A DNA stretch of 64,000 nt from Dietzia sp. ANT_WB102 (GTDB lineage Bacteria > Actinomycetota > Actinomycetes > Mycobacteriales > Mycobacteriaceae). This document shows, piece by piece, positions 1 through 64,000 of the stretch. The notes under the pieces were generated by a model. The model was not told the origin of the DNA. It did no database searches and was given only the letters and a program-made list of their open reading frames with translations. The stretch covers positions 124,001 to 188,000 of the forward strand of contig NZ_VOBA01000002.1 in NCBI RefSeq assembly GCF_008369165.1. Direction: 5' to 3'. Position 1 is the first letter of the stretch. Each line of letters begins with the position of its first letter. The translations under genes were made by a program, and so were the position numbers.

Positions 1-123
1 TGTCGGCTCGATGTCCTCCGGCCCCGCCCCGGTGGTTCGACTACCGTGTACTGCGGACGTGACGCGATCCGCCACAGCGGGCCGCGGCGCCCGGCCCTTG
101 ACCCTGTGAGCCGTGGAGGACAT

Positions 124-1530
124 GTGACGCAACGCATCATCATCATCGGCGGCGGCCCCGCCGGCTACGAGGCCGCGCTCGTCGCGGCCCAGTACGGTGC
201 GGACGTCACGATCGTCGACTCGGACGGTATCGGCGGCAACTGTGTCTTGAGTGACTGCGTCCCGTCCAAGACGTTCATCGCCACGACCGGCGTGCGGACC
301 GACATGCGGCGCGCGGAGGAGATGGGCGTCGAGGCCCACTTCGATCCCACCGCCTACCGGTTGGGACAGGTCAACGGCCGGGTCAAGTCGCTGGCCCGCG
401 CCCAGTCTGCGGATATCCGGTCGCAACTCCAGCGTGAGGGCGTCCGGCTGCTGTCCGGGCGGGCCCGTCTCCACGACTCGCAACCCGGCATGGCCTCGCA
501 CCGGGTGGCGGTGACGTTTGACAACGGGCAGGAAAAGATACTCGACGCCGACGTGGTCCTCGTCGCGACCGGCTCCAGCCCTCGCGTGTTGTCGGGGGCC
601 GAACCCGACGGCGAGCGGATCCTCAACTGGCGTCAGCTCTACGACCTCACCGAACTGCCCACCCACCTGGTGGTCATCGGTTCGGGCGTCACCGGTGCCG
701 AGTTCGTCTCGGCGTTCACCGAGATGGGCGTCAAGGTGACCATGGTGTCCAGTCGTGACCGCGTCCTGCCGCACGAGGACGCCGACGCCGCCCTCGTGCT
801 GGAGGAAGCACTGAGCGAACGCGGCGTGTCGCTGGTCAAGCACGCTCGTGCCGACGCCGTCGAGCACTTCGAGGACGGCATCATCGTCCGTCTCGGGGAC
901 GGACGCACGGTCAAGGGATCCCATGCGCTCATCTGCGTGGGATCCGTGCCCAACACCGAGGGCCTCGGTTTGGAGAGCGCCGGCGTCGAGCTGCAGCGCA
1001 GTGGTCACATCAAGGTCGACCGTGTCTCGCGCACCACCGCTCCGGGGATCTACGCGGGCGGTGACTGCACCGACTTGTTCCCGCTGGCGTCGGTGGCGGC
1101 CATGCAGGGGCGCATCGCGATGTACCACGCACTCGGCGAGGGCGTTAACCCCATCAAGCTGCGGACTGTCGCATCTGCGGTCTTCACGCGTCCGGAGATC
1201 GCCACCGTCGGCATCTCGCACGCGCAGATCGAAAGCGGCGAGGTGCCGGCGCGCGTGGAGGTCATGCCACTGGCAGGAAACCCGCGGGCCAAGATGCGCA
1301 GCCTGCGCCGCGGTTTCGTCAAGCTCTTCTGTCGCCCGGCCTCGGGCGTGGTGATTGGCGGCGTGGTCGTCGCCCCCACCGCCTCCGAGCTCATCCTGCC
1401 GATCTCGGTGGCGGTGCGCAATCAGCTCACGGTGGGCGATCTCGCTGGCTCGTTCTCGGTCTACCCGTCGATGACGGGCACCATCACGGAGGCGGCCCGC
1501 CAGCTCATGCGCCACGACGACCTCGACTGA
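124..1530 (+). CDS. lpdA: NAD(P)H-quinone reductase / flavoprotein disulfide reductase LpdA
   Basis: This is a two-dinucleotide-fold flavoprotein of the pyridine nucleotide disulfide reductase family, about 468 residues, matching the LpdA (Rv3303c) type that reduces quinones rather than lipoamide. The FAD-binding glycine motif GGGPAG is at residues 9-14, the second NAD(P) fold (IGSGVTGAEF) lies mid-protein, and an FAD motif (YAGGDCTD) follows. I chose GTG 124 because GGAGGA stands just upstream and the FAD fold begins five residues later. A C40-x4-C45 pair is present, but the usual C-terminal His-Glu partner is replaced by YPSMTGTITEAAR, so it is probably not a classical dihydrolipoamide dehydrogenase. 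It is monocistronic, facing glpK. Confidence 0.88.
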   Translation: MTQRIIIIGGGPAGYEAALVAAQYGADVTIVDSDGIGGNCVLSDCVPSKTFIATTGVRTDMRRAEEMGVEAHFDPTAYRLGQVNGRVKSLARAQSADIRSQLQREGVRLLSGRARLHDSQPGMASHRVAVTFDNGQEKILDADVVLVATGSSPRVLSGAEPDGERILNWRQLYDLTELPTHLVVIGSGVTGAEFVSAFTEMGVKVTMVSSRDRVLPHEDADAALVLEEALSERGVSLVKHARADAVEHFEDGIIVRLGDGRTVKGSHALICVGSVPNTEGLGLESAGVELQRSGHIKVDRVSRTTAPGIYAGGDCTDLFPLASVAAMQGRIAMYHALGEGVNPIKLRTVASAVFTRPEIATVGISHAQIESGEVPARVEVMPLAGNPRAKMRSLRRGFVKLFCRPASGVVIGGVVVAPTASELILPISVAVRNQLTVGDLAGSFSVYPSMTGTITEAARQLMRHDDLD

Positions 1531-1898
1531 GCAGCCCGGACCGCGTATCCACTCGGCTCTAGCCCGGGGTCGCGCTCGACTCCTCTGTCCCGACGCCGTC
1601 CGAACAGCCCGCCTCGGGCTCGGCCCGGGCCCGCACGCCCGCCCCAGGCCCTGCCCGAGCGTGCACGCCCGTGTGGAGTCACTCAGTCAGCGTGGAATGA
1701 GGTCCGCCCTGCAGGAACGCTGCGCGCAGTGACTCCGCGCAAGGCTCGCGGCCGGATCCCGCCCTGGGCGACCTGTGGAGGCGGATGTCGGGCTTGCGGA
1801 CGGAACGACGAGGCAGCGCAATTCGGGCCGGGTAAGGCAGCACAATTCGCGCCGGGAGAGGCGACGGGGCGTCGGCCCCTGACGTACGGCCCTCGATG
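1531..1898. other. Intergenic region between convergent lpdA and glpK
   Basis: No convincing gene is seen. An interrupted inverted repeat (CTCGGGC near 1613 and GCCCGAG near 1653) could help terminate lpdA, but it is weak. Two imperfect 24-base units lie in tandem at 1811-1858 (20 of 24 positions equal), and a 13-base exact tandem duplication at 1889-1914 runs over the glpK stop codon. Confidence 0.5.
1811..1858. repeat. Imperfect 24-base tandem duplication
   Basis: Units 1811-1834 and 1835-1858 share AGGCAGC-CAATTCG-GCCGGG and differ at four positions. It lies in the non-coding gap downstream of glpK. No function is evident; slippage is the likely origin. Confidence 0.6.
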
Positions 1899-3458
<1,560 letters not shown>

Positions 3459-3465
3459 ACGGCCA

Positions 3466-3491
3466 ACACTACGTGCGCCCGCGCGTAGAGT
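3466..3491. promoter_or_regulatory. Back-to-back promoters of glpK and glpD
   Basis: A -10 box TAGTGT for glpK is read on the minus strand at 3466-3471, seven bases before its GTG start. A -10 box TAGAGT for glpD is on the plus strand at 3486-3491, with a leader of roughly 40 bases. The two cores overlap each other's -35 zones, so the genes are probably co-regulated, but I see no clear operator. Confidence 0.55.
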
Positions 3492-3538
3492 CGGGACGAC
3501 CGGCCGGAACACGTGCCCGGCCCCGGAGGGGAGCGCCC

Positions 3539-5323
3539 ATGCCCACGAGAAGGTCCCGCTCGATCCTCGGCCCCGACCGCAGAGCCGAGGCGTGGCGCAG
3601 ATTGTCGGAGGACACCTTCGACATCGTTATCGTCGGCGGAGGCGTGGTGGGCACCGGCAGTGCACTCGACGCGGCCACCCGAGGGTTGAACGTGGCGCTC
3701 GTCGAGGCCCGCGACTTCGCCGCCGGCACCTCATCCCGCAGCTCCAAGATGTTCCACGGGGGACTGCGCTACCTCGAGCAGCTCGACTTCGGCCTGGTCG
3801 CCGAGGCCCTGCACGAGCGCGAACTCAGCATGACTCGCCTGGCCCCGCACCTGGTCACCCCGCTGAAGTTCCTCTTCCCGCTCACCCGCCGGTTCTGGGA
3901 GCGCCCCTACATGGCCGCGGGATTCGTGCTCTACGACGTCATGGGCGGCTCCAAGAGCGTCCCGCCGCAGAAGCACTACAGTCGCGCCGGAGCGCACCGG
4001 ATCGCCCCGGGGCTGCGCGAGGACGCCGTCGTGGGCGGGATCCGTTACTGGGACACCCTGGTCGACGACGCCCGCCACACCCTCACCTTGGCCCGCACCG
4101 CCGCCCACCACGGAGCGGTCGTGACCAACTCCACCCAGGTGATCGGCTACCTGCGTGACGGTGACCGGGTCACCGGGGTGCGGGTGCGCGACGCCGAGAC
4201 GGGACGCGAGACCGATGTCCGGGCGCGGGTCGTGCTCAACGCCGCCGGCGTGTGGACCGACCAGCTGCAGAAGATGCTGGGCGAGGAGGGCGGCTTTACG
4301 GTGCGGGCGTCCAAGGGCGTGCACATCGTGGTGGACCGCGACAAGGTGGACTCCGAGGCCGCGCTCATCCTGCGCACCGAGAAGTCCGTCCTGTTTGTGA
4401 TCCCGTGGGGCGAGTACTGGATCATCGGCACCACCGACACCGACTGGCAACTCGACCTGGCCCACCCTGCGGCTACCGGCGCCGACATCGACTACATCCT
4501 CGGCCACGTGAACTCGGTGCTCACCACCCCGATCAGGCGCGAGGACGTGCGCGGTGTCTACGCGGGCCTGCGCCCGCTGCTCTCGGGCGGCGCTAGCTCC
4601 ACCGCCAGACTCTCCCGCGAACACGCGGTGATGACCGTGGCACCCGGCGCCGTGGTCGTAGCGGGTGGCAAGTACACGACCTACCGGGTGATGGCGGCCG
4701 ACGCCGTGGATGTGGCGGTCGGAGAACTTGGCGAGCGAGCCGCCACGGTGCCGCCCTCGACGACCGAGAGAATCCCGCTCCTGGGCGCCGACGGCTACCC
4801 GGGGATGGTCAACCGGGCCGACCGGATCGCCGACCAGTACGAGATCCGCGAGGACCAGATGGAGCACCTCCTCGGCCGGTACGGCACTCTCGCCGAGGAC
4901 GTCCTCGAACTCGCCACCGGCCGCCCCGACCTGCTTGATCCCGTCCGGGGTGCCGAGAGATACCTGCGCGTGGAGATCCTCCACGCCGCTGTCGCTGAGG
5001 CCGCCCTACACCTCGAGGACGTCCTCGTGCGCCGGACGCGGATCTCCATGGAATACCTGCACGGCGGCGTCGACTGCGCCCGCGAGGTCGCCGACCTGAT
5101 GGCTGAAGTACTCGGGTGGGATGAGGACCGCATCGCTCGCGAGGTGGAACTCTTCGGACAGCGGATCGCCGCCGAGGAGGCGAGCCAGGTGGCGGAGTCC
5201 GACGACGAGGCGGACGGATTCCTCCGGCGTGTGCCCGAGGTCCGGGAATTTCTGGCGGATGCGGCCTTCGACCCCGCCAGCGCCCGACCCGTGATCGAGA
5301 GCTCGTCCGGCCAGAAAATGTAG
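3539..5323 (+). CDS. glpD: FAD-dependent glycerol-3-phosphate dehydrogenase
   Basis: Aerobic glycerol-3-phosphate dehydrogenase, 594 residues, oxidises sn-glycerol 3-phosphate to dihydroxyacetone phosphate at the membrane and passes electrons to quinone. The FAD-binding GGGVVGTG is at residues 33-40, followed by the family-specific stretch [18 protein letters not shown]; a DAO domain and a C-terminal helical domain follow. I chose ATG 3539 because GGAGGGGA precedes it and the fold begins 25 residues later; a longer in-frame extension upstream crosses the glpK promoter. It is divergent from glpK and forms one substrate pathway with it. It corresponds to GlpD2 (Rv3302c) by position. Confidence 0.95.
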
Positions 5324-5391
5324 GGGACCCGCGACTGTTGGGCGGCGTCCCACCTCGTCGTCCCACCCGCCGTCCGACCCGCAGACACCGA

Positions 5392-5424
5392 AGGGCCCCG
5401 ACGACCGAGATGGTCGCGGGGCCC
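5392..5424. terminator. Bidirectional hairpin terminator between glpD and accA3
   Basis: AGGGCCCCG and CGACC pair with GGTCG and CGGGGCCCT around a small loop, with one bulged A. It lies between two convergent genes. There is no T-run, as is common in this GC-rich phylum. Confidence 0.75.
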
Positions 5425-5449
5425 TCGTGGCTGCTGTCTCAGCGGCGGG

Positions 5450-7237
5450 TCACTTGATCTCGCAGAGGACCGTTCCCTGGGTGACAGCGGCGCCGGCATC
5501 GACGGACAGGTCGGTGATGACGCCGTCCTTGTGCGCGGTGACCGGGTTTTCCATCTTCATGGCCTCGAGCACGGCCACGAGCTCGCCGGCCTTGACCTCC
5601 TGGCCCTCCTCGACGGCGACCTTGACGACGGTGCCCTGCATCGGAGCCGACACGGCGTCACCGGACGCGGCTGCACCGGCGGCGCCGCCACGTGTGCGGG
5701 ACTTGGCCTTGCGGCGAACCGTACCGCCGGCGTGCGAGCCGCCGAAGGCCAGGTCGCCGGGCAGGGAGACCTCGACGCGACGACCGTCCACCTCGACGAC
5801 GACCTTCTTGCGCTCGACTGGCTCGTCGTCGTCGGCCGGTGCACCGGTGGGCGTCCACGGCTCGATCGGGTTGTCCCACTCCTCCTCGATCCACTTGGTG
5901 TAGACGTCGAAGCTCTTGCCGTCGCCGACGAACGCCGGGTTCTCCACGATGTGGGCGTGGAACGGCAAGACCGTGGCCATGCCATCGATCTTGTACTCGG
6001 CAAGCGCGCGGGCCGAACGGGCGAGCGCCTGGTCGCGATCCTCGCCCCAGACGATCAACTTGGCGAGCATCGAGTCGAACTGGCCACCGATGGTGTCGCC
6101 CTCCTCGACGCCGGAGTCCATGCGGACGCCCGGGCCATTCGGCTCCTTGTAACCGGTGATCGTGCCGGGGGCGGGCAGGAAGCCACGGCCAGCGTCCTCG
6201 CCGTTGATGCGGAACTCGAAGGCATGGCCACGCGGGGTCGGGTCCTCGGTGAACTCGAGCACCTCACCTTCGGCGATCTTGAACTGCTGGAGGACCAGGT
6301 CGATGCCGGCGGTCTCCTCGGTGATGGGGTGCTCCACCTGGAGACGGGTGTTGACCTCAAGGAACGAGATCGTGTCGCCCTGGACCATGTACTCGACCGT
6401 GCCGGCTCCGTAGTAGCCGGCCTCCTTGCAGATGGCCTTGGCGGAGTCATGGATTCGTTTGCGCTGGTCGTCGGTCAGGAACGGCGCGGGGGCTTCCTCG
6501 ACAAGCTTCTGGAAGCGGCGCTGCAGGGTGCAGTCGCGGGTACCGGCGACGATCACGTTGCCGTGCTGGTCGGCGAGGACCTGGGCCTCGACGTGGCGGG
6601 CCTTGTCGAGGTACTGCTCGACGAAGCACTCGCCGCGACCGAAGGCGGCGACAGCCTCACGGGTGGCGGACTCGAAGAGGTCGGAGACCTCGTCCATCGT
6701 GTGGGCGACCTTCATGCCGCGACCGCCGCCACCGAAGGCCGCCTTGATCGCGATGGGCAGGCCATACTGCTCGGCGAACTTGACGACCTCGCTGGCATCC
6801 GAGACCGGGTCCTTGGTGCCGGCCGCCATCGGGGCGTTGACACGCTCGGCGATGTGGCGGGCGGTGACCTTGTCGCCGAGGTCGCGGATGGCCTGCGGCG
6901 GCGGCCCGATCCAGATCAGGCCGGCGTCGATGACGGCCTGCGCGAAATCGGCGTTCTCGGAGAGGAAGCCGTAGCCGGGATGGATGGCGTCGGCGCCGGA
7001 CTTCGCGGCCGCATCGAGGATCTTGTCGAAGACCAGGTACGACTCCGCGGAGGTGGTGCCTCCCAGAGCGAAGGCCTCGTCGGCCAGCTTGACGAACAAT
7101 GCGTCGGCGTCGGGCTCGGCGTACACGGCCACGCTGGCCAGGCCGGCGTCCTTCGCCGCACGGATCACACGGACGGCGATCTCGCCGCGGTTGGCGACGA
7201 GGACCTTCGTGATGTGAGAGCTGGCATGACTGGGCAC
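5450..7237 (-). CDS. accA3: Acyl-CoA carboxylase alpha subunit (biotin carboxylase plus BCCP)
   Basis: The 595-residue alpha chain of acetyl/propionyl-CoA carboxylases joins a biotin carboxylase (N-terminal [19 protein letters not shown], then the ATP-grasp glycine loop FGGGGRGMK) to a C-terminal biotin carrier domain. The biotin attachment motif EAMKMENP puts the biotinyl lysine at about residue 561. It transfers carboxybiotin to beta subunits such as the AccD5 encoded 2 kb away, giving malonyl- and methylmalonyl-CoA for fatty and mycolic-type acids. The start is a GTG preceded by AGGAGG; the first conserved residues come 11 codons later. Nearby birA supplies the biotin ligase. Confidence 0.95.
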
Positions 7238-7444
7238 TCAGGGCCTCCTGGTGATAAAGGTCTCTACTGTCGATTGGCCGTGGGGCCCACCGAATACACC
7301 CGCAGTCTAATGAGAGGCCCCCCTCATGTGTGGTGTCGGGGGTCTATGGGTTGCCCTCCGGGGGCGGGACCGCCGGTACGTCTGCGCTCTGACCTGCAAT
7401 GTCTCTGTGGGGGACGGGTGGCCGGCCGCGGGAAACCCGCTCGC

Positions 7445-8125
7445 TCAGGCACGCAATTCAGGTCGCCAGAGCCGATGAGCGTTCAGTCCGGCCCGATCGA
7501 GCAGCCGTCGCAGAAGCGGCAGACTGAGGCCGATCACACTCGACGGGTCTCCCTCGATCCGGTCAATGAACCAGCCCCCGAGGGACTCGATTGTGAACGC
7601 GCCCGCGCACTCGAGCGGCTCCCCGGTGCGCAGGTACACGTCCAAGTCGGTGTCGGAGGGGGCGCCGAAGTGCACGGTGGTGTCCGACGTGTCGGTTTCA
7701 GAGAAGGTGACGACGACCGGGTCGTCGCCGGTGAGGTCTGCGACTATCAGCGAGTGGCCGGTGAGCAGGACCCCGTGCCGCCCGCGCATCTTCCGCCATC
7801 GCTCCATCGCGCGCTCATAGGTGTGCGGCTTACCCTCGAGCTGGCCATCGACGAGCAACATCGAGTCGCACCCGACCACGACCAGCGTGTCCGCGCCTGC
7901 CGCCCTCGCCTCGGCAGCGAGGGTCTCACCCTCCCGGTGCAGGACGTCCTCCGCCTTGGCGCGGGCCAACTCCTCGACCACCCGCACGTGCGGGGTACCG
8001 GCCGGCAGGGCGGCCTGGAGTGCGTCTTCGTCCACCTGTGGGTGGCGGATGATCGGGTCCACCCCTGCCTGCTCGAGGATCCGCAGGCGGGACGGGGACG
8101 CGGAGGCGAGGACTAACGCGATCAT
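7445..8125 (-). CDS. maf: Maf-family nucleoside triphosphate pyrophosphatase
   Basis: Maf/ham1-type pyrophosphatase of 226 residues, expected to hydrolyse non-canonical or specific nucleoside triphosphates (dTTP/UTP class) to monophosphates. The N-terminal substrate loop SASPSRLRILEQAG is diagnostic and the internal GCDSMLLVDG segment carries the catalytic Asp. The start is ATG 8125 with TACGCT (minus strand, 8132-8137) six bases upstream, again a leaderless layout. It sits in the accA3-accD5 neighbourhood as in Mycobacterium (Rv3282), without an obvious functional link to the carboxylase. Confidence 0.88.
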   Translation of the reverse strand: MIALVLASASPSRLRILEQAGVDPIIRHPQVDEDALQAALPAGTPHVRVVEELARAKAEDVLHREGETLAAEARAAGADTLVVVGCDSMLLVDGQLEGKPHTYERAMERWRKMRGRHGVLLTGHSLIVADLTGDDPVVVTFSETDTSDTTVHFGAPSDTDLDVYLRTGEPLECAGAFTIESLGGWFIDRIEGDPSSVIGLSLPLLRRLLDRAGLNAHRLWRPELRA

Positions 8126-8146
8126 GGGGTCAGCGTAGCCACCTGC

Positions 8147-8575
8147 TCAGGACCGCGGCAGCAGCATCGTGATGGTCAATGTGGTGGGCTCGAGCGCCCG
8201 GACCCGGTGGCGGAGCTTGGCGGTGAGGTGGAGGACCTCACCGGTATGCAACTCGAGTGTGCGGTCGGGTAACCCGAATTCCACGCTGCCCTTCAGCAAC
8301 TGGACGAGGATGGGGTGGAACGCGGCGTGGTCGGGCATCTCCTGGCCCTCGTCGAACTCGAATACGACGATCTTGGTGGTCTCGTCCTCGTGAACGACTG
8401 CCGCCCCGGGTCGCTTCGCGGATGGCTCGGCCCGCCCGATGATGTCGGTATGGTGCGTCGCGGTTCCCTCGTCGGTGCCGGCTCGCCGGCCGCTGGCGCG
8501 GTCCTCGGTTGCCGGGTCGCGGGTGGGCCCGCCTGTGGTCGCGCCCCGCCCGGGGGGCGTGGTGTCCTCAGTCAT
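8147..8575 (-). CDS. Cupin-domain protein of unknown role
   Basis: A 142-residue protein with a disordered, Thr/Gly/Arg-rich N-terminal third and a single small cupin barrel (about residues 60-140). The pattern HAAFHPILVQLLKGSVEF followed by GEVLHLTAKLRHRVRAL is that of RmlC-type cupins that may bind a metal or a small ligand; only some of the usual metal-binding histidines are present. The start ATG 8575 is supported by GAGGAGG six bases upstream; a longer frame extends into the hairpin at 8667-8730 and is not credible. It lies between maf and accE. Substrate unknown. Confidence 0.65.
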   Translation of the reverse strand: MTEDTTPPGRGATTGGPTRDPATEDRASGRRAGTDEGTATHHTDIIGRAEPSAKRPGAAVVHEDETTKIVVFEFDEGQEMPDHAAFHPILVQLLKGSVEFGLPDRTLELHTGEVLHLTAKLRHRVRALEPTTLTITMLLPRS

Positions 8576-8666
8576 GGGAACCTCCTCGGTGAGCTTGCCG
8601 TCCGGCCCGACGACACGCCCCCAGCCTACTGAGGTGGGGTCGACGCACCCCGATCCCCGACACAGA

Positions 8667-8730
8667 CGCCCCGGCTCCTGCATTCGGAGCGTGTGAATCG
8701 GTACACGCTGCGAATGCAGGAGCCGGGGCG
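8667..8730. repeat. Long near-perfect inverted repeat (28-base arms)
   Basis: Arms 8667-8694 and 8703-8730 are reverse complements except for one position, with an 8-base loop. The outer 20 bases of each arm (beginning CGCCCCGGCTCC) pair perfectly. It lies just downstream of accE, so it may terminate accD5-accE transcription, but it is longer than any other terminator here and could be a dispersed palindromic element. Confidence 0.9.
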
Positions 8731-8796
8731 GCTGGGTGTGAGCGCGCGGGGGTGCCGACCTCGGGGTTTCAGTCCCAGGCAATCACGCCTCGACGC

Positions 8797-9051
8797 TCAG
8801 TAGTGGCGGCGGTTGAGGAACGAACTCGGGTTGTACCCGAACGGCGGACGGAGGCGATCTTCGTAGGATCCCCAGTCGTCCTTGATGCCGGTGTCGTGCT
8901 CGCTCGCGTGGACGGCGTTCCCCTGTGCGGTCGCGAAGACTGCGGACAGGATGCCCACCTCGGTCGGCGTGGGGTTTCCACTCACGACTGAAAAGAGCGG
9001 CTTCTCCGCCTGTCCGGCCCGGTCCTGCTGCTGCTTCTGGTCGCCGGTCAC
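8797..9051 (-). CDS. accE: Acyl-CoA carboxylase epsilon subunit
   Basis: Small 84-residue protein matching the epsilon subunit that stabilises AccA3-AccD5 type carboxylases in Mycobacteriales and Streptomyces. The conserved core [19 protein letters not shown] is at about residues 20-38, and the C-terminal tail ends in a basic/aromatic [17 protein letters not shown]. Its start overlaps the accD5 stop by four bases (ATGA), implying translational coupling and matched stoichiometry. The role in binding the beta-subunit hexamer is known for the family; that it partners the neighbouring AccD5 is inferred from the overlap. Confidence 0.85.
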
Positions 9052-10697
9052 AGCGGGATGTTCCCGTGCTTCTTGGCCGGCACCTCGACGACCTTGCGGT
9101 CCAGGAGTCGGAGTGCCTGCGACACCTGCAGTCGGGTGTGCGAGGGCGGAATCACCGCGTCGATGTACCCGCGCTCGGCGGCGACGTAGGGGTTGACGAG
9201 GGTGTCCTCATACTCGGCCTGCAACTTGAGGCGCAAGGCGTCGACGTCCTCGCCGTTGGCGGCGGCTTCCTTGAGCTGCGGCCGGTAGACGAACCCAACC
9301 GCGCCGGAGGCACCCATCACGGCGATCTCTGCGGTCGGCCACGCCAGGTTGATATCGGCGCCCATGTGCTTGGAACCCATGACGTCGTACGCTCCGCCGT
9401 AGGCCTTGCGAGTGATGACCGTCACCTTTCCGACGGTGGCCTCGCCATAGGCGTAGAGCAGCTTGGCGCCGCGGCGGATGATCCCGTCGAACTCCTGGCC
9501 GGTGCCGGGCAGGAAGCCCGGGACGTCGACCAGCGTGAGGATGGGGATGTTGAACGCATCGCAGGTGCGGACGAAGCGGGCGGCCTTCTCCGATGCCTTG
9601 ATGTCCAGGCACCCGGCGAACTGGGTGGGCTGGTTGGCCACCACGCCCACGCTGCGGCCCTCGATGCGGCCGTAGCCGACGATCACATTCATCGCGTACT
9701 GGCCCTGGACCTCAAGGAACTCACCGTCGTCGACGAGGTGGGAGATGACCTCGTGCATGTCGTACGGGGCGTTGGAGGAGTCCGGGATGATCGTGTCGAG
9801 CTCGTGGTCCTCGAGTGTGAGGTTGTCCTCGATCGCGCCCTCGGCGACGGGGAACGGGTAGCGCGGGGCCTCGGCACGGTTGTTGCTGGGGAGGTAGGAC
9901 AGCAGGTCCTTGACGAAGTCCAGGGCGTCCTGCTCGTCACTGGCGGTGTAGTGGGACACGCCCGACTTGGTCATGTGCGTGGTGGCGCCGCCCAGTTCCT
10001 CTTGGGTGACCTCCTCGCCTGTGACCGTCTTGATGACGTCCGGTCCGGTGACGAACATCTGCGAGGTCTTGTCGACCATCACGGTGAAGTCGGTGAGCGC
10101 GGGGGAGTAGACGTGGCCTCCGGCTGATGGGCCCATGATCAGCGAGACCTGCGGGATGACGCCGGAGGAGAGCACATTGCGGTGGAAGATCTCGCCGTAC
10201 AGGCCGAGCGAGACGACGCCCTCCTGAATGCGGGCGCCGGCGCCATGGTTGATGCCGATCATCGGACGACCGGTCTTGAGGGCGAGGTCCATGACCTTGA
10301 CGATCTTCTCGCCGTAGACCTCACCCAACGATCCACCGAAGACGGTGGCATCCTGCGAGAAGACGCAGACGCTGCGGCCGTCGATGGTGCCGTAGCCGGT
10401 GATGACGCCGTCTCCCAGCGGGCGGCGCTCGGCGAGTCCGAAGGTGGTGGCTCGGTGGCGGGCCAGGGCGTCGATCTCCACGAACGAGCCGGGGTCGAGG
10501 AGGTTCTCGATCCGCTCGCGGGCCGTCATCATGCCCTTTTCGTGGGTCTTGTCCACCGCGGCCTGCCCCATCGGGGCCCGGGCTTCGTCAAGGCGCCGTC
10601 GCAGCTCGGACAGCTTCCCGGCGGTTGTGTGGATGTCGGGGGTCGCAGCGTCCGTCTGGACGTCGGCGCTCACGTCCGGTTCTGAGGCAGTCGTCAT
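9048..10697 (-). CDS. accD5: Acyl-CoA (propionyl-CoA) carboxylase beta subunit
   Basis: Carboxyltransferase beta chain, 549 residues, the usual length for AccD5/PccB. It moves the carboxyl group from biotin-AccA3 to propionyl- or acetyl-CoA. Two crotonase-like halves are visible, with oxyanion-hole glycines in the [14 protein letters not shown] stretch and in [13 protein letters not shown] start it at ATG 10697 (MTTASEPD); a longer frame passes through the birA promoter region. It is transcribed with accE downstream (four-base overlap). The substrate preference, propionyl-CoA, is by analogy with AccD5 and not proven by sequence alone. Confidence 0.93.
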
Positions 10698-10791
10698 GTT
10701 GCAAGACTCTAACCAGTGACCCGGCTCCGTGGCGACGTGACCCGGCGTACATCCCCCGGCGGCGACCCCGACAGATGTCGGGCCGGGCACA

Positions 10792-10797
10792 TACGCT
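10792..10797 (+). promoter_or_regulatory. -10 box of birA (leaderless type)
   Basis: TACGCT lies seven bases before the GTG start of birA. The distance predicts transcription starting on or beside the start codon, as for several other genes in the window. Confidence 0.5.
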
Positions 10798-10804
10798 GGG
10801 GGTC

Positions 10805-11683
10805 GTGCACGCAGATCCCGGTACCGAGACCCCACCCAGGTTGGACGCCCACGCGCTCCGCCACGCTCTGGTGGAGGGCCCGGACGCGCCGTACTCATCG
10901 CTCGAGGTCGTCGACGACATCGGTTCGACGAACGCGGAGTTGATCTCCCGCGCATCCAGGGGTGCACCGGACCGCAGTGTGCTGTTGGCAGAGCACCAGG
11001 CGTCCGGGCGTGGTCGACTCGGTCGCGTGTGGACCGCCCCGCCGCGCACGCAGGTGGCTGTCAGCGTTCTTCTCCGTCCCGGGGCCGTGTCGCCGAACCT
11101 TTTCGGCTGGTTACCGCTCGTCACGGGTCTCGCGGTACGGGACGGACTGCGCGAGGCCGGTGGCGTCGACGCGACCCTCAAATGGCCCAACGACGTCTTG
11201 GTCGACGGTCGCAAGATTGCCGGGATCCTCGTGGAGATGACCACGGTGCCGGGCGGGGGAGACTTCACGGTCCGCCTGCCGGCCGTCGTGGTGGGAGTCG
11301 GAATCAACATCTCGCTTTCCCGCGAGCAACTCCCGGTGCCGCATGCCACTTCCCTCGCGCTCGTCGGTGGGTCACGTGACCGGGATGCCGTGGCCCGTGC
11401 CGTCCTGGAGGCGCTGGCTCTGCGCCACCGCCAATGGCGTGAGTGTGACCACGGGAGCGGGTCGACGGTGTCGGACCTCCTCATGGCGACCTACACCGAG
11501 GCCTGCTCCACCCTCGGCGCCGAGGTGAGGGTCGAACTTCCCGGGGACGTCGTGCGGACCGGGCGCGCGGACAGGGTCGACCGTGACGGCCGCCTCGTCG
11601 TCGTCGATTCCGACGGTGAGTTCGCCGTCGCCGCCGGTGACGTCACCCACGTCCGAGGCGCCGGCGGTCGGTGGAACGGCTGA
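10805..11683 (+). CDS. birA: Biotin-[acetyl-CoA-carboxylase] ligase
   Basis: Biotin protein ligase, 292 residues, activates biotin with ATP and attaches it to the carrier lysine of AccA3 (and possibly the TB7.3-like protein at 49.2 kb). The catalytic loop [13 protein letters not shown] and the KWPNDV motif are both present, and a small C-terminal SH3-like domain follows. There is no N-terminal helix-turn-helix, so it is a monofunctional ligase, not a repressor, as in mycobacteria. GTG 10805 was chosen because the conserved domain follows and TACGCT stands seven bases upstream. It is divergent from accD5. Confidence 0.92.
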
Positions 11684-11686
11684 CCC

Positions 11687-12250
11687 GTGGGGTTCATCCG
11701 ATCGGTCCTCGCGCCGGGGGAGACGCTCATCGTCCACGCCCACCCGCACTGGCGCGCCCTGGTCAGGCCCGCGCTGGTCACGGTCATCGGCGCCGGCCTG
11801 GCGGGGATCGCCGGCGGCTTCATAGAGGTGCAGGTGGTCCACGCCGGTGACCGCACTGCGACCTGGGCCCTGGTGGCGCTGTTGTACACGCTGATCGTGC
11901 TCAGGCTCGGATTGTGGCCACTGGTCCGGTGGGCCCGAACCGATCTCGTGGTCACCGACGAGAGGGTCCTCTACCGGCCGGCAGGGTCCTCGAGGCGGTG
12001 CGTGGACGTGCCACTGCGCAGGATCAGTGCGGTCAGGTTCCGCCACACCCTCACTGACCGGGCCCTCGGGACCGGCTGCCTGATCCTCGAGCTCGGTCAC
12101 CTGCCGCCAGTGGAGATCGATCACGTCCCGGAGGTTGCCCGCGTGCATGCCGTCGTCTACGACGAGCTCATGCGGTTGCCACCGCCACCCCCGCCCCCTT
12201 CGCTCGCTGCCACACCGCGGTTCCGCTGGGGGCTCCCGGGGCGCCGGTGA
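11687..12250 (+). CDS. PH-domain membrane protein
   Basis: A 187-residue protein with two transmembrane segments (about residues 22-43 and 55-75) followed by a bacterial PH-like domain (PF03703 type: TDLVVTDERVLYRPAGSS, then VPLRRISAVRFRH). It ends in a run of prolines and a basic tail. It starts with GTG three bases after the birA stop, so the two are likely co-transcribed. It corresponds to Rv3278c by position. Function unknown; the PH domain would face the cytoplasm. Confidence 0.8.
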   Translation: MGFIRSVLAPGETLIVHAHPHWRALVRPALVTVIGAGLAGIAGGFIEVQVVHAGDRTATWALVALLYTLIVLRLGLWPLVRWARTDLVVTDERVLYRPAGSSRRCVDVPLRRISAVRFRHTLTDRALGTGCLILELGHLPPVEIDHVPEVARVHAVVYDELMRLPPPPPPPSLAATPRFRWGLPGRR

Positions 12251-12281
12251 CCACCCCGCCCCACGTGAGACTATGGGCGTC

Positions 12282-13559
12282 GTGAACGACGACTCGCGCA
12301 TCCGCCGCAATCCACTCGCAGCGCCCGTCGTGGCGATGATCGGCGGCGGGCAACTCGCCCGCATGACCCACCAGGCCGCCGTGGCACTGGGCCAGACGTT
12401 GAGGGTCCTGGCCGCGGACCCACTCGACCCGGCCGCTCAGGTCACGCCCGACGTGGTGATCGGTGCCCACGACGATCCCGACGCCGTCCGGACCGCGGCC
12501 GAGGGGGCCGACGTCATGACCTTCGACCACGAGCACGTGCCGCCGCAGATCCTGCTCGATCTCGAAGCGGCCGGGGTGGCAGTGCGGCCGCGTGCCTCCG
12601 CGCTCATCCATGCCCAGGACAAGCTGGTCATGCGTAGGGCACTGGCGGAGATCGGCGCCCCCGTCCCGCCGTTCACCGGTGTCGAGTCGCTCGATGACGT
12701 CCGGCGCTTCCACGCCGAACAAGACGGGCGCATCGTCCTCAAGGCGGCGCGCGGAGGGTATGACGGCCGTGGCGTATGGATGCCGGACTCCCTGGAGGAG
12801 GCCGAGCGGATCGCCGACGAGCAGCTCGCCGCAGGCGTGCCGATGATGGCCGAGGCCCGAGTGCCGTGGACCCGGGAACTGTCCGCGATGGTGGCCAGAT
12901 CCCCGTTCGGGCAGGGCGCCGTGTGGCCGGTCGTGGAGACGGTCCAGCGTGACGGGATCTGCTCGGTGGTGATCGCGCCTGCTCCCGGACTGCCCGACGA
13001 TCTCCGTTCGGCCGTGCAGGCCACCGCGCTGCGGTTGGCCGAGCACCTCGACGTGACTGGCGTGATGGCCGTCGAACTGTTCGAGGTGATCGGCTCGGAC
13101 GGACGCCCCGGGGTTCTCGTCAACGAATTGGCGATGCGGCCCCACAACTCCGGTCATTGGACCATGGACGGCGCCACGACCAGTCAGTTCGAGCAGCACC
13201 TGCGGGCCGTTCTCGACTATCCGCTCGGCTCGACCGTCCCGACCGCGCCGCTTGCCGTCATGGCCAACGTCCTCGGCGCCCCCGAGACGCCGGAGATGAG
13301 CATGGACGAACGGGTCCATCACCTCGGCGCCCGGTTCCCGCACGCGAAGGTGCATCTGTACGGCAAGTCCGAGCGGCACGGCCGCAAGATCGGGCACGTC
13401 AACGTCCTCTCCGACCCGGGCGTCGACCCGGACGACGGGGACCAGGTGTCCGCAGTCCGCGCGGTGGCAGAACTCGCGGCCCACTGGCTGTCCCACGGGG
13501 TGTGGGCCGACGGGTGGGACCCCCACTCGGGGGCTCCCACCGGGGACTTCGACCGCTGA
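12282..13559 (+). CDS. purK: 5-(carboxyamino)imidazole ribonucleotide synthase
   Basis: ATP-grasp enzyme of purine synthesis, about 425 residues, converts aminoimidazole ribonucleotide with bicarbonate and ATP to N5-CAIR, the substrate of PurE encoded next. The N-terminal [15 protein letters not shown], the ATP-grasp segment [12 protein letters not shown] and the C-terminal [18 protein letters not shown] are typical. Start is uncertain between ATG 12273 and GTG 12282; I prefer the latter because a weak -10 (GACTAT, 12269-12274) lies seven bases before it and no Shine-Dalgarno is seen for either. The gap to purE is 28 bases. Confidence 0.93.
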
Positions 13560-13587
13560 ACTTCACACCACTACGAAAGGCAACGGG

Positions 13588-14100
13588 ATGACCGAGCGAC
13601 AGGGCGGGCCACAGGTCGGCCTGATCATGGGTAGTGACTCCGACTGGCCGACCATGGAGGCCGCCGCGGAGGCGCTCGCCGAGTTCGGGATCGCCTTCGA
13701 GGTCGGGGTGGTCTCCGCGCACCGCACACCGCAGAAGATGCTGGATTATGCCCGGTCGGCGGCCGGCCGGGGCATCCGCGTGGTGATCGCCGGTGCGGGC
13801 GGCGCCGCGCACCTTCCGGGGATGGTCGCCTCGGCTACGCCGCTGCCGGTCATCGGAGTTCCCGTCCCGCTCAAGTACCTCGACGGCATGGATTCCTTGC
13901 TGTCGATCGTGCAGATGCCCGCAGGCGTCCCGGTGGCCACCGTGTCGATCGGCGGGGCGAGGAACGCAGGGTTGTTGGCGGTGCGGATCCTCGCCGCCTC
14001 GGATCAGGCGCTGCGCGAACGGATGGAGGAGTTCCAGGCCGAGCTCGAGGCGATGGTCGAGCGCAAGGACGACGCATTGCGTCAGCAGCTGCTGGGCTGA
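13588..14100 (+). CDS. purE: N5-carboxyaminoimidazole ribonucleotide mutase
   Basis: PurE class I mutase, 170 residues, moves the carboxyl group of N5-CAIR to give CAIR in de novo purine synthesis. The substrate-binding motif [10 protein letters not shown] is near the N-terminus, then SAHRTP and the [11 protein letters not shown] loop. ATG 13588 follows an AAGG-containing leader 28 bases after purK, so the two form an operon. Length and motifs are normal. Confidence 0.95.
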
Positions 14101-14348
14101 CCGATCCTGCGGCTCGGCGGTGGCGCGGCCGGCCGTGGAGGTGCGCGGCCGGCGCCGGGTGGCCATCCGCCGGGGGCCGACGTCCCGACAAGGACCGGCA
14201 GCCGACTGGTAATTTGAAGGGCCGGACGCGGCCTCGCGTCTCCCGCGGAGATCACGGCGGCCGACAAGCGTCAGCGGCCCCTCCTCGAGAACCCGGCCAG
14301 CGCCCGCCGCGCGATCAGCACCGACGATTCCCTCTTGGAGGCCCGCAC

Positions 14349-15518
14349 ATGTCTGGCAACCCCGATTTCGACCTGTACCGCCCGGCGGAGGAGCACGAGG
14401 AGCTCCGGGCCGCGATACGCGCGCTCGCCGAGAAGGAGATCGAGCCCCACGCCGCGGACGTCGATGAGGAGGAGCGGTTCCCGCAGGAGGCTCTCGACGC
14501 GCTCAACACGTCCGGCTTCAACGCCGTCCACGTGCCGGAGGAGTACGGCGGGCAGGGCGCCGACTCGGTCGCGGCGTGCATCGTGATCGAGGAGGTCGCC
14601 CGCGTCTGCGGGTCGTCCTCGCTGATCCCGGCCGTGAACAAGCTCGGCACCATGGGCCTGATCCTCGCCGGCGGCGAGGAGCTCAAGCAGAAGGTCCTGC
14701 CCGAAATCGCCGAGGGCAAGATGGCCTCGTACGCGTTGTCGGAGCGCGAGGCAGGTTCCGACGCGGCCTCGATGCGCACCCGTGCCCGTCAGGATGGTGA
14801 CGACTGGGTCCTCAACGGCAGCAAGGCGTGGATCACCAACGGAGGCAAGTCCACCTGGTACACCGTCATGGCCGTCACCGACCCCGAGAAGGGGGCCGGC
14901 GGGATCTCTGCGTTCATGGTCCACGCCGACGACGAGGGCTTCGGTGTCTCCAAGACGGAGAAGAAGCTCGGGATCAAGGGCTCGCCCACTGCGGAGCTGT
15001 ACTTCGAGAACGTCCGCATCCCGGGCGATCGCATCATCGGCGAGCCGGGCACCGGCTTCAAGACGGCACTGCAGACCCTCGACCACACCCGCCCGACGAT
15101 CGGCGCGCAGGCCGTCGGTATCGCGCAGGGCGCACTGGACGCGGCGGTCGCCTACACCAAGGAGCGCAAGCAGTTCGGTCGTGCGATCTCCGATTTCCAG
15201 AACACGCAGTTCATGCTGGCCGATATGGCCATGAAGGTGCAGGCCGCGCGGCTGATGGTCTACACGGCCGCCGCCAACGCGGAGCGCGGCACGGCGCCCG
15301 GTGGCGAGAAGCTGGGCTTCATGGCCGCCGCGTCCAAGACCTTCGCCTCCGATGTGGCGATGGAGGTCACCACAAACGCCGTGCAGCTGTTCGGCGGCGC
15401 CGGGTACACGCGCGACTTCCCGGTCGAGCGCATGATGCGCGACGCCAAGATCACCCAGATCTACGAGGGCACCAACCAGGTCTGCCGCATGGTGATGGCC
15501 CGCCAGATCCTGTCCTGA
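14349..15518 (+). CDS. Acyl-CoA dehydrogenase (FadE25-like)
   Basis: Flavin-dependent acyl-CoA dehydrogenase, 389 residues, introduces a trans-2,3 double bond into acyl-CoA thioesters. The FAD-binding YALSEREAGSDAASM and WITNGG segments and the C-terminal catalytic-base motif IYEGTNQV (Glu about residue 373) are intact. ATG 14349 follows GGAGG in its leader. It matches FadE25 (Rv3274c) in position and length. The 248-base leader region (14101-14348) holds a possible -10 TAATTT at 14210 but no other clear element. The chain-length specificity cannot be read from the sequence. Confidence 0.9.
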   Translation: MSGNPDFDLYRPAEEHEELRAAIRALAEKEIEPHAADVDEEERFPQEALDALNTSGFNAVHVPEEYGGQGADSVAACIVIEEVARVCGSSSLIPAVNKLGTMGLILAGGEELKQKVLPEIAEGKMASYALSEREAGSDAASMRTRARQDGDDWVLNGSKAWITNGGKSTWYTVMAVTDPEKGAGGISAFMVHADDEGFGVSKTEKKLGIKGSPTAELYFENVRIPGDRIIGEPGTGFKTALQTLDHTRPTIGAQAVGIAQGALDAAVAYTKERKQFGRAISDFQNTQFMLADMAMKVQAARLMVYTAAANAERGTAPGGEKLGFMAAASKTFASDVAMEVTTNAVQLFGGAGYTRDFPVERMMRDAKITQIYEGTNQVCRMVMARQILS

Positions 15519-15550
15519 CGTCCCGGTCGCCGGCCCGCTGACCGGCACAC

Positions 15551-15587
15551 GAGAGCCCCCACTTCCCTGAAGGAGGTGGGGGCTCTC
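15551..15587. terminator. Bidirectional hairpin terminator
   Basis: GAGAGCCCCCAC and TCC pair with GGAGGTGGGGGCTCTC around a five-base loop, with one mismatch. It separates the convergent acyl-CoA dehydrogenase and TIGR03089 genes. Confidence 0.85.
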
Positions 15588-15637
15588 GGCGTTGCCGTCC
15601 GCGCGGTGCCGCGAGGACGGTGTTCAGCGGGCGGTGT

Positions 15638-16324
15638 TCAGAGGGTGAGCGTGGTGCGCTCGGTGGCCGCCACGTCGGCGACGGAGGGGTCGTCGGCGCC
15701 CACCCCGGTGACGAGAACCGCGGTGCCCCCGGAGGCGAACACCCGGGCCAGGACCTGTACCACGTCGTCCCGATCGGGGCCCGCCACGAGGGCGCGGCCA
15801 GCCAGCTCGGGGTCGGCCAGTTCCGCCAGTGGCGAGCCGTCCAGGGCGAGGGCGCCCCCACCTGAGGGCACGAAGGCATCCGGGTGGATGCGACAGGCCT
15901 CGGCGAGGTCGGTGACGCCGGGAGGGACCTCGACGCCGGCGGCCGCCAGCGGGCGGCCCATCGGGTCGGTGGTCATGAGCAGGGTCTCGACGTCGGTGGG
16001 GTGGCGGTCGAGACGGTCCGGGACGGTGACGACGACGACGGCGTCGTCCACGTCCCGTGTGCTCACTTCCGCGCCCGCCCACCAGGCGCCGAGCAGGACG
16101 CCCGCGGTGAGCCAGTGGGCGGGCAGGTCGCACACGATCACGTCGCCGGGCATGACACCGAGTTCGTCACGCAGGAGTCCCGCGATCTTCGCGGCCCAGT
16201 TCGCAGTGGAGGTCACGGACAATTCGATGCGTGACGGGGCGAGCTGGTCGTAGTGGGTGACCATCGGGGTCCCCGGGTCGATCGCGAGGAGCGGTTGGAA
16301 GACGGTGTCGGCAGCGTTGTTCAC
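15638..16324 (-). CDS. TIGR03089-family protein
   Basis: A 228-residue protein matching the TIGR03089 family (Rv3268 in M. tuberculosis), which resembles the N-terminal part of AMP-forming acyl-CoA synthetases but lacks the adenylation core and C-terminal domain. The recognisable parts are an ELSVTSTANWAAKIAGLL segment and the DVIVCDLPAHWLTAGVLLGAWWAGA helix-rich stretch. GTG 16324 is preceded by GGGAGG at good spacing. It lies 25 bases after the LCP gene on the same strand, so the two are probably one transcript. Function unknown. Confidence 0.75.
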   Translation of the reverse strand: MNNAADTVFQPLLAIDPGTPMVTHYDQLAPSRIELSVTSTANWAAKIAGLLRDELGVMPGDVIVCDLPAHWLTAGVLLGAWWAGAEVSTRDVDDAVVVVTVPDRLDRHPTDVETLLMTTDPMGRPLAAAGVEVPPGVTDLAEACRIHPDAFVPSGGGALALDGSPLAELADPELAGRALVAGPDRDDVVQVLARVFASGGTAVLVTGVGADDPSVADVAATERTTLTL

Positions 16325-16349
16325 TCTGGGCCTCCCGGGTGGTGGTCGG

Positions 16350-17912
16350 TCAGTTGACGCAGGGAACGTCAGAGCCGCCCGCGTCGAAAGTCGGCCGTTC
16401 CGCGATGGACGGCGGCAGCGGCTCGTAGGTGTCGGTGGTGGGGGAGTACGACTCGATTCCGACGGCGTCGCCGGTGGGGCCACTGTAGTCCTCGGCCAGA
16501 ACCACGCGGACGGAGCCGGCCGGCACTGCCGGGTCCACCTGCACGGGTAGGCCGCCGAGGGCATCGGACACGGCGAAGGCGGCGGCGTCGTCGGCGGAGG
16601 CCGCGGCCACGTGGGAGGTGTATGCGGCGGCGGGGTCGGTCAACAGGTCGCCCTCCTTGTAGCCGAGTTCGGTGAGGGAACCGGAGACCTGGGAGGCCAG
16701 GCCGTCAATGCTGGTGGTGTTGACCACCGAGACTGTTATCGACGCAGGATTGACACCCGGGGTGCTGGTGGGGGTCTGCTCGGGCCCGGCGGCGTCGTCA
16801 TCCTCGGTGCTGGCGAACCCGGCCACGAACTCCGAGACCTGGGCAGGGTCTGCGGTCACGATCGACTCGCCCCACTCCGTGTACGAGTCGATGCTGGTGA
16901 CCGGGATGGTCTCGAAGCGAACGCTTCCGCCACTGATGTCCTGGAGCTTCATGGCGAAGTCGACGAAATCCCAGTTCTCGTCGATCACGAAGGACCGCTT
17001 GGCGGCGTCGACCAGCGCACCGAGCTTCGAGGGGTCGGCGAGGGTGCCGGCCGACAGGATTTTCTTGACGAGCTGGGACATGAATGCCTGCTGTCGCACG
17101 ATTCGGTCGAGGTCGCCGGCGGGCAGGTCATGGCGTTGGCGCACAAAGCTCAGGGCGTCCGAGCCGGAGACGGTCTGGACCCCGGCTCGGAAGTTCGCGC
17201 CCGACAGCGGCTCGTTCACGCTCTCGTTGAGACAGACGGGTACACCGCCGACCGCATCGGTGAGTAGGACGAATCCCAGGAGGCCGATCTCGGCGTAGTG
17301 GTCGGCCTGAACTCCGGTGAGTTCGCGGACAGCGCCGATGAGCCCATTTCGCCCGGCTTTGACCGCATCGTGCTGATCCTGCTCGGTGAGGGCGCCATCC
17401 GATGCGGTCGACACGGCGCGCTCGAGATAAGCCTCTTTGTTGGCCGCGTAGACGCCGTTGATCTTGCTGCCGCCGACCGAGCTGGTTTCCACATAGACGT
17501 CGCGGGGGATGGAGATTGCGGTGGCGGAACTGCCGTCCTCGGGGATCCGGATGAGCAGGATCGTGTCGGTGTTCTCGCCGTCGTCCTCGCCGGTCCGAAT
17601 TGTGTCGAGTTCCTCCTGGCTCAGCGGCTTGCCCTGGGCGTCGGTCCGGTTGTCGGTGCCGACAAGCAAGATGTCCACGGCACCGTCAAGGCCGCCGTCG
17701 CCCACGTTGAGACCGCCGGCGGAGGTCAGGTCCGAACTGAGGCCGTTGAACAGGGTCCACCCGACGCCGGTGACCAGGAGACAGATCGTCGAGACGAGGG
17801 CCGCGACGACCCGGCCGATCCGGGAAGCGATCGGTCGGGCGGGGGTGGTGTGACGCGTGCCCCGCGCACGGCTGGGGGCGTGACGGGGGGTCACTGGCAG
17901 CTCGGCGCTCAT
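16350..17912 (-). CDS. LytR-CpsA-Psr (LCP) family cell-wall ligase
   Basis: Membrane-anchored LCP protein, 520 residues, of the class that attaches arabinogalactan or other glycopolymers to peptidoglycan outside the membrane. A basic N-terminus is followed by one membrane helix (about 32-55), the LCP domain (DILLVGTDNRTD, SIPRDVYVE, and the arginine-rich LSFVRQRHDLPAGDLDR motif) and a C-terminal LytR_C domain (about 390-480). It corresponds to CpsA (Rv3267). A -10 TACCGT on the minus strand at 17964-17969 and an AAGGACGG ribosome site support ATG 17912. It is divergent from the linker glycosyltransferase gene. Confidence 0.9.
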   Translation of the reverse strand: MSAELPVTPRHAPSRARGTRHTTPARPIASRIGRVVAALVSTICLLVTGVGWTLFNGLSSDLTSAGGLNVGDGGLDGAVDILLVGTDNRTDAQGKPLSQEELDTIRTGEDDGENTDTILLIRIPEDGSSATAISIPRDVYVETSSVGGSKINGVYAANKEAYLERAVSTASDGALTEQDQHDAVKAGRNGLIGAVRELTGVQADHYAEIGLLGFVLLTDAVGGVPVCLNESVNEPLSGANFRAGVQTVSGSDALSFVRQRHDLPAGDLDRIVRQQAFMSQLVKKILSAGTLADPSKLGALVDAAKRSFVIDENWDFVDFAMKLQDISGGSVRFETIPVTSIDSYTEWGESIVTADPAQVSEFVAGFASTEDDDAAGPEQTPTSTPGVNPASITVSVVNTTSIDGLASQVSGSLTELGYKEGDLLTDPAAAYTSHVAAASADDAAAFAVSDALGGLPVQVDPAVPAGSVRVVLAEDYSGPTGDAVGIESYSPTTDTYEPLPPSIAERPTFDAGGSDVPCVN

Positions 17913-18010
17913 CCACCGTCCTTGTCGTCGAATAGGGCCGCTCGAGGCCGCCGATGATCTCCAACGGTACCGCGCCGCGCGCCGGGCGTCGGAATCCGTG
18001 GGGTGCGTCG

Positions 18011-18016
18011 TAGTGT
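18011..18016 (+). promoter_or_regulatory. -10 box of wbbL (leaderless type)
   Basis: TAGTGT lies exactly seven bases before the GTG start at 18024. There is no Shine-Dalgarno sequence, which fits a leaderless message. Confidence 0.5.
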
Positions 18017-18023
18017 GTTGAGC

Positions 18024-18902
18024 GTGACGACCCGACTACCCGTCGTAACGGTGACGTACTCGCCGGGCGACCACCTCCGCAGCTTCGTCGAGAGTCTTCC
18101 CGCGGCCACCACGCGGCAGGTTGGGCTGGTCATGGCGGACAACGGGTCGACGGACGGGGTGCCGGAGACAATCGCGGCGGAGTACGAGTTCGCCGAGTTC
18201 TTCCCCACTGGCGGGAACTTGGGTTACGGCACCGCAATCAACCGCGCGGTGACGGAGATCGCTGGACGGCCAGGGGAGTTCGACCAGGAGTTCGTCCTCG
18301 TGGTCAACCCGGACGTGACGTTCGAGCCCGGTTCGGTCGACGAACTTCTCGCCGCCGCCGCGCGCTGGCCACGCGCCGCTGCTTTCGGTCCGCGGATCTC
18401 CGAGCCCGACGGTTCGGTGTACCCGTCCGCCCGGGCGGTGCCGCGCCTCGGTGCGGGCATCGGCCACGGGGTGCTGGGCCGGGTGTGGCCGCGCAATCCG
18501 TGGACGGCGAGCTACCTCGACGACGCGGACATGGAGACCGAGCGGACGGCCGGGTGGCTGTCCGGTGCGTGTCTGCTCCTGCGCCGCGAGGCATTCGATT
18601 CGCTGGGAGGGTTCGACGAGCAGTATTTCATGTACCTCGAGGACATCGACCTGGGCGACCGTCTCGGCAAGGCCGGATGGCAGAACGTGTACGTCCCCAC
18701 CGCGGTCATCCACCACGACCAGGGTCACGCGGCCAACGCGGTGCCGGAGTTCACGCTTCGCGCGCACCACCGCAGTGCGTATCTGTTCCAGGCGGACAGG
18801 CACCCGCACGCCTGGCAGGCACCGATACGCTGGGCTCTCAGAGCGGGCCTGGGCCTTCGGTGCCGTCTGGCGATCCGCTCCGCCCGGCGCGCTGCGAACT
18901 GA
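18024..18902 (+). CDS. wbbL: GT2 glycosyltransferase, probable arabinogalactan-linker rhamnosyltransferase WbbL
   Basis: Family 2 glycosyltransferase of 292 residues. The nucleotide-sugar fold is seen in VVTVTYSPGDHL and ADNGSTDG, the metal-binding motif in VNPDVTF, and the acceptor-side motif GGFDEQYFMYLEDIDLG. By position it is WbbL1 (Rv3265c), which adds rhamnose from dTDP-rhamnose to GlcNAc-diphosphoryl-decaprenol, the start of the arabinogalactan linker. The start GTG 18024 follows a TAGTGT box by seven bases. In M. tuberculosis rmlD lies just before it; here the gene is absent and only a 110-base divergent spacer separates it from the LCP gene. Confidence 0.85.
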   Translation: MTTRLPVVTVTYSPGDHLRSFVESLPAATTRQVGLVMADNGSTDGVPETIAAEYEFAEFFPTGGNLGYGTAINRAVTEIAGRPGEFDQEFVLVVNPDVTFEPGSVDELLAAAARWPRAAAFGPRISEPDGSVYPSARAVPRLGAGIGHGVLGRVWPRNPWTASYLDDADMETERTAGWLSGACLLLRREAFDSLGGFDEQYFMYLEDIDLGDRLGKAGWQNVYVPTAVIHHDQGHAANAVPEFTLRAHHRSAYLFQADRHPHAWQAPIRWALRAGLGLRCRLAIRSARRAAN

Positions 18903-19008
18903 CCCCGGCTAGGACCCCCCAGCTACACCCACGACGATCCCATCCACCGCCCTGCCTGCTCAGCGCGAGCGCGACCGGCAGGGCCCGACGACAGCAGGAG
19001 CCTTCATC

Positions 19009-20124
19009 GTGACCTCGACGACCCCCGGGAGCGCCACCGTCGGCGACGACCTCATCGCGGACACCGAGGCGGTGGTGCTGGTCGGCGGTAAGGGCACCCG
19101 GTTGCGTCCCCTGACGATCTCGGCACCCAAGCCGATGCTGCCCACCGCGGGCCTGCCCTTCCTGACCCACCTGCTCTCTCGGATCCGGGCCGCCGGACTT
19201 CGGCGGGTCGTACTGGGAACGTCGTTCAGGGCCGAGGTGTTCGAGGAGTACTTCGGGGACGGTTCGGACCTGGACCTGGAGATCTCCTATGTCGTGGAGA
19301 CTGAGCCGCTGGGCACTGGCGGCGGCATTCGCAACGTGCTGCCCGAGCTCACGGCCTCCACGGTCATGGTGTTCAACGGTGATGTGCTCGGGGGGACCGA
19401 TCTGCGCGACATTCTCGCACTTCACCGTGCCAAGGACGCCGACCTGACGATGCATCTCGTGCGCGTCTCGGATCCGCGCGCGTTCGGGTGCGTGACCACT
19501 GACGACGACGGCCGAGTCCAGGAGTTCCTGGAGAAGACGCAGGATCCGCCGACCGATCAGATCAACGCGGGCTGCTATGTCTTCCGCCGCGACCTCATCG
19601 AGCAGATCCCCGAGGGGCAACCGGTCTCGGTCGAGCGTGAGACCTTCCCCCAGTTGCTGGCCGAGGGCAAGCGGGTCTACGGCTTTGTCGACTCGGCCTA
19701 TTGGCGGGACATGGGCACGCCGGAGGACTTCGTTAGGGGCTCCTCGGACCTGGTGCGCGGGATCGCTCCGTCGCCGGCGTTGGGGGGCCACGCGGGGGAG
19801 TCGCTGGTGCACGAGGGTGCCGGGATCGGGGCGGGGGCCGTCCTTGTCGGTGGCACCGTCGTGGGGCGTGGCGCAGAGATCGGGGCCGGGGCCCGACTGG
19901 ACGGCGCGGTGGTCTTCGATGGTGCCCGCATCGAGGCCGGGGCCACGGTCGAACGCTCGATCGTCGGGTTCGGCGCGCGCATCGGCCACAGGGCTCTCAT
20001 CCGGGACGGCGTGATCGGCGACGGCGCTGTCATCGGCGCCCGCTGTGAGCTCCTGCGGGGCGCCCGCGTGTGGCCGGGGGTCGAGATCCCCGACGGCGGG
20101 ATCCGCTACTCCACGGACATGTAG
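19009..20124 (+). CDS. manC: Mannose-1-phosphate guanylyltransferase
   Basis: Sugar nucleotidyltransferase, 371 residues, expected to join mannose 1-phosphate and GTP into GDP-mannose for lipomannan and glycoprotein mannosylation. The N-terminal pyrophosphorylase signature VGGKGTRLRPLT and SAPKPMLP is clear, then a MVFNGDVLGG metal site; the last third (about 255-360) is a left-handed beta-helix of hexapeptide repeats. GTG 19009 follows GGAG. It lies 106 bases after wbbL. It matches Rv3264c. The C-terminal repeats also occur in glucose-1-phosphate enzymes, so nucleotide specificity is inferred from context with pmmA and manA. Confidence 0.85.
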   Translation: MTSTTPGSATVGDDLIADTEAVVLVGGKGTRLRPLTISAPKPMLPTAGLPFLTHLLSRIRAAGLRRVVLGTSFRAEVFEEYFGDGSDLDLEISYVVETEPLGTGGGIRNVLPELTASTVMVFNGDVLGGTDLRDILALHRAKDADLTMHLVRVSDPRAFGCVTTDDDGRVQEFLEKTQDPPTDQINAGCYVFRRDLIEQIPEGQPVSVERETFPQLLAEGKRVYGFVDSAYWRDMGTPEDFVRGSSDLVRGIAPSPALGGHAGESLVHEGAGIGAGAVLVGGTVVGRGAEIGAGARLDGAVVFDGARIEAGATVERSIVGFGARIGHRALIRDGVIGDGAVIGARCELLRGARVWPGVEIPDGGIRYSTDM

Positions 20125-20149
20125 GTCCCGGAGATCGACGCGGCGGCGG

Positions 20150-21574
20150 CTACTCCACCGTCAGGTACGAGTCGCCGGCGGGCCGCGGCTCGCGTGGTGG
20201 GACCGACTCGGCCGGCACGCCCACTGCGACCGCACCGAGCGGTCGCCACGAGCCCGGCAGCCCCAGTTCGCGGCGGGTGGTGTCGGCCGCGAAGATCGTC
20301 GAGCCGACCCAGCACGAGCCCAGCCCGCGCGCGGCCAACGCCACCAGTAGCGACTGCACCGCTGCGCCACCGGCAACAGTGAACATGGTCGCTTCGCAAG
20401 CGGCCCGCCGGTCGTCGGGGTAGTCGTGCGCGCCGGCGTCGTCGTCGACGAACGGCAGGATCAGCTCGGGGCAGGTGCGCAGGAGGTCGCCCCGACCGAG
20501 CCGACGGGCTAGGACCTCGCCGGTGTGACCGTCGGCGCGCAGGTCACGCTCCCAGTCCGCGCGTAGGGCGTCGAGGAGCCGAACGCGCGCGTGGCCTCCC
20601 ACCCGAACGAACCGGATCGGCGTGCTGTGGTGCGGTGCAGGCGCGGTGAGAGCGTCTGCCACGGCCCCGGCCAACACTTCGGCGTCGACCGGCTCGTCGG
20701 TAAAGCGTCGCACCGACCTACGGGCGGGGACGGCCTCGCGGCGCCCCTGCGCCAGGGCCTCGGCGGTGCCCAACCGAAACAGGTCCGACGACCCGTCCCT
20801 GACCAGGTCACGGGCTCGCCGGGGGACGTTCACCTCGTCGTCGTGCTCGTCGTCGCCCACCAGCAGGTGTCCGATCCCGCGCACCACGGCGACGGGCCGC
20901 GCACCGAGCTTGCCCTTGACCAGGTCGGCCGCCGACGCGATCTCGTCGGCCACGGCCACGTCGGTCACCAGTAGTTCGTTGCCCTGGCGATCGACGGCGC
21001 CGTCGTACCCGACCGACACCCGCAGTCCGGCCGCGCCGATGGCCATGTCGATCTGGCCGGTCCGCCAGGCCCGCCCCATGGTGTCGGTGACCACCACGGC
21101 GAGACGCGCGCCGGTGAGGCGGCGCAGGTCGCGGGCGAGCGCCGCGGCGGACGCGTCGGGGTTCTCGGGCAACAGTGCGAGTTCGCGGGACTCGACGTTG
21201 GAACCGTCGACGCCCGCGGCGGCCTGGACGATCCCGAGCCGATTCTCCGTGATGAGCGTGCGGTTGACCCGCGCGACCACCCGGACCGACTCGGCGTCCA
21301 CGAGTTGTCGCCGCAGGGCGTCGCGCTCGTCCGGGTCTGTGGGCGCGGGCACGATCCGTCCCTCGGTCTTGGACAGGACCTTGGAGGTGAGCACCACGAC
21401 GTCGCCGTCGACCAGGCCGTGCGGGTCGGCGGTCAGTGCGTCGGCGAGGATGCGCGAGAGGTCGTCACCGGGTCGGAACTCGGGCAGGCCGTCGGGGGCC
21501 CACATGGTCACGTCCGCGGGCGCGGCGTGCTCGACGGACCAGCGGCGGATCTCCGGGACCGCGCCGTCGGTCAT
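20150..21574 (-). CDS. fbiB: Coenzyme F420:L-glutamate ligase with nitroreductase-like domain
   Basis: Bifunctional FbiB, 474 residues. The N-terminal half (about 20-260) is the CofE-type gamma-glutamyl ligase that adds glutamates to F420-0 ([13 protein letters not shown], and the [14 protein letters not shown] motif); the C-terminal half (about 290-474) is an FMN-binding nitroreductase fold ([23 protein letters not shown]) that reduces the dehydro-F420 precursor in actinobacteria. Its ATG overlaps the fbiA stop by four bases. Together with fbiA it shows that the organism makes F420. Confidence 0.93.
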
Positions 21575-22632
21575 CGGTCGGTCCGCGCGGGCGCTTCGAG
21601 GCCGGCCAAATCGATCGCGGCCGAGACCATGTCCGCGGTGGCGTCGGGGTCGGTCATGAGCAGCGGCACCTCGCGGACAGCGATGCCGTCAACCGCGCCG
21701 GTGCCGTCGGTGGGCGCGTCGCCTGGGGCCACGAGCCAGCCGTCCAACAGGCCGGTGCCGGAGCGGGCGCCGTAGTGACGCGCCACGGCCGTGGCGGAGG
21801 TCTCGACGCCGATCGCGGTGAGGCACGCGTCGGCCATCCCGCGTAGGACCGCCCCCCCGATCACGGGGCTGATGCCCACCACGGGGGCCGGAGTGGATCG
21901 CAGTGCGGCCCGGATCCCGGGCACCGCGAGGATCGCGCCCACGGAGACCACAGGGTTGGAGGGGGCGACGACGACGAGGTCTGCCGATTCGATCGCCTCG
22001 AGGACCTCCGGCGTGGGAGCGGCCGAATCCGCGCCGATCTGCACGAACCCGGAGGCCGGCAACTGCGCCCGGTGCTTGACCCACCACTCTTGGAAGTGGA
22101 TCGCCCGCGGGCCGGAGCCGTCCGCCTCCGGGCCGTCTCCCGCGTCCTCCGCGGTGTCAGCCGTGCCGCCGGTCACCACGACGTGGGTTTCACAGCGGTC
22201 GTCCGTGACGGGCAGGAGGCGGACGCCCGGGGACCACCTGGCACACAGCGCCTCGGTGACGTCGGTGAGTCGGTAACCGGCATCGAGCATCTGAGTGCGG
22301 ACCAGATGGGTGGCCAGGTCCTTGTCACCCAGCCCGAACCAGTCGGGCTGCACTCCGTAGGCCGCGAGTTCGTCGCGGCAGTTCCACGTCTCGCCGGCAT
22401 GGCCCCAGCCGCGCTCGGGGTCGATACCCCCACCGAGGGTGTACATGCAGGTGTCGAGGTCCGGGCAGATGCGCACTCCGTGCATCCACGCGTCGTCGCC
22501 GACGTTGACCACCGCATCGATACGATGCGGCGAACCCGAGCGGATGGACTCGGAGTCGAGTCCGAGGAGTCGGCGGGCGCCGAGCAGGAAGCGGGCGCCA
22601 CCGACGCCGCCGGCCAGAACACAGATCTTCAC
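21571..22632 (-). CDS. fbiA: 2-phospho-L-lactate / phosphoenolpyruvate transferase FbiA
   Basis: FbiA of 353 residues transfers the phospholactyl or enolpyruvyl group from its GDP-activated donor to Fo during F420 synthesis. The start of the fold, [15 protein letters not shown], gives the donor-binding loop; [19 protein letters not shown] and the [10 protein letters not shown] segment are also characteristic. I place the start at GTG 22632, because the fold begins at residue 2 and TAGTCT (minus strand, 22640-22645) is seven bases upstream; a longer frame adds 37 unconserved residues. The internal stretch rich in Asp/Glu/Gly near residue 150 is a lineage-specific loop. Confidence 0.92.
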
Positions 22633-22982
22633 AGGGACGAGACTAGTGACGGTGCCACCGGCGTTGACCCGGTGGGCCGAGGACTCCTGCGCCCGGGGTG
22701 GCATCGAGGGGGCGGAAAGCGGCCCTATCGTGTCGTACGCCACACTCGGGGCGGCGTGTCACGGGCCGTGGCGCGAAGGGAAAATGCTAGGCCTGCCCGA
22801 TTTCGCTTGACCTTCGCGGCTCTCATGTGTGTAATCACATGTGTGTCATTCCCCGGTGGGTGACGTAAAGATTGCGCAGGCATCAGACAGGCCGCGATTC
22901 GGCGAGGCTCCCTCGGTCGCGTCAGCGGCGATCACTCCAACGCGGAGCATCGCGGACAAACATGCAACACGAAGGGATGACC
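22633..22982. other. Divergent intergenic region fbiA-whiB2
   Basis: About 350 bases. It holds the fbiA leaderless promoter at its left end and a strong whiB2 promoter (22807-22835) with a leader of about 140 bases. I see no further gene in it. Confidence 0.6.
22807..22841 (+). promoter_or_regulatory. whiB2 promoter with dyad around the -10 box
   Basis: The -35 TTGACC (22807-22812) and -10 TGTAAT (22830-22835) are separated by 17 bases. The inverted repeat CATGTG (22824-22829) and CACATG (22836-22841) flanks the -10 box exactly, which is the geometry of a repressor or redox-factor operator. The binding factor is unknown. Confidence 0.65.
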
Positions 22983-23288
22983 GTGGATCGACAGTCACGC
23001 ACCGTCGCGGGACCCGAGCTGGCCTTGGTCGACCTCGGTGTCTCCGGCCTGTTCGTCGAGGACGAGCAGGAGAGCTGGCAAGAGAGGGCTCTGTGTGCGC
23101 AGACCGATCCGGAGGCGTTTTTCCCGGAGAAGGGTGGCTCAACCCGCGAGGCCAAGAAGATCTGCACCGGGTGTGAGGTCAAGGCCGAGTGCCTCGAGTA
23201 CGCGCTGGCGAACGACGAGCGGTTCGGAATCTGGGGCGGGCTGTCCGAGCGCGAGCGGCGACGCATCAAGCGCGACGCGGTCATGTGA
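22983..23288 (+). CDS. whiB2: WhiB2 iron-sulfur transcription regulator (WhmD type)
   Basis: Wbl-family protein of about 101 residues that binds a [4Fe-4S] cluster through C38, C61, C64 and C70, with the G[IV]WGG turn (GIWGGLSERERRRIKR) and a basic C-terminus for DNA or sigma-factor contact. The family member WhmD/WhiB2 is needed for septation in mycobacteria. I favour GTG 22983, which has AAGGGA five bases upstream; ATG 22977 would overlap that site. The leader is long and the promoter carries a dyad. Its place between fbiA and the Rv3259 homologue is the conserved one. Confidence 0.92.
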   Translation: MDRQSRTVAGPELALVDLGVSGLFVEDEQESWQERALCAQTDPEAFFPEKGGSTREAKKICTGCEVKAECLEYALANDERFGIWGGLSERERRRIKRDAVM

Positions 23289-23433
23289 TTCGCGGACAGG
23301 TCACCCACTACTGGTTGCCAGGACGTGTCCCGACGCCTGAGCGCCTGAACTGCTTCTGACCGCCCCACGCCGGGCGGGATTTCGCTGCCGGAATACCCAT
23401 CAATGCCGAACCCGGTGGATCGACGTCGGACCG

Positions 23434-24027
23434 TCAGTGCTCGTCGGGGCCGGCCTCGACCTCGTCGGGCGAGATCTCAAGGTGTTGGGAAACCAACTCA
23501 ACGAGCACCGAGTAGATGAGGTCCCGCAGGTCATCGCCGTCGGGCGCTCGCAGGGCCAGCGGCTTGCGGAACAACACCAGGCGCGCCCGGGTCGGCTGCC
23601 CCGAGCGATCGACGCCCGCCGGCACCAGGCGTGCGAGGGGGACGTCGCCGTCCGCCACGACTTCCTCGGGCCACGTCTCGCCGGGCCGCAGCCGCATCCG
23701 GGGCACCATGTCCACTGCGAGGTCGAGGTGCACCAGTCGTGCGTGCCAGTACTGGTCGATCTCCGCGAACGCCTCCAGAGCGGCACCGTCGAATTCGGCC
23801 GACCGGCTGCGCCATCTCGGAATCTCCGGGGGCAGGATCGGGCCGCGGGGACCGTGTCCACGTCGATCCGCGCGCCGGGAGGTCACGACCCGAGGCCCGC
23901 GACGGCCCGGGTCCCCGGGGAAGTCGCGGACCGAGATCCGGCTACCTGCGCACACGTCACTCTGGCCGGCGCCGGGGATCGCGGTACCGGTTGGCGGTCG
24001 TCCGGGAACCGGCGCGGTGGGGGTCAT
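23434..24027 (-). CDS. Metallopeptidase-family protein lacking HExxH (Rv3259 homologue)
   Basis: A 197-residue protein matching the actinobacterial family usually annotated as metallopeptidase (zincin, DUF1025-like). Residues about 65-190 carry the conserved core LPPEIPRWRSR, ARLVHLDLAVDMVPRM, ARLVPAGVD and ARLVLFRKPLALR. Where zincins have HExxH, this protein reads LIYSVLVELVSQHL, so no zinc-peptidase motif is visible. ATG 24027 has TATCCT (minus strand, 24034-24039) six bases upstream. It is divergent from the DUF3499 gene and convergent with whiB2. Function unknown. Confidence 0.75.
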   Translation of the reverse strand: MTPTAPVPGRPPTGTAIPGAGQSDVCAGSRISVRDFPGDPGRRGPRVVTSRRADRRGHGPRGPILPPEIPRWRSRSAEFDGAALEAFAEIDQYWHARLVHLDLAVDMVPRMRLRPGETWPEEVVADGDVPLARLVPAGVDRSGQPTRARLVLFRKPLALRAPDGDDLRDLIYSVLVELVSQHLEISPDEVEAGPDEH

Positions 24028-24122
24028 GGCGCGAGGATAACCCCGACCGTGACGGGCGTGTCGTACCGGTGTGGGCGGGTCGCGGCCCACCCGCCGCGGG
24101 TCCGGGGCTACCCTGGGGCCTC

Positions 24123-24635
24123 GTGAGTGAGAACCGTCGTTGCTGCCGTCCGGGGTGTCCCAACCGCGCGGTCGCCACGCTCACCTACGTATACGCGGAC
24201 TCAACGGCCGTCATCGGCCCGTTGCCCGCGGTGCAGGAGCCGCACGCCTGGGATCTGTGCGCTGCCCACGCGCTGCGCATCACGGCCCCCAGGGGTTGGG
24301 ATCTAGTGCGCCATCCAGACATCGATACCTCGGCCGAGGACTCGGATCTCACGGCGTTGCTCGACGCGGTGACCGGCGGGCCCATCGGCGGGCGCAGGAC
24401 GGGCACCGCACTGGTCGATGCTGATCGACTGCGTCGCCTCGGCGTCTCCGATCCCGGGCCGGTACTCGACCACGCCCGCACCCGGGCGGAGACCGGTCCA
24501 CGGTCCGACCCAGGTGCCCCCGGGGCCGCAGCTCGCCCCCACCTGCGTGTGGTGCCTGATATGACCACTGCATCCGACGCCGAAGCCGGCGGATCCGGTG
24601 ACGGCCGGCACGAGCCGGGCCCGACCCCGCGCTGA
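24123..24635 (+). CDS. DUF3499 protein, Cys-rich
   Basis: A 170-residue protein equivalent to Rv3258c (DUF3499). The N-terminus holds a zinc-ribbon-like cysteine group (RRCCRPGCPNRAVATLTY, then WDLCAAHALRITAPRGW), and the C-terminal half is low-complexity and probably disordered. GTG 24123 stands eight bases after TACCCT (24109-24114) and lacks a Shine-Dalgarno, so it is probably leaderless. It always sits just before the phosphomannomutase gene in related genomes. Role unknown. Confidence 0.8.
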   Translation: MSENRRCCRPGCPNRAVATLTYVYADSTAVIGPLPAVQEPHAWDLCAAHALRITAPRGWDLVRHPDIDTSAEDSDLTALLDAVTGGPIGGRRTGTALVDADRLRRLGVSDPGPVLDHARTRAETGPRSDPGAPGAAARPHLRVVPDMTTASDAEAGGSGDGRHEPGPTPR

Positions 24636-24727
24636 GCCGCGCCCGAGAGGGTGGTCCGCCGACTGTCCGTCGCGGGTAGTGTCAGGCATCAAACCGACCG
24701 ACCCCGTCTCACCCCCTGGAGCACCAC

Positions 24728-26104
24728 GTGGCACGTAGCGCCGAGTCCGTCCGAGCAGTCATCAAGGCGTACGACGTCCGCGGCGTCGTCGGAGAACAGA
24801 TCGACGGCGACTTCGTCCGTGAGGTCGGCGCGTCGTTCGCCCGGCTCATGCGTTCTGAGGGTGCAGGCACCGTGGTGATCGGGTACGACATGCGGGACTC
24901 GTCGCCGGCCCTGTCTGATGCGTTCGCGGACGGCGTCACCGCCCAGGGGCTGGACGTGGTGACCATCGGCCTGGCCTCGACAGATCAGCTCTACTTCGCC
25001 TCCGGCTTGCTCGACTGTCCTGGCGCTATGTTCACCGCAAGTCATAACCCCGCCCGCTACAACGGCATCAAGCTGTGTCGCGCCGGAGCCAAGCCGGTCG
25101 GCCAGGAGTCCGGCCTGCGGACGATCGCTGACGAGGTGATCGAGGGCGTGCCCGCGTACGACGGTGAGGCGGGGACCGCGACCGAGCGGGACGTGCTCGA
25201 CGCCTACGGGGAGTACCTGCGTGGTCTGGTTGACCTGTCGGGCATCCGCCCGCTCAAGGTGGCCGTCGACGCCGGCAACGGAATGGGCGGGCACACCGTG
25301 CCTGCGGTCCTCGGCGGGCTGCCGCTGGAGATCGTGCCGCTGTACTTCGAGCTCGACGGGACCTTCCCCAACCACGAGGCCAACCCGCTGGAGCCGGCCA
25401 ACCTCGTCGATCTCCAGGCTCTCGTCCGGGACAGCGGGGCCGACATCGGGTTGGCGTTCGACGGTGACGCCGACCGCTGCTTCGTTGTGGACGAGCGAGG
25501 CGAGCCGATCGCACCGTCGGCCATCACCGCACTCGTTGCCGAGCGGGAGCTGGCCAAGGACCCGGGCGCCTCGATCATCTACAACCTCATCACGTCCCGG
25601 GCCGTCCCGGAACTCGTCGAGGAGAAGGGCGGCGTCGCCGTCCGCACCCGGGTGGGTCACAGCTTCATCAAGGCGCAGATGGCCGACACCGGCGCCGTCT
25701 TCGGTGGGGAGCACTCGGCGCATTACTACTTCCGTGACTTCTGGGGCGCGGACTCGGGGATGCTCGCGGCGATGCACGTACTGGCTGCCCTGGGCGCGCA
25801 GGACGGCACCCTGTCAGCGCTCATGGACGAGTACACCCGCTACGCCGCCTCCGGGGAGATCAACTCCACGCTCGACTCCGCCGAGGCGCAGACGGAGCGC
25901 ATGGAGGCCGTCGTCGCGGCGTTCTCGGGTCGCGCCGTCTCGATCGACCGGCTTGACGGCGTGACCGTGGACCTCGGGGGCGGCTCGTGGTTCAACCTGC
26001 GTGCATCCAACACCGAGCCACTGCTTCGCCTCAACGCCGAGGCGCCGACCAGGGAGGACGTCGCCGCTGTGGTCGACGAGGTCCTTGCGATCGTCCGTGC
26101 CTGA
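24728..26104 (+). CDS. manB: Phosphomannomutase/phosphoglucomutase
   Basis: Alpha-D-phosphohexomutase of 458 residues, interconverts mannose 6-phosphate and mannose 1-phosphate, feeding ManC. The phosphoserine loop TASHNPARYNGIK, the metal-binding DGDADRC and the sugar-binding GEHSAHYYF motifs are present, with a C-terminal SNTEPLLRLN phosphate-binding loop. GTG 24728 has GGAG upstream; a TAGTGT box near 24676 could be its -10. The 3' end overlaps the next gene by eight bases. It corresponds to Rv3257c. Confidence 0.93.
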   Translation: MARSAESVRAVIKAYDVRGVVGEQIDGDFVREVGASFARLMRSEGAGTVVIGYDMRDSSPALSDAFADGVTAQGLDVVTIGLASTDQLYFASGLLDCPGAMFTASHNPARYNGIKLCRAGAKPVGQESGLRTIADEVIEGVPAYDGEAGTATERDVLDAYGEYLRGLVDLSGIRPLKVAVDAGNGMGGHTVPAVLGGLPLEIVPLYFELDGTFPNHEANPLEPANLVDLQALVRDSGADIGLAFDGDADRCFVVDERGEPIAPSAITALVAERELAKDPGASIIYNLITSRAVPELVEEKGGVAVRTRVGHSFIKAQMADTGAVFGGEHSAHYYFRDFWGADSGMLAAMHVLAALGAQDGTLSALMDEYTRYAASGEINSTLDSAEAQTERMEAVVAAFSGRAVSIDRLDGVTVDLGGGSWFNLRASNTEPLLRLNAEAPTREDVAAVVDEVLAIVRA

Positions 26105-27191
26105 TCTGACCAGCGACACCGGGGCCGGCCGGGTCGATCTCGACGACCCCGAGGCCCTGCGCGCCGCCGACGCCACGGGAGCTCTGCTCCACGCGTCCAT
26201 GGCGGGCGCCCAGTTGCGCACCGTCGCCACCGCGGTGGACAACGGGGTGCTCGACGCCCTCGATCGGTTCCGTCCGCGGGCGGTCGTCTGGGTGTTCGGG
26301 CGGTCCGACCGGGCGCGCCAGGCGGCCGGCGTGGTCGCCGCATTGGCGGAGGTCGCTGGCGGACCTGCGGTACCCCCGCTCGTGCTGGCCCACACGCTTC
26401 CCGCGTGGGCCGGGGCTCTCGATGTGGTCCTCGTCTCCGGTGATGACGCCGGGGACCCGGACCTGGCGAACGCGATCGACTCCGCCGCCGGTCGCGGCGC
26501 CACCGTCGTCGTCGACGTCCCACGGGAAGGTCCGGTGGCCGAATCGGGCCGAGGACGTGCCACGTGGCTCGCGCCGCTCCCGTACGTGCCCCCGTTCCGC
26601 GGCGTGCTGCGCCACCTGGCGGCCGGGATGGCTGTTCTCACAGCGCTCGGGGCCGCGGGCCTCGACGTAGGCGCCGCGGCCGCCGCGGTCGACGTCGAAC
26701 TCGAAGGGCTGGGGCCCGAACTGTCGACTCCGGTCAACCCGGCAAAATTGCTCGCGACATCGGTGGCGGGCAGTGATCGGCTTGTATGGATCCACTCGGA
26801 CCCGGTGTCCGCGGCCCTCTGCGGCCGAGCGGTCGCCGCGTTCTGCGACGCTGGCAGGATCACAGCGGCGTCCTCGGTCGCCGACGCGGTTCGCGCCCAC
26901 GTCGAACGGGCCCAGGGACGTCCCCCGACGGACCCGCTGGCCAGCCTTTTCCACGACGACGAGTTGGACGGGCCACGCGACGATCTGCCGGTCAGGTACC
27001 TCGGTATGGTGATGAGCGCGGACGAGGACATCGTCCGGCTGGCCGCGGGCCCGCTCGCGGACGTCGAGTGGATAACCAACCGTGGTCGGGACACGGCCGG
27101 CGACGCCCCGGCCCCGTTGAGCGGAAAGGCGGCAGCGCTCATGGCCCGCACAGAACTGTCCGCCGCCTACTTCCTCGTCGGAGGGCTGTAG
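26097..27191 (+). CDS. TobH / SIS-like phosphosugar protein (Rv3256c homologue)
   Basis: A 364-residue protein of the type annotated TobH or bifunctional glucose/mannose-6-phosphate isomerase C-terminal domain. It has two SIS-like alpha/beta halves (about 60-160 and 200-330) but I see no intact catalytic set, so it may regulate rather than isomerise. GTG 26097 overlaps manB by eight bases and the stop is four bases before manA, giving a manB-tobH-manA operon. This context suggests a role in mannose 6-phosphate handling; that is inference. Confidence 0.75.
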   Translation: MPDLTSDTGAGRVDLDDPEALRAADATGALLHASMAGAQLRTVATAVDNGVLDALDRFRPRAVVWVFGRSDRARQAAGVVAALAEVAGGPAVPPLVLAHTLPAWAGALDVVLVSGDDAGDPDLANAIDSAAGRGATVVVDVPREGPVAESGRGRATWLAPLPYVPPFRGVLRHLAAGMAVLTALGAAGLDVGAAAAAVDVELEGLGPELSTPVNPAKLLATSVAGSDRLVWIHSDPVSAALCGRAVAAFCDAGRITAASSVADAVRAHVERAQGRPPTDPLASLFHDDELDGPRDDLPVRYLGMVMSADEDIVRLAAGPLADVEWITNRGRDTAGDAPAPLSGKAAALMARTELSAAYFLVGGL

Positions 27192-27195
27192 GTCA

Positions 27196-28413
27196 GTGGT
27201 CGCACTCGAACCGGTGGTCCAGGCCTACGCCTGGGGCTCCCGGACAGCGCTCCCCGAATTGTGCGGGACCACCTCGCCGGCGCCCCACCCCGTCGCCGAG
27301 CACTGGTTCGGCGCCCACGACTCCGGGTCCTCGCAGTGCGCCGACGGTCGCTCCCTCGACTCCCGGATCGCCACGGACCCAGAGGGTGAACTGGGCGCGC
27401 GGGTGCTAGCCGAATACGGCGGGGGACTGCCGTTCCTGGTCAAACTGCTCTCCGCTGAGCAGGCGCTGTCACTTCAGGCACACCCGTCACCGGAGAAGGC
27501 GCGGGAGGGTTTCGCGGCAGAGGACGCCCGTGGGATCGCCGTCGATGCAGCGGACCGGAACTACCGCGACGGCAACCACAAACCGGAGATCCTGGTCGCG
27601 CTCACCGAGTTCCACGCGCTCGTGGGCTTCCGCCCTGTGGAGTCCACGGTCGCACTGTTCGATGCGTTCGACGTGGCTTCCCTGAAGCCCTATCGGGACA
27701 TGCTCGCCGGACAACCCGACGCGGAGGGCCTGCGAGCGGTCTTCACCACGTTCATCACCATGCCGCACGCCGCGCTCGCCGCGGTCGTGGCCGAGCTGGT
27801 GACCCGGGCCGTGGTGTATCTCACCGAGCACGGCGTCGAGGGTCCGTGGTCGCAGGTGGCGGCCACGGTCACCGAGCTCGCCGAGCGGTATCCGATTGAT
27901 CCGGGAGTCCTGTGCGCGATGCTGCTCAACAGGGTCGTCTTGCAGCCCGGCGAGGCCGTCTATCTGGGCCCGGGGCAGCTTCATGCCTACCTACGGGGAG
28001 TCGGCGTGGAGGTCATGGCCAACTCCGACAACGTCCTGCGCGGTGGCCTGACGCCGAAACATGTCGACGTTCCCGAGCTGATGAGGGTGCTCGAGTTCGG
28101 CCCCCTGGCCGACCCGACCGTCCGGGCTGTGGACGCCGAACGCGGCATTCCCGGAGAGGTCGACTACCCCACGCCGGAGCCGGACTTCGCCCTGTCGCGC
28201 ATCGATCTGTCGGCGGATCGACCAGTCGAGTGGCGGCCGGGCGGTCCCGAGGTGTTGCTGTGCACCGCCGGCGAGGCGATCGTGGTCGAAGACGGAGCGA
28301 GTGAAGTGCTTGTCCCGGGGAGGGCCGTGTGGGTGCCCGCCTCGACCTCGCGGGTGTGCCTGCGCGGCACCGGCGAGGCCACCGTGTTCCGTACCCGCGT
28401 CGGGGACAGGTGA
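27196..28413 (+). CDS. manA: Mannose-6-phosphate isomerase, class I
   Basis: Type I phosphomannose isomerase, 405 residues, links fructose 6-phosphate to mannose 6-phosphate at the head of GDP-mannose synthesis. The N-terminal VVQAYAWGSRTALPEL, the zinc-site segments ALSLQAHPS and DGNHKPEILVAL, and the GQLHAYLRGVGVEVMANSDN motif are all present. It starts at GTG 27196, four bases after tobH. The next gene, sahH, has its own promoter. Confidence 0.95.
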   Translation: MVALEPVVQAYAWGSRTALPELCGTTSPAPHPVAEHWFGAHDSGSSQCADGRSLDSRIATDPEGELGARVLAEYGGGLPFLVKLLSAEQALSLQAHPSPEKAREGFAAEDARGIAVDAADRNYRDGNHKPEILVALTEFHALVGFRPVESTVALFDAFDVASLKPYRDMLAGQPDAEGLRAVFTTFITMPHAALAAVVAELVTRAVVYLTEHGVEGPWSQVAATVTELAERYPIDPGVLCAMLLNRVVLQPGEAVYLGPGQLHAYLRGVGVEVMANSDNVLRGGLTPKHVDVPELMRVLEFGPLADPTVRAVDAERGIPGEVDYPTPEPDFALSRIDLSADRPVEWRPGGPEVLLCTAGEAIVVEDGASEVLVPGRAVWVPASTSRVCLRGTGEATVFRTRVGDR

Positions 28414-28427
28414 CGGGGCCGACACAC

Positions 28428-28449
28428 CCGCAGGCCCTGCGGCTAGTGT
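28428..28449 (+). promoter_or_regulatory. sahH promoter with adjoining palindrome
   Basis: A -10 box TAGTGT is at 28444-28449. A 15-base perfect palindrome (CCGCAGG, C, CCTGCGG; 28428-28442) abuts it upstream, where an operator or the end of the manA transcript could lie. The leader to the start codon is about 40 bases. Confidence 0.45.
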
Positions 28450-28494
28450 GGGACGGAAGTCTTTCGCGAGTCAATGAGGAGCTGGTCGAAGAAT

Positions 28495-29961
28495 ATGTCC
28501 GCTGATCTGCAGGTTCAGTCCGTCAACGGTGTCGAGTTCAAGGTGGCGGATCTGTCGCTGGCGGAGGCGGGCCGCAAGCAGATCCGTCTGGCCGAGCACG
28601 AGATGCCGGGTCTGATGGCGCTGCGCGAGGAGTACGCGACCGAGCAACCGCTCGCTGGCGCACGGATCGCCGGGTCGATTCACATGACGGTGCAGACCGC
28701 TGTGCTCATCGAGACGCTGACCGCGCTGGGCGCGGAGGTCCGTTGGGCGTCGTGCAACATCTTCTCCACGCAGGACGAGGCGGCCGCGGCTGTCGTGGTG
28801 GGCCCCGAGGGGACGCCGGAAGCCCCGCAGGGTGTGCCGGTGTTCGCGTGGAAGGGCGAGACCCTGACCGAGTACTGGTGGTGCACCGAGCAGATCATGA
28901 CCTGGCCGGGCACCGAGCCGAACATGATCCTCGACGACGGTGGCGATGCCACGATGCTGGTCATCAAGGGCAAGGAGTTCGAGCAGGCTGGTGCGGTCCC
29001 GTCGGACGATGCAGCCTGGTCGGCAGAGGAGAGGGTCTTCCACGCGCTGCTGCGTGAGTCCGTTCCGGCCAACCCGGGCAAGTACACGGCGATCGCCGAG
29101 TCCGTCCAGGGTGTGACCGAGGAGACCACCACCGGCGTGCACCGCCTGTACCACTTCCACAACGAGGGCGTGCTGCCGTTCCCGGCGATGAACGTTAACG
29201 ACGCGGTCACCAAGAGCAAGTTCGACAACAAGTACGGCACCCGCCACTCGCTGCTGGATGGCATCAACCGCGGCACCGACGCCCTGATCGGTGGCAAGAA
29301 GGCCCTGGTGTGTGGCTACGGTGACGTGGGTAAGGGCTGCGCGGAGGCCTTGGCGGGACAGGGCGCGCGTGTGCAGGTCACGGAAATCGATCCGATCAAC
29401 GCCCTACAGGCGCTGATGGACGGATTCGACGTGGTGACCGTTGATGAGGCCATTGCCGACGCGGACATCATCATCACGGCCACCGGCAACAAGGACATCA
29501 TCACGTTCGATCACATGACGCGGATGAAGAATAAGGCCATCCTCGGAAACATCGGTCACTTCGACAACGAGATCGACATGGCGGGTCTCGAGTCGGCTGA
29601 GGACGTCACCCGCATCAACATCAAGCCGCAGGTCGACGAGTTCGTCTTCGGCGATGACGGTCGCTCGATCATCGTGCTGTCCGAGGGGCGCCTGCTCAAC
29701 CTGGGCAACGCCACCGGACATCCGTCTTTCGTGATGTCCAACAGCTTCTCCGACCAGGTGATCGCCCAGATCGAGCTGTTCACCAAGGCCGACCAGTACC
29801 CGATCGGTGTACACCTGCTGCCCAAGATCCTCGACGAGAAGGTCGCCCGCCTGCATGTGGAGGCGCTCGGCGGGTCCCTGACCACGCTCGCGAAGGACCA
29901 GGCCGAGTACATCGGTGTGGACGTCGAGGGCCCCTACAAGCCCGAGCACTACCGCTACTGA
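28495..29961 (+). CDS. sahH: Adenosylhomocysteinase
   Basis: S-adenosyl-L-homocysteine hydrolase of about 488 residues splits SAH into adenosine and homocysteine and so keeps methylation running. Clear motifs are [23 protein letters not shown], the NAD-binding [14 protein letters not shown], and the C-terminal PDHYRY-like end (KPEHYRY). The internal insert typical of actinobacterial and plant enzymes is present. I chose ATG 28495 over ATG 28474 because the known N-terminus of homologues begins there; the ribosome site is weak for both. tmk follows by 13 bases. Confidence 0.95.
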
Positions 29962-29974
29962 TCGCACCCTGCTG

Positions 29975-30661
29975 ATGGTCGCGAGACTGGTGGTCGTCGA
30001 GGGACTCGACGGTGCGGGCAAGAACACGCTGACGACGGCGCTCGTCGCGGAGCTCGGCTCCCGCGGACTCTCAGTGGGTCGCCTGTCCTTTCCCCGGTAC
30101 GGCACACTCCACGCCGACCTGGCTGCCGACGCCCTGCACGGCGGCCAGGCCGGCACCGCGGACTCGCCCCACGCGATGGCGCTGCTGTTCGCGATGGACC
30201 GGCACGCCGCGCTGGGGGAGCTCACCGAGTTGGGCTTGACGCACGACGTGGTGTTGCTCGATCGGTACGTGGCGTCCAACGCCGCGTACACCGCCGCCAG
30301 GCTCGGCCCGGGCCGCGAGGAAGAAGTGGTCGAGTGGATCGGCGAGCTCGAGTTCGAACGACTCGGATTGCCGGTCCCGGACCTGCAGCTCCTGCTCGAT
30401 ACCCCCGTGGAGCTGGCCGTCGAGCGAGCCGGTTCCCGGGAGGAGGCTGACCCGGGACGCACCCGCGACCGCTACGAACGCGACACCGACCTGCAGGCGG
30501 CGACCGGGCAGGTCTATCGTCGGCTCGCCACCGCCGGGTGGCGGTCGCCCTGGCGCGTGATCGGGGCGGACCTAGGCGTCCGGGAGTTGGCCGAGCTCGT
30601 CGTCCCGCCGTCCGGCGCCGCGCGGCATCCCGATCCTGAGGGGCGGCCGGGTAAGGTCTGA
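29975..30661 (+). CDS. tmk: Thymidylate kinase
   Basis: dTMP kinase, 228 residues, phosphorylates dTMP to dTDP. The P-loop EGLDGAGKNT is at residues 9-18, the DRYVASNAAY motif holds the catalytic Asp-Arg, and a lid region rich in Arg (DPGRTRDRYERD) follows. It resembles the mycobacterial type in the extended lid and the R-Y-V stretch. ATG 29975 lies 13 bases after sahH, so it is likely co-transcribed. A TAAGGT near 30652, inside its 3' end, may be a -10 for mtrA. Confidence 0.92.
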   Translation: MVARLVVVEGLDGAGKNTLTTALVAELGSRGLSVGRLSFPRYGTLHADLAADALHGGQAGTADSPHAMALLFAMDRHAALGELTELGLTHDVVLLDRYVASNAAYTAARLGPGREEEVVEWIGELEFERLGLPVPDLQLLLDTPVELAVERAGSREEADPGRTRDRYERDTDLQAATGQVYRRLATAGWRSPWRVIGADLGVRELAELVVPPSGAARHPDPEGRPGKV

Positions 30662-30736
30662 GAGGCAGGAACGCGACCCGCGGAGAGCGCCCACGGGTGG
30701 TGCCCCTGACGACGCCTACACGACACGCCGACACAA

Positions 30737-31426
30737 GTGGTGACCATGAGCCCGAAGATCCTCGTCGTCGACGACGACGCCGCACTGGCAGAGATGCTCA
30801 CCATCGTCCTGCGGGGCGAGGGGTTCGAGACCGAGATTGTCGGCGACGGAGTCCAGGCCATCGAGACATTCCGCGCCGTTCAGCCCGATCTGGTGCTGCT
30901 GGATCTCATGCTGCCCGGAAAGAGCGGGATCGACGTGTGTCGCGACATCCGCGCCGAGTCCCGCGTGCCGATCGTCATGCTGACCGCCAAGACCGACACC
31001 GTCGATGTGGTGCTCGGTCTGGAGTCCGGGGCGGACGACTACATCATGAAGCCCTTCAAGCCGAAAGAGCTGGTGGCCCGGATACGGGCGCGGCTGCGCC
31101 GCGGCGAGGACGAGCCCAGCGAACTGCTGCACATCGGCGACGTCACCATCGACGTTCCCGCGCATACGGTCACCCGCGACGGCACGCCGATCCCGCTCAC
31201 CCCGCTGGAGTTCGACCTTCTCGTGGAACTCGCCCGCAAGCCCCGCCAGGTGTTCACCCGTGAGGTTCTGCTCGAGCACGTCTGGGGCTACCGCCACTCG
31301 GCTGACACCAGGCTGGTCAACGTCCACGTCCAGCGCTTGCGCGCGAAGATCGAAAAGGATCCGGAGAACCCGGAGGTCGTACTCACGGTCCGTGGTGTCG
31401 GTTACAAGGCGGGCCCGGTCTCGTGA
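30737..31426 (+). CDS. mtrA: Response regulator MtrA
   Basis: OmpR/PhoB-type response regulator, 229 residues, controls cell-cycle, wall hydrolase and osmotic genes with its kinase MtrB. The receiver domain has DDD at 12-14, the phospho-acceptor D56 and the TAKTDTVDVVLGLESGADDY region; the winged-helix output domain ends in RLRAKIEKDPENP and VRGVGYK. The start GTG 30737 places the phospho-Asp at 56, the same number as in M. tuberculosis. Its stop overlaps mtrB by four bases. Confidence 0.97.
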   Translation: MVTMSPKILVVDDDAALAEMLTIVLRGEGFETEIVGDGVQAIETFRAVQPDLVLLDLMLPGKSGIDVCRDIRAESRVPIVMLTAKTDTVDVVLGLESGADDYIMKPFKPKELVARIRARLRRGEDEPSELLHIGDVTIDVPAHTVTRDGTPIPLTPLEFDLLVELARKPRQVFTREVLLEHVWGYRHSADTRLVNVHVQRLRAKIEKDPENPEVVLTVRGVGYKAGPVS

Positions 31427-33150
31427 CCACCGCTCGTCCCGACGACGCGGTAGCGTCCACCGGGGACGAGCGCGAGGCCCCGGACGCGACGGACTCGTCA
31501 CCGACCCTCCGGGAGCGGCTGGCCTACCTGGACCCAGCCGCCATCGGTGGGCGGATTGCGAGGCTGTGGCGGCGTTCGCTGCAGTTGCGGGTCGTCACCT
31601 CGACCCTTGCGCTGTCGATGGGCGTGATCCTCACCATCGCGTTCATGCTGCAGAGCCAGATGGCCGCACAGTTGCTGTCGACCAAGCTCGACGCCGCGAT
31701 GGAGCAGGCCAGCAGACTCCGCATCACGGTGCAGGCGCAGATCGCCGCCACCGACGAGGGCACGAGCGAACAGTCTCGACTCGACCAGGCCCGCAGTGCG
31801 ATCAGTGATCGTGGCCTGGCGTCGGGAGGGGACTCTGTCCACGCCGGCACCTTTGACCCGATCCTCGTCGTGCCGGATCAGACTGGTCGCGGCCAGGTTG
31901 TCAGCCCCGCAGACGCGCAGGTGCCACCTGAACTGCAGTCCCTCGTCCAACGGGGCCGGATCGCGTACCAATACGTCACCGTCGACTTCCGCGGCGAGCA
32001 GGCAAAGGCACTCATGCTCGGCACACCGACGGACTCGTCGATACCCGGGCTCGAGTTGTACCTGGTGTACCCGCTCATCGCGGAGGAACAAACCCTCGGG
32101 ATCATGCGTGGCATCGTCGCCACCGCGGGCCTGGCGATCATCGTCCTGTCGGCGGCGATCGCGTGGATAGTGGCTCGGCAGGTCGTGCTGCCGGTGCGGC
32201 AGGCGGCCTCGATCGCCCAGCGCTTCGCGAACGGACACCTCAAGGAACGGATGGTCATCCGCGGTGAGGACGACGTTGCGCGCCTGGCCCTGGCGTTCAA
32301 TGACATGGCGCAGAGCCTGTCCGACCAGATCACCCAGCTCGAGGAATTCGGTGACCTGCAGAAGCGCTTCACCTCTGATGTCTCCCACGAGCTACGCACC
32401 CCGCTGACCACCGTTCGTATGGCAGCCGACATCATCTCCGACTCGGCCGACGACCTGGACGCCCCCACCAAGCGGGCGGTGGAGCTCCTCGAATCCGAAC
32501 TCGACCGATTCGAGAGCCTGCTCACGGACCTGCTCGAGGTCTCCCGCCACGACGCCGGCATGGCCGAGCTCGCGGTGGCCGAGATGGATGTGCGTACCGC
32601 CGTGAAGGACGCCGTCGGCACGGTTGCCCACATTGCCGAGGCCACCGGCGTGGAGGTCGAGGTCGACATGCCCGAGGAGCCGGTTATGGCCGACGTCGAC
32701 TCGCGGCGCGTCGAGCGAATCCTGCGCAACCTCGTGGCGAACGCGCTCGACCACAGTGAGTCCAAGCCCGTCAAGGTCACCCTGCGGAGCTCGGACGCCG
32801 CCCTCGCGGTCTCGGTGCGCGACCACGGAGTGGGGCTCAAGCCCGGCGAGGAGACCCGGGTGTTCAACCGCTTCTGGCGCGCCGACCCCTCGCGCGTGCG
32901 TCGCTCCGGTGGCACCGGGCTCGGCCTGGCGATCGCCCTCGAGGATGCCAAGCTCCACGGAGGTCGGCTGGATTGCTGGGGCAGCCCGGGGGAGGGGTCG
33001 TGCTTCCGCCTGACCATTCCGCGGCGCCGCGGCGGCACCCTCACCTCGAGCCCGCTGCCCCTCACTCCCGAAGACGAAGCCAGACTCATGCGTACCGGCT
33101 CGCCGACCCCGCTCGAGCGGGTCCCCGGGGCAGGGGAGAGCCGGCCATGA
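31423..33150 (+). CDS. mtrB: Sensor histidine kinase MtrB
   Basis: Membrane histidine kinase, 575 residues, phosphorylates MtrA. Two membrane helices (about 50-72 and 228-250) bracket an extracellular sensor domain; a HAMP segment, the HisKA box SDVSHELRTPLTTV (H322) and an ATPase domain with GTGLGLAIALEDAKLHGG follow. A disordered Pro/Arg-rich tail ends the protein. The GTG start overlaps mtrA, and the stop overlaps lpqB, so mtrA-mtrB-lpqB is one coupled operon. Confidence 0.96.
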   Translation: MTTARPDDAVASTGDEREAPDATDSSPTLRERLAYLDPAAIGGRIARLWRRSLQLRVVTSTLALSMGVILTIAFMLQSQMAAQLLSTKLDAAMEQASRLRITVQAQIAATDEGTSEQSRLDQARSAISDRGLASGGDSVHAGTFDPILVVPDQTGRGQVVSPADAQVPPELQSLVQRGRIAYQYVTVDFRGEQAKALMLGTPTDSSIPGLELYLVYPLIAEEQTLGIMRGIVATAGLAIIVLSAAIAWIVARQVVLPVRQAASIAQRFANGHLKERMVIRGEDDVARLALAFNDMAQSLSDQITQLEEFGDLQKRFTSDVSHELRTPLTTVRMAADIISDSADDLDAPTKRAVELLESELDRFESLLTDLLEVSRHDAGMAELAVAEMDVRTAVKDAVGTVAHIAEATGVEVEVDMPEEPVMADVDSRRVERILRNLVANALDHSESKPVKVTLRSSDAALAVSVRDHGVGLKPGEETRVFNRFWRADPSRVRRSGGTGLGLAIALEDAKLHGGRLDCWGSPGEGSCFRLTIPRRRGGTLTSSPLPLTPEDEARLMRTGSPTPLERVPGAGESRP

Positions 33151-34886
33151 CGCGGCCCCGGTTCCTGTTCGTGTCGGTGGCGCTTGCCTGCGCGACCGGG
33201 CTTGCGACGACCGGGTGTGCCACGCTGCCGTCGTCGTCGTCGCCGCAGGTCATCGATACCTTCTCTCCGGAGGGTAGCGAACTGTCCGTCCCCACCCCGG
33301 TCCCAGACCAGGAACCCGACCTCTTGGTCCGGGACTTCCTCAAGGCCGCGGCGATGGCTGACCAGAGGCACGCCGCCGCCCGCCAGTTCCTCACCCCGGA
33401 GGCCGCGAAGAGCTGGGACGATCTCGCGGAGACGGTCATCGTGCTCCGCGCGGACCTCAGTGCAGTGGGCGGTCGGTCGGCGGACCGCGCCGAGTACACG
33501 CTGCGCGCGGAGAAGGTCGGCACCCTCGACCCCGGCGGGATTTTCCGCGAGGACGACGGTCAGCTCGAGGTGACCATCGGGTTGACCCGCACGGACGGCC
33601 AATGGCGCATCGATGAACTGCCACCCGGGGCGGTGATCGAGCGCACCGAGTTCTTCTCCACCTACGCCCAGCGGGACCTGTTCTTCCTGTCCGGAACCGG
33701 CGATGCGCTGGTCCCGGATCCACGTTGGACGGCCGCCGACCGCACGGACGTCGGATACTCCCTGGTCAACCTCCTCGCCACCGGGCCCAGACCCGGGCTA
33801 TCGGAATCGGTGCTGTCCCGCGTTCCGGCGTCGGTCTCGGTCCGCCCCGGCGAAGACGGGGACCGTACAGGGCCCACGGGTACCACCATCGATTTCGCCG
33901 GACTGCCCGTCCTGAGCACCCAGGCGACCACCGAGTTCGCCGCGCAGGTCGTATGGACCCTCGCGCGTGCCGACGTCCCCGGCCCCTACCGCCTCGAACG
34001 GGACGGTGCCCCGCTCGACGAGCGGTACGCGAATGGCTGGACCACCGAGGATGTCCGCGACTTCAACCCGTACCCGCCGGCGGAGCCGATGCGCTACACC
34101 CTCACCGCCGCAGACGGCCTGGTCCGGCTCGAGGCCGGGGGCGCGCGACCGGCAGGGGGGCCATGGTCGGATGTCCGCGGCGGCCGCAACGCCGTGGTGT
34201 CCTACAACGGGCGCACTCTCGCGGTGGTGGCCGGTGGGGACGAGGGCGGACCGCGCCGGATCCTGGTGGGGGCGATCAACGGCGCGCCTACTGAGGCGCT
34301 CACCGCGAGGACTGTCGCGGGCCCGACGTTTCACCCGGTCACCGGCCAGGCCTGGGTATTGGTCGACGATGCGCGGCTGCTCCGGATCGGGATGGGGGCT
34401 AACGGCCCCACGGTCCAGGAGATGGACGCAGGACCGATACTCTCCCTGGGCTCGCGGGTCACAGGTCTGCGCATAGACCAGTCGGGAGCCCAGCTGGCCG
34501 TGGTCGTCGACGGCAAGGTGTTCATCGGCTCGATGTCCGCGGAGACCGGGCAGCCGCTGGCCGGCACATTCCGCCAGATCGGCCGCGCACTGGGGGAGAC
34601 CGCCTCCTCAGTGGCGTGGCGGGACCGGTCCACGATCGTGGTGGGCCGCGACACCACCGAGGCTCCCGTCGCGACAATCTCTGTGGACGGGGCGATCGCC
34701 GAGCCACTGTCCCAGCGCAACATCTCGGGACCGGTGACCGCGGTCGCGGCGGCCGGGCGCGAGATCTATGTGGTGGACCGACGGTCGCTCCTGCGGCTCG
34801 ACTCCGTCGCCGAGACCGGCGACAGGTACTGGCGGGAGATCCCCGGGCTTGCCGCGATCCGCGCCGACCCCGTGGTCGCGGGCTGA
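33147..34886 (+). CDS. lpqB: Lipoprotein LpqB
   Basis: Lipoprotein of 579 residues, the third member of the MtrAB system, which in mycobacteria modulates MtrA phosphorylation. A signal sequence ends in TGLATTGC, with C24 as the lipidated residue; a GerMN-like domain lies at about 60-330 and a beta-propeller-like C-terminal domain follows. ATG 33147 overlaps the mtrB stop (ATGA). Its place on the outer face of the membrane fits a role as sensor partner. Confidence 0.93.
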   Translation: MTRPRFLFVSVALACATGLATTGCATLPSSSSPQVIDTFSPEGSELSVPTPVPDQEPDLLVRDFLKAAAMADQRHAAARQFLTPEAAKSWDDLAETVIVLRADLSAVGGRSADRAEYTLRAEKVGTLDPGGIFREDDGQLEVTIGLTRTDGQWRIDELPPGAVIERTEFFSTYAQRDLFFLSGTGDALVPDPRWTAADRTDVGYSLVNLLATGPRPGLSESVLSRVPASVSVRPGEDGDRTGPTGTTIDFAGLPVLSTQATTEFAAQVVWTLARADVPGPYRLERDGAPLDERYANGWTTEDVRDFNPYPPAEPMRYTLTAADGLVRLEAGGARPAGGPWSDVRGGRNAVVSYNGRTLAVVAGGDEGGPRRILVGAINGAPTEALTARTVAGPTFHPVTGQAWVLVDDARLLRIGMGANGPTVQEMDAGPILSLGSRVTGLRIDQSGAQLAVVVDGKVFIGSMSAETGQPLAGTFRQIGRALGETASSVAWRDRSTIVVGRDTTEAPVATISVDGAIAEPLSQRNISGPVTAVAAAGREIYVVDRRSLLRLDSVAETGDRYWREIPGLAAIRADPVVAG

Positions 34887-34890
34887 GCAG

Positions 34891-35661
34891 GTGACCGTCG
34901 GGACCGAAGACGGGCCACGTTGGTGGCAGGGTAATGGATCGTGGGCCGCGGCACTCGCCGACCTCGTCGTGCCCCTGGAATGCGCTGGATGCGGACACCC
35001 CCGCCAGCGGTGGTGCCCGGACTGCGCGGCGACACTCGCGACCGCCCCGTTGCGCGTACGCACCCGTGCCGATTTGGGGGTTCCGGTCTGGGCGCTGTCC
35101 CGGCACGCTGGCCCGGCAGCCCGGGCGGTGTCCGCCTACAAGGACCGCGGACGGACTGACCTGGCCCGACCTCTCGGAGGCGCCTTGGCCGCGGCGGTCG
35201 ATGTGCTTCGGGCCAGTGGAGAGATCGCCGAGGCCGCGGAGCGTCCCACCGTGCTGGTACCCGCCCCGGCGTCGGCGCGCGCCCGCCGACGGAGGGGGTT
35301 CGACCACGTCCGTCAGGTGGTGGACGTCCTCGCTGCCGAACTCGCGGGATCTCTGCCCGGCGGCCCGGTGGGGGTGGCCCCGGTACTCGAGGTCCGTGGA
35401 CGGGTGAAGGACGCCTCCGGGCTCGGAGCCCGGGCCCGCGAGGACAACCTCTCGGGGCGGATCGGTCGGCGTCCGCTGGGGACCCCGCTGACAGCGTCTC
35501 CGGGGGCACCGTCCACTGTCCCCGCCCTGCTGAAAACACCGTCGACGGTGCTGCTCGTCGACGACGTGGTGACCACGGGCGCGACGGCTGCGCACTGTGT
35601 CGCGGTTCTGGAATCGGGCGGGCTGCGTGTCACCGGGGTCCTCACCGTGACCGCTGCCTGA
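34891..35661 (+). CDS. ComF-family phosphoribosyltransferase-like protein
   Basis: ComF/amidophosphoribosyltransferase-like protein, 256 residues. The N-terminal zinc ribbon CAGCGHPRQRWCPDC is followed by a PRTase fold with the KDRGRTDLA loop, VPAPASARARRRRGFDHV and the PRPP-binding VLLVDDVVTTGAT. Homologues act in DNA uptake in naturally competent bacteria, but here (Rv3242c position) the role is unknown. GTG 34891 lies four bases after lpqB, extending that operon. Confidence 0.85.
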   Translation: MTVGTEDGPRWWQGNGSWAAALADLVVPLECAGCGHPRQRWCPDCAATLATAPLRVRTRADLGVPVWALSRHAGPAARAVSAYKDRGRTDLARPLGGALAAAVDVLRASGEIAEAAERPTVLVPAPASARARRRRGFDHVRQVVDVLAAELAGSLPGGPVGVAPVLEVRGRVKDASGLGARAREDNLSGRIGRRPLGTPLTASPGAPSTVPALLKTPSTVLLVDDVVTTGATAAHCVAVLESGGLRVTGVLTVTAA

Positions 35662-35899
35662 GGGCCGTGGTGGGGGAGGGGAGGCGCGACCTTTGCGGTC
35701 CCCGGGTCGGCGCACACGCGAGCGGGTAGGGTGGGTTTTGGACGGGTTCACCTGCACGTTCGCCGTTTTCTGGCTTCGGTGGACCGCGTCTGTAGAGTGT
35801 CCACTCAGCCATGTGGGTGGCCGCTTCGGCCGGGATTCCTGGGCGGTCACCGGGCTTGGTCGCAGCGGTCCGCCGCAGGCCCGATGAGGAGGAGCTTCG
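35662..35899. promoter_or_regulatory. Leader and promoter region of hpf
   Basis: The 238-base gap holds two -10-like boxes, TAGGGT (35727-35732) and TAGAGT (35793-35798), neither with a convincing -35. A strong GAGGAGGAG ribosome site stands at 35885-35893. I see no riboswitch or hairpin. Confidence 0.4.
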
Positions 35900-36598
35900 A
35901 TGGCGAAGACCCCCGCAGTCCTGCTCGACCCCGCCACCTTCGACGGTCCGGCGACCGATGATCCCGGTACTCCGGAGGCCCAGGTCACTATTCGTGGCCG
36001 TAATGTCGAGGTCCCCGATCACTTCGCGAACCGCATCAACGCCAAGCTCGCGAAGATCGAGAAGATCTCGCCCTCCATCCAGCGGTTCGACGTGATCTTG
36101 CTGCACGAGAACAACCCCCGGTTGTCCAAGGTGAGCCAGCGCATCGAGATCACCCTGAAGGGAAAGCCCGGCGTGGCCCGCGCCGAGGCGGCCGAGGATA
36201 CCTTCTACGCGGCCCTCGAGTCGGCCGTCGCCAAGCTCGAACGGCAGATGCGAAAGGCCCGGACCCGTCGCAAGATCAGCCACTCCGGCCACCGTCGCCC
36301 GCAGTCGGTCGCCGAGGCGACTGCGGAGCTGACCGCCGACGCCGCCCCGGCCGAGGTGCTTGACCGGGTCGACGGCGCCGAGTACGGCGACGGGCACGAT
36401 GACCAGATGCCGGGGCAGATCGTGCGGCGCAAGGAGCACGATGGCACCCCGATGTCAGTCGACGAGGCGCTCGAGAAGATGGAGCTGGTGGGTCACGACT
36501 TCTACCTGTTCCGCGACACCGAGACCGGTCGCGCCACCGTCGTCTACCGGCGGCACGCGTTCGACTACGGGCTCATCACCCTGAGCGACGAGGCCTGA
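35900..36598 (+). CDS. hpf: Long-form ribosome hibernation promoting factor
   Basis: Long HPF, 232 residues, binds the 30S decoding centre and drives 100S dimers in stationary phase. The N-terminal S30AE domain (about 28-125: RGRNVEVPDHFANRINAKL, VILLHENNPRLSK) is followed by a linker and the C-terminal dimerisation domain (about 175-232: GQIVRRKEHDGTPMSVDEA, ending VVYRRHAFDYGLITL). ATG 35900 has an ideal ribosome site. It has its own promoter region and a terminator after it, so it is separated from comF and secA1. Confidence 0.95.
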   Translation: MAKTPAVLLDPATFDGPATDDPGTPEAQVTIRGRNVEVPDHFANRINAKLAKIEKISPSIQRFDVILLHENNPRLSKVSQRIEITLKGKPGVARAEAAEDTFYAALESAVAKLERQMRKARTRRKISHSGHRRPQSVAEATAELTADAAPAEVLDRVDGAEYGDGHDDQMPGQIVRRKEHDGTPMSVDEALEKMELVGHDFYLFRDTETGRATVVYRRHAFDYGLITLSDEA

Positions 36599-36620
36599 CG
36601 GCCCCGTCCCGTACCCCACA

Positions 36621-36654
36621 AGGGCGGTCCGGTTTCCCCTTACCGGACCGCCCT
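36621..36654 (+). terminator. Terminator of hpf
   Basis: Perfect 13-base stem AGGGCGGTCCGGT with its complement and an eight-base T/C-rich loop, between hpf and the secA1 promoter. Confidence 0.9.
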
Positions 36655-36681
36655 CGGCGTGTCACAACGGCCCGCAGCCCC

Positions 36682-36687
36682 TAGGAT
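36682..36687 (+). promoter_or_regulatory. -10 box of secA1
   Basis: TAGGAT stands about 75 bases before the secA1 start and just after the hpf terminator. A matching -35 is not clear. Confidence 0.45.
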
Positions 36688-36763
36688 GATGACGGGCCTG
36701 CGTGTCGCCATGCAGGTTGCCGTATCCACGACCACTTCCCCGACCACGAGGACGTTCGAGACT

Positions 36764-39541
<2,778 letters not shown>

Positions 39542-39569
39542 CCCGCGGGTCCTGCCACCCCCGGGTGGC

Positions 39570-40169
39570 TCACACGAGCCTGAGCGCTGCGCAGCTGGCC
39601 CCGGTAGGGCCGACCCGGATACGGGCCGCGACGGCGAAGAGTCGCGGTCCGCGGGCGTAAGTGGCGCATACCTCATAGTCGACAGGGGTTCTGTCGTCGG
39701 CAGATCCGGGGCCCGCTCGGCCGGGGTCGGGCGCCTGGATGTGCAGGCGGTGAACCCTGGCGGGGCCGAGGTGCCGTCCGGGCACACCGTCGCGGGCGAG
39801 CGTGCGCAGCATCTCCATGAGATGCGGCGGGAACGCGCCTTTCGTGTGCTGTGGCGCGCGTCTGCGGTCCACGACCTCCAGTGCCATGACGACAAGGGCG
39901 TGGGCAGCCCTCCTGGCGGGAACCGGTACGTCACCGTCAGGTGCCGGCAGCGGCCTCGGAACGCGATCGAGGAGGCGTTCGCGGTCTTCCCGGACCGCAC
40001 CGCTCGGCGCGCCCGGCGACGGTTCGATCGAGGGCAGCGGACGGACCCGGCCAGCCTCCTGAACCGTGCCGGCCGAGGGCGGGGGTCGCCCGGTAGTGGT
40101 CGGTGAAACGGGTGTTGGTGCCATCTGGGGTCTTCTCCCTCCCGCGCCGGACCCGGACTGGTCTGGCAT
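39570..40169 (-). CDS. Rv3235-family (DUF6459-like) protein
   Basis: A 199-residue protein with a disordered Pro/Arg/Ser-rich N-terminal half and a compact C-terminal domain (about 85-199: AHALVVMALEVVDRRR, YEVCATYARGPRLFAVAARIRV, ending CAALRLV). This pattern and its position antisense and next to secA1 match the Rv3235 family. The start is ATG 40169, with ATG at 40124 as an alternative. Codon bias is typical of real genes here. Function is unknown; some family members are proposed to bind SecA, which I cannot test. Confidence 0.65.
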   Translation of the reverse strand: MPDQSGSGAGGRRPQMAPTPVSPTTTGRPPPSAGTVQEAGRVRPLPSIEPSPGAPSGAVREDRERLLDRVPRPLPAPDGDVPVPARRAAHALVVMALEVVDRRRAPQHTKGAFPPHLMEMLRTLARDGVPGRHLGPARVHRLHIQAPDPGRAGPGSADDRTPVDYEVCATYARGPRLFAVAARIRVGPTGASCAALRLV

Positions 40170-40254
40170 CCTCTACCCCTCTTGACGCTCCGGATCGGGC
40201 GCCCGGTTCCACCTCGCTACTGCACCGTGACCGGGTGTTGCCTAGGCTGTCCCC

Positions 40255-40665
40255 ATGCGTGGACTGATAGTCGACTACTTCGGGGTGCTGGACGGCACGG
40301 AGGAGGACCGTGAGAACTGGCGGTCGATACTGGCCGGTGCAAGGGCGAACGACGTTCGTCTCGCCATTCTGAGCAATGAGCCCGAGGGGCCGGGGGCGGA
40401 TCGCGTTCGCGCGGACGCTCGCGACCTAGGGATCGAGCACGTGGTGCTCAGCGGCGTGACCGGTGTGGAAAAGCCCGATCCCGACGCGTTCCTCGAGGCG
40501 GCCCGCCGGCTCGAGCTCGAGCCGCGGGAGTGCGTGATGGTCGACGACGCGATCGAGAACGTTCTCGGCGCCGTACAAACCGGCATGATCGGCGTGTTTT
40601 ACCAGGTATTCGACCGCGCGGCCGTGGAGATCCGGGGACTCCTCGGGCTGGACGAGACGGTCTGA
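40255..40665 (+). CDS. HAD-superfamily hydrolase, short
   Basis: A 136-residue HAD-like protein without a cap domain. Motif I is VDYFGVLDGT (nucleophile D7), motif II the SN in LAILSNEPEG, motif III a Lys in GVEKPDPDAF, and motif IV MVDDAIENV. The residue two after the nucleophile is Phe rather than the Asp that acts as acid in HAD phosphatases, so it may act on another bond or slowly. ATG 40255 lies six bases after TAGGCT (40243-40248), leaderless in type. It is four bases before the WS/DGAT-like gene and probably shares its transcript. Confidence 0.8.
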   Translation: MRGLIVDYFGVLDGTEEDRENWRSILAGARANDVRLAILSNEPEGPGADRVRADARDLGIEHVVLSGVTGVEKPDPDAFLEAARRLELEPRECVMVDDAIENVLGAVQTGMIGVFYQVFDRAAVEIRGLLGLDETV

Positions 40666-40669
40666 CACC

Positions 40670-42067
40670 GTGGCGACCAGGTTGGCGACCGCGGACGCGG
40701 ACCTGCTCCTCGGGGACCCCGCGCGATCCCGGAGCAGGCACTCCTGTTCGTTGGCGCTGGTCGCCAGAGATGAGCCGTGGGACATCGATCGCGTGATGGA
40801 GTTCGTCGACGCCCGTTTGGCCGATGCGCCCCGCTATCGTCAGCGGATCCGACAGGTCCCGTTCGCGCTGGCGAGAGCTGTCTGGGTGGATGATCCGGAC
40901 TTCGACCTGAGCTTCCACGTGCGACGGTCGGCGCTCCCCGCACCCGGCGAGATGCGGCAGTTGGCGGACCTGGTCGCCAGGCTCGTCGACCGGCCGCTGG
41001 AGGCGGATCGCCCCCTGTGGGAGCTTTATCTGATCGAGGGGCTCCCGGACGGGCGACTGGCGATCCTGACCAAGACACACCATGCGCTGTTGGGGGGACC
41101 CAACGCCGTGGACCTCGCCCAGGTGCTCGTGACGGACGAGAGGGCCTCTGCGGAGGTCGCCGAGGTCGCGACCTGGACCCCGGTGCCATCCCCCGGGAAC
41201 GGAGTCCTCGTCCTGGACGCGCTCATGACGATCGCGACCGACCCGCTGGAGCTGGTACGACGCTCGGCTCGCCTGGGCCACGCGCTTGAGCGGGCCACCC
41301 GAGGCCTGGTGGGCGCGGTAAACTTGGCGGTGCTGCGTCCCTCCGGCGGCCTGGCGGAGATGTTCCGCACCAACCGCCCCCGCGGCAGTCGGGTGGGCTT
41401 GGCGTCGTTCCCGCTGGCGACGGCGCGGGAGATCGCCCGTGAGCACTCCTGCAAGGTCAATGACGTGGTGCTCGCCGTGTTGTGTGGGGCATTGCGGTCC
41501 TGGATCCTGTCGTGTGGCCATCCCCTGTCCACGTCGGACACCCTCAGGGCGATCGTGCCGATGGCGGTGACCGCGGAAGCCGATGGGCAAGAGGGGCACA
41601 ACGGGGCCACCTCCGCAGAGATCGCCTCGGCGCTCATCGGCATGCCGGTCGGCGAGCCCAATCCCCGCATGCGTTTGGCGCAAATTGCCCGCGAGACCGC
41701 CACCCAGCGTCATCCGCGTGAGGCGGTGGGCGCGAAGTCCCTGGCGCGACTGTCCGGCTTCGCAGCACCCACCCTTCACGCGCTGGCGTCCCGGGCGGCG
41801 ATTATGTTGCCGTCGGAGAGCTACGACCTGGTGGTCACCAACGCGCCCGGCCCTCAGCGGAAGGTGTTCTGGGGTGACGGCGAACTTGTCGAGGCCTACC
41901 CCGTCCCAGCGCTACTCGACGGTCAGGCGCTAGCGGTGTCGATGAGCAGCTACTCCGGCACCGTGTATTGCGGGTTCACCTCCGACCGCCAGGCCGTTCC
42001 CGACGTCGAGGAGATCGGCGAGCTCATCTCGTCGGCGTTGGACGAGCTCACCGAGACTGCTACGTGA
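40670..42067 (+). CDS. Wax ester synthase / diacylglycerol acyltransferase-like protein with altered catalytic motif
   Basis: WS/DGAT family protein of 465 residues, the class that makes triacylglycerol or wax esters from acyl-CoA. The N-terminal RLATADADLLLGD, FDLSFHVRR, the ND motif in KVNDVVLAVLCGALR and the NAPGPQ motif are present. The catalytic HHxxxDG box reads HHALLGG (H137, H138, G142, G143), so the expected Asp is Gly. The second His is kept. It could be inactive, or use another mechanism. GTG 40670 is four bases after the HAD gene. By position it corresponds to Tgs3/Rv3233c-Rv3234c. Confidence 0.85.
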   Translation: MATRLATADADLLLGDPARSRSRHSCSLALVARDEPWDIDRVMEFVDARLADAPRYRQRIRQVPFALARAVWVDDPDFDLSFHVRRSALPAPGEMRQLADLVARLVDRPLEADRPLWELYLIEGLPDGRLAILTKTHHALLGGPNAVDLAQVLVTDERASAEVAEVATWTPVPSPGNGVLVLDALMTIATDPLELVRRSARLGHALERATRGLVGAVNLAVLRPSGGLAEMFRTNRPRGSRVGLASFPLATAREIAREHSCKVNDVVLAVLCGALRSWILSCGHPLSTSDTLRAIVPMAVTAEADGQEGHNGATSAEIASALIGMPVGEPNPRMRLAQIARETATQRHPREAVGAKSLARLSGFAAPTLHALASRAAIMLPSESYDLVVTNAPGPQRKVFWGDGELVEAYPVPALLDGQALAVSMSSYSGTVYCGFTSDRQAVPDVEEIGELISSALDELTETAT

Positions 42068-42128
42068 CCCGAATGGCCACGTGACCGGACCCGCCCGCTC
42101 ACCGTCCCCCACCCCAGGAGGTCCCACC

Positions 42129-42650
42129 ATGCGCTTGTTCATCCCCGCCACCCTGACGATGCTCGAGACCTTGCTCGAGGCGGGCGAGATGCCGGTGCGG
42201 AGCGGGACTACGTTCGCGGCGACCCCTGCGCTCGTCGAGTCCTACGCGGAGGGCGACATGGAGGAGATCGAGCACGTCGCGTTCCTCGAGGCGGCCCGAG
42301 CGTCGCTCAGGCTGCTCGGCGGGGAACTCGACTCCGGGACCGCACATGAGGCACACCCGTACCGACGGGTGGTAGTGAGCGTCGATGCCCCCGACGAGCG
42401 CGTGCAGCTGCGTCCGGATCTGGACACCGCCGTGGTGCGGCTGACTGGCGGCACAGTGGAGACCGCCGACATCGCCGCCGTCCACGTGGACCTGGCCGGG
42501 GCCGTAGACCTCGTGAAGGACGCAGTCGAGGCGGTGGACCGAGCCGATCTGGGGGACGAGGACGCCGAACTGACGGTCGGCGACGCACTGGACGTGGATC
42601 TGGCATGGTACGACGCCGTGGAGCTTCCATTCCTGCTCACGCTGCTCTGA
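42129..42650 (+). CDS. DUF6912-like hypothetical protein (Rv3231c position)
   Basis: A 173-residue acidic protein, conserved in position next to the ferredoxin reductase gene. Visible features are an N-terminal MRLFIPATLTMLETLL, an internal acidic stretch and a C-terminal DVDLAWYDAVELPFLLTLL. It has no membrane helix or known catalytic motif. ATG 42129 is supported by AGGAGG at 42115-42120. I cannot assign a function. Confidence 0.7.
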   Translation: MRLFIPATLTMLETLLEAGEMPVRSGTTFAATPALVESYAEGDMEEIEHVAFLEAARASLRLLGGELDSGTAHEAHPYRRVVVSVDAPDERVQLRPDLDTAVVRLTGGTVETADIAAVHVDLAGAVDLVKDAVEAVDRADLGDEDAELTVGDALDVDLAWYDAVELPFLLTLL

Positions 42651-42792
42651 TACCCGACTGCCCGGACCGGTGCGGATGAAAAGTCGCCCCGGGTTGTCCC
42701 GCCGGAGGGGAACCTACGCTACCGTAGGTTCATCGCCCGGAACCGTCGGTCCGACCCGCGGGCCACACATATCCGGGTTCTAGGAGGCACCA

Positions 42793-43911
42793 GTGTCCGA
42801 GTCGAGAAGAGGGCTCAATCGTGTCCTTCGGGCAGCGGCCGCGCGGGTTCCGGAGCCGCGGGGGGCGCGCAGGTTGATCAACCGCCTCACCCACCCACTG
42901 AAGATGGACGATTACTCGTCGCTCATCTACCCGCTGTGGTCCTCGCGCGAGCTGCGCGGTGAGGTCGTCTCCGTGCGTCGCGAGGCCGATGACGCCGTAA
43001 CCCTCGTGATCAAGCCCGGTTGGGGTGCCATGCCCGAGTACCGTCCCGGCCAGTACTTGGGGATCGGCGTCCTGCTCAACGGCCGGTGGACGTGGCGGTC
43101 GTATTCACTGACCTCCGCGCCCACAAGCGGCCGTGGCGAGTATTCGGTGACAGTCAAGGCCATGCCGGAGGGCTTGCTGAGCAACCACATCGTCGGAACG
43201 GTCGAGCCGGGGACCATCGTCCGGCTGCAGGCGCCGGCCGGTGACTTCCACCTGCCCTCTCCCACGCCCGACAAGCTGATGTTCGTCACCGCCGGCTCGG
43301 GCATCACCCCGGTCATGGGGATGCTGCGGTCGTTGGACCGGAGATCGGCGGATGAGCGGTTCCCCGACGTGGTCCACGTCCACTCGATCAGGAATCGTGA
43401 GGACGCGCTTTTCCACGACGAACTGCTCGCGTTGGAGCGCACCCAACCGGGCTACACCCTGCACGTGCGCGTGACCAGCGAGGACGGCCGCATCAACTCC
43501 GAGCAGATGTCGGCGCTCGTGCAGGACTGGTCGGAGCGTCCGACGTGGGCGTGTGGCCCCTCGGCGATGCTCGATGAGCTGACGGAGCACTTCGAGGCCA
43601 CCGGGCGAGACGACTTGCACGTCGAGCGTTTCACCGTGGATCGGAACGCGGGAGCCTCGGGTGGGACGGTCACATTCGGCTCCACTGGTAAGTCGGTGGA
43701 ACTCGACGGCGCCACCACAATCCTCGAGGGCGGGGAGAGTGTAGGTGTGCAGATGCCGTTCGGTTGCCGCATGGGCATCTGCCAGACGTGCGTGGTGGGC
43801 CTGGAGGAGGGCCACGTGCGCGACCTGCGCAATGGAACCGACCACGGGCCGGGGGAGCGGATCCAGACCTGCGTCTCCGTGGCGCTGGGGGACGTCGAGC
43901 TCAAGATCTGA
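42793..43911 (+). CDS. Ferredoxin reductase with C-terminal [2Fe-2S] domain (desaturase electron donor type)
   Basis: A 372-residue flavo-iron-sulfur oxidoreductase. The FAD domain has RSYSLTSAP, the NAD(P) domain GSGITPVMGML, and the C-terminal plant-type ferredoxin domain has C325-x4-C330-x2-C333 and C360. It matches Rv3230c, which gives electrons to the stearoyl-CoA desaturase DesA3. GTG 42793 has TAGGAGG upstream. Here no desaturase gene follows; the next gene is rsgA on the other strand. The electron acceptor in this organism is therefore open. Confidence 0.87.
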   Translation: MSESRRGLNRVLRAAAARVPEPRGARRLINRLTHPLKMDDYSSLIYPLWSSRELRGEVVSVRREADDAVTLVIKPGWGAMPEYRPGQYLGIGVLLNGRWTWRSYSLTSAPTSGRGEYSVTVKAMPEGLLSNHIVGTVEPGTIVRLQAPAGDFHLPSPTPDKLMFVTAGSGITPVMGMLRSLDRRSADERFPDVVHVHSIRNREDALFHDELLALERTQPGYTLHVRVTSEDGRINSEQMSALVQDWSERPTWACGPSAMLDELTEHFEATGRDDLHVERFTVDRNAGASGGTVTFGSTGKSVELDGATTILEGGESVGVQMPFGCRMGICQTCVVGLEEGHVRDLRNGTDHGPGERIQTCVSVALGDVELKI

Positions 43912-43976
43912 TCGATTAGCCAGCGCCCCGCTTCCGGTGCGGGTCGCGCAGGCCCCGGACCGTCGGACCAGCGGGG

Positions 43977-45026
43977 TCAGTCGTGGTCCTGCCCCAGCGC
44001 CCACGGATCGTTGGACTGAAGTGCCCCGAGCAGTTCGCGCACGGCCAGGGCCCGCCGGTGCACGGCCGGGTCGACGATCGTGTCGAAGGCGCACTCGGGG
44101 TCCGCGGGCGGGCCCTGATGAGTGCAGCCGCGCGGGCAGTCGCGAGCGACCTCGTCGAGGTCGGAGAAGGCGGCGACCACGTCGTCGGGGGAGACGTGTG
44201 CCAGCCCGAAACTGCGGATTCCCGGAGTGTCCACCACCCAACCACCGGTCGCCAGTTCGAGCGCGACCGACTGGGTGGAGGTGTGCCGGCCCTTGCCCAC
44301 CCCTGAGACCACGCCCGTCGCCCTTTCCGCATCGGGAACCAAGCGGTTGACCAACGTCGATTTTCCGACACCCGAGTGTCCGATCATGGCTGAGATCCGG
44401 CCGTCGATCAGCTCGTGGAGGTCACTCAACTCGTCGTCGACGCCCACCCGCAGCACCGGCACGTCGAGTTCGGCGAACTCGGCGGCGAACACCGACGGGT
44501 CGTCGAGGTCACCCTTGGTCAGGCACAGGACCGGTTCGAGCCCCCCGGTGTAGGCGGCCACGAGAGCGCGCGCGACGAACCCGGCCCGCGGCGGTGGGTC
44601 GGCAACGGCCACCACGATGAGCAGCAGTTCGGCGTTGGCGACCACCACCCGCTCGTAGGGGTCGGAGTCGTCGGCGGTCCGGCGCAGCACCGTGGAGCGC
44701 TCCTCGACGCGGACGATCCGGGCGAGGGTGTCCCGCGCGCCGGTGAGATCGCCGACCACACCCACGTGGTCACCCACGACCACGGGGGTCCGGCCCAGCT
44801 CCCGGGCCCGCATGGCGACGACACGGGTGCCTGCGGTGCGCTCGGGCCCGTCGTCCAGCAGAACGCAGCCCCAACGCCCGCGGTCCACTGCGACGACCAT
44901 CGCGGCGGCGGCGTCCGAGTGGCTGGGCCGGCGTTTAGTCCGCGGGCGTGAGCCCTTCCCGGGCCTGATCCGGACGTCGGTCTCGTCCCACCCGCGTGCG
45001 TTCCCTGCACCCCGTCCGCTCGGCAT
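43977..45026 (-). CDS. rsgA: Ribosome small-subunit-dependent GTPase A
   Basis: Circularly permuted GTPase of 349 residues that helps 30S maturation. An OB-fold at the N-terminus is followed by the permuted order of G motifs: LTKGDL (G4) comes before GHSGVGKSTLVNRL (G1) and DTPGIRSFG (G3); a C-terminal zinc region (CPRGCTHQGPPADPEC) ends it. The N-terminus has an added basic tail. It starts nine bases after aroA on the same strand, so the two are likely co-transcribed, as in mycobacteria (Rv3228). Confidence 0.92.
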   Translation of the reverse strand: MPSGRGAGNARGWDETDVRIRPGKGSRPRTKRRPSHSDAAAAMVVAVDRGRWGCVLLDDGPERTAGTRVVAMRARELGRTPVVVGDHVGVVGDLTGARDTLARIVRVEERSTVLRRTADDSDPYERVVVANAELLLIVVAVADPPPRAGFVARALVAAYTGGLEPVLCLTKGDLDDPSVFAAEFAELDVPVLRVGVDDELSDLHELIDGRISAMIGHSGVGKSTLVNRLVPDAERATGVVSGVGKGRHTSTQSVALELATGGWVVDTPGIRSFGLAHVSPDDVVAAFSDLDEVARDCPRGCTHQGPPADPECAFDTIVDPAVHRRALAVRELLGALQSNDPWALGQDHD

Positions 45027-45035
45027 GGCCGCCCG

Positions 45036-46337
45036 TCAGCTCTGGCCGGTGAGCATGTCGGCCCACATCGTGGTGAAACCGGGCATGGTCTTTGACGTGG
45101 ACTCGACGTCGTCGACCTCGACGCCCGGGACAACGAGGCCGACGATGGCACCGGCGGTGGCCATGCGGTGGTCGGCGTAGGCGCGCCACGGGGCGCCGTG
45201 CAGCGGGGCCGGGGTGATCTCGAGTCCGTCGTCGAGTTCGGTGACACCGCACCCCACGGCACCGAGTTCGGCTGCCAGCGCGGCGAGGCGGTCGGTCTCG
45301 TGCCCACGTAGGTGTGCGATCCCGGTGAGCTTGGAGGGACCGTCGGCGAAAGCGCACAGCGCGGCGACAGTGGGGGTGAGCTCGCCGATGGCGGACAAGT
45401 CCTTATCGACGGCGGAGAGGCGCCCGGGTCCGACGACGACGAGGGTGCCGTGGCTCGCACCGTCCGCGGCGTCGAGCGTCACGGACGCACCCATGTCTCG
45501 CAGGATGCCGCGGATGGCGTCCCCGGGCTGGGTCGTGGTGACCGGCCAATGCGGGATGCGGACCGTCCCGCCGGTGACCGCGGCGGCAGCGAGGAACGGG
45601 GTGGCGTTGGACAGGTCCGGCTCGACGACCCTGTCCACGGCTGTGATCGGACCCGGGGCGACCCGCCAGGACGCGGGCGTCGGCTCGTCGACGGTGACGC
45701 CGGACTCCCGGAGCATCTCGACGGTCATCTCGATGTGCGGACCCGAGGGGACCGACGAGGAGCCGACATGGACCAGCTCGGCGCCCTCGTCGAACCGCGC
45801 GGCCGAGAGCAGCAGGCCGGAGACGAACTGGGAGGAGGCGGAGGCGTCCATCTCGACGCGGCCACCACGCAGCGAGCCGCGGCCGTCGATGCTGAACGGC
45901 AGGCTGTTCCCGGTGATCTCCGCGCCGAGTGAACGCAGCGCGTCGAGCACCGTCGCCTGCGGGCGGACGCGTGCCGCGGGGTCGCCGTCGAAGGTGGATC
46001 GGCCGGTGGCCAAGACGGCGACGGGGGGCACGAAGCGCATCACGGTGCCGGCAAGGCCACACTGGACGTCGGCCCCCTGCAACGTCCCGGGGGTGATGAC
46101 GAGGTCCGTCTCTTCTGGTGCGAGCGGACCGAACGGGCCCTCGACGCGCGTCCCCAGTGCCTGCAGCGCCGCGATCATGAGGTCGGTGTCCCGGCTGCGC
46201 AGGGTGCCGACGAGGCGGGAGGGCCCGTCGGCCAGCGCCGCGAGCACCAGGGCGCGGTTGGTCAACGACTTGGACCCGGGGACGGTGACATCCGCGTCCA
46301 CTGGGCCGGCGGCGACGGGTGCGTTCCAATGACTCAC
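45036..46337 (-). CDS. aroA: 3-phosphoshikimate 1-carboxyvinyltransferase (EPSP synthase)
   Basis: EPSP synthase of 433 residues, shikimate pathway, joins shikimate 3-phosphate with phosphoenolpyruvate. Motifs include [18 protein letters not shown] near the N-terminus, LGTRVEG, the GLAGTVMRF loop and [12 protein letters not shown] near the C-terminus. I choose GTG 46337 because VSHWNAP begins the domain and GACAAT on the minus strand stands six bases upstream; a longer start at 46355 is possible. It is divergent from the HMCES gene and followed by rsgA. Confidence 0.93.
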
Positions 46338-46395
46338 CTGGCCATTGTCGCCCATCGCGGCGGCCTCCGGAGGACCCGGGTGCAAGGATGTCGGC

Positions 46396-47220
46396 ATGTG
46401 TGGACGGTTTTCGCTCTCCTCGGACCCGGCTCGGCTCGCGGTCGAACTGGACGCGGTCGACGAGGCGACCTTCCCGCCCCCCGGACTGTTCCCCGTCATC
46501 GCGCCCGGCGCGCCGCGGTTCAACATCGCGCCCACCACCGCCATCCCGGTGCTGGCGCTGGACGCACCACGCGAGGAGTGGCTCGACGAGCAGGCCGGAC
46601 CGGGTGTGGTGGCAGGCCCGGGTACGCCTCGGCGGGTGCTGCGTGCCATGCGGTGGGGGCTGGTCCCGTCGTGGGCCAAGGACACACAGCGGTTGCCCAC
46701 TCTGTTCAACGCCCGGGTGGAGACCGCGTTCGAGAAGCCGTCGTTTCGGAACGCGGTCGCCCGCCGCCACTGCGTGATCCCGATGGACGGTTGGTACGAG
46801 TGGGTGCCGGGCGAGCCCACGACCTCCGGCGGGAAGTCGGGACCCAAGCAGCCGTATTACATGAGCCTGCCGGGCGACCGTGGTCTGCTCATGGCCGGAT
46901 TGTGGGAGGCCCGACGCGACCCGGTGGACGAGACGGTCACGCAGCTGTCGTGCACGATCCTCACGACGGAAGCAATCGGGTCGTTGCGCCGGGTCCATGA
47001 CCGTATGCCGCTTGTCGTGCACCCAGATGTGCTCGGGGACTGGCTCGATCCGGAGGTGATGGGTGACCCGCGGGCGCTGGTGGACGGCGCGGGCGGTGAC
47101 CTGGGTGCGTGGGCCGAGTCGGTAGAGATCAGGCCTGTGTCGACGGCGGTGTCCAACGTGCGTAACGACGGGCCGGAGCTGGTGCGGCCGGTCGACCCCG
47201 CCGAGGGGACACTGTTCTAG
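46396..47220 (+). CDS. SOS response-associated peptidase / HMCES-like abasic-site protein (SRAP)
   Basis: SRAP-domain protein of 274 residues (YedK/HMCES family), which shields abasic sites in single-stranded DNA by a thiazolidine crosslink. The catalytic Cys is residue 2 (MCGRFS), exposed when Met is removed; the Asn and Glu of FNARVET and the [14 protein letters not shown] motif and the His of VHDRMPLVV complete the site. Start ATG 46396 is fixed by the need for Cys2. AAGGAT six bases upstream suggests a leaderless message. It matches Rv3226c. Confidence 0.93.
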
Positions 47221-47248
47221 TCGCACCGTCCCCGGGTATAGGTCGTTG

Positions 47249-47809
47249 TCACCGGGCGCTGTTAGTCAGTCGTGCCCCCCGTTGACCCGTCGATATCGGT
47301 GCGGTCTCGGCCCGGGTGATCGCCACCAGGTCCGCGGGCGCGAGTTCGATCTCCCACCCGCGTCTACCGGCGCTGCACAGGATCGTGGGGTGGTCGAGCG
47401 CTGAGGTGTCCACCACCGTCGCGAGGCGCCGCTTCTGGCCGACAGGTGACACCCCTCCGACGACGTACCCAGTGGACTTCTCCGCGATCTCGACAGGTGC
47501 GAGAGCGGCCCTACCGCATCCCAGGGCGACGGCTGCGGCCTTGAGGTCCAGCGAGGTCGTCACGGGCAGGACGGCCACCGCCAGTGAAACCCGGAACCCC
47601 TCGGGTGGTCTGTCGGTAGCCAGGACCAGTGTCTTGAGCACGCGGTCCGCGTCCACTCCCAGACGATCACCCATCACGCGGGCGGCCTCTTCGCCATAGT
47701 CGCGATCGGTCGAGTCATAGGTGTGCACCACGTGCTCGATGCCGGCATCACGCAACGCGGCGATCGCCGGAGTCGCCGCGGCGCCGCTCTTTCTGTTCCT
47801 GCTGCCCAC
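47249..47809 (-). CDS. ybaK: Cys-tRNA(Pro) deacylase YbaK/EbsC
   Basis: YbaK-type editing protein of 186 residues that hydrolyses Cys mischarged on tRNA-Pro. The fold is recognised from [28 protein letters not shown], and the loop [16 protein letters not shown], which forms the active site. GTG 47809 begins a short basic leader. Its start lies about 30 bases from the sigH promoter, and the two genes are divergent. Confidence 0.88.
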
Positions 47810-47838
47810 GTCAGGGGAGCCTAGCGCGTGGCCCTCCC

Positions 47839-47864
47839 GGAATACCTCAGCAGCCGTTCGCGTT
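47839..47864 (+). promoter_or_regulatory. SigH/SigR-type promoter of sigH
   Basis: GGAAT (47839-47843) and GTT (47862-47864) are separated by 18 bases, the known consensus for SigH/SigR promoters. It lies 50 bases before sigH, implying positive autoregulation in thiol-oxidative stress. Confidence 0.75.
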
Positions 47865-47915
47865 ATTGGTAGGCAAGTGCCCGGGGTATGTCCCGGGTCT
47901 GGGAAGGAGGGTGCG

Positions 47916-48593
47916 ATGCGGACCGCGGTCCTCGACGCCCCGGGCGTGCAGTTAGACTCCGGGACATCGACAGGTGAGGAGTTCCGGTTGCCGACCGAGT
48001 TGCAGCCCGACGAGGCAGACCAGCGCGCGGAGAAGTTCGAGGAACTGGCAATGCCACTCCTCGACCAGCTCTACGGAGCGGCCTTGCGGATGACCCGGAA
48101 TCCCGCTGATGCGGAGGACCTGGTGCAAGAGGCGTACGCCAAGGCGTTCGCCGGGTTCCACTCGTTCAAGCCGGGGACCAACTTCCGTGCCTGGATGCAC
48201 CGCATCCTCACCAACGCGTACATCAACCACTACCGGAAGCGTCAGCGCCAGCCCGCGCAGTACCCGACTGACGAGATTACGGACTGGCAGTTGGCCGCCG
48301 CGGCCGAGCACACCTCGACCGGCTTGCGTTCGGCCGAGGTCGAGGCAATGGAACTGCTGCCGGACGACGAGATCCGCGCGGCGCTGGCCCAGCTGCCGGA
48401 GGAGTTCCGGATGGCGGTCTACTACGCGGACGTCCAGGACCTGCCATACAAGGAGATCGCGGAGATCATGGACACCCCACTGGGGACCGTGATGTCGCGT
48501 CTGCACCGAGGGCGCAAGCAGTTGCGCGAGCTGTTGCGCGACGTCGCCACCGAGCGTGGTTTCGGCCGCGGTCGTGAGGAGGGGGCGAAGTGA
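47916..48593 (+). CDS. sigH: ECF sigma factor SigH/SigR
   Basis: Group IV sigma factor of 225 residues for oxidative and heat stress. Region 2 ([21 protein letters not shown] and [19 protein letters not shown]) and region 4 ([37 protein letters not shown]) are complete. ATG 47916 has GGAAGGAGG upstream, while a longer frame extends through the promoter. It overlaps rshA by four bases. The cognate anti-sigma holds it inactive until a thiol switch opens. Confidence 0.95.
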
Positions 48594-48919
48594 TGAGGGA
48601 GCACGACCCACGACTAGACGAGATCGACTGCCAGTCGGCGAAGCGCGACCTGTCCCTGCTGGTGGATCTCGAGTGTGACGATGCCTGCCGTTCGCGTCTC
48701 GAGCATCATCTCGCCGGCTGCCCTGATTGCCGGGAGCTGTTCCTGTCGGAGCGTCGTCTCAAGGCCAAGCTCTCCAGTTCGTGCTGCGAGAAGGCGCCCA
48801 CCGGATTGCGTGAACGCCTCATGGTGGAGATTCGGCGCACCACGGTGACCACGACGGATGCGGATGGCACGACGGTGGTTCACCGCCACACGACCGTCGA
48901 GCAACGCGACATCACCTGA
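48590..48919 (+). CDS. rshA: Mycothiol-system anti-sigma factor RshA
   Basis: Zinc-associated anti-sigma (ZAS) protein of about 109 residues that binds SigH under reducing conditions. The motif H40-x3-C44-x2-C47 (HLAGCPDC) with C14 upstream is the redox zinc switch. A Cys pair is also present later (SSSCCEKAP). GTG 48590 overlaps the sigH stop; ATG 48593 is an equal alternative. Coupling keeps the ratio of factor to anti-factor fixed. Confidence 0.92.
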
Positions 48920-48944
48920 GCCGCAGACGCTCGGGAGGTACAGA

Positions 48945-48977
48945 AAAGGGCGGGCACCGGTCAGGTGCCCGCCCTTT
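48945..48977. terminator. Bidirectional terminator between rshA and the bL37 gene
   Basis: Perfect 14-base stem AAAGGGCGGGCACC with its complement around a five-base loop. It separates convergent genes and ends in a short T-run on each strand. Confidence 0.93.
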
Positions 48978-48997
48978 CTCGTCTACGGGGTCCGGAC

Positions 48998-49072
48998 TCA
49001 GCTGTTCGGACGCTTACCGTGGTTGGCGTTCTTCTTACGGCGATCCCGCCTCTTGCGGCCACGCTTGCTCAT
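48998..49072 (-). CDS. 50S ribosomal protein bL37, 24 residues
   Basis: A 24-residue, strongly basic reading frame (starting MSKRGRKRRDRRKK and ending NHGKRPNS). Its size and sequence match bL37, the small peptide seen in mycobacterial ribosome structures. ATG 49072 is preceded by AAAGGAGG at ideal spacing, and a strong terminator follows the TGA. It lies between rshA and the TB7.3-like gene. It is too short for ordinary gene finders. The identity is from memory of the family; mass spectrometry of ribosomes would settle it. Confidence 0.85.
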   Translation of the reverse strand: MSKRGRKRRDRRKKNANHGKRPNS

Positions 49073-49176
49073 GGTCGCCTCCTTTCGTCAGTGGACAAGT
49101 CTTCCATGCGCGGCCCCGTGTGGTTGCATTGGAGGTGTCCGGGGGCCGTTGTCGAGGAAGAAGAGGAACTATCCAT

Positions 49177-49392
49177 ATGGCTGAACAGGTCCGTGCCGAA
49201 ATGGTCGCGAACGTCATGGAGGTCGTCGCGGCGATCGGCACCGAGGTCGCCGAGGGCGACACAATCGTGCTCCTGGAGTCGATGAAGATGGAGATCCCGG
49301 TGCTGTGTGAGACCTCGGGGACCGTGACCGAGGTCGCGGTGAAGCCAGGGGACGTCATCCAGGCGGGGGACCTCATCGCGGTCATCAGCTGA
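49177..49392 (+). CDS. Biotin/lipoyl-attachment domain protein (TB7.3-like)
   Basis: A 71-residue free-standing biotin carrier domain. The attachment motif ESMKME gives K37 as the modified lysine, and the flanking IVLLESMK and VAVKPGDVIQAGD strands form the usual hammerhead. ATG 49177 follows a GAGGAAGAAGAGG leader. It matches TB7.3 (Rv3221c). No carboxylase subunit lies nearby, so its partner is unknown; BirA at 10.8 kb is a likely biotin donor. Confidence 0.9.
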   Translation: MAEQVRAEMVANVMEVVAAIGTEVAEGDTIVLLESMKMEIPVLCETSGTVTEVAVKPGDVIQAGDLIAVIS

Positions 49393-49412
49393 CGATCGAC
49401 TGCCGCTACGCG

Positions 49413-49456
49413 GAGAGGCCGGTTCCCACCCTGATCGGGGCGGGAACCGGCCTCTC
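49413..49456. terminator. Bidirectional terminator between TB7.3-like gene and whiB1
   Basis: A 15-base perfect stem GAGAGGCCGGTTCCC with its complement, extended by two more pairs past one mismatch, between convergent genes. Confidence 0.9.
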
Positions 49457-49505
49457 GTGTGATCGTCGTCTGTGTCCGGACGACAAGCGCGTCAAGCGAT
49501 GTGCG

Positions 49506-49754
49506 TCAGACCGCGGTGCGGGTGCGGGCGCGGCGGCGCTTGAGCGCGCGACGCTCATCTTCGCTCATGCCGCCCCACACGCCGGCGTCCTGGCCGGACT
49601 CGAGGGCCCAAGTCAGGCATTCTGCGGTGACAGGGCAACGGTTGCAGACGATTTTCGCCTCGGCGATCTGTGCGAGGGCGGGTCCGGAATTGCCGACGGG
49701 GAAGAACAGCTCGGGATCCTCGTCGCGACAGATGGCCTTGTGGCGCCAGTCCAT
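49506..49754 (-). CDS. whiB1: WhiB1 NO-responsive iron-sulfur regulator
   Basis: Wbl protein of 82 residues with cysteines C9, C37, C40 and C46, the same numbers as in M. tuberculosis WhiB1, the GVWGGMSEDERRALKRR turn and a basic tail. WhiB1 is essential there, binds SigA, and its [4Fe-4S] cluster reacts with nitric oxide. ATG 49754 follows AAGGAG. The long upstream region carries a CRP-type site correctly placed for a promoter. Divergent from the membrane protein at 50143. Confidence 0.95.
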   Translation of the reverse strand: MDWRHKAICRDEDPELFFPVGNSGPALAQIAEAKIVCNRCPVTAECLTWALESGQDAGVWGGMSEDERRALKRRRARTRTAV

Positions 49755-49969
49755 GGGAACTCCTTCGATATGAGGCCGTGATCGGGTGCACCGGGCAGCA
49801 CGAAAAAACGTCGTTCACGCGCGGACCTGTATGGTCAGCACGAGAACGAGCGTGTTCGATGACTCCCGGCGAAATGGTGGGGGTACTACCCGCTCCGCGG
49901 GCTCGCTCCAACTGGAGTGGCTCCCGGTTAAGGCAAGGCAAACACGGTGTGTCTGCGCTGTTACGACTG

Positions 49970-49997
49970 ATCGTGCCATGATTCCCTGACAAGTCAA
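49970..49997 (-). promoter_or_regulatory. whiB1 promoter
   Basis: On the minus strand, -35 TTGACT (49992-49997) and -10 CACGAT (49970-49975) are 16 bases apart. Transcription would start near 49963. A second, weaker candidate (TTGGAG, 17 bases, TAGTAC) lies at 49883-49911. Confidence 0.55.
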
Positions 49998-50013
49998 CCC
50001 TCTTGATTGCGTA

Positions 50014-50029
50014 TGTGGTAAACGTCACG
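50014..50029 (-). promoter_or_regulatory. CRP/GlxR-type binding site upstream of whiB1
   Basis: TGTGG-N6-TCACG matches the TGTGA-N6-TCACA consensus at all key positions but one per arm end. Its centre (50021.5) is about 58 bases upstream of the predicted whiB1 start, the classical activating position for a cAMP receptor protein. Confidence 0.65.
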
Positions 50030-50142
50030 CGGGTTGTCAAATCGGCGCGTTACCGCACCCCAGAGGCGGTAATGACCTAAGTGAAGTGGGGTCCGCGCGG
50101 GCTGCGCGACATCGTGAATTCGACGCCGCATAGTCTTGAGAG

Positions 50143-50571
50143 GTGAACGTGAGTCGACCTGATGAGCACCGTATCCCGGCTGACCTACCGGACTCGATCC
50201 CCGGCCCGGTCCGGCTCGCGGGCTGGATCGCATCTGGTCAGGGGCTGATCGGTGTAGCCGTCGCGGTGGTCTTGTTGGTCCGTGCGATCGGCGGCCATCG
50301 CGAGGAGACCGTGGTCATCAGCGGTTACGGGACCGCCCTGTGGTTCGCGATTCTCGGGGGCGGATTATTGGCCGCCGGAGTGGGGCTGCTGCGAGGGCTG
50401 CGGTGGGGGCGTGGGCTTGTGGTGATCGCCGAACTGTTGTTGCTCTTCGTCGCCTGGTACGTGGGGGTGGGCTCGCACCAGTACCTGCCCGGGATCGTGC
50501 TCGCGGTGGTGTGTGCGACCGCCCTGGTGGCGTTGTTCCGGCGCGAGTCGATCGCGTGGTACGCCGCCTGA
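50143..50571 (+). CDS. Integral membrane protein, four helices (Rv3217c-like)
   Basis: A 142-residue protein with four predicted membrane helices (about 24-46, 60-82, 88-108, 112-132) and short loops. No catalytic or transport motif is seen. GTG 50143 lies six bases after TAGTCT, leaderless in type; GTG 50149 is an alternative. By position it corresponds to Rv3217c. Function unknown. Confidence 0.75.
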   Translation: MNVSRPDEHRIPADLPDSIPGPVRLAGWIASGQGLIGVAVAVVLLVRAIGGHREETVVISGYGTALWFAILGGGLLAAGVGLLRGLRWGRGLVVIAELLLLFVAWYVGVGSHQYLPGIVLAVVCATALVALFRRESIAWYAA

Positions 50572-50598
50572 CGACGGCAGTCGACCGGCGCGGCCCGG

Positions 50599-51894
50599 TC
50601 AGGCAATCAGCTTGTAGGCGTGGATGGCGCCAGCCCGGCGTTCGTAGAGTATGTCGCCGATCTGTGCCAGCCCGGTGACACCCTCACCCTCCGTGGACGA
50701 GGCGGGAAGGCGGAGGGTCTCGAGCCCCGTGTCGTGGTCCAGGAGGCCGAAACCGCCGACAACGGGTAGGAGCACCCAGTCGCGTGAGGTGCGCACGTCG
50801 GGGTCGCGTGACCACCCGCCAGTCAGTCCTGGGCCGGTGGTCCCACCCGTCGTCCAGGCATGCTGGCCGCTATCGGTCTTGAAAGCGTGGGTGGATGCGC
50901 CGTCGAACCACCGTGCCTGGGTGTCGTCGCCGGAGAGGGTCGTGAGGCCCGGCTTTTTCGCTGGTTCGGAGTCCAGTCGCAGGACGGGGGAGTACTGACG
51001 CGGGGCGGTGAACCATTCGACGGCCCAGGCACCATCCCGGTCGGTGAGTGCGAGGACGCCCTCGTCACTGACGTCGATTATCCAGAGGTCGTCGGCCCCT
51101 GTGGTGTCCGAGGCGATCTCCTCGGGTTTGCGACTGTCGTCGGGGACGGTCTCGGACAACGTCAAGCGTGCGGAGTCGTCACCGGGGCAGTGTTCGGCGA
51201 CGGCGAAACGGTCGTCCGTGAGGTCCGCCGTTCCGAGTGTGCAGTCGACGCGTGGTTGCATGCCCGCTTCCTGGGGCGCCTCGACGGCGCCGTACTCGAC
51301 GGTGCGGACAAGATCGTCGCGCCAGATCTCGAGCCGGTCGGCGCTCGACGCGAGCGCGTGCCGCCAAGTCGCTGTCACTTGCATGACATCCGGAAAAGCA
51401 CTCTGTCGGGTGCTCGTGTACTGCTGGGTCGTGGGGTCGAGGGCGGTGACGTCGCTGCAGCCGGATGCTCCGTCGAAGGCCGCAGCCAGGATGTCGGCGT
51501 AAAACACGGCCGCACACGGTCGGCCCGCGTGCGAGTAGGACCACTGCTGATCGCCTGAGCCGGCATCGCGCCCTATGAGGGTCCCGTCGTCGTCGATGGT
51601 GACGAGGTTGCCCTTTGTCGTCAGCGGGTCGCCCGTGCCCTCCGACGTGTGCGACCACAGGGGTTGGAGCGACGTAGGCCGAGCGACGGCGGGACCGTAG
51701 ACGGGTTGGTCGTCATCGGCGGTGCGGAACTGTGACCGGGCGGCGCTGCCCGACAGCAGCACGGCGCCAGCCACCACCGCCATGACGACGATGATGACGG
51801 CTGTGGTCACCAGGTCACGTCGTGTTCTCCGCTCGGAGGGCACGAGGGAGGGTCTCCGGCCCCTGGCGCCGGTGTCGGGTCTGCGTGCGCGCAC
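50599..51894 (-). CDS. Membrane-anchored PQQ/beta-propeller-like protein (Rv3212 position)
   Basis: A 431-residue protein with an Arg-rich cytoplasmic N-terminus, a single membrane helix (about 28-50) and a large outer domain with repeated short strands of the PQQ-like type (GNLVTIDDDGTLIGRDAGSGDQQW, and similar). Four or more Cys are scattered in the outer part and could form disulfides. It starts with GTG 51894, 30 bases after the DEAD helicase stop, so the two may be one transcript. It corresponds to Rv3212. Function unknown. Confidence 0.75.
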   Translation of the reverse strand: MRARRPDTGARGRRPSLVPSERRTRRDLVTTAVIIVVMAVVAGAVLLSGSAARSQFRTADDDQPVYGPAVARPTSLQPLWSHTSEGTGDPLTTKGNLVTIDDDGTLIGRDAGSGDQQWSYSHAGRPCAAVFYADILAAAFDGASGCSDVTALDPTTQQYTSTRQSAFPDVMQVTATWRHALASSADRLEIWRDDLVRTVEYGAVEAPQEAGMQPRVDCTLGTADLTDDRFAVAEHCPGDDSARLTLSETVPDDSRKPEEIASDTTGADDLWIIDVSDEGVLALTDRDGAWAVEWFTAPRQYSPVLRLDSEPAKKPGLTTLSGDDTQARWFDGASTHAFKTDSGQHAWTTGGTTGPGLTGGWSRDPDVRTSRDWVLLPVVGGFGLLDHDTGLETLRLPASSTEGEGVTGLAQIGDILYERRAGAIHAYKLIA

Positions 51895-51924
51895 GTGCAG
51901 TGTGGGGGGACGCCGCTGGCCCGG

Positions 51925-53463
51925 TCAGTCCCGACCGGCTTGATCTGACGACGAGGGGCGCCGACGGCGACGGCGGCGCCGCGCGAGTGCTTCCCCGGAG
52001 GCTGCTGCATCTTCCCCGGTCGCAGTCCCAGGAGCGTGGCCATCTGCCGTCGTGGGCGTCGGGCGCCCATCCGCGCCGGAGGCGCCGGTCCGGGTACGTC
52101 GCTGGCGGGACCTCGACCCGGTCCCGGAGTCCCCGGCGGGCCCCCGTGGGTCGCGCTCGGCGGAACGGCGGCCGGAGCCGGTTCCGGTGGCGGCACCGAC
52201 ACGCCCCCCGGCACTCTCGGGGATCCCGAGATCGGACCGTAGGTGCGAGGAGGTCGAGTAGGTTTCGGCGGGTTCACCGGAGTCGAGCCCGAGGGCCTTG
52301 TCGATCAGGCCCCACCGGGGTAGGTCGTCCCAGTCCACGAGGGTGACGGCGACGCCCTTCCGCCCGGCCCGCCCGGTGCGGCCGATCCGGTGTACGTAGG
52401 TCTTCTCGTCCTCGGGGCACTGGTAGTTGATGACGTGGGTGACGTCATCGACATCGATTCCGCGGGCCGCGACATCGGTGGCGACGAGCACGTCGACGTC
52501 ACCGGTGCGGAACGCCTTGAGCGATTTCTCGCGCGCGCCTTGGCCGAGGTCGCCGTGGATTGCTCCCACCCGGAAGCCTCGTTCCGCGAGATCGTCGGCC
52601 AGTTTCTGGGCGGTACGCTTGGTGCGGCAGAAGATCATGGTGGCGCCCCGACCCTCGGCCTGCAGAATTCGGGCCACCAGCTCAGGTTTGTCGAGCGAAT
52701 GGGCCCGGTAGACGTACTGGGTGGTGTTCTCGTGGGTGGCCCCGGAATCGGCGGCCTCGGCGCGAATATGAGTGGGCTTGGTGAGGAACGTGCGTGCCAG
52801 GGTGATGATCGGGCCCGGCATGGTAGCCGAGAACAGCATGGTCTGGCGCTTTTCCGGCACCATGCGCAGCAGCTTCTCGATGTCGGGCAGGAACCCCAGG
52901 TCCAGCATCTCGTCGGCCTCGTCCAGGACAAGGGCCTCGACTTTGCCCAGCACGAGCTTTGACTGGTTTGCGAGATCGAGTAGTCGACCGGGAGTGCCCA
53001 CGACCACGTCGACGCCCTTCTCCAGGGCCTCGGTCTGCTGCTCGTAGGGCGTACCGCCGTAGATCGCGAGGACCTTGAGCGGGCGGGTGCCGGAGCCGGA
53101 GGGCGCGGTGAGGCCAGTGGCAGCGATCTTGAGGTCCTGGGTGACCTGGATGCACAGTTCGCGGGTGGGGACGATCACCAGGGCGCGCGGGGTGCCGTCA
53201 AGCGTCCGGGTGGCCTCGCCGGTCGCGATGCGGTGCAGCAACGGGACGCCGAACCCGTACGTTTTTCCCATGCCGGTTCTGGCCTGACCGATGAGGTCAG
53301 AGCCCGCCAGTGCCAGTGGGAGGGTGAGTTCCTGGATGGCGAAGGTGTGGGTGATACCGCGTTCGGCGAGCGCGGTGACGATCTCTGGGCGGACGCCGAG
53401 TTCGGCGAAGCTGGGGGAGGAGTCGGAGGACGGGGCGTCGACGACGGCTGTCGTCGTGGCCAT
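51925..53463 (-). CDS. rhlE: DEAD-box RNA helicase RhlE-type
   Basis: ATP-dependent RNA helicase of about 512 residues. Motifs in order are the Q motif (FAELGV, HTFAIQELTLPLAL), ARTGMGKTYGF, VLDEADEMLDLGF, SATMP, ATDVAARGIDVDDV and HRIGRTGRAGR. The last 110 residues are low-complexity (Gly, Arg, Ser, Thr) and end in RRRRRRRPSS, as in cold-shock helicases. ATG 53463 is favoured; a -10 TAGGAT (minus strand, 53647-53652) puts a leader of about 175 bases before it and excludes longer starts. Matches Rv3211. Confidence 0.93.
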   Translation of the reverse strand: MATTTAVVDAPSSDSSPSFAELGVRPEIVTALAERGITHTFAIQELTLPLALAGSDLIGQARTGMGKTYGFGVPLLHRIATGEATRTLDGTPRALVIVPTRELCIQVTQDLKIAATGLTAPSGSGTRPLKVLAIYGGTPYEQQTEALEKGVDVVVGTPGRLLDLANQSKLVLGKVEALVLDEADEMLDLGFLPDIEKLLRMVPEKRQTMLFSATMPGPIITLARTFLTKPTHIRAEAADSGATHENTTQYVYRAHSLDKPELVARILQAEGRGATMIFCRTKRTAQKLADDLAERGFRVGAIHGDLGQGAREKSLKAFRTGDVDVLVATDVAARGIDVDDVTHVINYQCPEDEKTYVHRIGRTGRAGRKGVAVTLVDWDDLPRWGLIDKALGLDSGEPAETYSTSSHLRSDLGIPESAGGRVGAATGTGSGRRSAERDPRGPAGDSGTGSRSRQRRTRTGASGADGRPTPTTADGHAPGTATGEDAAASGEALARRRRRRRRPSSSDQAGRD

Positions 53464-53750
53464 TCCATCTACTTCTTCGGTGGTGACATCTGTGGTGGAC
53501 AGGGCGGTGCCTTTCTCGTCTCGCGCGCGGAGGGTTGGGGCCGCACAAGGTCCGGCCTCGCGAGCGGGGCGCGCGCACATTTCCACGGGATCCGTCACGC
53601 CCGACGCCGGAGCGATCCGGATCCGGGGAGTGATCCACGTGTCCACATCCTATCCCGTGCCGCCGCCTTTCGAGCGCGTCGGGCTAGCCTGGACCTCACA
53701 TTTCACTGATGACGGCGTGACATGCGCCAATAACGAGAAAGGCAGGCACC

Positions 53751-53978
53751 GTGGAGGTCAAGATCGGCATCGCCGACAGCAACCGTGAGCTCGTGTTCAA
53801 GACCGGGATGGCGCCCGAGGACGTGCAGAAGCGCGTCGAGGCAGCCCTGACCGCGGAAGCCAAGGCAGTCCTGGAACTCGAGGACGAGAAGGGTCGCTGC
53901 TACCTCGTGTCCACTGATCGGGTGGCCTACGTCGAGATCGGCGAGTCGGCACGCCGCGCGGTCGGGTTCCTCTCCTGA
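53751..53978 (+). CDS. DUF3107 protein (TB9.4-like)
   Basis: A 75-residue protein of the DUF3107 family (Rv3208A/TB9.4). The conserved pattern is VKIGIADSNRELVF, EAKAVLELEDEKGRCYLV and VAYVEIG, with an IF3-like small fold expected. GTG 53751 has GAAAGG upstream, and TAGCCT at 53685-53690 is a likely -10. It converges on tetR through a shared terminator. Function unknown. Confidence 0.88.
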   Translation: MEVKIGIADSNRELVFKTGMAPEDVQKRVEAALTAEAKAVLELEDEKGRCYLVSTDRVAYVEIGESARRAVGFLS

Positions 53979-53999
53979 GGGTCTGACCCCTCCGTGGCC

Positions 54000-54029
54000 C
54001 CCGGCCCGGGCCTAGGACTCCGGGCCGGG
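54000..54029. terminator. Bidirectional hairpin overlapping the tetR 3' end
   Basis: CCCGGCCCGG pairs with CCGGGCCGGG across a ten-base loop that contains the TAG stop of tetR (54012-54014). It serves both convergent genes. Confidence 0.7.
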
Positions 54030-54671
54030 CCGATCCCCTCCGTGGCGGGGGATCTTCGACAGTCCGCCCCAGCAGAGGGTGACGGTTGTGGAGACGGCGT
54101 CCGCGCGCGGGATCGGACGGCCTGCGTCGAGCCAGTGACCGGCGCTGACCCGGCTCGCGCCGACCAGTCCGACGGCCAACAGTCGCGAGCGGTGGGCATC
54201 GAGTCCGGAGTCGCCGCGCACGAGGTCGTGGACCGCGTCGATGCAGCCGTCGGTGGCCCTGTCGAGTTCGCGACGGACGGCTTCGTCACCGGACTCGGAG
54301 TAGAAGACCAGCCGGAACCCGCGGGTGTCGGAGTCGGCGTAGGCGAAGAACGTGTCGACCGCAGCCTCGACTCGGCGCCTGTTGTCCGAGGTCGATTCCA
54401 GTGCTGCGCGGATGCGTCCGAGCAGTTCGTCTACGTGGTGCCTCAGTACCTCGATGTACAAGTCGCGTTTGGAATCGAAATGCTGATAGAGGACCGGCTT
54501 CGAGACTCCGGCCAGGACGGCGATGCTGTCCATCCCGGACGCGTGGAAGCCTTGGTCGACGAACACGGTGCCGGCGGCGTCGATCAGTTGGCTGCGCCGG
54601 GCCCCGCGAGGGAGTCGGGCCGCCCTGGTCCGGCCCGCGGCGGCCGGGAAGGTTCCGTCCGGGCTCGTCAT
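54012..54671 (-). CDS. TetR-family regulator (Rv3208-like)
   Basis: A 219-residue TetR regulator. The DNA-binding helix-turn-helix lies at about 25-70 (RRSQLIDAAGTVFVDQG, MDSIAVLAGVSKPVLYQHF), and the rest is a ligand/dimer domain. ATG 54671. It is divergent from the DUF3152 gene with a 149-base spacer, so it may regulate itself and the moeZ-adnAB run; this is inferred from layout only. Ligand unknown. Confidence 0.85.
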   Translation of the reverse strand: MTSPDGTFPAAAGRTRAARLPRGARRSQLIDAAGTVFVDQGFHASGMDSIAVLAGVSKPVLYQHFDSKRDLYIEVLRHHVDELLGRIRAALESTSDNRRRVEAAVDTFFAYADSDTRGFRLVFYSESGDEAVRRELDRATDGCIDAVHDLVRGDSGLDAHRSRLLAVGLVGASRVSAGHWLDAGRPIPRADAVSTTVTLCWGGLSKIPRHGGDRPGPES

Positions 54672-54820
54672 CTGCTGGCTCCTTGTCCGCCCGGGCGGGA
54701 GTCGACAGTCGTCCGGGCCAGACGGACAATACCTGCAGCGGTGGAGTGCGGGAGGACGTGGTCACCCGGCATGTGGGATTGTGGAGACCGTGACCGAGGA
54801 GCGGACGTGGAGGTGCACGG

Positions 54821-55831
54821 ATGAGTGACGGCCGTCGCCGGATGTCGGGCGGTGTGGACCCCGGGGACCGTCAGCGGGCGCCGTACTACCCTCCGCACGG
54901 AGAGCCGCTGCGCGCGCCGTGGGACCCTCAGGAGTCGGCTCCGGGCCGTCGAAGGTCGGTTCCCGGATCGCGGGATCACCTGCCGCGCCAGACCCCGATC
55001 GGTCGGTTTTTCTCCACTTGGGGCTGGCGAGCGTACGCGATCCCGGTGCTCGTGGTGCTCACTGCCTTGGTGATCGGCGACGCGGTCGCCTCGCCGGGAG
55101 GATCGGATGAGAACCAGGTGGCCCGGGCCGAGGAGACGCCGGCCATTCTCGGTGTGCCCTCGAACGGCGAGGTCCCGCCCAGCGGAGAGTTGCCCGAGGG
55201 GGGGCCCTTCATCGGGGCCGCGAGCGGCGAATTCAGGATCGTCCCCGGGGGGACGGATCTGGTGGGGCGTCAGACCGCAGAGCGGTTCACCTACAGCGTG
55301 GAGATCGAGGACGGGATAGACACCGTCGACTTCGGCGGGGACGACTCGGTCGCCAGGATGGTCGACGCGACCCTCGCGAACCCCAAGAGCTGGACGGCTG
55401 ACGGCGCCGTCGCCTTCCAGCGGATCACGGAACAGGACCCCACGTTCCGAGTCTCGCTGGCCAGCCCCATCACTGTCCGCGAGAACTGTGGGTATGACAT
55501 CGAGCTCGAGGCGAGTTGCTACAACTCCGCCACGGGACGCGTCTACCTCAACCTCGCGCGCTGGGTGCGCGGAGCCAGGTCTTTCCAAGGCGACATCGGC
55601 TCGTATCGCCAGTACCTCGTCAACCATGAGGTCGGCCATGCGGTCGGTCATCCGGCGCACGCGCCGTGCCCCGCGGACGGGGCCCTGGCGCCGATCATGA
55701 TGCAGCAGACGTTCGGGGTGAACAACGGCGAGATCCACCAACTGGACCCCGAGGGTGTCGTCCCAGACAACGACGCAACGTGTCGGTACAACGCGTGGCC
55801 GTTCCCCGACGGGCCCCCGGTGGCGGGATGA
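54821..55831 (+). CDS. DUF3152 protein, membrane-anchored putative zinc peptidase
   Basis: A 336-residue protein with a disordered Pro/Arg-rich N-terminus, one membrane helix (about 70-88) and an outer domain of the DUF3152 family. H269-E-x-x-H273-x3-H277 with a further H280 looks like a zinc protease site (HEVGHAVGH). Three Cys of the outer domain could pair. ATG 54821 has GTGGAGG upstream and its stop overlaps moeZ. Proteolysis is inferred; substrate unknown. Matches Rv3207c. Confidence 0.85.
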   Translation: MSDGRRRMSGGVDPGDRQRAPYYPPHGEPLRAPWDPQESAPGRRRSVPGSRDHLPRQTPIGRFFSTWGWRAYAIPVLVVLTALVIGDAVASPGGSDENQVARAEETPAILGVPSNGEVPPSGELPEGGPFIGAASGEFRIVPGGTDLVGRQTAERFTYSVEIEDGIDTVDFGGDDSVARMVDATLANPKSWTADGAVAFQRITEQDPTFRVSLASPITVRENCGYDIELEASCYNSATGRVYLNLARWVRGARSFQGDIGSYRQYLVNHEVGHAVGHPAHAPCPADGALAPIMMQQTFGVNNGEIHQLDPEGVVPDNDATCRYNAWPFPDGPPVAG

Positions 55832-57057
55832 GCGCCGTGGGCGGATCAGCAGACCGCACCCTGCCGCCCCTGGTGGACCCGGTCTCCGACCTCAGCAGGG
55901 AGGAGCGGGAGCGGTATTCACGCCACTTGCTCCTGGGCGCGATCGGCGACGTGGGTCAACGTCGCCTGCGGGCCGCGTCGGTATTCGTGGTGGGGGCCGG
56001 CGGCTTGGGCGCCCCGGTGCTCATGTACCTCGCCGCGGCGGGCGTCGGACGGATCACGGTCGTCGACGACGACGAGGTGGACCTCGGCAACCTGCACCGG
56101 CAGGTCATCCACTCCGTGGGGGCGGTGGGCCGACCGAAGGTGGACTCGGCCCGAGACCGGCTGGCGGAGTTGGCGCCGGGGGTCCGGGTCGACGCACTTC
56201 ACACGCGGCTCGATGCCCTGAACATCAGTGCCCTGCTCGAGGGCCATCATCTCGTGATCGATGGCAGCGATAACTTCGCGACCCGGTACCTGGTGTCCGA
56301 CGCGTGCGAGATCGCCGGGATCCCGCTCATCTGGGGCACCATCGACCGCTTCCGGGCGCAGCTTGCCGTGTTCTGGTCGCGACCACCCGAGCCCGCCGAC
56401 CCGGTGACGCTGCGGGATCTCTATCCGTCTCCGCCGCCGCCGGGTTCGGTGCCCAGCTGTGCCGAGGCCGGCGTCGTGGGCGCGCTGTGCGGCACGGTCG
56501 GATCGATGATGGCCATGGAGGCGGTCAAGCTCGTCACCGGCGCGGGCCGGCCGCTGCTCGGCCGGCTCGTGCTGATGGATCTGCTCGACTCCACCCACCG
56601 GACCGTGACGATCCGACCGGATCCGTCCAGGGACCCGGTCACCCAGTTGCCCGACGGGGCCGACGACGTCTCCTGTGAGGTGCCGGCCCCCGAAATCGCG
56701 TCCGTTCCGACCGTCACCGCTGTCGAGCTCGCGCAGGAGTTGGCGGAGGCCGGACACTCCGGTGCGCTCGCCCCAGTGCTCGTGGACGTCCGCGGGGCGG
56801 GAGAGCGGTCCATCGCCCGGATCGACCCGTCCGTCTGGGTGCCGCTGGATTCGATCGCCGAGGTCGCCGCAGATCCGACCGGGGTCCTCGGACGTGCGGC
56901 CGCCCGGGGTCCGCTGGTCCTGTACTGCAAGTCCGGTGTGCGATCCGCCCGCGCCGCCACGACGCTGTCCGGCGCCGGTTTCGACTGGGTCCGGTCGTTG
57001 GCAGGGGGGATCGAGGCGTGGACACGCGATGTCGACCCGTCCCTGCCCGGGTATTGA
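55828..57057 (+). CDS. moeZ: Adenylyltransferase/sulfurtransferase MoeZ
   Basis: MoeZ/MoeB1, 409 residues, adenylates and then thiolates the C-terminus of ubiquitin-like sulfur carriers such as MoaD and CysO. The ThiF-like E1 domain has GAGGLGAPVLMYLAAAGVG and the adenylate site DGSDNFATRYLV; a C-terminal rhodanese domain has YCKSGVRSA, with C367 as the persulfide carrier. ATG 55828 overlaps the DUF3152 stop. It provides sulfur for molybdopterin and cysteine synthesis. Matches Rv3206c. Confidence 0.94.
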   Translation: MSAVGGSADRTLPPLVDPVSDLSREERERYSRHLLLGAIGDVGQRRLRAASVFVVGAGGLGAPVLMYLAAAGVGRITVVDDDEVDLGNLHRQVIHSVGAVGRPKVDSARDRLAELAPGVRVDALHTRLDALNISALLEGHHLVIDGSDNFATRYLVSDACEIAGIPLIWGTIDRFRAQLAVFWSRPPEPADPVTLRDLYPSPPPPGSVPSCAEAGVVGALCGTVGSMMAMEAVKLVTGAGRPLLGRLVLMDLLDSTHRTVTIRPDPSRDPVTQLPDGADDVSCEVPAPEIASVPTVTAVELAQELAEAGHSGALAPVLVDVRGAGERSIARIDPSVWVPLDSIAEVAADPTGVLGRAAARGPLVLYCKSGVRSARAATTLSGAGFDWVRSLAGGIEAWTRDVDPSLPGY

Positions 57058-57070
57058 CCGAGGGGATGAG

Positions 57071-57076
57071 TAGCGT
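57071..57076 (+). promoter_or_regulatory. -10 box of the TIGR02569 gene (leaderless type)
   Basis: TAGCGT lies seven bases before GTG 57084. It suggests an internal promoter in an otherwise packed run. Confidence 0.45.
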
Positions 57077-57083
57077 GGGCGGA

Positions 57084-57977
57084 GTGAACGACGTGAGTGT
57101 CCCCGAACACGTCCGCGGCGCGTTCGGCGTGGCGGACGGCCCGGCCGTGGCTGTGGTCGCCGGCTCGGGGACCGGTTGGCTGGTGTCCACGTCCGGGGCC
57201 GCCATCGTGCTCCGGCCCGTCGCGGACACGGCGATGGCCAATTGGTCGGCCCGAATCCGCGAGGAACTTGATGTGACGGGGCTCCGCGTGGCCTTGCCGG
57301 TGCGCTCCACCGACGGCCGTCACGTCGTCAGTGGCTGGCGTGCCGACCGGGTGGTGTCCGGCCGCCCCGAGGCGCGGGCCGACGAGACCATCGCATGGTC
57401 GGCCAGGATCAACGCGGCGCTTGCCGACGTCGAGCGCCCGCGGCTGGCCGCGCGCCCGGCGAGGAGACCGTGGGCCGAGACCGACCTTTTCGCGTTGGCC
57501 GAGGCGGCCGCCTGGGACGGCGATCCGGAGCATGACTTGGCGCCGGGGATGGAGGACCGAGGTACGCCCTTCGCGACCCACCGTGCGGCTGCCTTGCTCG
57601 GTGCGACGGGCCTCATCCGGCACCGCCGGCCGCTCGACATGACGCCCGTGGCCGGAGTGGTGCACGGGGACTTGGCCCGGGGTCTGCTCTTCGATTCGTC
57701 CGCCGAGCCCGCGTTAACGGATGTTGTCCCTTATAACCGGCCGGCCTCGTGGTCGGCTGCGGTCGTCGCGGTCGACCATTTGTCGTGGGGCACGGTCGAC
57801 TCGGGTGTCCTCAGGCGGTGGCGCCATCTCGAGCAGTGGCCCCAGATGGTGCTGCGCGCTGCTGTGTTCCGCCTGTCGGTGCACGCGTTGCATCCCGGTT
57901 CGCGGCCGCACGCGATGGACGGCTTGCAATCCATGGCCCGCGAGGTCGGAGAGTTCGTCGGGGACCCGGCCGCATGA
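57084..57977 (+). CDS. TIGR02569-family protein
   Basis: A 297-residue protein of the TIGR02569 family (Rv3205c), restricted to Actinobacteria. Conserved parts include the N-terminal VSVPEHVRGAFGV, WSARINAALADV, and the central ATHRAAALLGATG-like segment; the fold has kinase-like features (HGDLARGLLFD resembles a phosphotransferase catalytic loop). GTG 57084 stands seven bases after TAGCGT; ATG 57066 is an alternative. It overlaps the MFS gene by four bases. Function unknown. Confidence 0.8.
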   Translation: MNDVSVPEHVRGAFGVADGPAVAVVAGSGTGWLVSTSGAAIVLRPVADTAMANWSARIREELDVTGLRVALPVRSTDGRHVVSGWRADRVVSGRPEARADETIAWSARINAALADVERPRLAARPARRPWAETDLFALAEAAAWDGDPEHDLAPGMEDRGTPFATHRAAALLGATGLIRHRRPLDMTPVAGVVHGDLARGLLFDSSAEPALTDVVPYNRPASWSAAVVAVDHLSWGTVDSGVLRRWRHLEQWPQMVLRAAVFRLSVHALHPGSRPHAMDGLQSMAREVGEFVGDPAA

Positions 57978-59275
57978 TGCCGCGTTACCCGGGGGCGGCA
58001 TCTCGCCAGGGGGCCCTCGCATTCCCGCTTGTGGCGCTCGTAGGCGTGGTTCTCGTCTCGCTGAACCTCCGGACCGCCGTGACCTCTCTGAGCCCGCTGC
58101 TCGGAGTGATCGACGCGGAAATAGGCCTCGGCGTCGCCGGGATGGGCCTGCTCGGGATGGTCCCTACGGCGATGTTCGCGGTATGGGGTGTGCTCACCCC
58201 GCTGGTCCTGCGACGCATGGGACTGGAGATGCTGACGGTGTTGGCGATGGCCGCGGCTGCCGTCGGGCAGCTCGTCCGTGCCGCCGCCCACGATCCCTGG
58301 GTGATGGGCGCCGGATCGATCATCGCGCTGGCCGGGATGGGTATCGGTAACGTCGTCGCCCCGCCGCTGGTCAAAAAGTACTTCCCCCGCCACGTGGCGG
58401 CGGTCAGCATGGCCTACATCACGGGACTGCAGATGGGCACCGTCGTCCCCGCGCTGGTGGCCGTGCCCGTCGAGGAGGCCGCGGGGTGGCGGGTCTCCAT
58501 CGGGTGGTGGGCTGCCCTCGCCGTCGTCGCGGCGGTCCCCTGGGTCATCGAAATCCTACGCCCGGACACCTCCACCAGCGCTCCTGTCGCATTTGCCGGA
58601 AATCCTGATACGCCCGCCGGCGCGGCTGCGGCCCCAGTGCAGCGGATCCGGCCGTGGCGTTCCCCTGTCGGCGTGGCGCTGGCCCTGTTCTTCGGCACAA
58701 ACTCGCTGTGTACATACGCGTTCTTCACCTGGCTCCCGGCCGTCGCGGAATCCATCGGCATGACGCGGGCGGAGGGAGGCATGGCACTCGCGGTGTTTTC
58801 CGCGATCGGCCTCATCGCAGCACTGGCCGTGCCGTGGATCGCGGGCCGGTTCGATGATCCGTACGCCGTCGTCGTCGCCTCCGTCGTGTCCTACCTGGCC
58901 GCTTTCGCCGGCTTGCTCTGGGCGCCCGGGTTTGCGCCATGGCTGTGGATCTGTCTGCTCGGGGTCGGGCCCAGCACGTTCCCGCTGTGCCTGACGCTGA
59001 TCAATCTGCGCACCCGCACCCAGGCAGGCTCGGCGGCGCTGTCTGGCTTCTCTCAGGGCGTCGGCTACACAGCCGCGAGTCTGGGCCCGATCGTCTTCGG
59101 CATGCTGTTCAACGGTCCGGGACTAGCCGCTGGCCTGGCGTTCCTCACCGTGGTGCTGGTCGTGATGACGGCGGTCTCGCGGACCGCGTGCCGCCCGAAC
59201 ATGCTCGAGGACACCCTGCACGGACCCCTCAGGGCAGGCGCAGCTCACGGCCGCGGTGTGCAGGACACCCAGTAG
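57974..59275 (+). CDS. MFS transporter, CynX/NimT type
   Basis: Major facilitator transporter of 433 residues with twelve predicted helices. The first helices contain VVLVSLNLRTAVTSLSPLLG, typical of cyanate/nitroimidazole-type exporters, and loop 2-3 has RRMGLEML. Substrate cannot be inferred. ATG 57974 overlaps TIGR02569 by four bases (ATGA). The C-terminus is a short soluble tail. In Mycobacterium this spot holds other genes, so it may be lineage-specific. Confidence 0.85.
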   Translation: MMPRYPGAASRQGALAFPLVALVGVVLVSLNLRTAVTSLSPLLGVIDAEIGLGVAGMGLLGMVPTAMFAVWGVLTPLVLRRMGLEMLTVLAMAAAAVGQLVRAAAHDPWVMGAGSIIALAGMGIGNVVAPPLVKKYFPRHVAAVSMAYITGLQMGTVVPALVAVPVEEAAGWRVSIGWWAALAVVAAVPWVIEILRPDTSTSAPVAFAGNPDTPAGAAAAPVQRIRPWRSPVGVALALFFGTNSLCTYAFFTWLPAVAESIGMTRAEGGMALAVFSAIGLIAALAVPWIAGRFDDPYAVVVASVVSYLAAFAGLLWAPGFAPWLWICLLGVGPSTFPLCLTLINLRTRTQAGSAALSGFSQGVGYTAASLGPIVFGMLFNGPGLAAGLAFLTVVLVVMTAVSRTACRPNMLEDTLHGPLRAGAAHGRGVQDTQ

Positions 59276-59335
59276 CCGGGTTGCCGGACATGGGCGAGCC
59301 GGTGGAGTGTCGTAGCCGTGTGGTCTCATCGAGCC

Positions 59336-62300
59336 GTGACAGAGCTCGCCGACACCCCGATTGACACCCGTGCCGCCCCCACGGCCGGTATCCCCGGCTC
59401 GTCGTGGCCGCCGGTACTCGACGACCTCGTCGGCCGCGACTGGTCGGCGGCCCGCACCGGTCGGCAGGATCGATGGGTCGTCCGCGGGGGCCCGGGCAGC
59501 GGGAAGACCTCGCTCATCGTCGACGTGGTCCGATCCGCGGTGGCCGGCGGGATAGGGATGGACGGTGTCCTTGTCCTCGCGGGCTCGGCCACGGCTGCGG
59601 CTTCACTGTTCGAGCAGGCCACCCGTGGAATGCCGCCGGAACTGGTGGTGGGTACGGACGCTCCCGTCCGTACCGTCCACTCCCTTGCCCACGCGGTCGT
59701 CAGGTTCGCGGCCTCCCGTGCGGACGTCCCGACGCCGCGCCTGCGCACGGGAGCCGAACACGATGCGGTGGTACGCGAGACCCTCCTCGGCGAGCTGTCG
59801 GACGGGGCCCCGCACTGGCCCGAACAGATGCGCCCGGCACTGTCCACGGTCGGGTTCGCCCGCGAACTCCGCGACCTGCTCTTACGCTCGCTCGAGAGAG
59901 GCATCGGACCCCGCGAACTCGCGCGGCTGGGCCGCACCGCCGGCCGGCCCGCATGGGTCGCTGCCGCCGGGTTCTTCCAGCGTCACGAGGAACAGATGGC
60001 GCTGCGCTCTGGGGTGCGCTCCGGACAGTCCGACATACCTGAAGCGCTCAACGCCGCGGAACTAGTCGGAGCCGCCCTGGACGCGCTCACCGCCGATCCC
60101 GATCTGCGCGAGATCTTCCGGTCGCGCCGACTCGTCGCGGTGGATGACGCACACCACCTCGATCCCCTCGCCGCGGAGTTCGTCGCGACGGTCGGAGGCG
60201 GGGCGGACGTCCTGCTCGTGACCGAGGACGGCGACCAGTCGGTGTTCCGCTTCCGCGGGGCGGACGGGGGGCTCGCACGGGCCGTGGCCGAGCAAGGCGG
60301 CCGCGCGGTCGACCTGCGCGCCGGCCACCGCATGTCGCCTGCGATCACGGCCGTCGCCGCGCGCGTCGCCTCGCGACTCCCCGGGGCCGCCCGTCACCGA
60401 CCCCGCGAAGCGACGGGCGGGGCCGACGGGTCGGTCGGGGTGAGCGTCGCTGGATCGGCCGCCGCGGAAGCCGCGGTCATCGCGGACTTCCTACGCCGCC
60501 GCCACGTTCTGGACGGCATCGACTACGGGGACATGGCGGTGGTGACCCGCTCCCTGCCCCGCGTGGCGGACGCGCTCCTGGCGGCACTCGACGCCGCAGG
60601 CGTCCCTGTCGTCGACGCGGGTGCGGAGATCCCGCCCGCCCACGACCCCGTCGCGTCAGGGCTGCTACTGCTGGTGCGCTCCGCCGTGGAGGGCGAGGCC
60701 GGAACCGACGCCGAGCGGACCCTGGCGATGCTCTCAGGTCCGATCGGTCGCGCGGACGCGGTAGCTATGCGCCGCCTCAGGCGCGGTCTGCGCCGCTCCG
60801 GGATAGGCGGTCTCGAACCGAGCGCGGATACGCTGCGTCGGCTGGTACTCGCGAAGGAGGACCAGATCCCGCCGGGGCTGACCGCCGTGGAGCTCGCGCC
60901 GGTGACCAGGGTCCGGCGGGCCCGCGCGGCCGTCCTGGCAGAACTCGAGGCGGGCGGGACCGCGGAGGAGGCGCTCTGGGCGGCGTGGTCGGCCTCGAGA
61001 TTGGAGCGGCGTCTGGTCCGGCAGGCGATTGCCTCCGATCCGTGGTCGCGGTCCGCGGACCGCTCGCTCGACGCCGTGGTGTCGCTGTTCGACCACGCCG
61101 CCGACTTTGTTGACCGGGTGCCGGGCGGATCCGTGGCCCTCTTCTGCGACGTCGTCTCCAGCGAGGACCTGCCCGCGCCCGGACGCGCAGACACCAGAGC
61201 CCGCGGCGGAGCCGTCAGTGTGCTGTCCGCGCACGCCGCTGTGGGCAGACAGTGGCGCGCCGTGGCGGTCTGTGGAGTACAGGACGGGGTATGGCCCGCG
61301 CCCCGCCGGCGTTCCGGCCTACTGGGTGTCGACGAGCTGGTCGACCTGACCGAGATCGCCGGCGACGGCCCGGTCCCGTCCGAGACGGAGCGGGCCGTGT
61401 CCTCCGCCGCCGCCAGGTCAGCCGAGGAACGGCGTCTGTTCTACGTCGCTTGTTCCCGCGCCCGTGAGCACCTCCTGGTGACTGCGGTCGAGTCCCCCGA
61501 GGAGGGCGACGTCGCTCCCTCCCGCTTCGTCGACGAGATCTCCGACCTGGCCACTGTGACCTCCGCAGCGGTTCCCACCGCGGGGCCGGCGGGTCCGCCC
61601 CGGCAGGCGCCGACCGTGTTCACGCTGCCGCACCTCGCCGTGGACCTACGGGCGGCACTCCACGACCCGTTGAACAGCCCCGCGGACGCCCGGCACGCGG
61701 CCGGACTCCTGGCCGGACTCCGCGACGCAGGGGTAGGGGTCGCTGATCCGCGAACCTGGTTCGGCGCTGCAGAGCCGTCCTCCGCCACTCCGGTGGTCAC
61801 CGCCACGCCCGGCGAGCCCATCGCAGTCCTGTCGCCCTCGGGTTTCGGCGCGCTGGAGGAGTGCCCTCTGCGGTGGTTCCTCCAGAACGTACGCGGGGAC
61901 TCCGCCGACGGCGGAGCGGCGGCACCGCTCGTGCGTGGCTCGGCCGTCCACGCTCTGACGCAGGCAGTGGAGGGAGGGATCTCCGAGGACGCACTGCGCA
62001 CGGCTGTCCAGCGACGGGCAGAAGCACTGACCCTGGCTCGCGGATGGTTTGCCGAGCGGGGCGCTGAATCCATGGTCGAGATGGCCGAGACGTTCCGCCG
62101 GTGGCGCGCCTCGACCCGCGACGAGTACACGACCGCCGGGGTCGAAGAGGCCTTCGAGTTCGATGTCGACGGACCCGTTCGGGTCCGCGGCCGGATTGAT
62201 CGGCTCGAGGCGACCACTGCGGGGCAGGTGATCCCGGTCGACGTGAAGACTTCCCGGGCGGCGGCCACCCATGCGGAGGCGATCGCGCACCCGCAGTTGG

Positions 62301-62590
62301 CCCTATACCAACTCGCTGTGGCACACGGAGCAGTGCACTCCGCCGCCGGCCGGGAACCCGGCGGGGGGATCCTGCTTTACCTGGCGGGCAGGGAGGGGCG
62401 GGCTCCGGCCGTGCGGATGCAGGATCCGCTCGGACCGGGCGCAGCCGAGCAGCTCACGCAGCGGGTGACCGAGGCTGGCCGCGCGACAATCGGGCCGTCT
62501 TACTCAGCGAGGGTGGGCCAGTGGTGTGAGCACTGCGACGTCAAATCCAGCTGCCCCGCGCAGCCCGAGGGAGAGCAGGTGATCGGGTGA
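59336..62590 (+). CDS. adnA: DNA end-resection helicase-nuclease subunit AdnA
   Basis: AdnA of 1084 residues, one half of the actinobacterial AdnAB motor-nuclease for double-strand-break processing. A UvrD-like motor is at the N-terminus (P-loop GGPGSGKT, 51-58; Walker B reads VAVDDAHHLD, the AdnA-type variant). The C-terminal RecB-like nuclease has IPVDVKTS; a CPLRWFL site with C1064, C1067 and C1073 would bind an iron-sulfur cluster. GTG 59336 is favoured. Its stop overlaps adnB by four bases. Confidence 0.9.
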   Translation: MTELADTPIDTRAAPTAGIPGSSWPPVLDDLVGRDWSAARTGRQDRWVVRGGPGSGKTSLIVDVVRSAVAGGIGMDGVLVLAGSATAAASLFEQATRGMPPELVVGTDAPVRTVHSLAHAVVRFAASRADVPTPRLRTGAEHDAVVRETLLGELSDGAPHWPEQMRPALSTVGFARELRDLLLRSLERGIGPRELARLGRTAGRPAWVAAAGFFQRHEEQMALRSGVRSGQSDIPEALNAAELVGAALDALTADPDLREIFRSRRLVAVDDAHHLDPLAAEFVATVGGGADVLLVTEDGDQSVFRFRGADGGLARAVAEQGGRAVDLRAGHRMSPAITAVAARVASRLPGAARHRPREATGGADGSVGVSVAGSAAAEAAVIADFLRRRHVLDGIDYGDMAVVTRSLPRVADALLAALDAAGVPVVDAGAEIPPAHDPVASGLLLLVRSAVEGEAGTDAERTLAMLSGPIGRADAVAMRRLRRGLRRSGIGGLEPSADTLRRLVLAKEDQIPPGLTAVELAPVTRVRRARAAVLAELEAGGTAEEALWAAWSASRLERRLVRQAIASDPWSRSADRSLDAVVSLFDHAADFVDRVPGGSVALFCDVVSSEDLPAPGRADTRARGGAVSVLSAHAAVGRQWRAVAVCGVQDGVWPAPRRRSGLLGVDELVDLTEIAGDGPVPSETERAVSSAAARSAEERRLFYVACSRAREHLLVTAVESPEEGDVAPSRFVDEISDLATVTSAAVPTAGPAGPPRQAPTVFTLPHLAVDLRAALHDPLNSPADARHAAGLLAGLRDAGVGVADPRTWFGAAEPSSATPVVTATPGEPIAVLSPSGFGALEECPLRWFLQNVRGDSADGGAAAPLVRGSAVHALTQAVEGGISEDALRTAVQRRAEALTLARGWFAERGAESMVEMAETFRRWRASTRDEYTTAGVEEAFEFDVDGPVRVRGRIDRLEATTAGQVIPVDVKTSRAAATHAEAIAHPQLALYQLAVAHGAVHSAAGREPGGGILLYLAGREGRAPAVRMQDPLGPGAAEQLTQRVTEAGRATIGPSYSARVGQWCEHCDVKSSCPAQPEGEQVIG

Positions 62591-64000
62591 CCACGACGAT
62601 CGACCCCGAGGCGATCGCCGACGCGCTCGGGATCCACCGGCCGACCCCCGAGCAGGCTGCGGTGATCGCGGGTCCGACGGAGCCGACACTTGTCCTGGCT
62701 GGCGCAGGTGCCGGAAAAACCGAGACGATGGCCGCCCGTGTGGTGTGGCTGGTGGCCAACGGGTACGCGCGCCCGGGGGAGATCCTCGGGCTGACGTTCA
62801 CCCGCAAGGCGGCCCAGCAGTTGTCCCGGCGGATCCGCCGCCGCCTCGACGCACTCGCCCGGAGTCCGCTGTGCTCCGGCCCCGGATCGGCACCCGGAAT
62901 CGCGGAGGCCATCCGCACCGAGGATCCGCAGATTTCGACCTACCACGCGTTCGCCGGAACGCTACTCGGGACGTACGGGCTCCTGGTCCCCGTCGAACCG
63001 GACTCTCGGCTCCTCACGCCCACCGCCGCTTTCCAGCTCGCGCACGAGGTGGTGTCGAGGTGGGAGAGCCCACTGACGACGGGATCGAGCCCCGGAAGAG
63101 TGACCCGGGACGTGCTCACGCTCAGTGGACAACTGTCCGACCATCTCGTGACCACCGACGACCTACGCGCCCACCCCGACCTGGTGACCACCCTCATCGC
63201 GACCCTGCCCCCCGGGCCGAGGCAACGCCAGACCCCCACCGCGTGGCTCGAGGAGACGGCGGTGGTGCAGGGCCATCGCGACGAGCTCGCAGACTTGGTG
63301 GACGCGGTCGCGGCCCGGATGCGCGCGGAGTCAGCGCTCGACCACGGTTCGCAGATGGCGCTGGCGGCCACGGTCGCCCGCGACCATCCCCAGGTCGGGC
63401 AGTCCGAGCGTCGGGCGTTCCGGGTGGTGTTGCTGGACGAATACCAGGACACCGGGCACTCGCAGCGGGTCCTGCTCGCATCGCTGTTCGGGGGCGGGGC
63501 GGGACCGGTCCCGTCGGTGACCGCAGTCGGTGACCCCATGCAATCGATATACGGCTGGCGGGGGGCCTCGGCATCCAATCTCGACCGATTCCGCGAGGAC
63601 TTCCCCTTGGCTGGAGGACAGCGATCGCACCTGCGCGAACTCACCACCTCGTGGCGGAATCCCCCGGAAGTGCTGACCCTGGCCAACCGGATCACCGCGC
63701 CGCTGCGAGATCGGCCGGGGTCGATCTCCGTGCCCGAGCTGCGAGCCCGGCCCGGCGCCGAGGCCGCCGACCTCAGAGTCGCAGTACTGGACACCGCGGC
63801 AGACGAGAGGGAATGGTTGGCCGACACGCTCGCCGCGAGGTACCGCGCGGCGGCCGAGACCGGCCACATCCCGACCGCGGCTGTCCTGGTACGTCGCAAC
63901 GGGGATTCCGCAGCGATCGCCGACGCGCTTGAAGAACGCGGCCTCGCCGTCGAGGTCGTGGGGGTCGGCGGGCTGCTCGACGTTCCGGAGATCGCCGACG
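62587..64000 (+). CDS. adnB: AdnB helicase-nuclease subunit, N-terminal part
   Basis: UvrD-family motor, the partner of AdnA, cut by the window end after about 471 residues. GTG 62587 overlaps the adnA stop. Q-motif RPTPEQAAVIAGP, Walker A AGAGAGKTETM, LTFTRKAA (motif Ia), Walker B VVLLDEYQDTGHSQR, GDPMQSIYGWRGA (motif III) and ELTTSWRNP (motif IV) are all intact, so this is the active motor of the pair. The nuclease domain lies beyond the window. Confidence 0.92.
   Translation, partial: MTTTIDPEAIADALGIHRPTPEQAAVIAGPTEPTLVLAGAGAGKTETMAARVVWLVANGYARPGEILGLTFTRKAAQQLSRRIRRRLDALARSPLCSGPGSAPGIAEAIRTEDPQISTYHAFAGTLLGTYGLLVPVEPDSRLLTPTAAFQLAHEVVSRWESPLTTGSSPGRVTRDVLTLSGQLSDHLVTTDDLRAHPDLVTTLIATLPPGPRQRQTPTAWLEETAVVQGHRDELADLVDAVAARMRAESALDHGSQMALAATVARDHPQVGQSERRAFRVVLLDEYQDTGHSQRVLLASLFGGGAGPVPSVTAVGDPMQSIYGWRGASASNLDRFREDFPLAGGQRSHLRELTTSWRNPPEVLTLANRITAPLRDRPGSISVPELRARPGAEAADLRVAVLDTAADEREWLADTLAARYRAAAETGHIPTAAVLVRRNGDSAAIADALEERGLAVEVVGVGGLLDVPEIAD

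Follow-up and report, generated by a model that had tools for sequence, protein, structure and literature searches.

What is the 64-nucleotide hairpin that lies downstream of accE in Dietzia sp. ANT_WB102? The original prediction, made on the 64,000-nucleotide stretch of DNA analyzed here (the window), offered three answers, namely an unusually strong terminator, a stabilizing 3' structure for the accD5-accE mRNA, or a copy of a dispersed palindromic repeat, and looked to the number of copies in the genome to tell a repeat from a local terminator. Comparison with the rest of the genus gives a less simple answer: this hairpin, of which the genome yields one full copy, appears to be an orthologous remnant of a genus-wide palindromic repeat family, and this is the new point of the present work. 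The locus contains the following features:

7445..8125, minus strand: gene of a Maf-family protein (protein-family match)
8147..8575, minus strand: small cupin-like open reading frame downstream of the hairpin (Cupin_2, E 1.2e-4, below Pfam's cut-off)
8623..8628, minus strand: TAGGCT, a promoter -10-like hexamer, 38 nt beyond the hairpin (motif match)
8662..8735, minus strand: whole element, each arm having one base more than the models (match to the 72-position models R2 and R3 from relatives)
8667..8730, minus strand (that of accE): core hairpin with 28-bp arms, an 8-nt loop, and one mismatch (arm pairing, folding, hairpin scan)
8797..9051, minus strand: accE, acyl-CoA carboxylase epsilon subunit (PF13822, 3.6e-12)
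9051-10700, minus strand, same direction as accE: carboxyl transferase domain gene, accD (domain match)

The two arms of the inverted repeat, 28 nt each, occupy positions 8667-8694 and 8703-8730 and enclose an 8-nt loop (8695-8702). They pair at 27 of 28 positions, the sole mismatch being 8687/8710, exactly as predicted, and can be extended to 35 nt (8660-8694 and 8703-8737) with a few more mismatches, at 91% complementarity. A simple arm scan of the whole window places this hairpin at the top with a score of 24 versus 15 for the runner-up. The stems of the other terminators of the window had been put at 10-15 bases; they are indeed shorter than 28, but the arms measured in the four others listed (13-19 nt) are slightly longer than stated. 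RNA folding of positions 8640-8760 yields -84.2 kcal/mol versus a mean of -52.4 for shuffled sequences (z = -8.9, with none of 200 shuffles equal), and the hairpin is no chance palindrome. Its stability on the accE strand is about -57 kcal/mol by folding, and the copies at the accE sites of the genus span -42 to -62 kcal/mol, compared with -28 to -43 for the four other strong hairpins of the window. An identity with a known Rfam family was rejected: the sole match with E of 1 or better in 8000-9300 is Ms1 sRNA (RF02566), whose 18.5 bits against a gathering score of 162 mark it as chance.

The gene names accD5-accE stand at the level of the family, with PF13822 in accE and a carboxyl transferase domain in 9051-10700, the putative accD5. 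The accD, accE, cupin-like, and maf frames share one common direction, and the hairpin should therefore be transcribed with accE. It begins 66 nt after the accE stop codon and sits between this codon and TAGGCT, a putative promoter element by its likeness to the -10 consensus; TAGGCT, TAGGGT, or TACGCT is present in 16 of the 22 readable accE 3' regions of Dietzia. The start of the cupin-like frame was chosen by reading, as the ATG at 8575 after AGGAGG, and the open frame itself continues to a TTG at 8782, across the hairpin. A canonical intrinsic terminator combines a stable stem with an immediate U-tract. The accE hairpin is followed by no U-tract (downstream bases TCTGTGTCGGGGATC), and the T profile of 13 accE copies is not tract-like. 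The U-tract is also absent from three of the four other strong hairpins in the window, and the hairpin at 48945-48977 has a short T run that lies partly within the arm (TTTTCTGT, minus side).

Searches of the ANT_WB102 genome by blastn, structure models, and an exact pattern of invariant positions found one full-length copy, that at the accE site. With 91 bases as the query, blastn returned, besides the locus itself, only matches of 14-27 bases at E 0.07 or worse, and a genome-wide profile search with models R1 and R2 gave no locus besides the accE hairpin. The exact pattern had no match in this genome, not even at the accE copy, which measures 68 nt in that frame rather than 66, with one extra base per arm. 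The lone match with one mismatch, at C1:1062006, was rejected as a second copy: it forms no palindrome and pairs at 12 of 27 positions. With three mismatches, 25 matches in the genome versus 22 in a reversed control are at chance level. One full copy here means one found, since the profile search scored 150 of about 9,000 first-look candidates and missed a 40-nt hairpin of contig C1, and any copy whose arms are each one base longer could slip past the pattern as well as the default filters. This perfect 40-nt hairpin with a TTCG loop (L006:1501-1540, near 1,268,830 of C1) is, among the loci of this genome examined, the closest to a further copy, having the outer stem of the accE hairpin, GACGCCCCGG, without its inner half. 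With filters off it scores 34.7 bits with R1 and 26.2 with R2, and R2 loses it at default filters; model scores of such size alone are therefore no proof of membership. We take it for an ordinary terminator, and it may be a shortened relative of the accE hairpin.

In other Dietzia genomes the same element is dispersed. It consists of one inverted repeat, nearly perfect, whose length hardly varies: the core measures 66 nt, and the ACA...TGT ends bring it to about 72 nt. Model R1, for which 11 hairpins from the accE sites of relatives were used and the window copy was left out, finds the window copy at 61.8 bits together with dispersed copies in other Dietzia genomes, and R2 gives the window copy 55.5 bits. 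Model R3, built from 54 dispersed copies only, recognizes it at 52.8 bits with filters off; the default filters lose it, perhaps due to its one extra base per arm, and under the same default filters R3 recovers all 12 of the other long accE hairpins (34.5-72.1 bits). Strong hairpins elsewhere in the window are unmatched by R1 and R2. The second-best model match in the window, at 57339-57406 (23.1 bits with R1, 16.4 with R2), is probably an unrelated GC-rich hairpin.

When no mismatch is allowed, the exact pattern of invariant positions occurs 195 times across 17 of 23 Dietzia genomes and is absent from 378 further genomes of the Mycobacteriaceae, with one control match among the matches listed for the 401 genomes. 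If one mismatch is tolerated, the relatives give 258 matches, spread over 17 of 22 Dietzia genomes with 0 to 47 per species, versus a single control match across 23 genomes. Of these 22 relatives, 12 carry at least five exact matches. In the 93 distinct exact matches of the retrieved sequences, the number of paired positions out of 27 ranges from 17 to 26 (median 22). A search of 84,980 genomes with the pattern of one subfamily returned 47 stretches, all 47 of them Dietzia. On these grounds, membership of the accE hairpin in a Dietzia family of interspersed palindromes is well supported. The proposal of a dispersed palindromic repeat was thus right by ancestry; the copy-number test divides, as the one full copy found in the hairpin's own genome counts against a repeat, while the dispersed copies in 17 of 22 other Dietzia genomes count for it.

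Several observations concern the reach of the family and the reliability of its counts. Weak R3 matches occur in five non-Dietzia genomes of the Mycobacteriaceae, from two other genera (including L186/G030 and L187/G059), at E 1.3e-5 to 1.5e-3. A dispersed copy used as a blastn query found no match among phages, and the ATGGCGTCT-subfamily pattern none among viral contigs; among plasmids the blastn query matched two Dietzia lutea records. NZ_CP015451.1 and NZ_CP015452.1, deposited as D. lutea plasmids, have 11 and 10 palindrome-like places, respectively. In the chromosome of G009 (D. lutea by its plasmid records), 6.3-kb units form a tandem array; they are 99.8% identical, and each contains one palindrome (L109, G009:C1:360000-378000). 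The unit matches NZ_CP015451.1 at 99.9%, where its genes (DUF6474, CopC, SDR, and others) repeat, and the array may be an amplification or a misassembly; it carries 13 of the listed copies and thereby inflates the family count. Three copies (L090, L094, and L102, in G005:C176, G008:C172, and G008:C20) lie about 50-90 bp from a contig end. Long palindromes may thus interrupt assembly, and counts from draft genomes may be underestimates.

For a closer comparison, 76 copies were fetched and aligned (13 from accE sites and 63 dispersed), of which 71 are exactly 66 nt. The dispersed copies come from the better-scoring part of the R1 list rather than at random, and include some near-duplicates and three from one tandem array. 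Alignment A4 retains 63 of the 76 and omits eight duplicates or near-duplicates and five cores of other lengths (L019, L020, L029, L030, L080), so that its gapless form is partly chosen; alignment A5 omits nine further rows (eight accE-site rows and L072). Across 63 copies, two-sided changes are found in 25 of 32 pairs, and 270 cells show a double change; shuffled alignments give 137 (0 of 500), and sliding the partner gives 40-72, all counts being uncorrected for relatedness. Covariation on the 11 accE rows alone is weak, with 83.2% of cells paired versus 82.1% in shuffles and 11 double changes versus 6.5 (9 of 500). The invariant positions are symmetric in both arms. Many cores (L082, L083, L089, L119, L125) are flanked by single-arm-like modules at a spacing of 20 nt (GGAGCGAGACGCCA, GGAGCGGCTGC); in 334 kb, the module 13-mers occur 47 times, 44 of these no more than 250 bp from an exact core and three in core-free loci.

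The accE gene is present in all 23 Dietzia genomes examined, and a long hairpin of the same kind follows it in 13 of the 22 readable 3' regions, ANT_WB102 included (one further locus, L041, has no readable 3' end). Eight of the nine regions without the long element fold another hairpin and one (L040) folds none. For every one of the 13 hairpins at accE, the closest sequence is another accE hairpin and not any of the 63 sampled dispersed copies, a set that includes copies from the same genome for 11 of the 13. Distances between hairpins correlate with those between genes (r = 0.55, 1 of 5000 permutations), and the window copy is the most diverged accE hairpin, at 0.29 to its nearest relative. 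The accE cores of G002, G011, G012, and G016 are among the exact-pattern matches listed, and that of G004 is among the one-mismatch matches listed. These comparisons lend good support to the view that the accE copy is an ortholog, inherited vertically, and no recent arrival. As a separate observation, the hairpin on the 3' side of accE in two relatives (L037 and L038) is short: its outer stem (ACAGCCGCCCCC...GGGGGCGGCTGT) is that of the long element, and the inner part is missing, as after an internal deletion; the L037 hairpin scores 26.7 bits with R3.

With genes called by a simple codon-based caller, 58 dispersed copies could be classified: 41 have convergent neighbors, 10 co-directional ones, and 7 divergent ones; four more are at contig edges, and one of the 63 overlaps a called reading frame. 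In the named loci, 21 of 35 copies lie in convergent gaps, compared with 21 of 168 copy-free gaps, and none in divergent ones. The two sets of 58 and 35 overlap, and the 35 core-bearing gaps derive from 44 exact cores, the rest of which were not placed between two called genes. At the locus of a Dyp-type peroxidase gene, the palindrome is found in at least 11 of 20 readable genomes; ANT_WB102 has an ordinary 31-nt hairpin there, G006 a different long one, and six genomes no strong hairpin (L225 has no readable 3' end, and two genomes were unmatched). In G009, the palindrome at this locus lies beyond an ordinary terminator-like hairpin and is hence not the first there. The element is thus often in terminator places, without always being the sole hairpin.

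Taking together the structure, family membership, orthology, covariation, and position established here, we consider it moderately probable that the accE hairpin is the only full-length copy found in ANT_WB102 of a Dietzia-specific palindrome family, retained as the 3' boundary of accD-accE. An old palindromic element would have been kept at the end of this transcript, its sequence changing while its pairing was largely preserved, and in about half of the other Dietzia genomes the family would have spread to many intergenic places, mainly between convergent genes, the original spread presumably occurring by some form of transposition. Once transcribed, the accE copy would form a highly stable stem-loop that stops RNA polymerase or makes it dissociate without the help of a U-tract, blocks 3' exonucleases, or both. 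In this way accE transcription would be kept from entering the promoter-like motif that lies 38 nt beyond the hairpin, in front of the cupin-like and maf genes. Judging from its position and structure, the hairpin probably acts in termination or stabilization. The corresponding part of the original prediction therefore fares unevenly: the conserved place and the structure agree with an unusually strong terminator or 3' stabilizer, but the U-tract is absent.

Mycobacterial terminators without U-tracts, close after stop codons, are described in the part of a review considered here (PMC12288462), whose reference list also includes a paper with a title stating that the mycobacterial polymerase requires a U-tract. 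The 'I-shaped' terminators of that account resemble the accE hairpin in being stable stems after a stop codon, devoid of a U-tract, in a high-GC actinobacterium. They are, however, defined there by function and shape, whereas the Dietzia element shares homologous sequence and near-constant length across loci. Three further points weigh against reading the accE hairpin as a boundary or as a terminator only: the long element is absent from 9 of 22 accE 3' regions; its start, 66 nt after the stop codon, is beyond the 50 bp given for the U-less terminators in the same part of the review; and its near-constant length exceeds the needs of a terminator.

Several alternative readings have to be weighed against a retained boundary. 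Transcripts may instead end downstream, by Rho-dependent termination, and be trimmed back to a hairpin that protects the accD-accE mRNA. This overlaps with our preferred explanation and, taken by itself, seems to us somewhat unlikely. The very stable stem without a U-tract fits it, as does the statement, in the part of the review considered here, that Rho-dependent termination is dominant in mycobacteria (PMC12288462), and the convergent placement of the dispersed copies fits a terminator and a stabilizer alike; the promoter-like motif 38 nt downstream, however, would leave little room for a Rho zone.

Alternatively, the palindrome could be a selfish, miniature REPIN- or MITE-like element devoid of function at accE and once mobilized by some transposase, its arms being kept alike by transposition and template-switch repair of quasi-palindromes rather than by selection on the hairpin. 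The wide variation in matches per species, the almost constant length, the modules that travel with the core, and the ability of copies to sit beyond an ordinary hairpin are all as expected of such an element. So is the base pairing of the accE copies, with 10 G·U pairs and 13 A·C mismatches, small numbers from the accE set only, as the strand of the dispersed copies was set by model score; that G·U is not commoner than A·C counts against purely RNA-level selection. We nevertheless regard this reading as doubtful, because a neutral insertion would be expected to be lost, whereas the accE copy has been kept in place in 13 of 22 species with a sequence lineage of its own. Moreover, no Y1 transposase was found in 23 Dietzia genomes, and neither a target duplication nor a clean empty site was established.

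It is improbable, in our judgment, that the palindrome is instead a DNA-level site, read as duplex or cruciform by a protein (a recombinase, nucleoid, or boundary factor) and unrelated to transcription. The symmetric invariant positions, the nearly fixed length, and the lack of a wobble preference would suit such a site, but conservation has no helical periodicity (permutation p = 0.31), the element prefers gene 3' ends, and no candidate protein was identified. Finally, that the hairpin is an ordinary local terminator, with a family likeness arising merely because GC-rich palindromes resemble each other, is very improbable: the single long copy in ANT_WB102, the other hairpins at the same place in relatives without it, and the outer stem and scores of the ordinary-looking 40-nt hairpin are in its favor, but the latter lacks the inner half, the window copy scores 52.8-61.8 bits over its whole length with the three models while the next window matches reach 23.1 and 16.4, the exact pattern gives hardly any control matches, and the other strong hairpins of the window are unmatched.

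The element can also be compared with known repeats. REPs, according to the part of Di Nocera et al. 2013 (PMC3733652) drawn on here, are the best known interspersed bacterial palindromes, tied to transposases and described mostly from proteobacteria; they measure 20-40 bp, and in the CGTC type the stems are 8-9 bp long and one end carries an unpaired tag. The GTAG- and CGTC-tagged REPs resemble the Dietzia element in being interspersed, extragenic, and palindromic, and in lying mainly between convergent and unidirectional genes, near gene 3' ends; extragenic placement, mostly at gene 3' ends, is likewise found in the Dietzia family (one of 63 dispersed copies overlaps a reading frame). The Dietzia element differs from the REPs of that account in having a single stem, about 28-32 bp long, whose ends are mostly paired and carry no such tag. 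By inspection, columns 2-5 are paired in 50-60 of 63 copies, the flanks contain no constant GTAG or CGTC, and CGTC is present inside the arms of one Dietzia subfamily only. A RAYT (Y1_Tnp, PF01797) transposase was found in none of 23 Dietzia genomes (15 at least 90% complete), the same search being positive in 5 of 14 control genomes, and an identity with REPs by transposase was rejected on this ground. Similarly, REPINs, as presented in the part of Bertels and Rainey 2011 (PMC3116915) used here, share with the Dietzia element the inverted arms in one long hairpin, the arm-like modules nearby, and the extragenic dispersal, but have RAYT transposases, of which none of the Y1/RAYT type was found in the 23 genomes. 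Neither Dietzia nor Rhodococcus, Mycobacterium, or Actinobacteria occurs in the main text of PMC3733652, and the passage considered from a 2025 REP survey (PMC12306157) shows three Actinomycetota species, none of them Dietzia. Among the papers listed by literature searches on Dietzia palindromes, repeats, MITEs, and REP elements, none describes the family.

Tentatively, and as a conjecture, Dietzia may harbor an undescribed class of miniature palindromic elements that disperse with no REP-type (Y1) transposase. Such elements would hold to a nearly fixed geometry of 66-72 nt while their arms change in concert, and would have been taken on time and again as transcript boundaries; the accE copy would then be a domesticated one that has outlived the family in ANT_WB102. 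The accE case is also a warning that a repeat family can be overlooked when copies are counted in one genome alone. Being genus-limited, found in a high-GC actinobacterium, and without a Y1 transposase in the genomes searched, the family offers a fresh case for how repeats spread and turn into transcript boundaries. The accE site, with 13 orthologous copies, nine sites that lack the long element, and one genome in which just one full copy was found, makes function testable at one locus.
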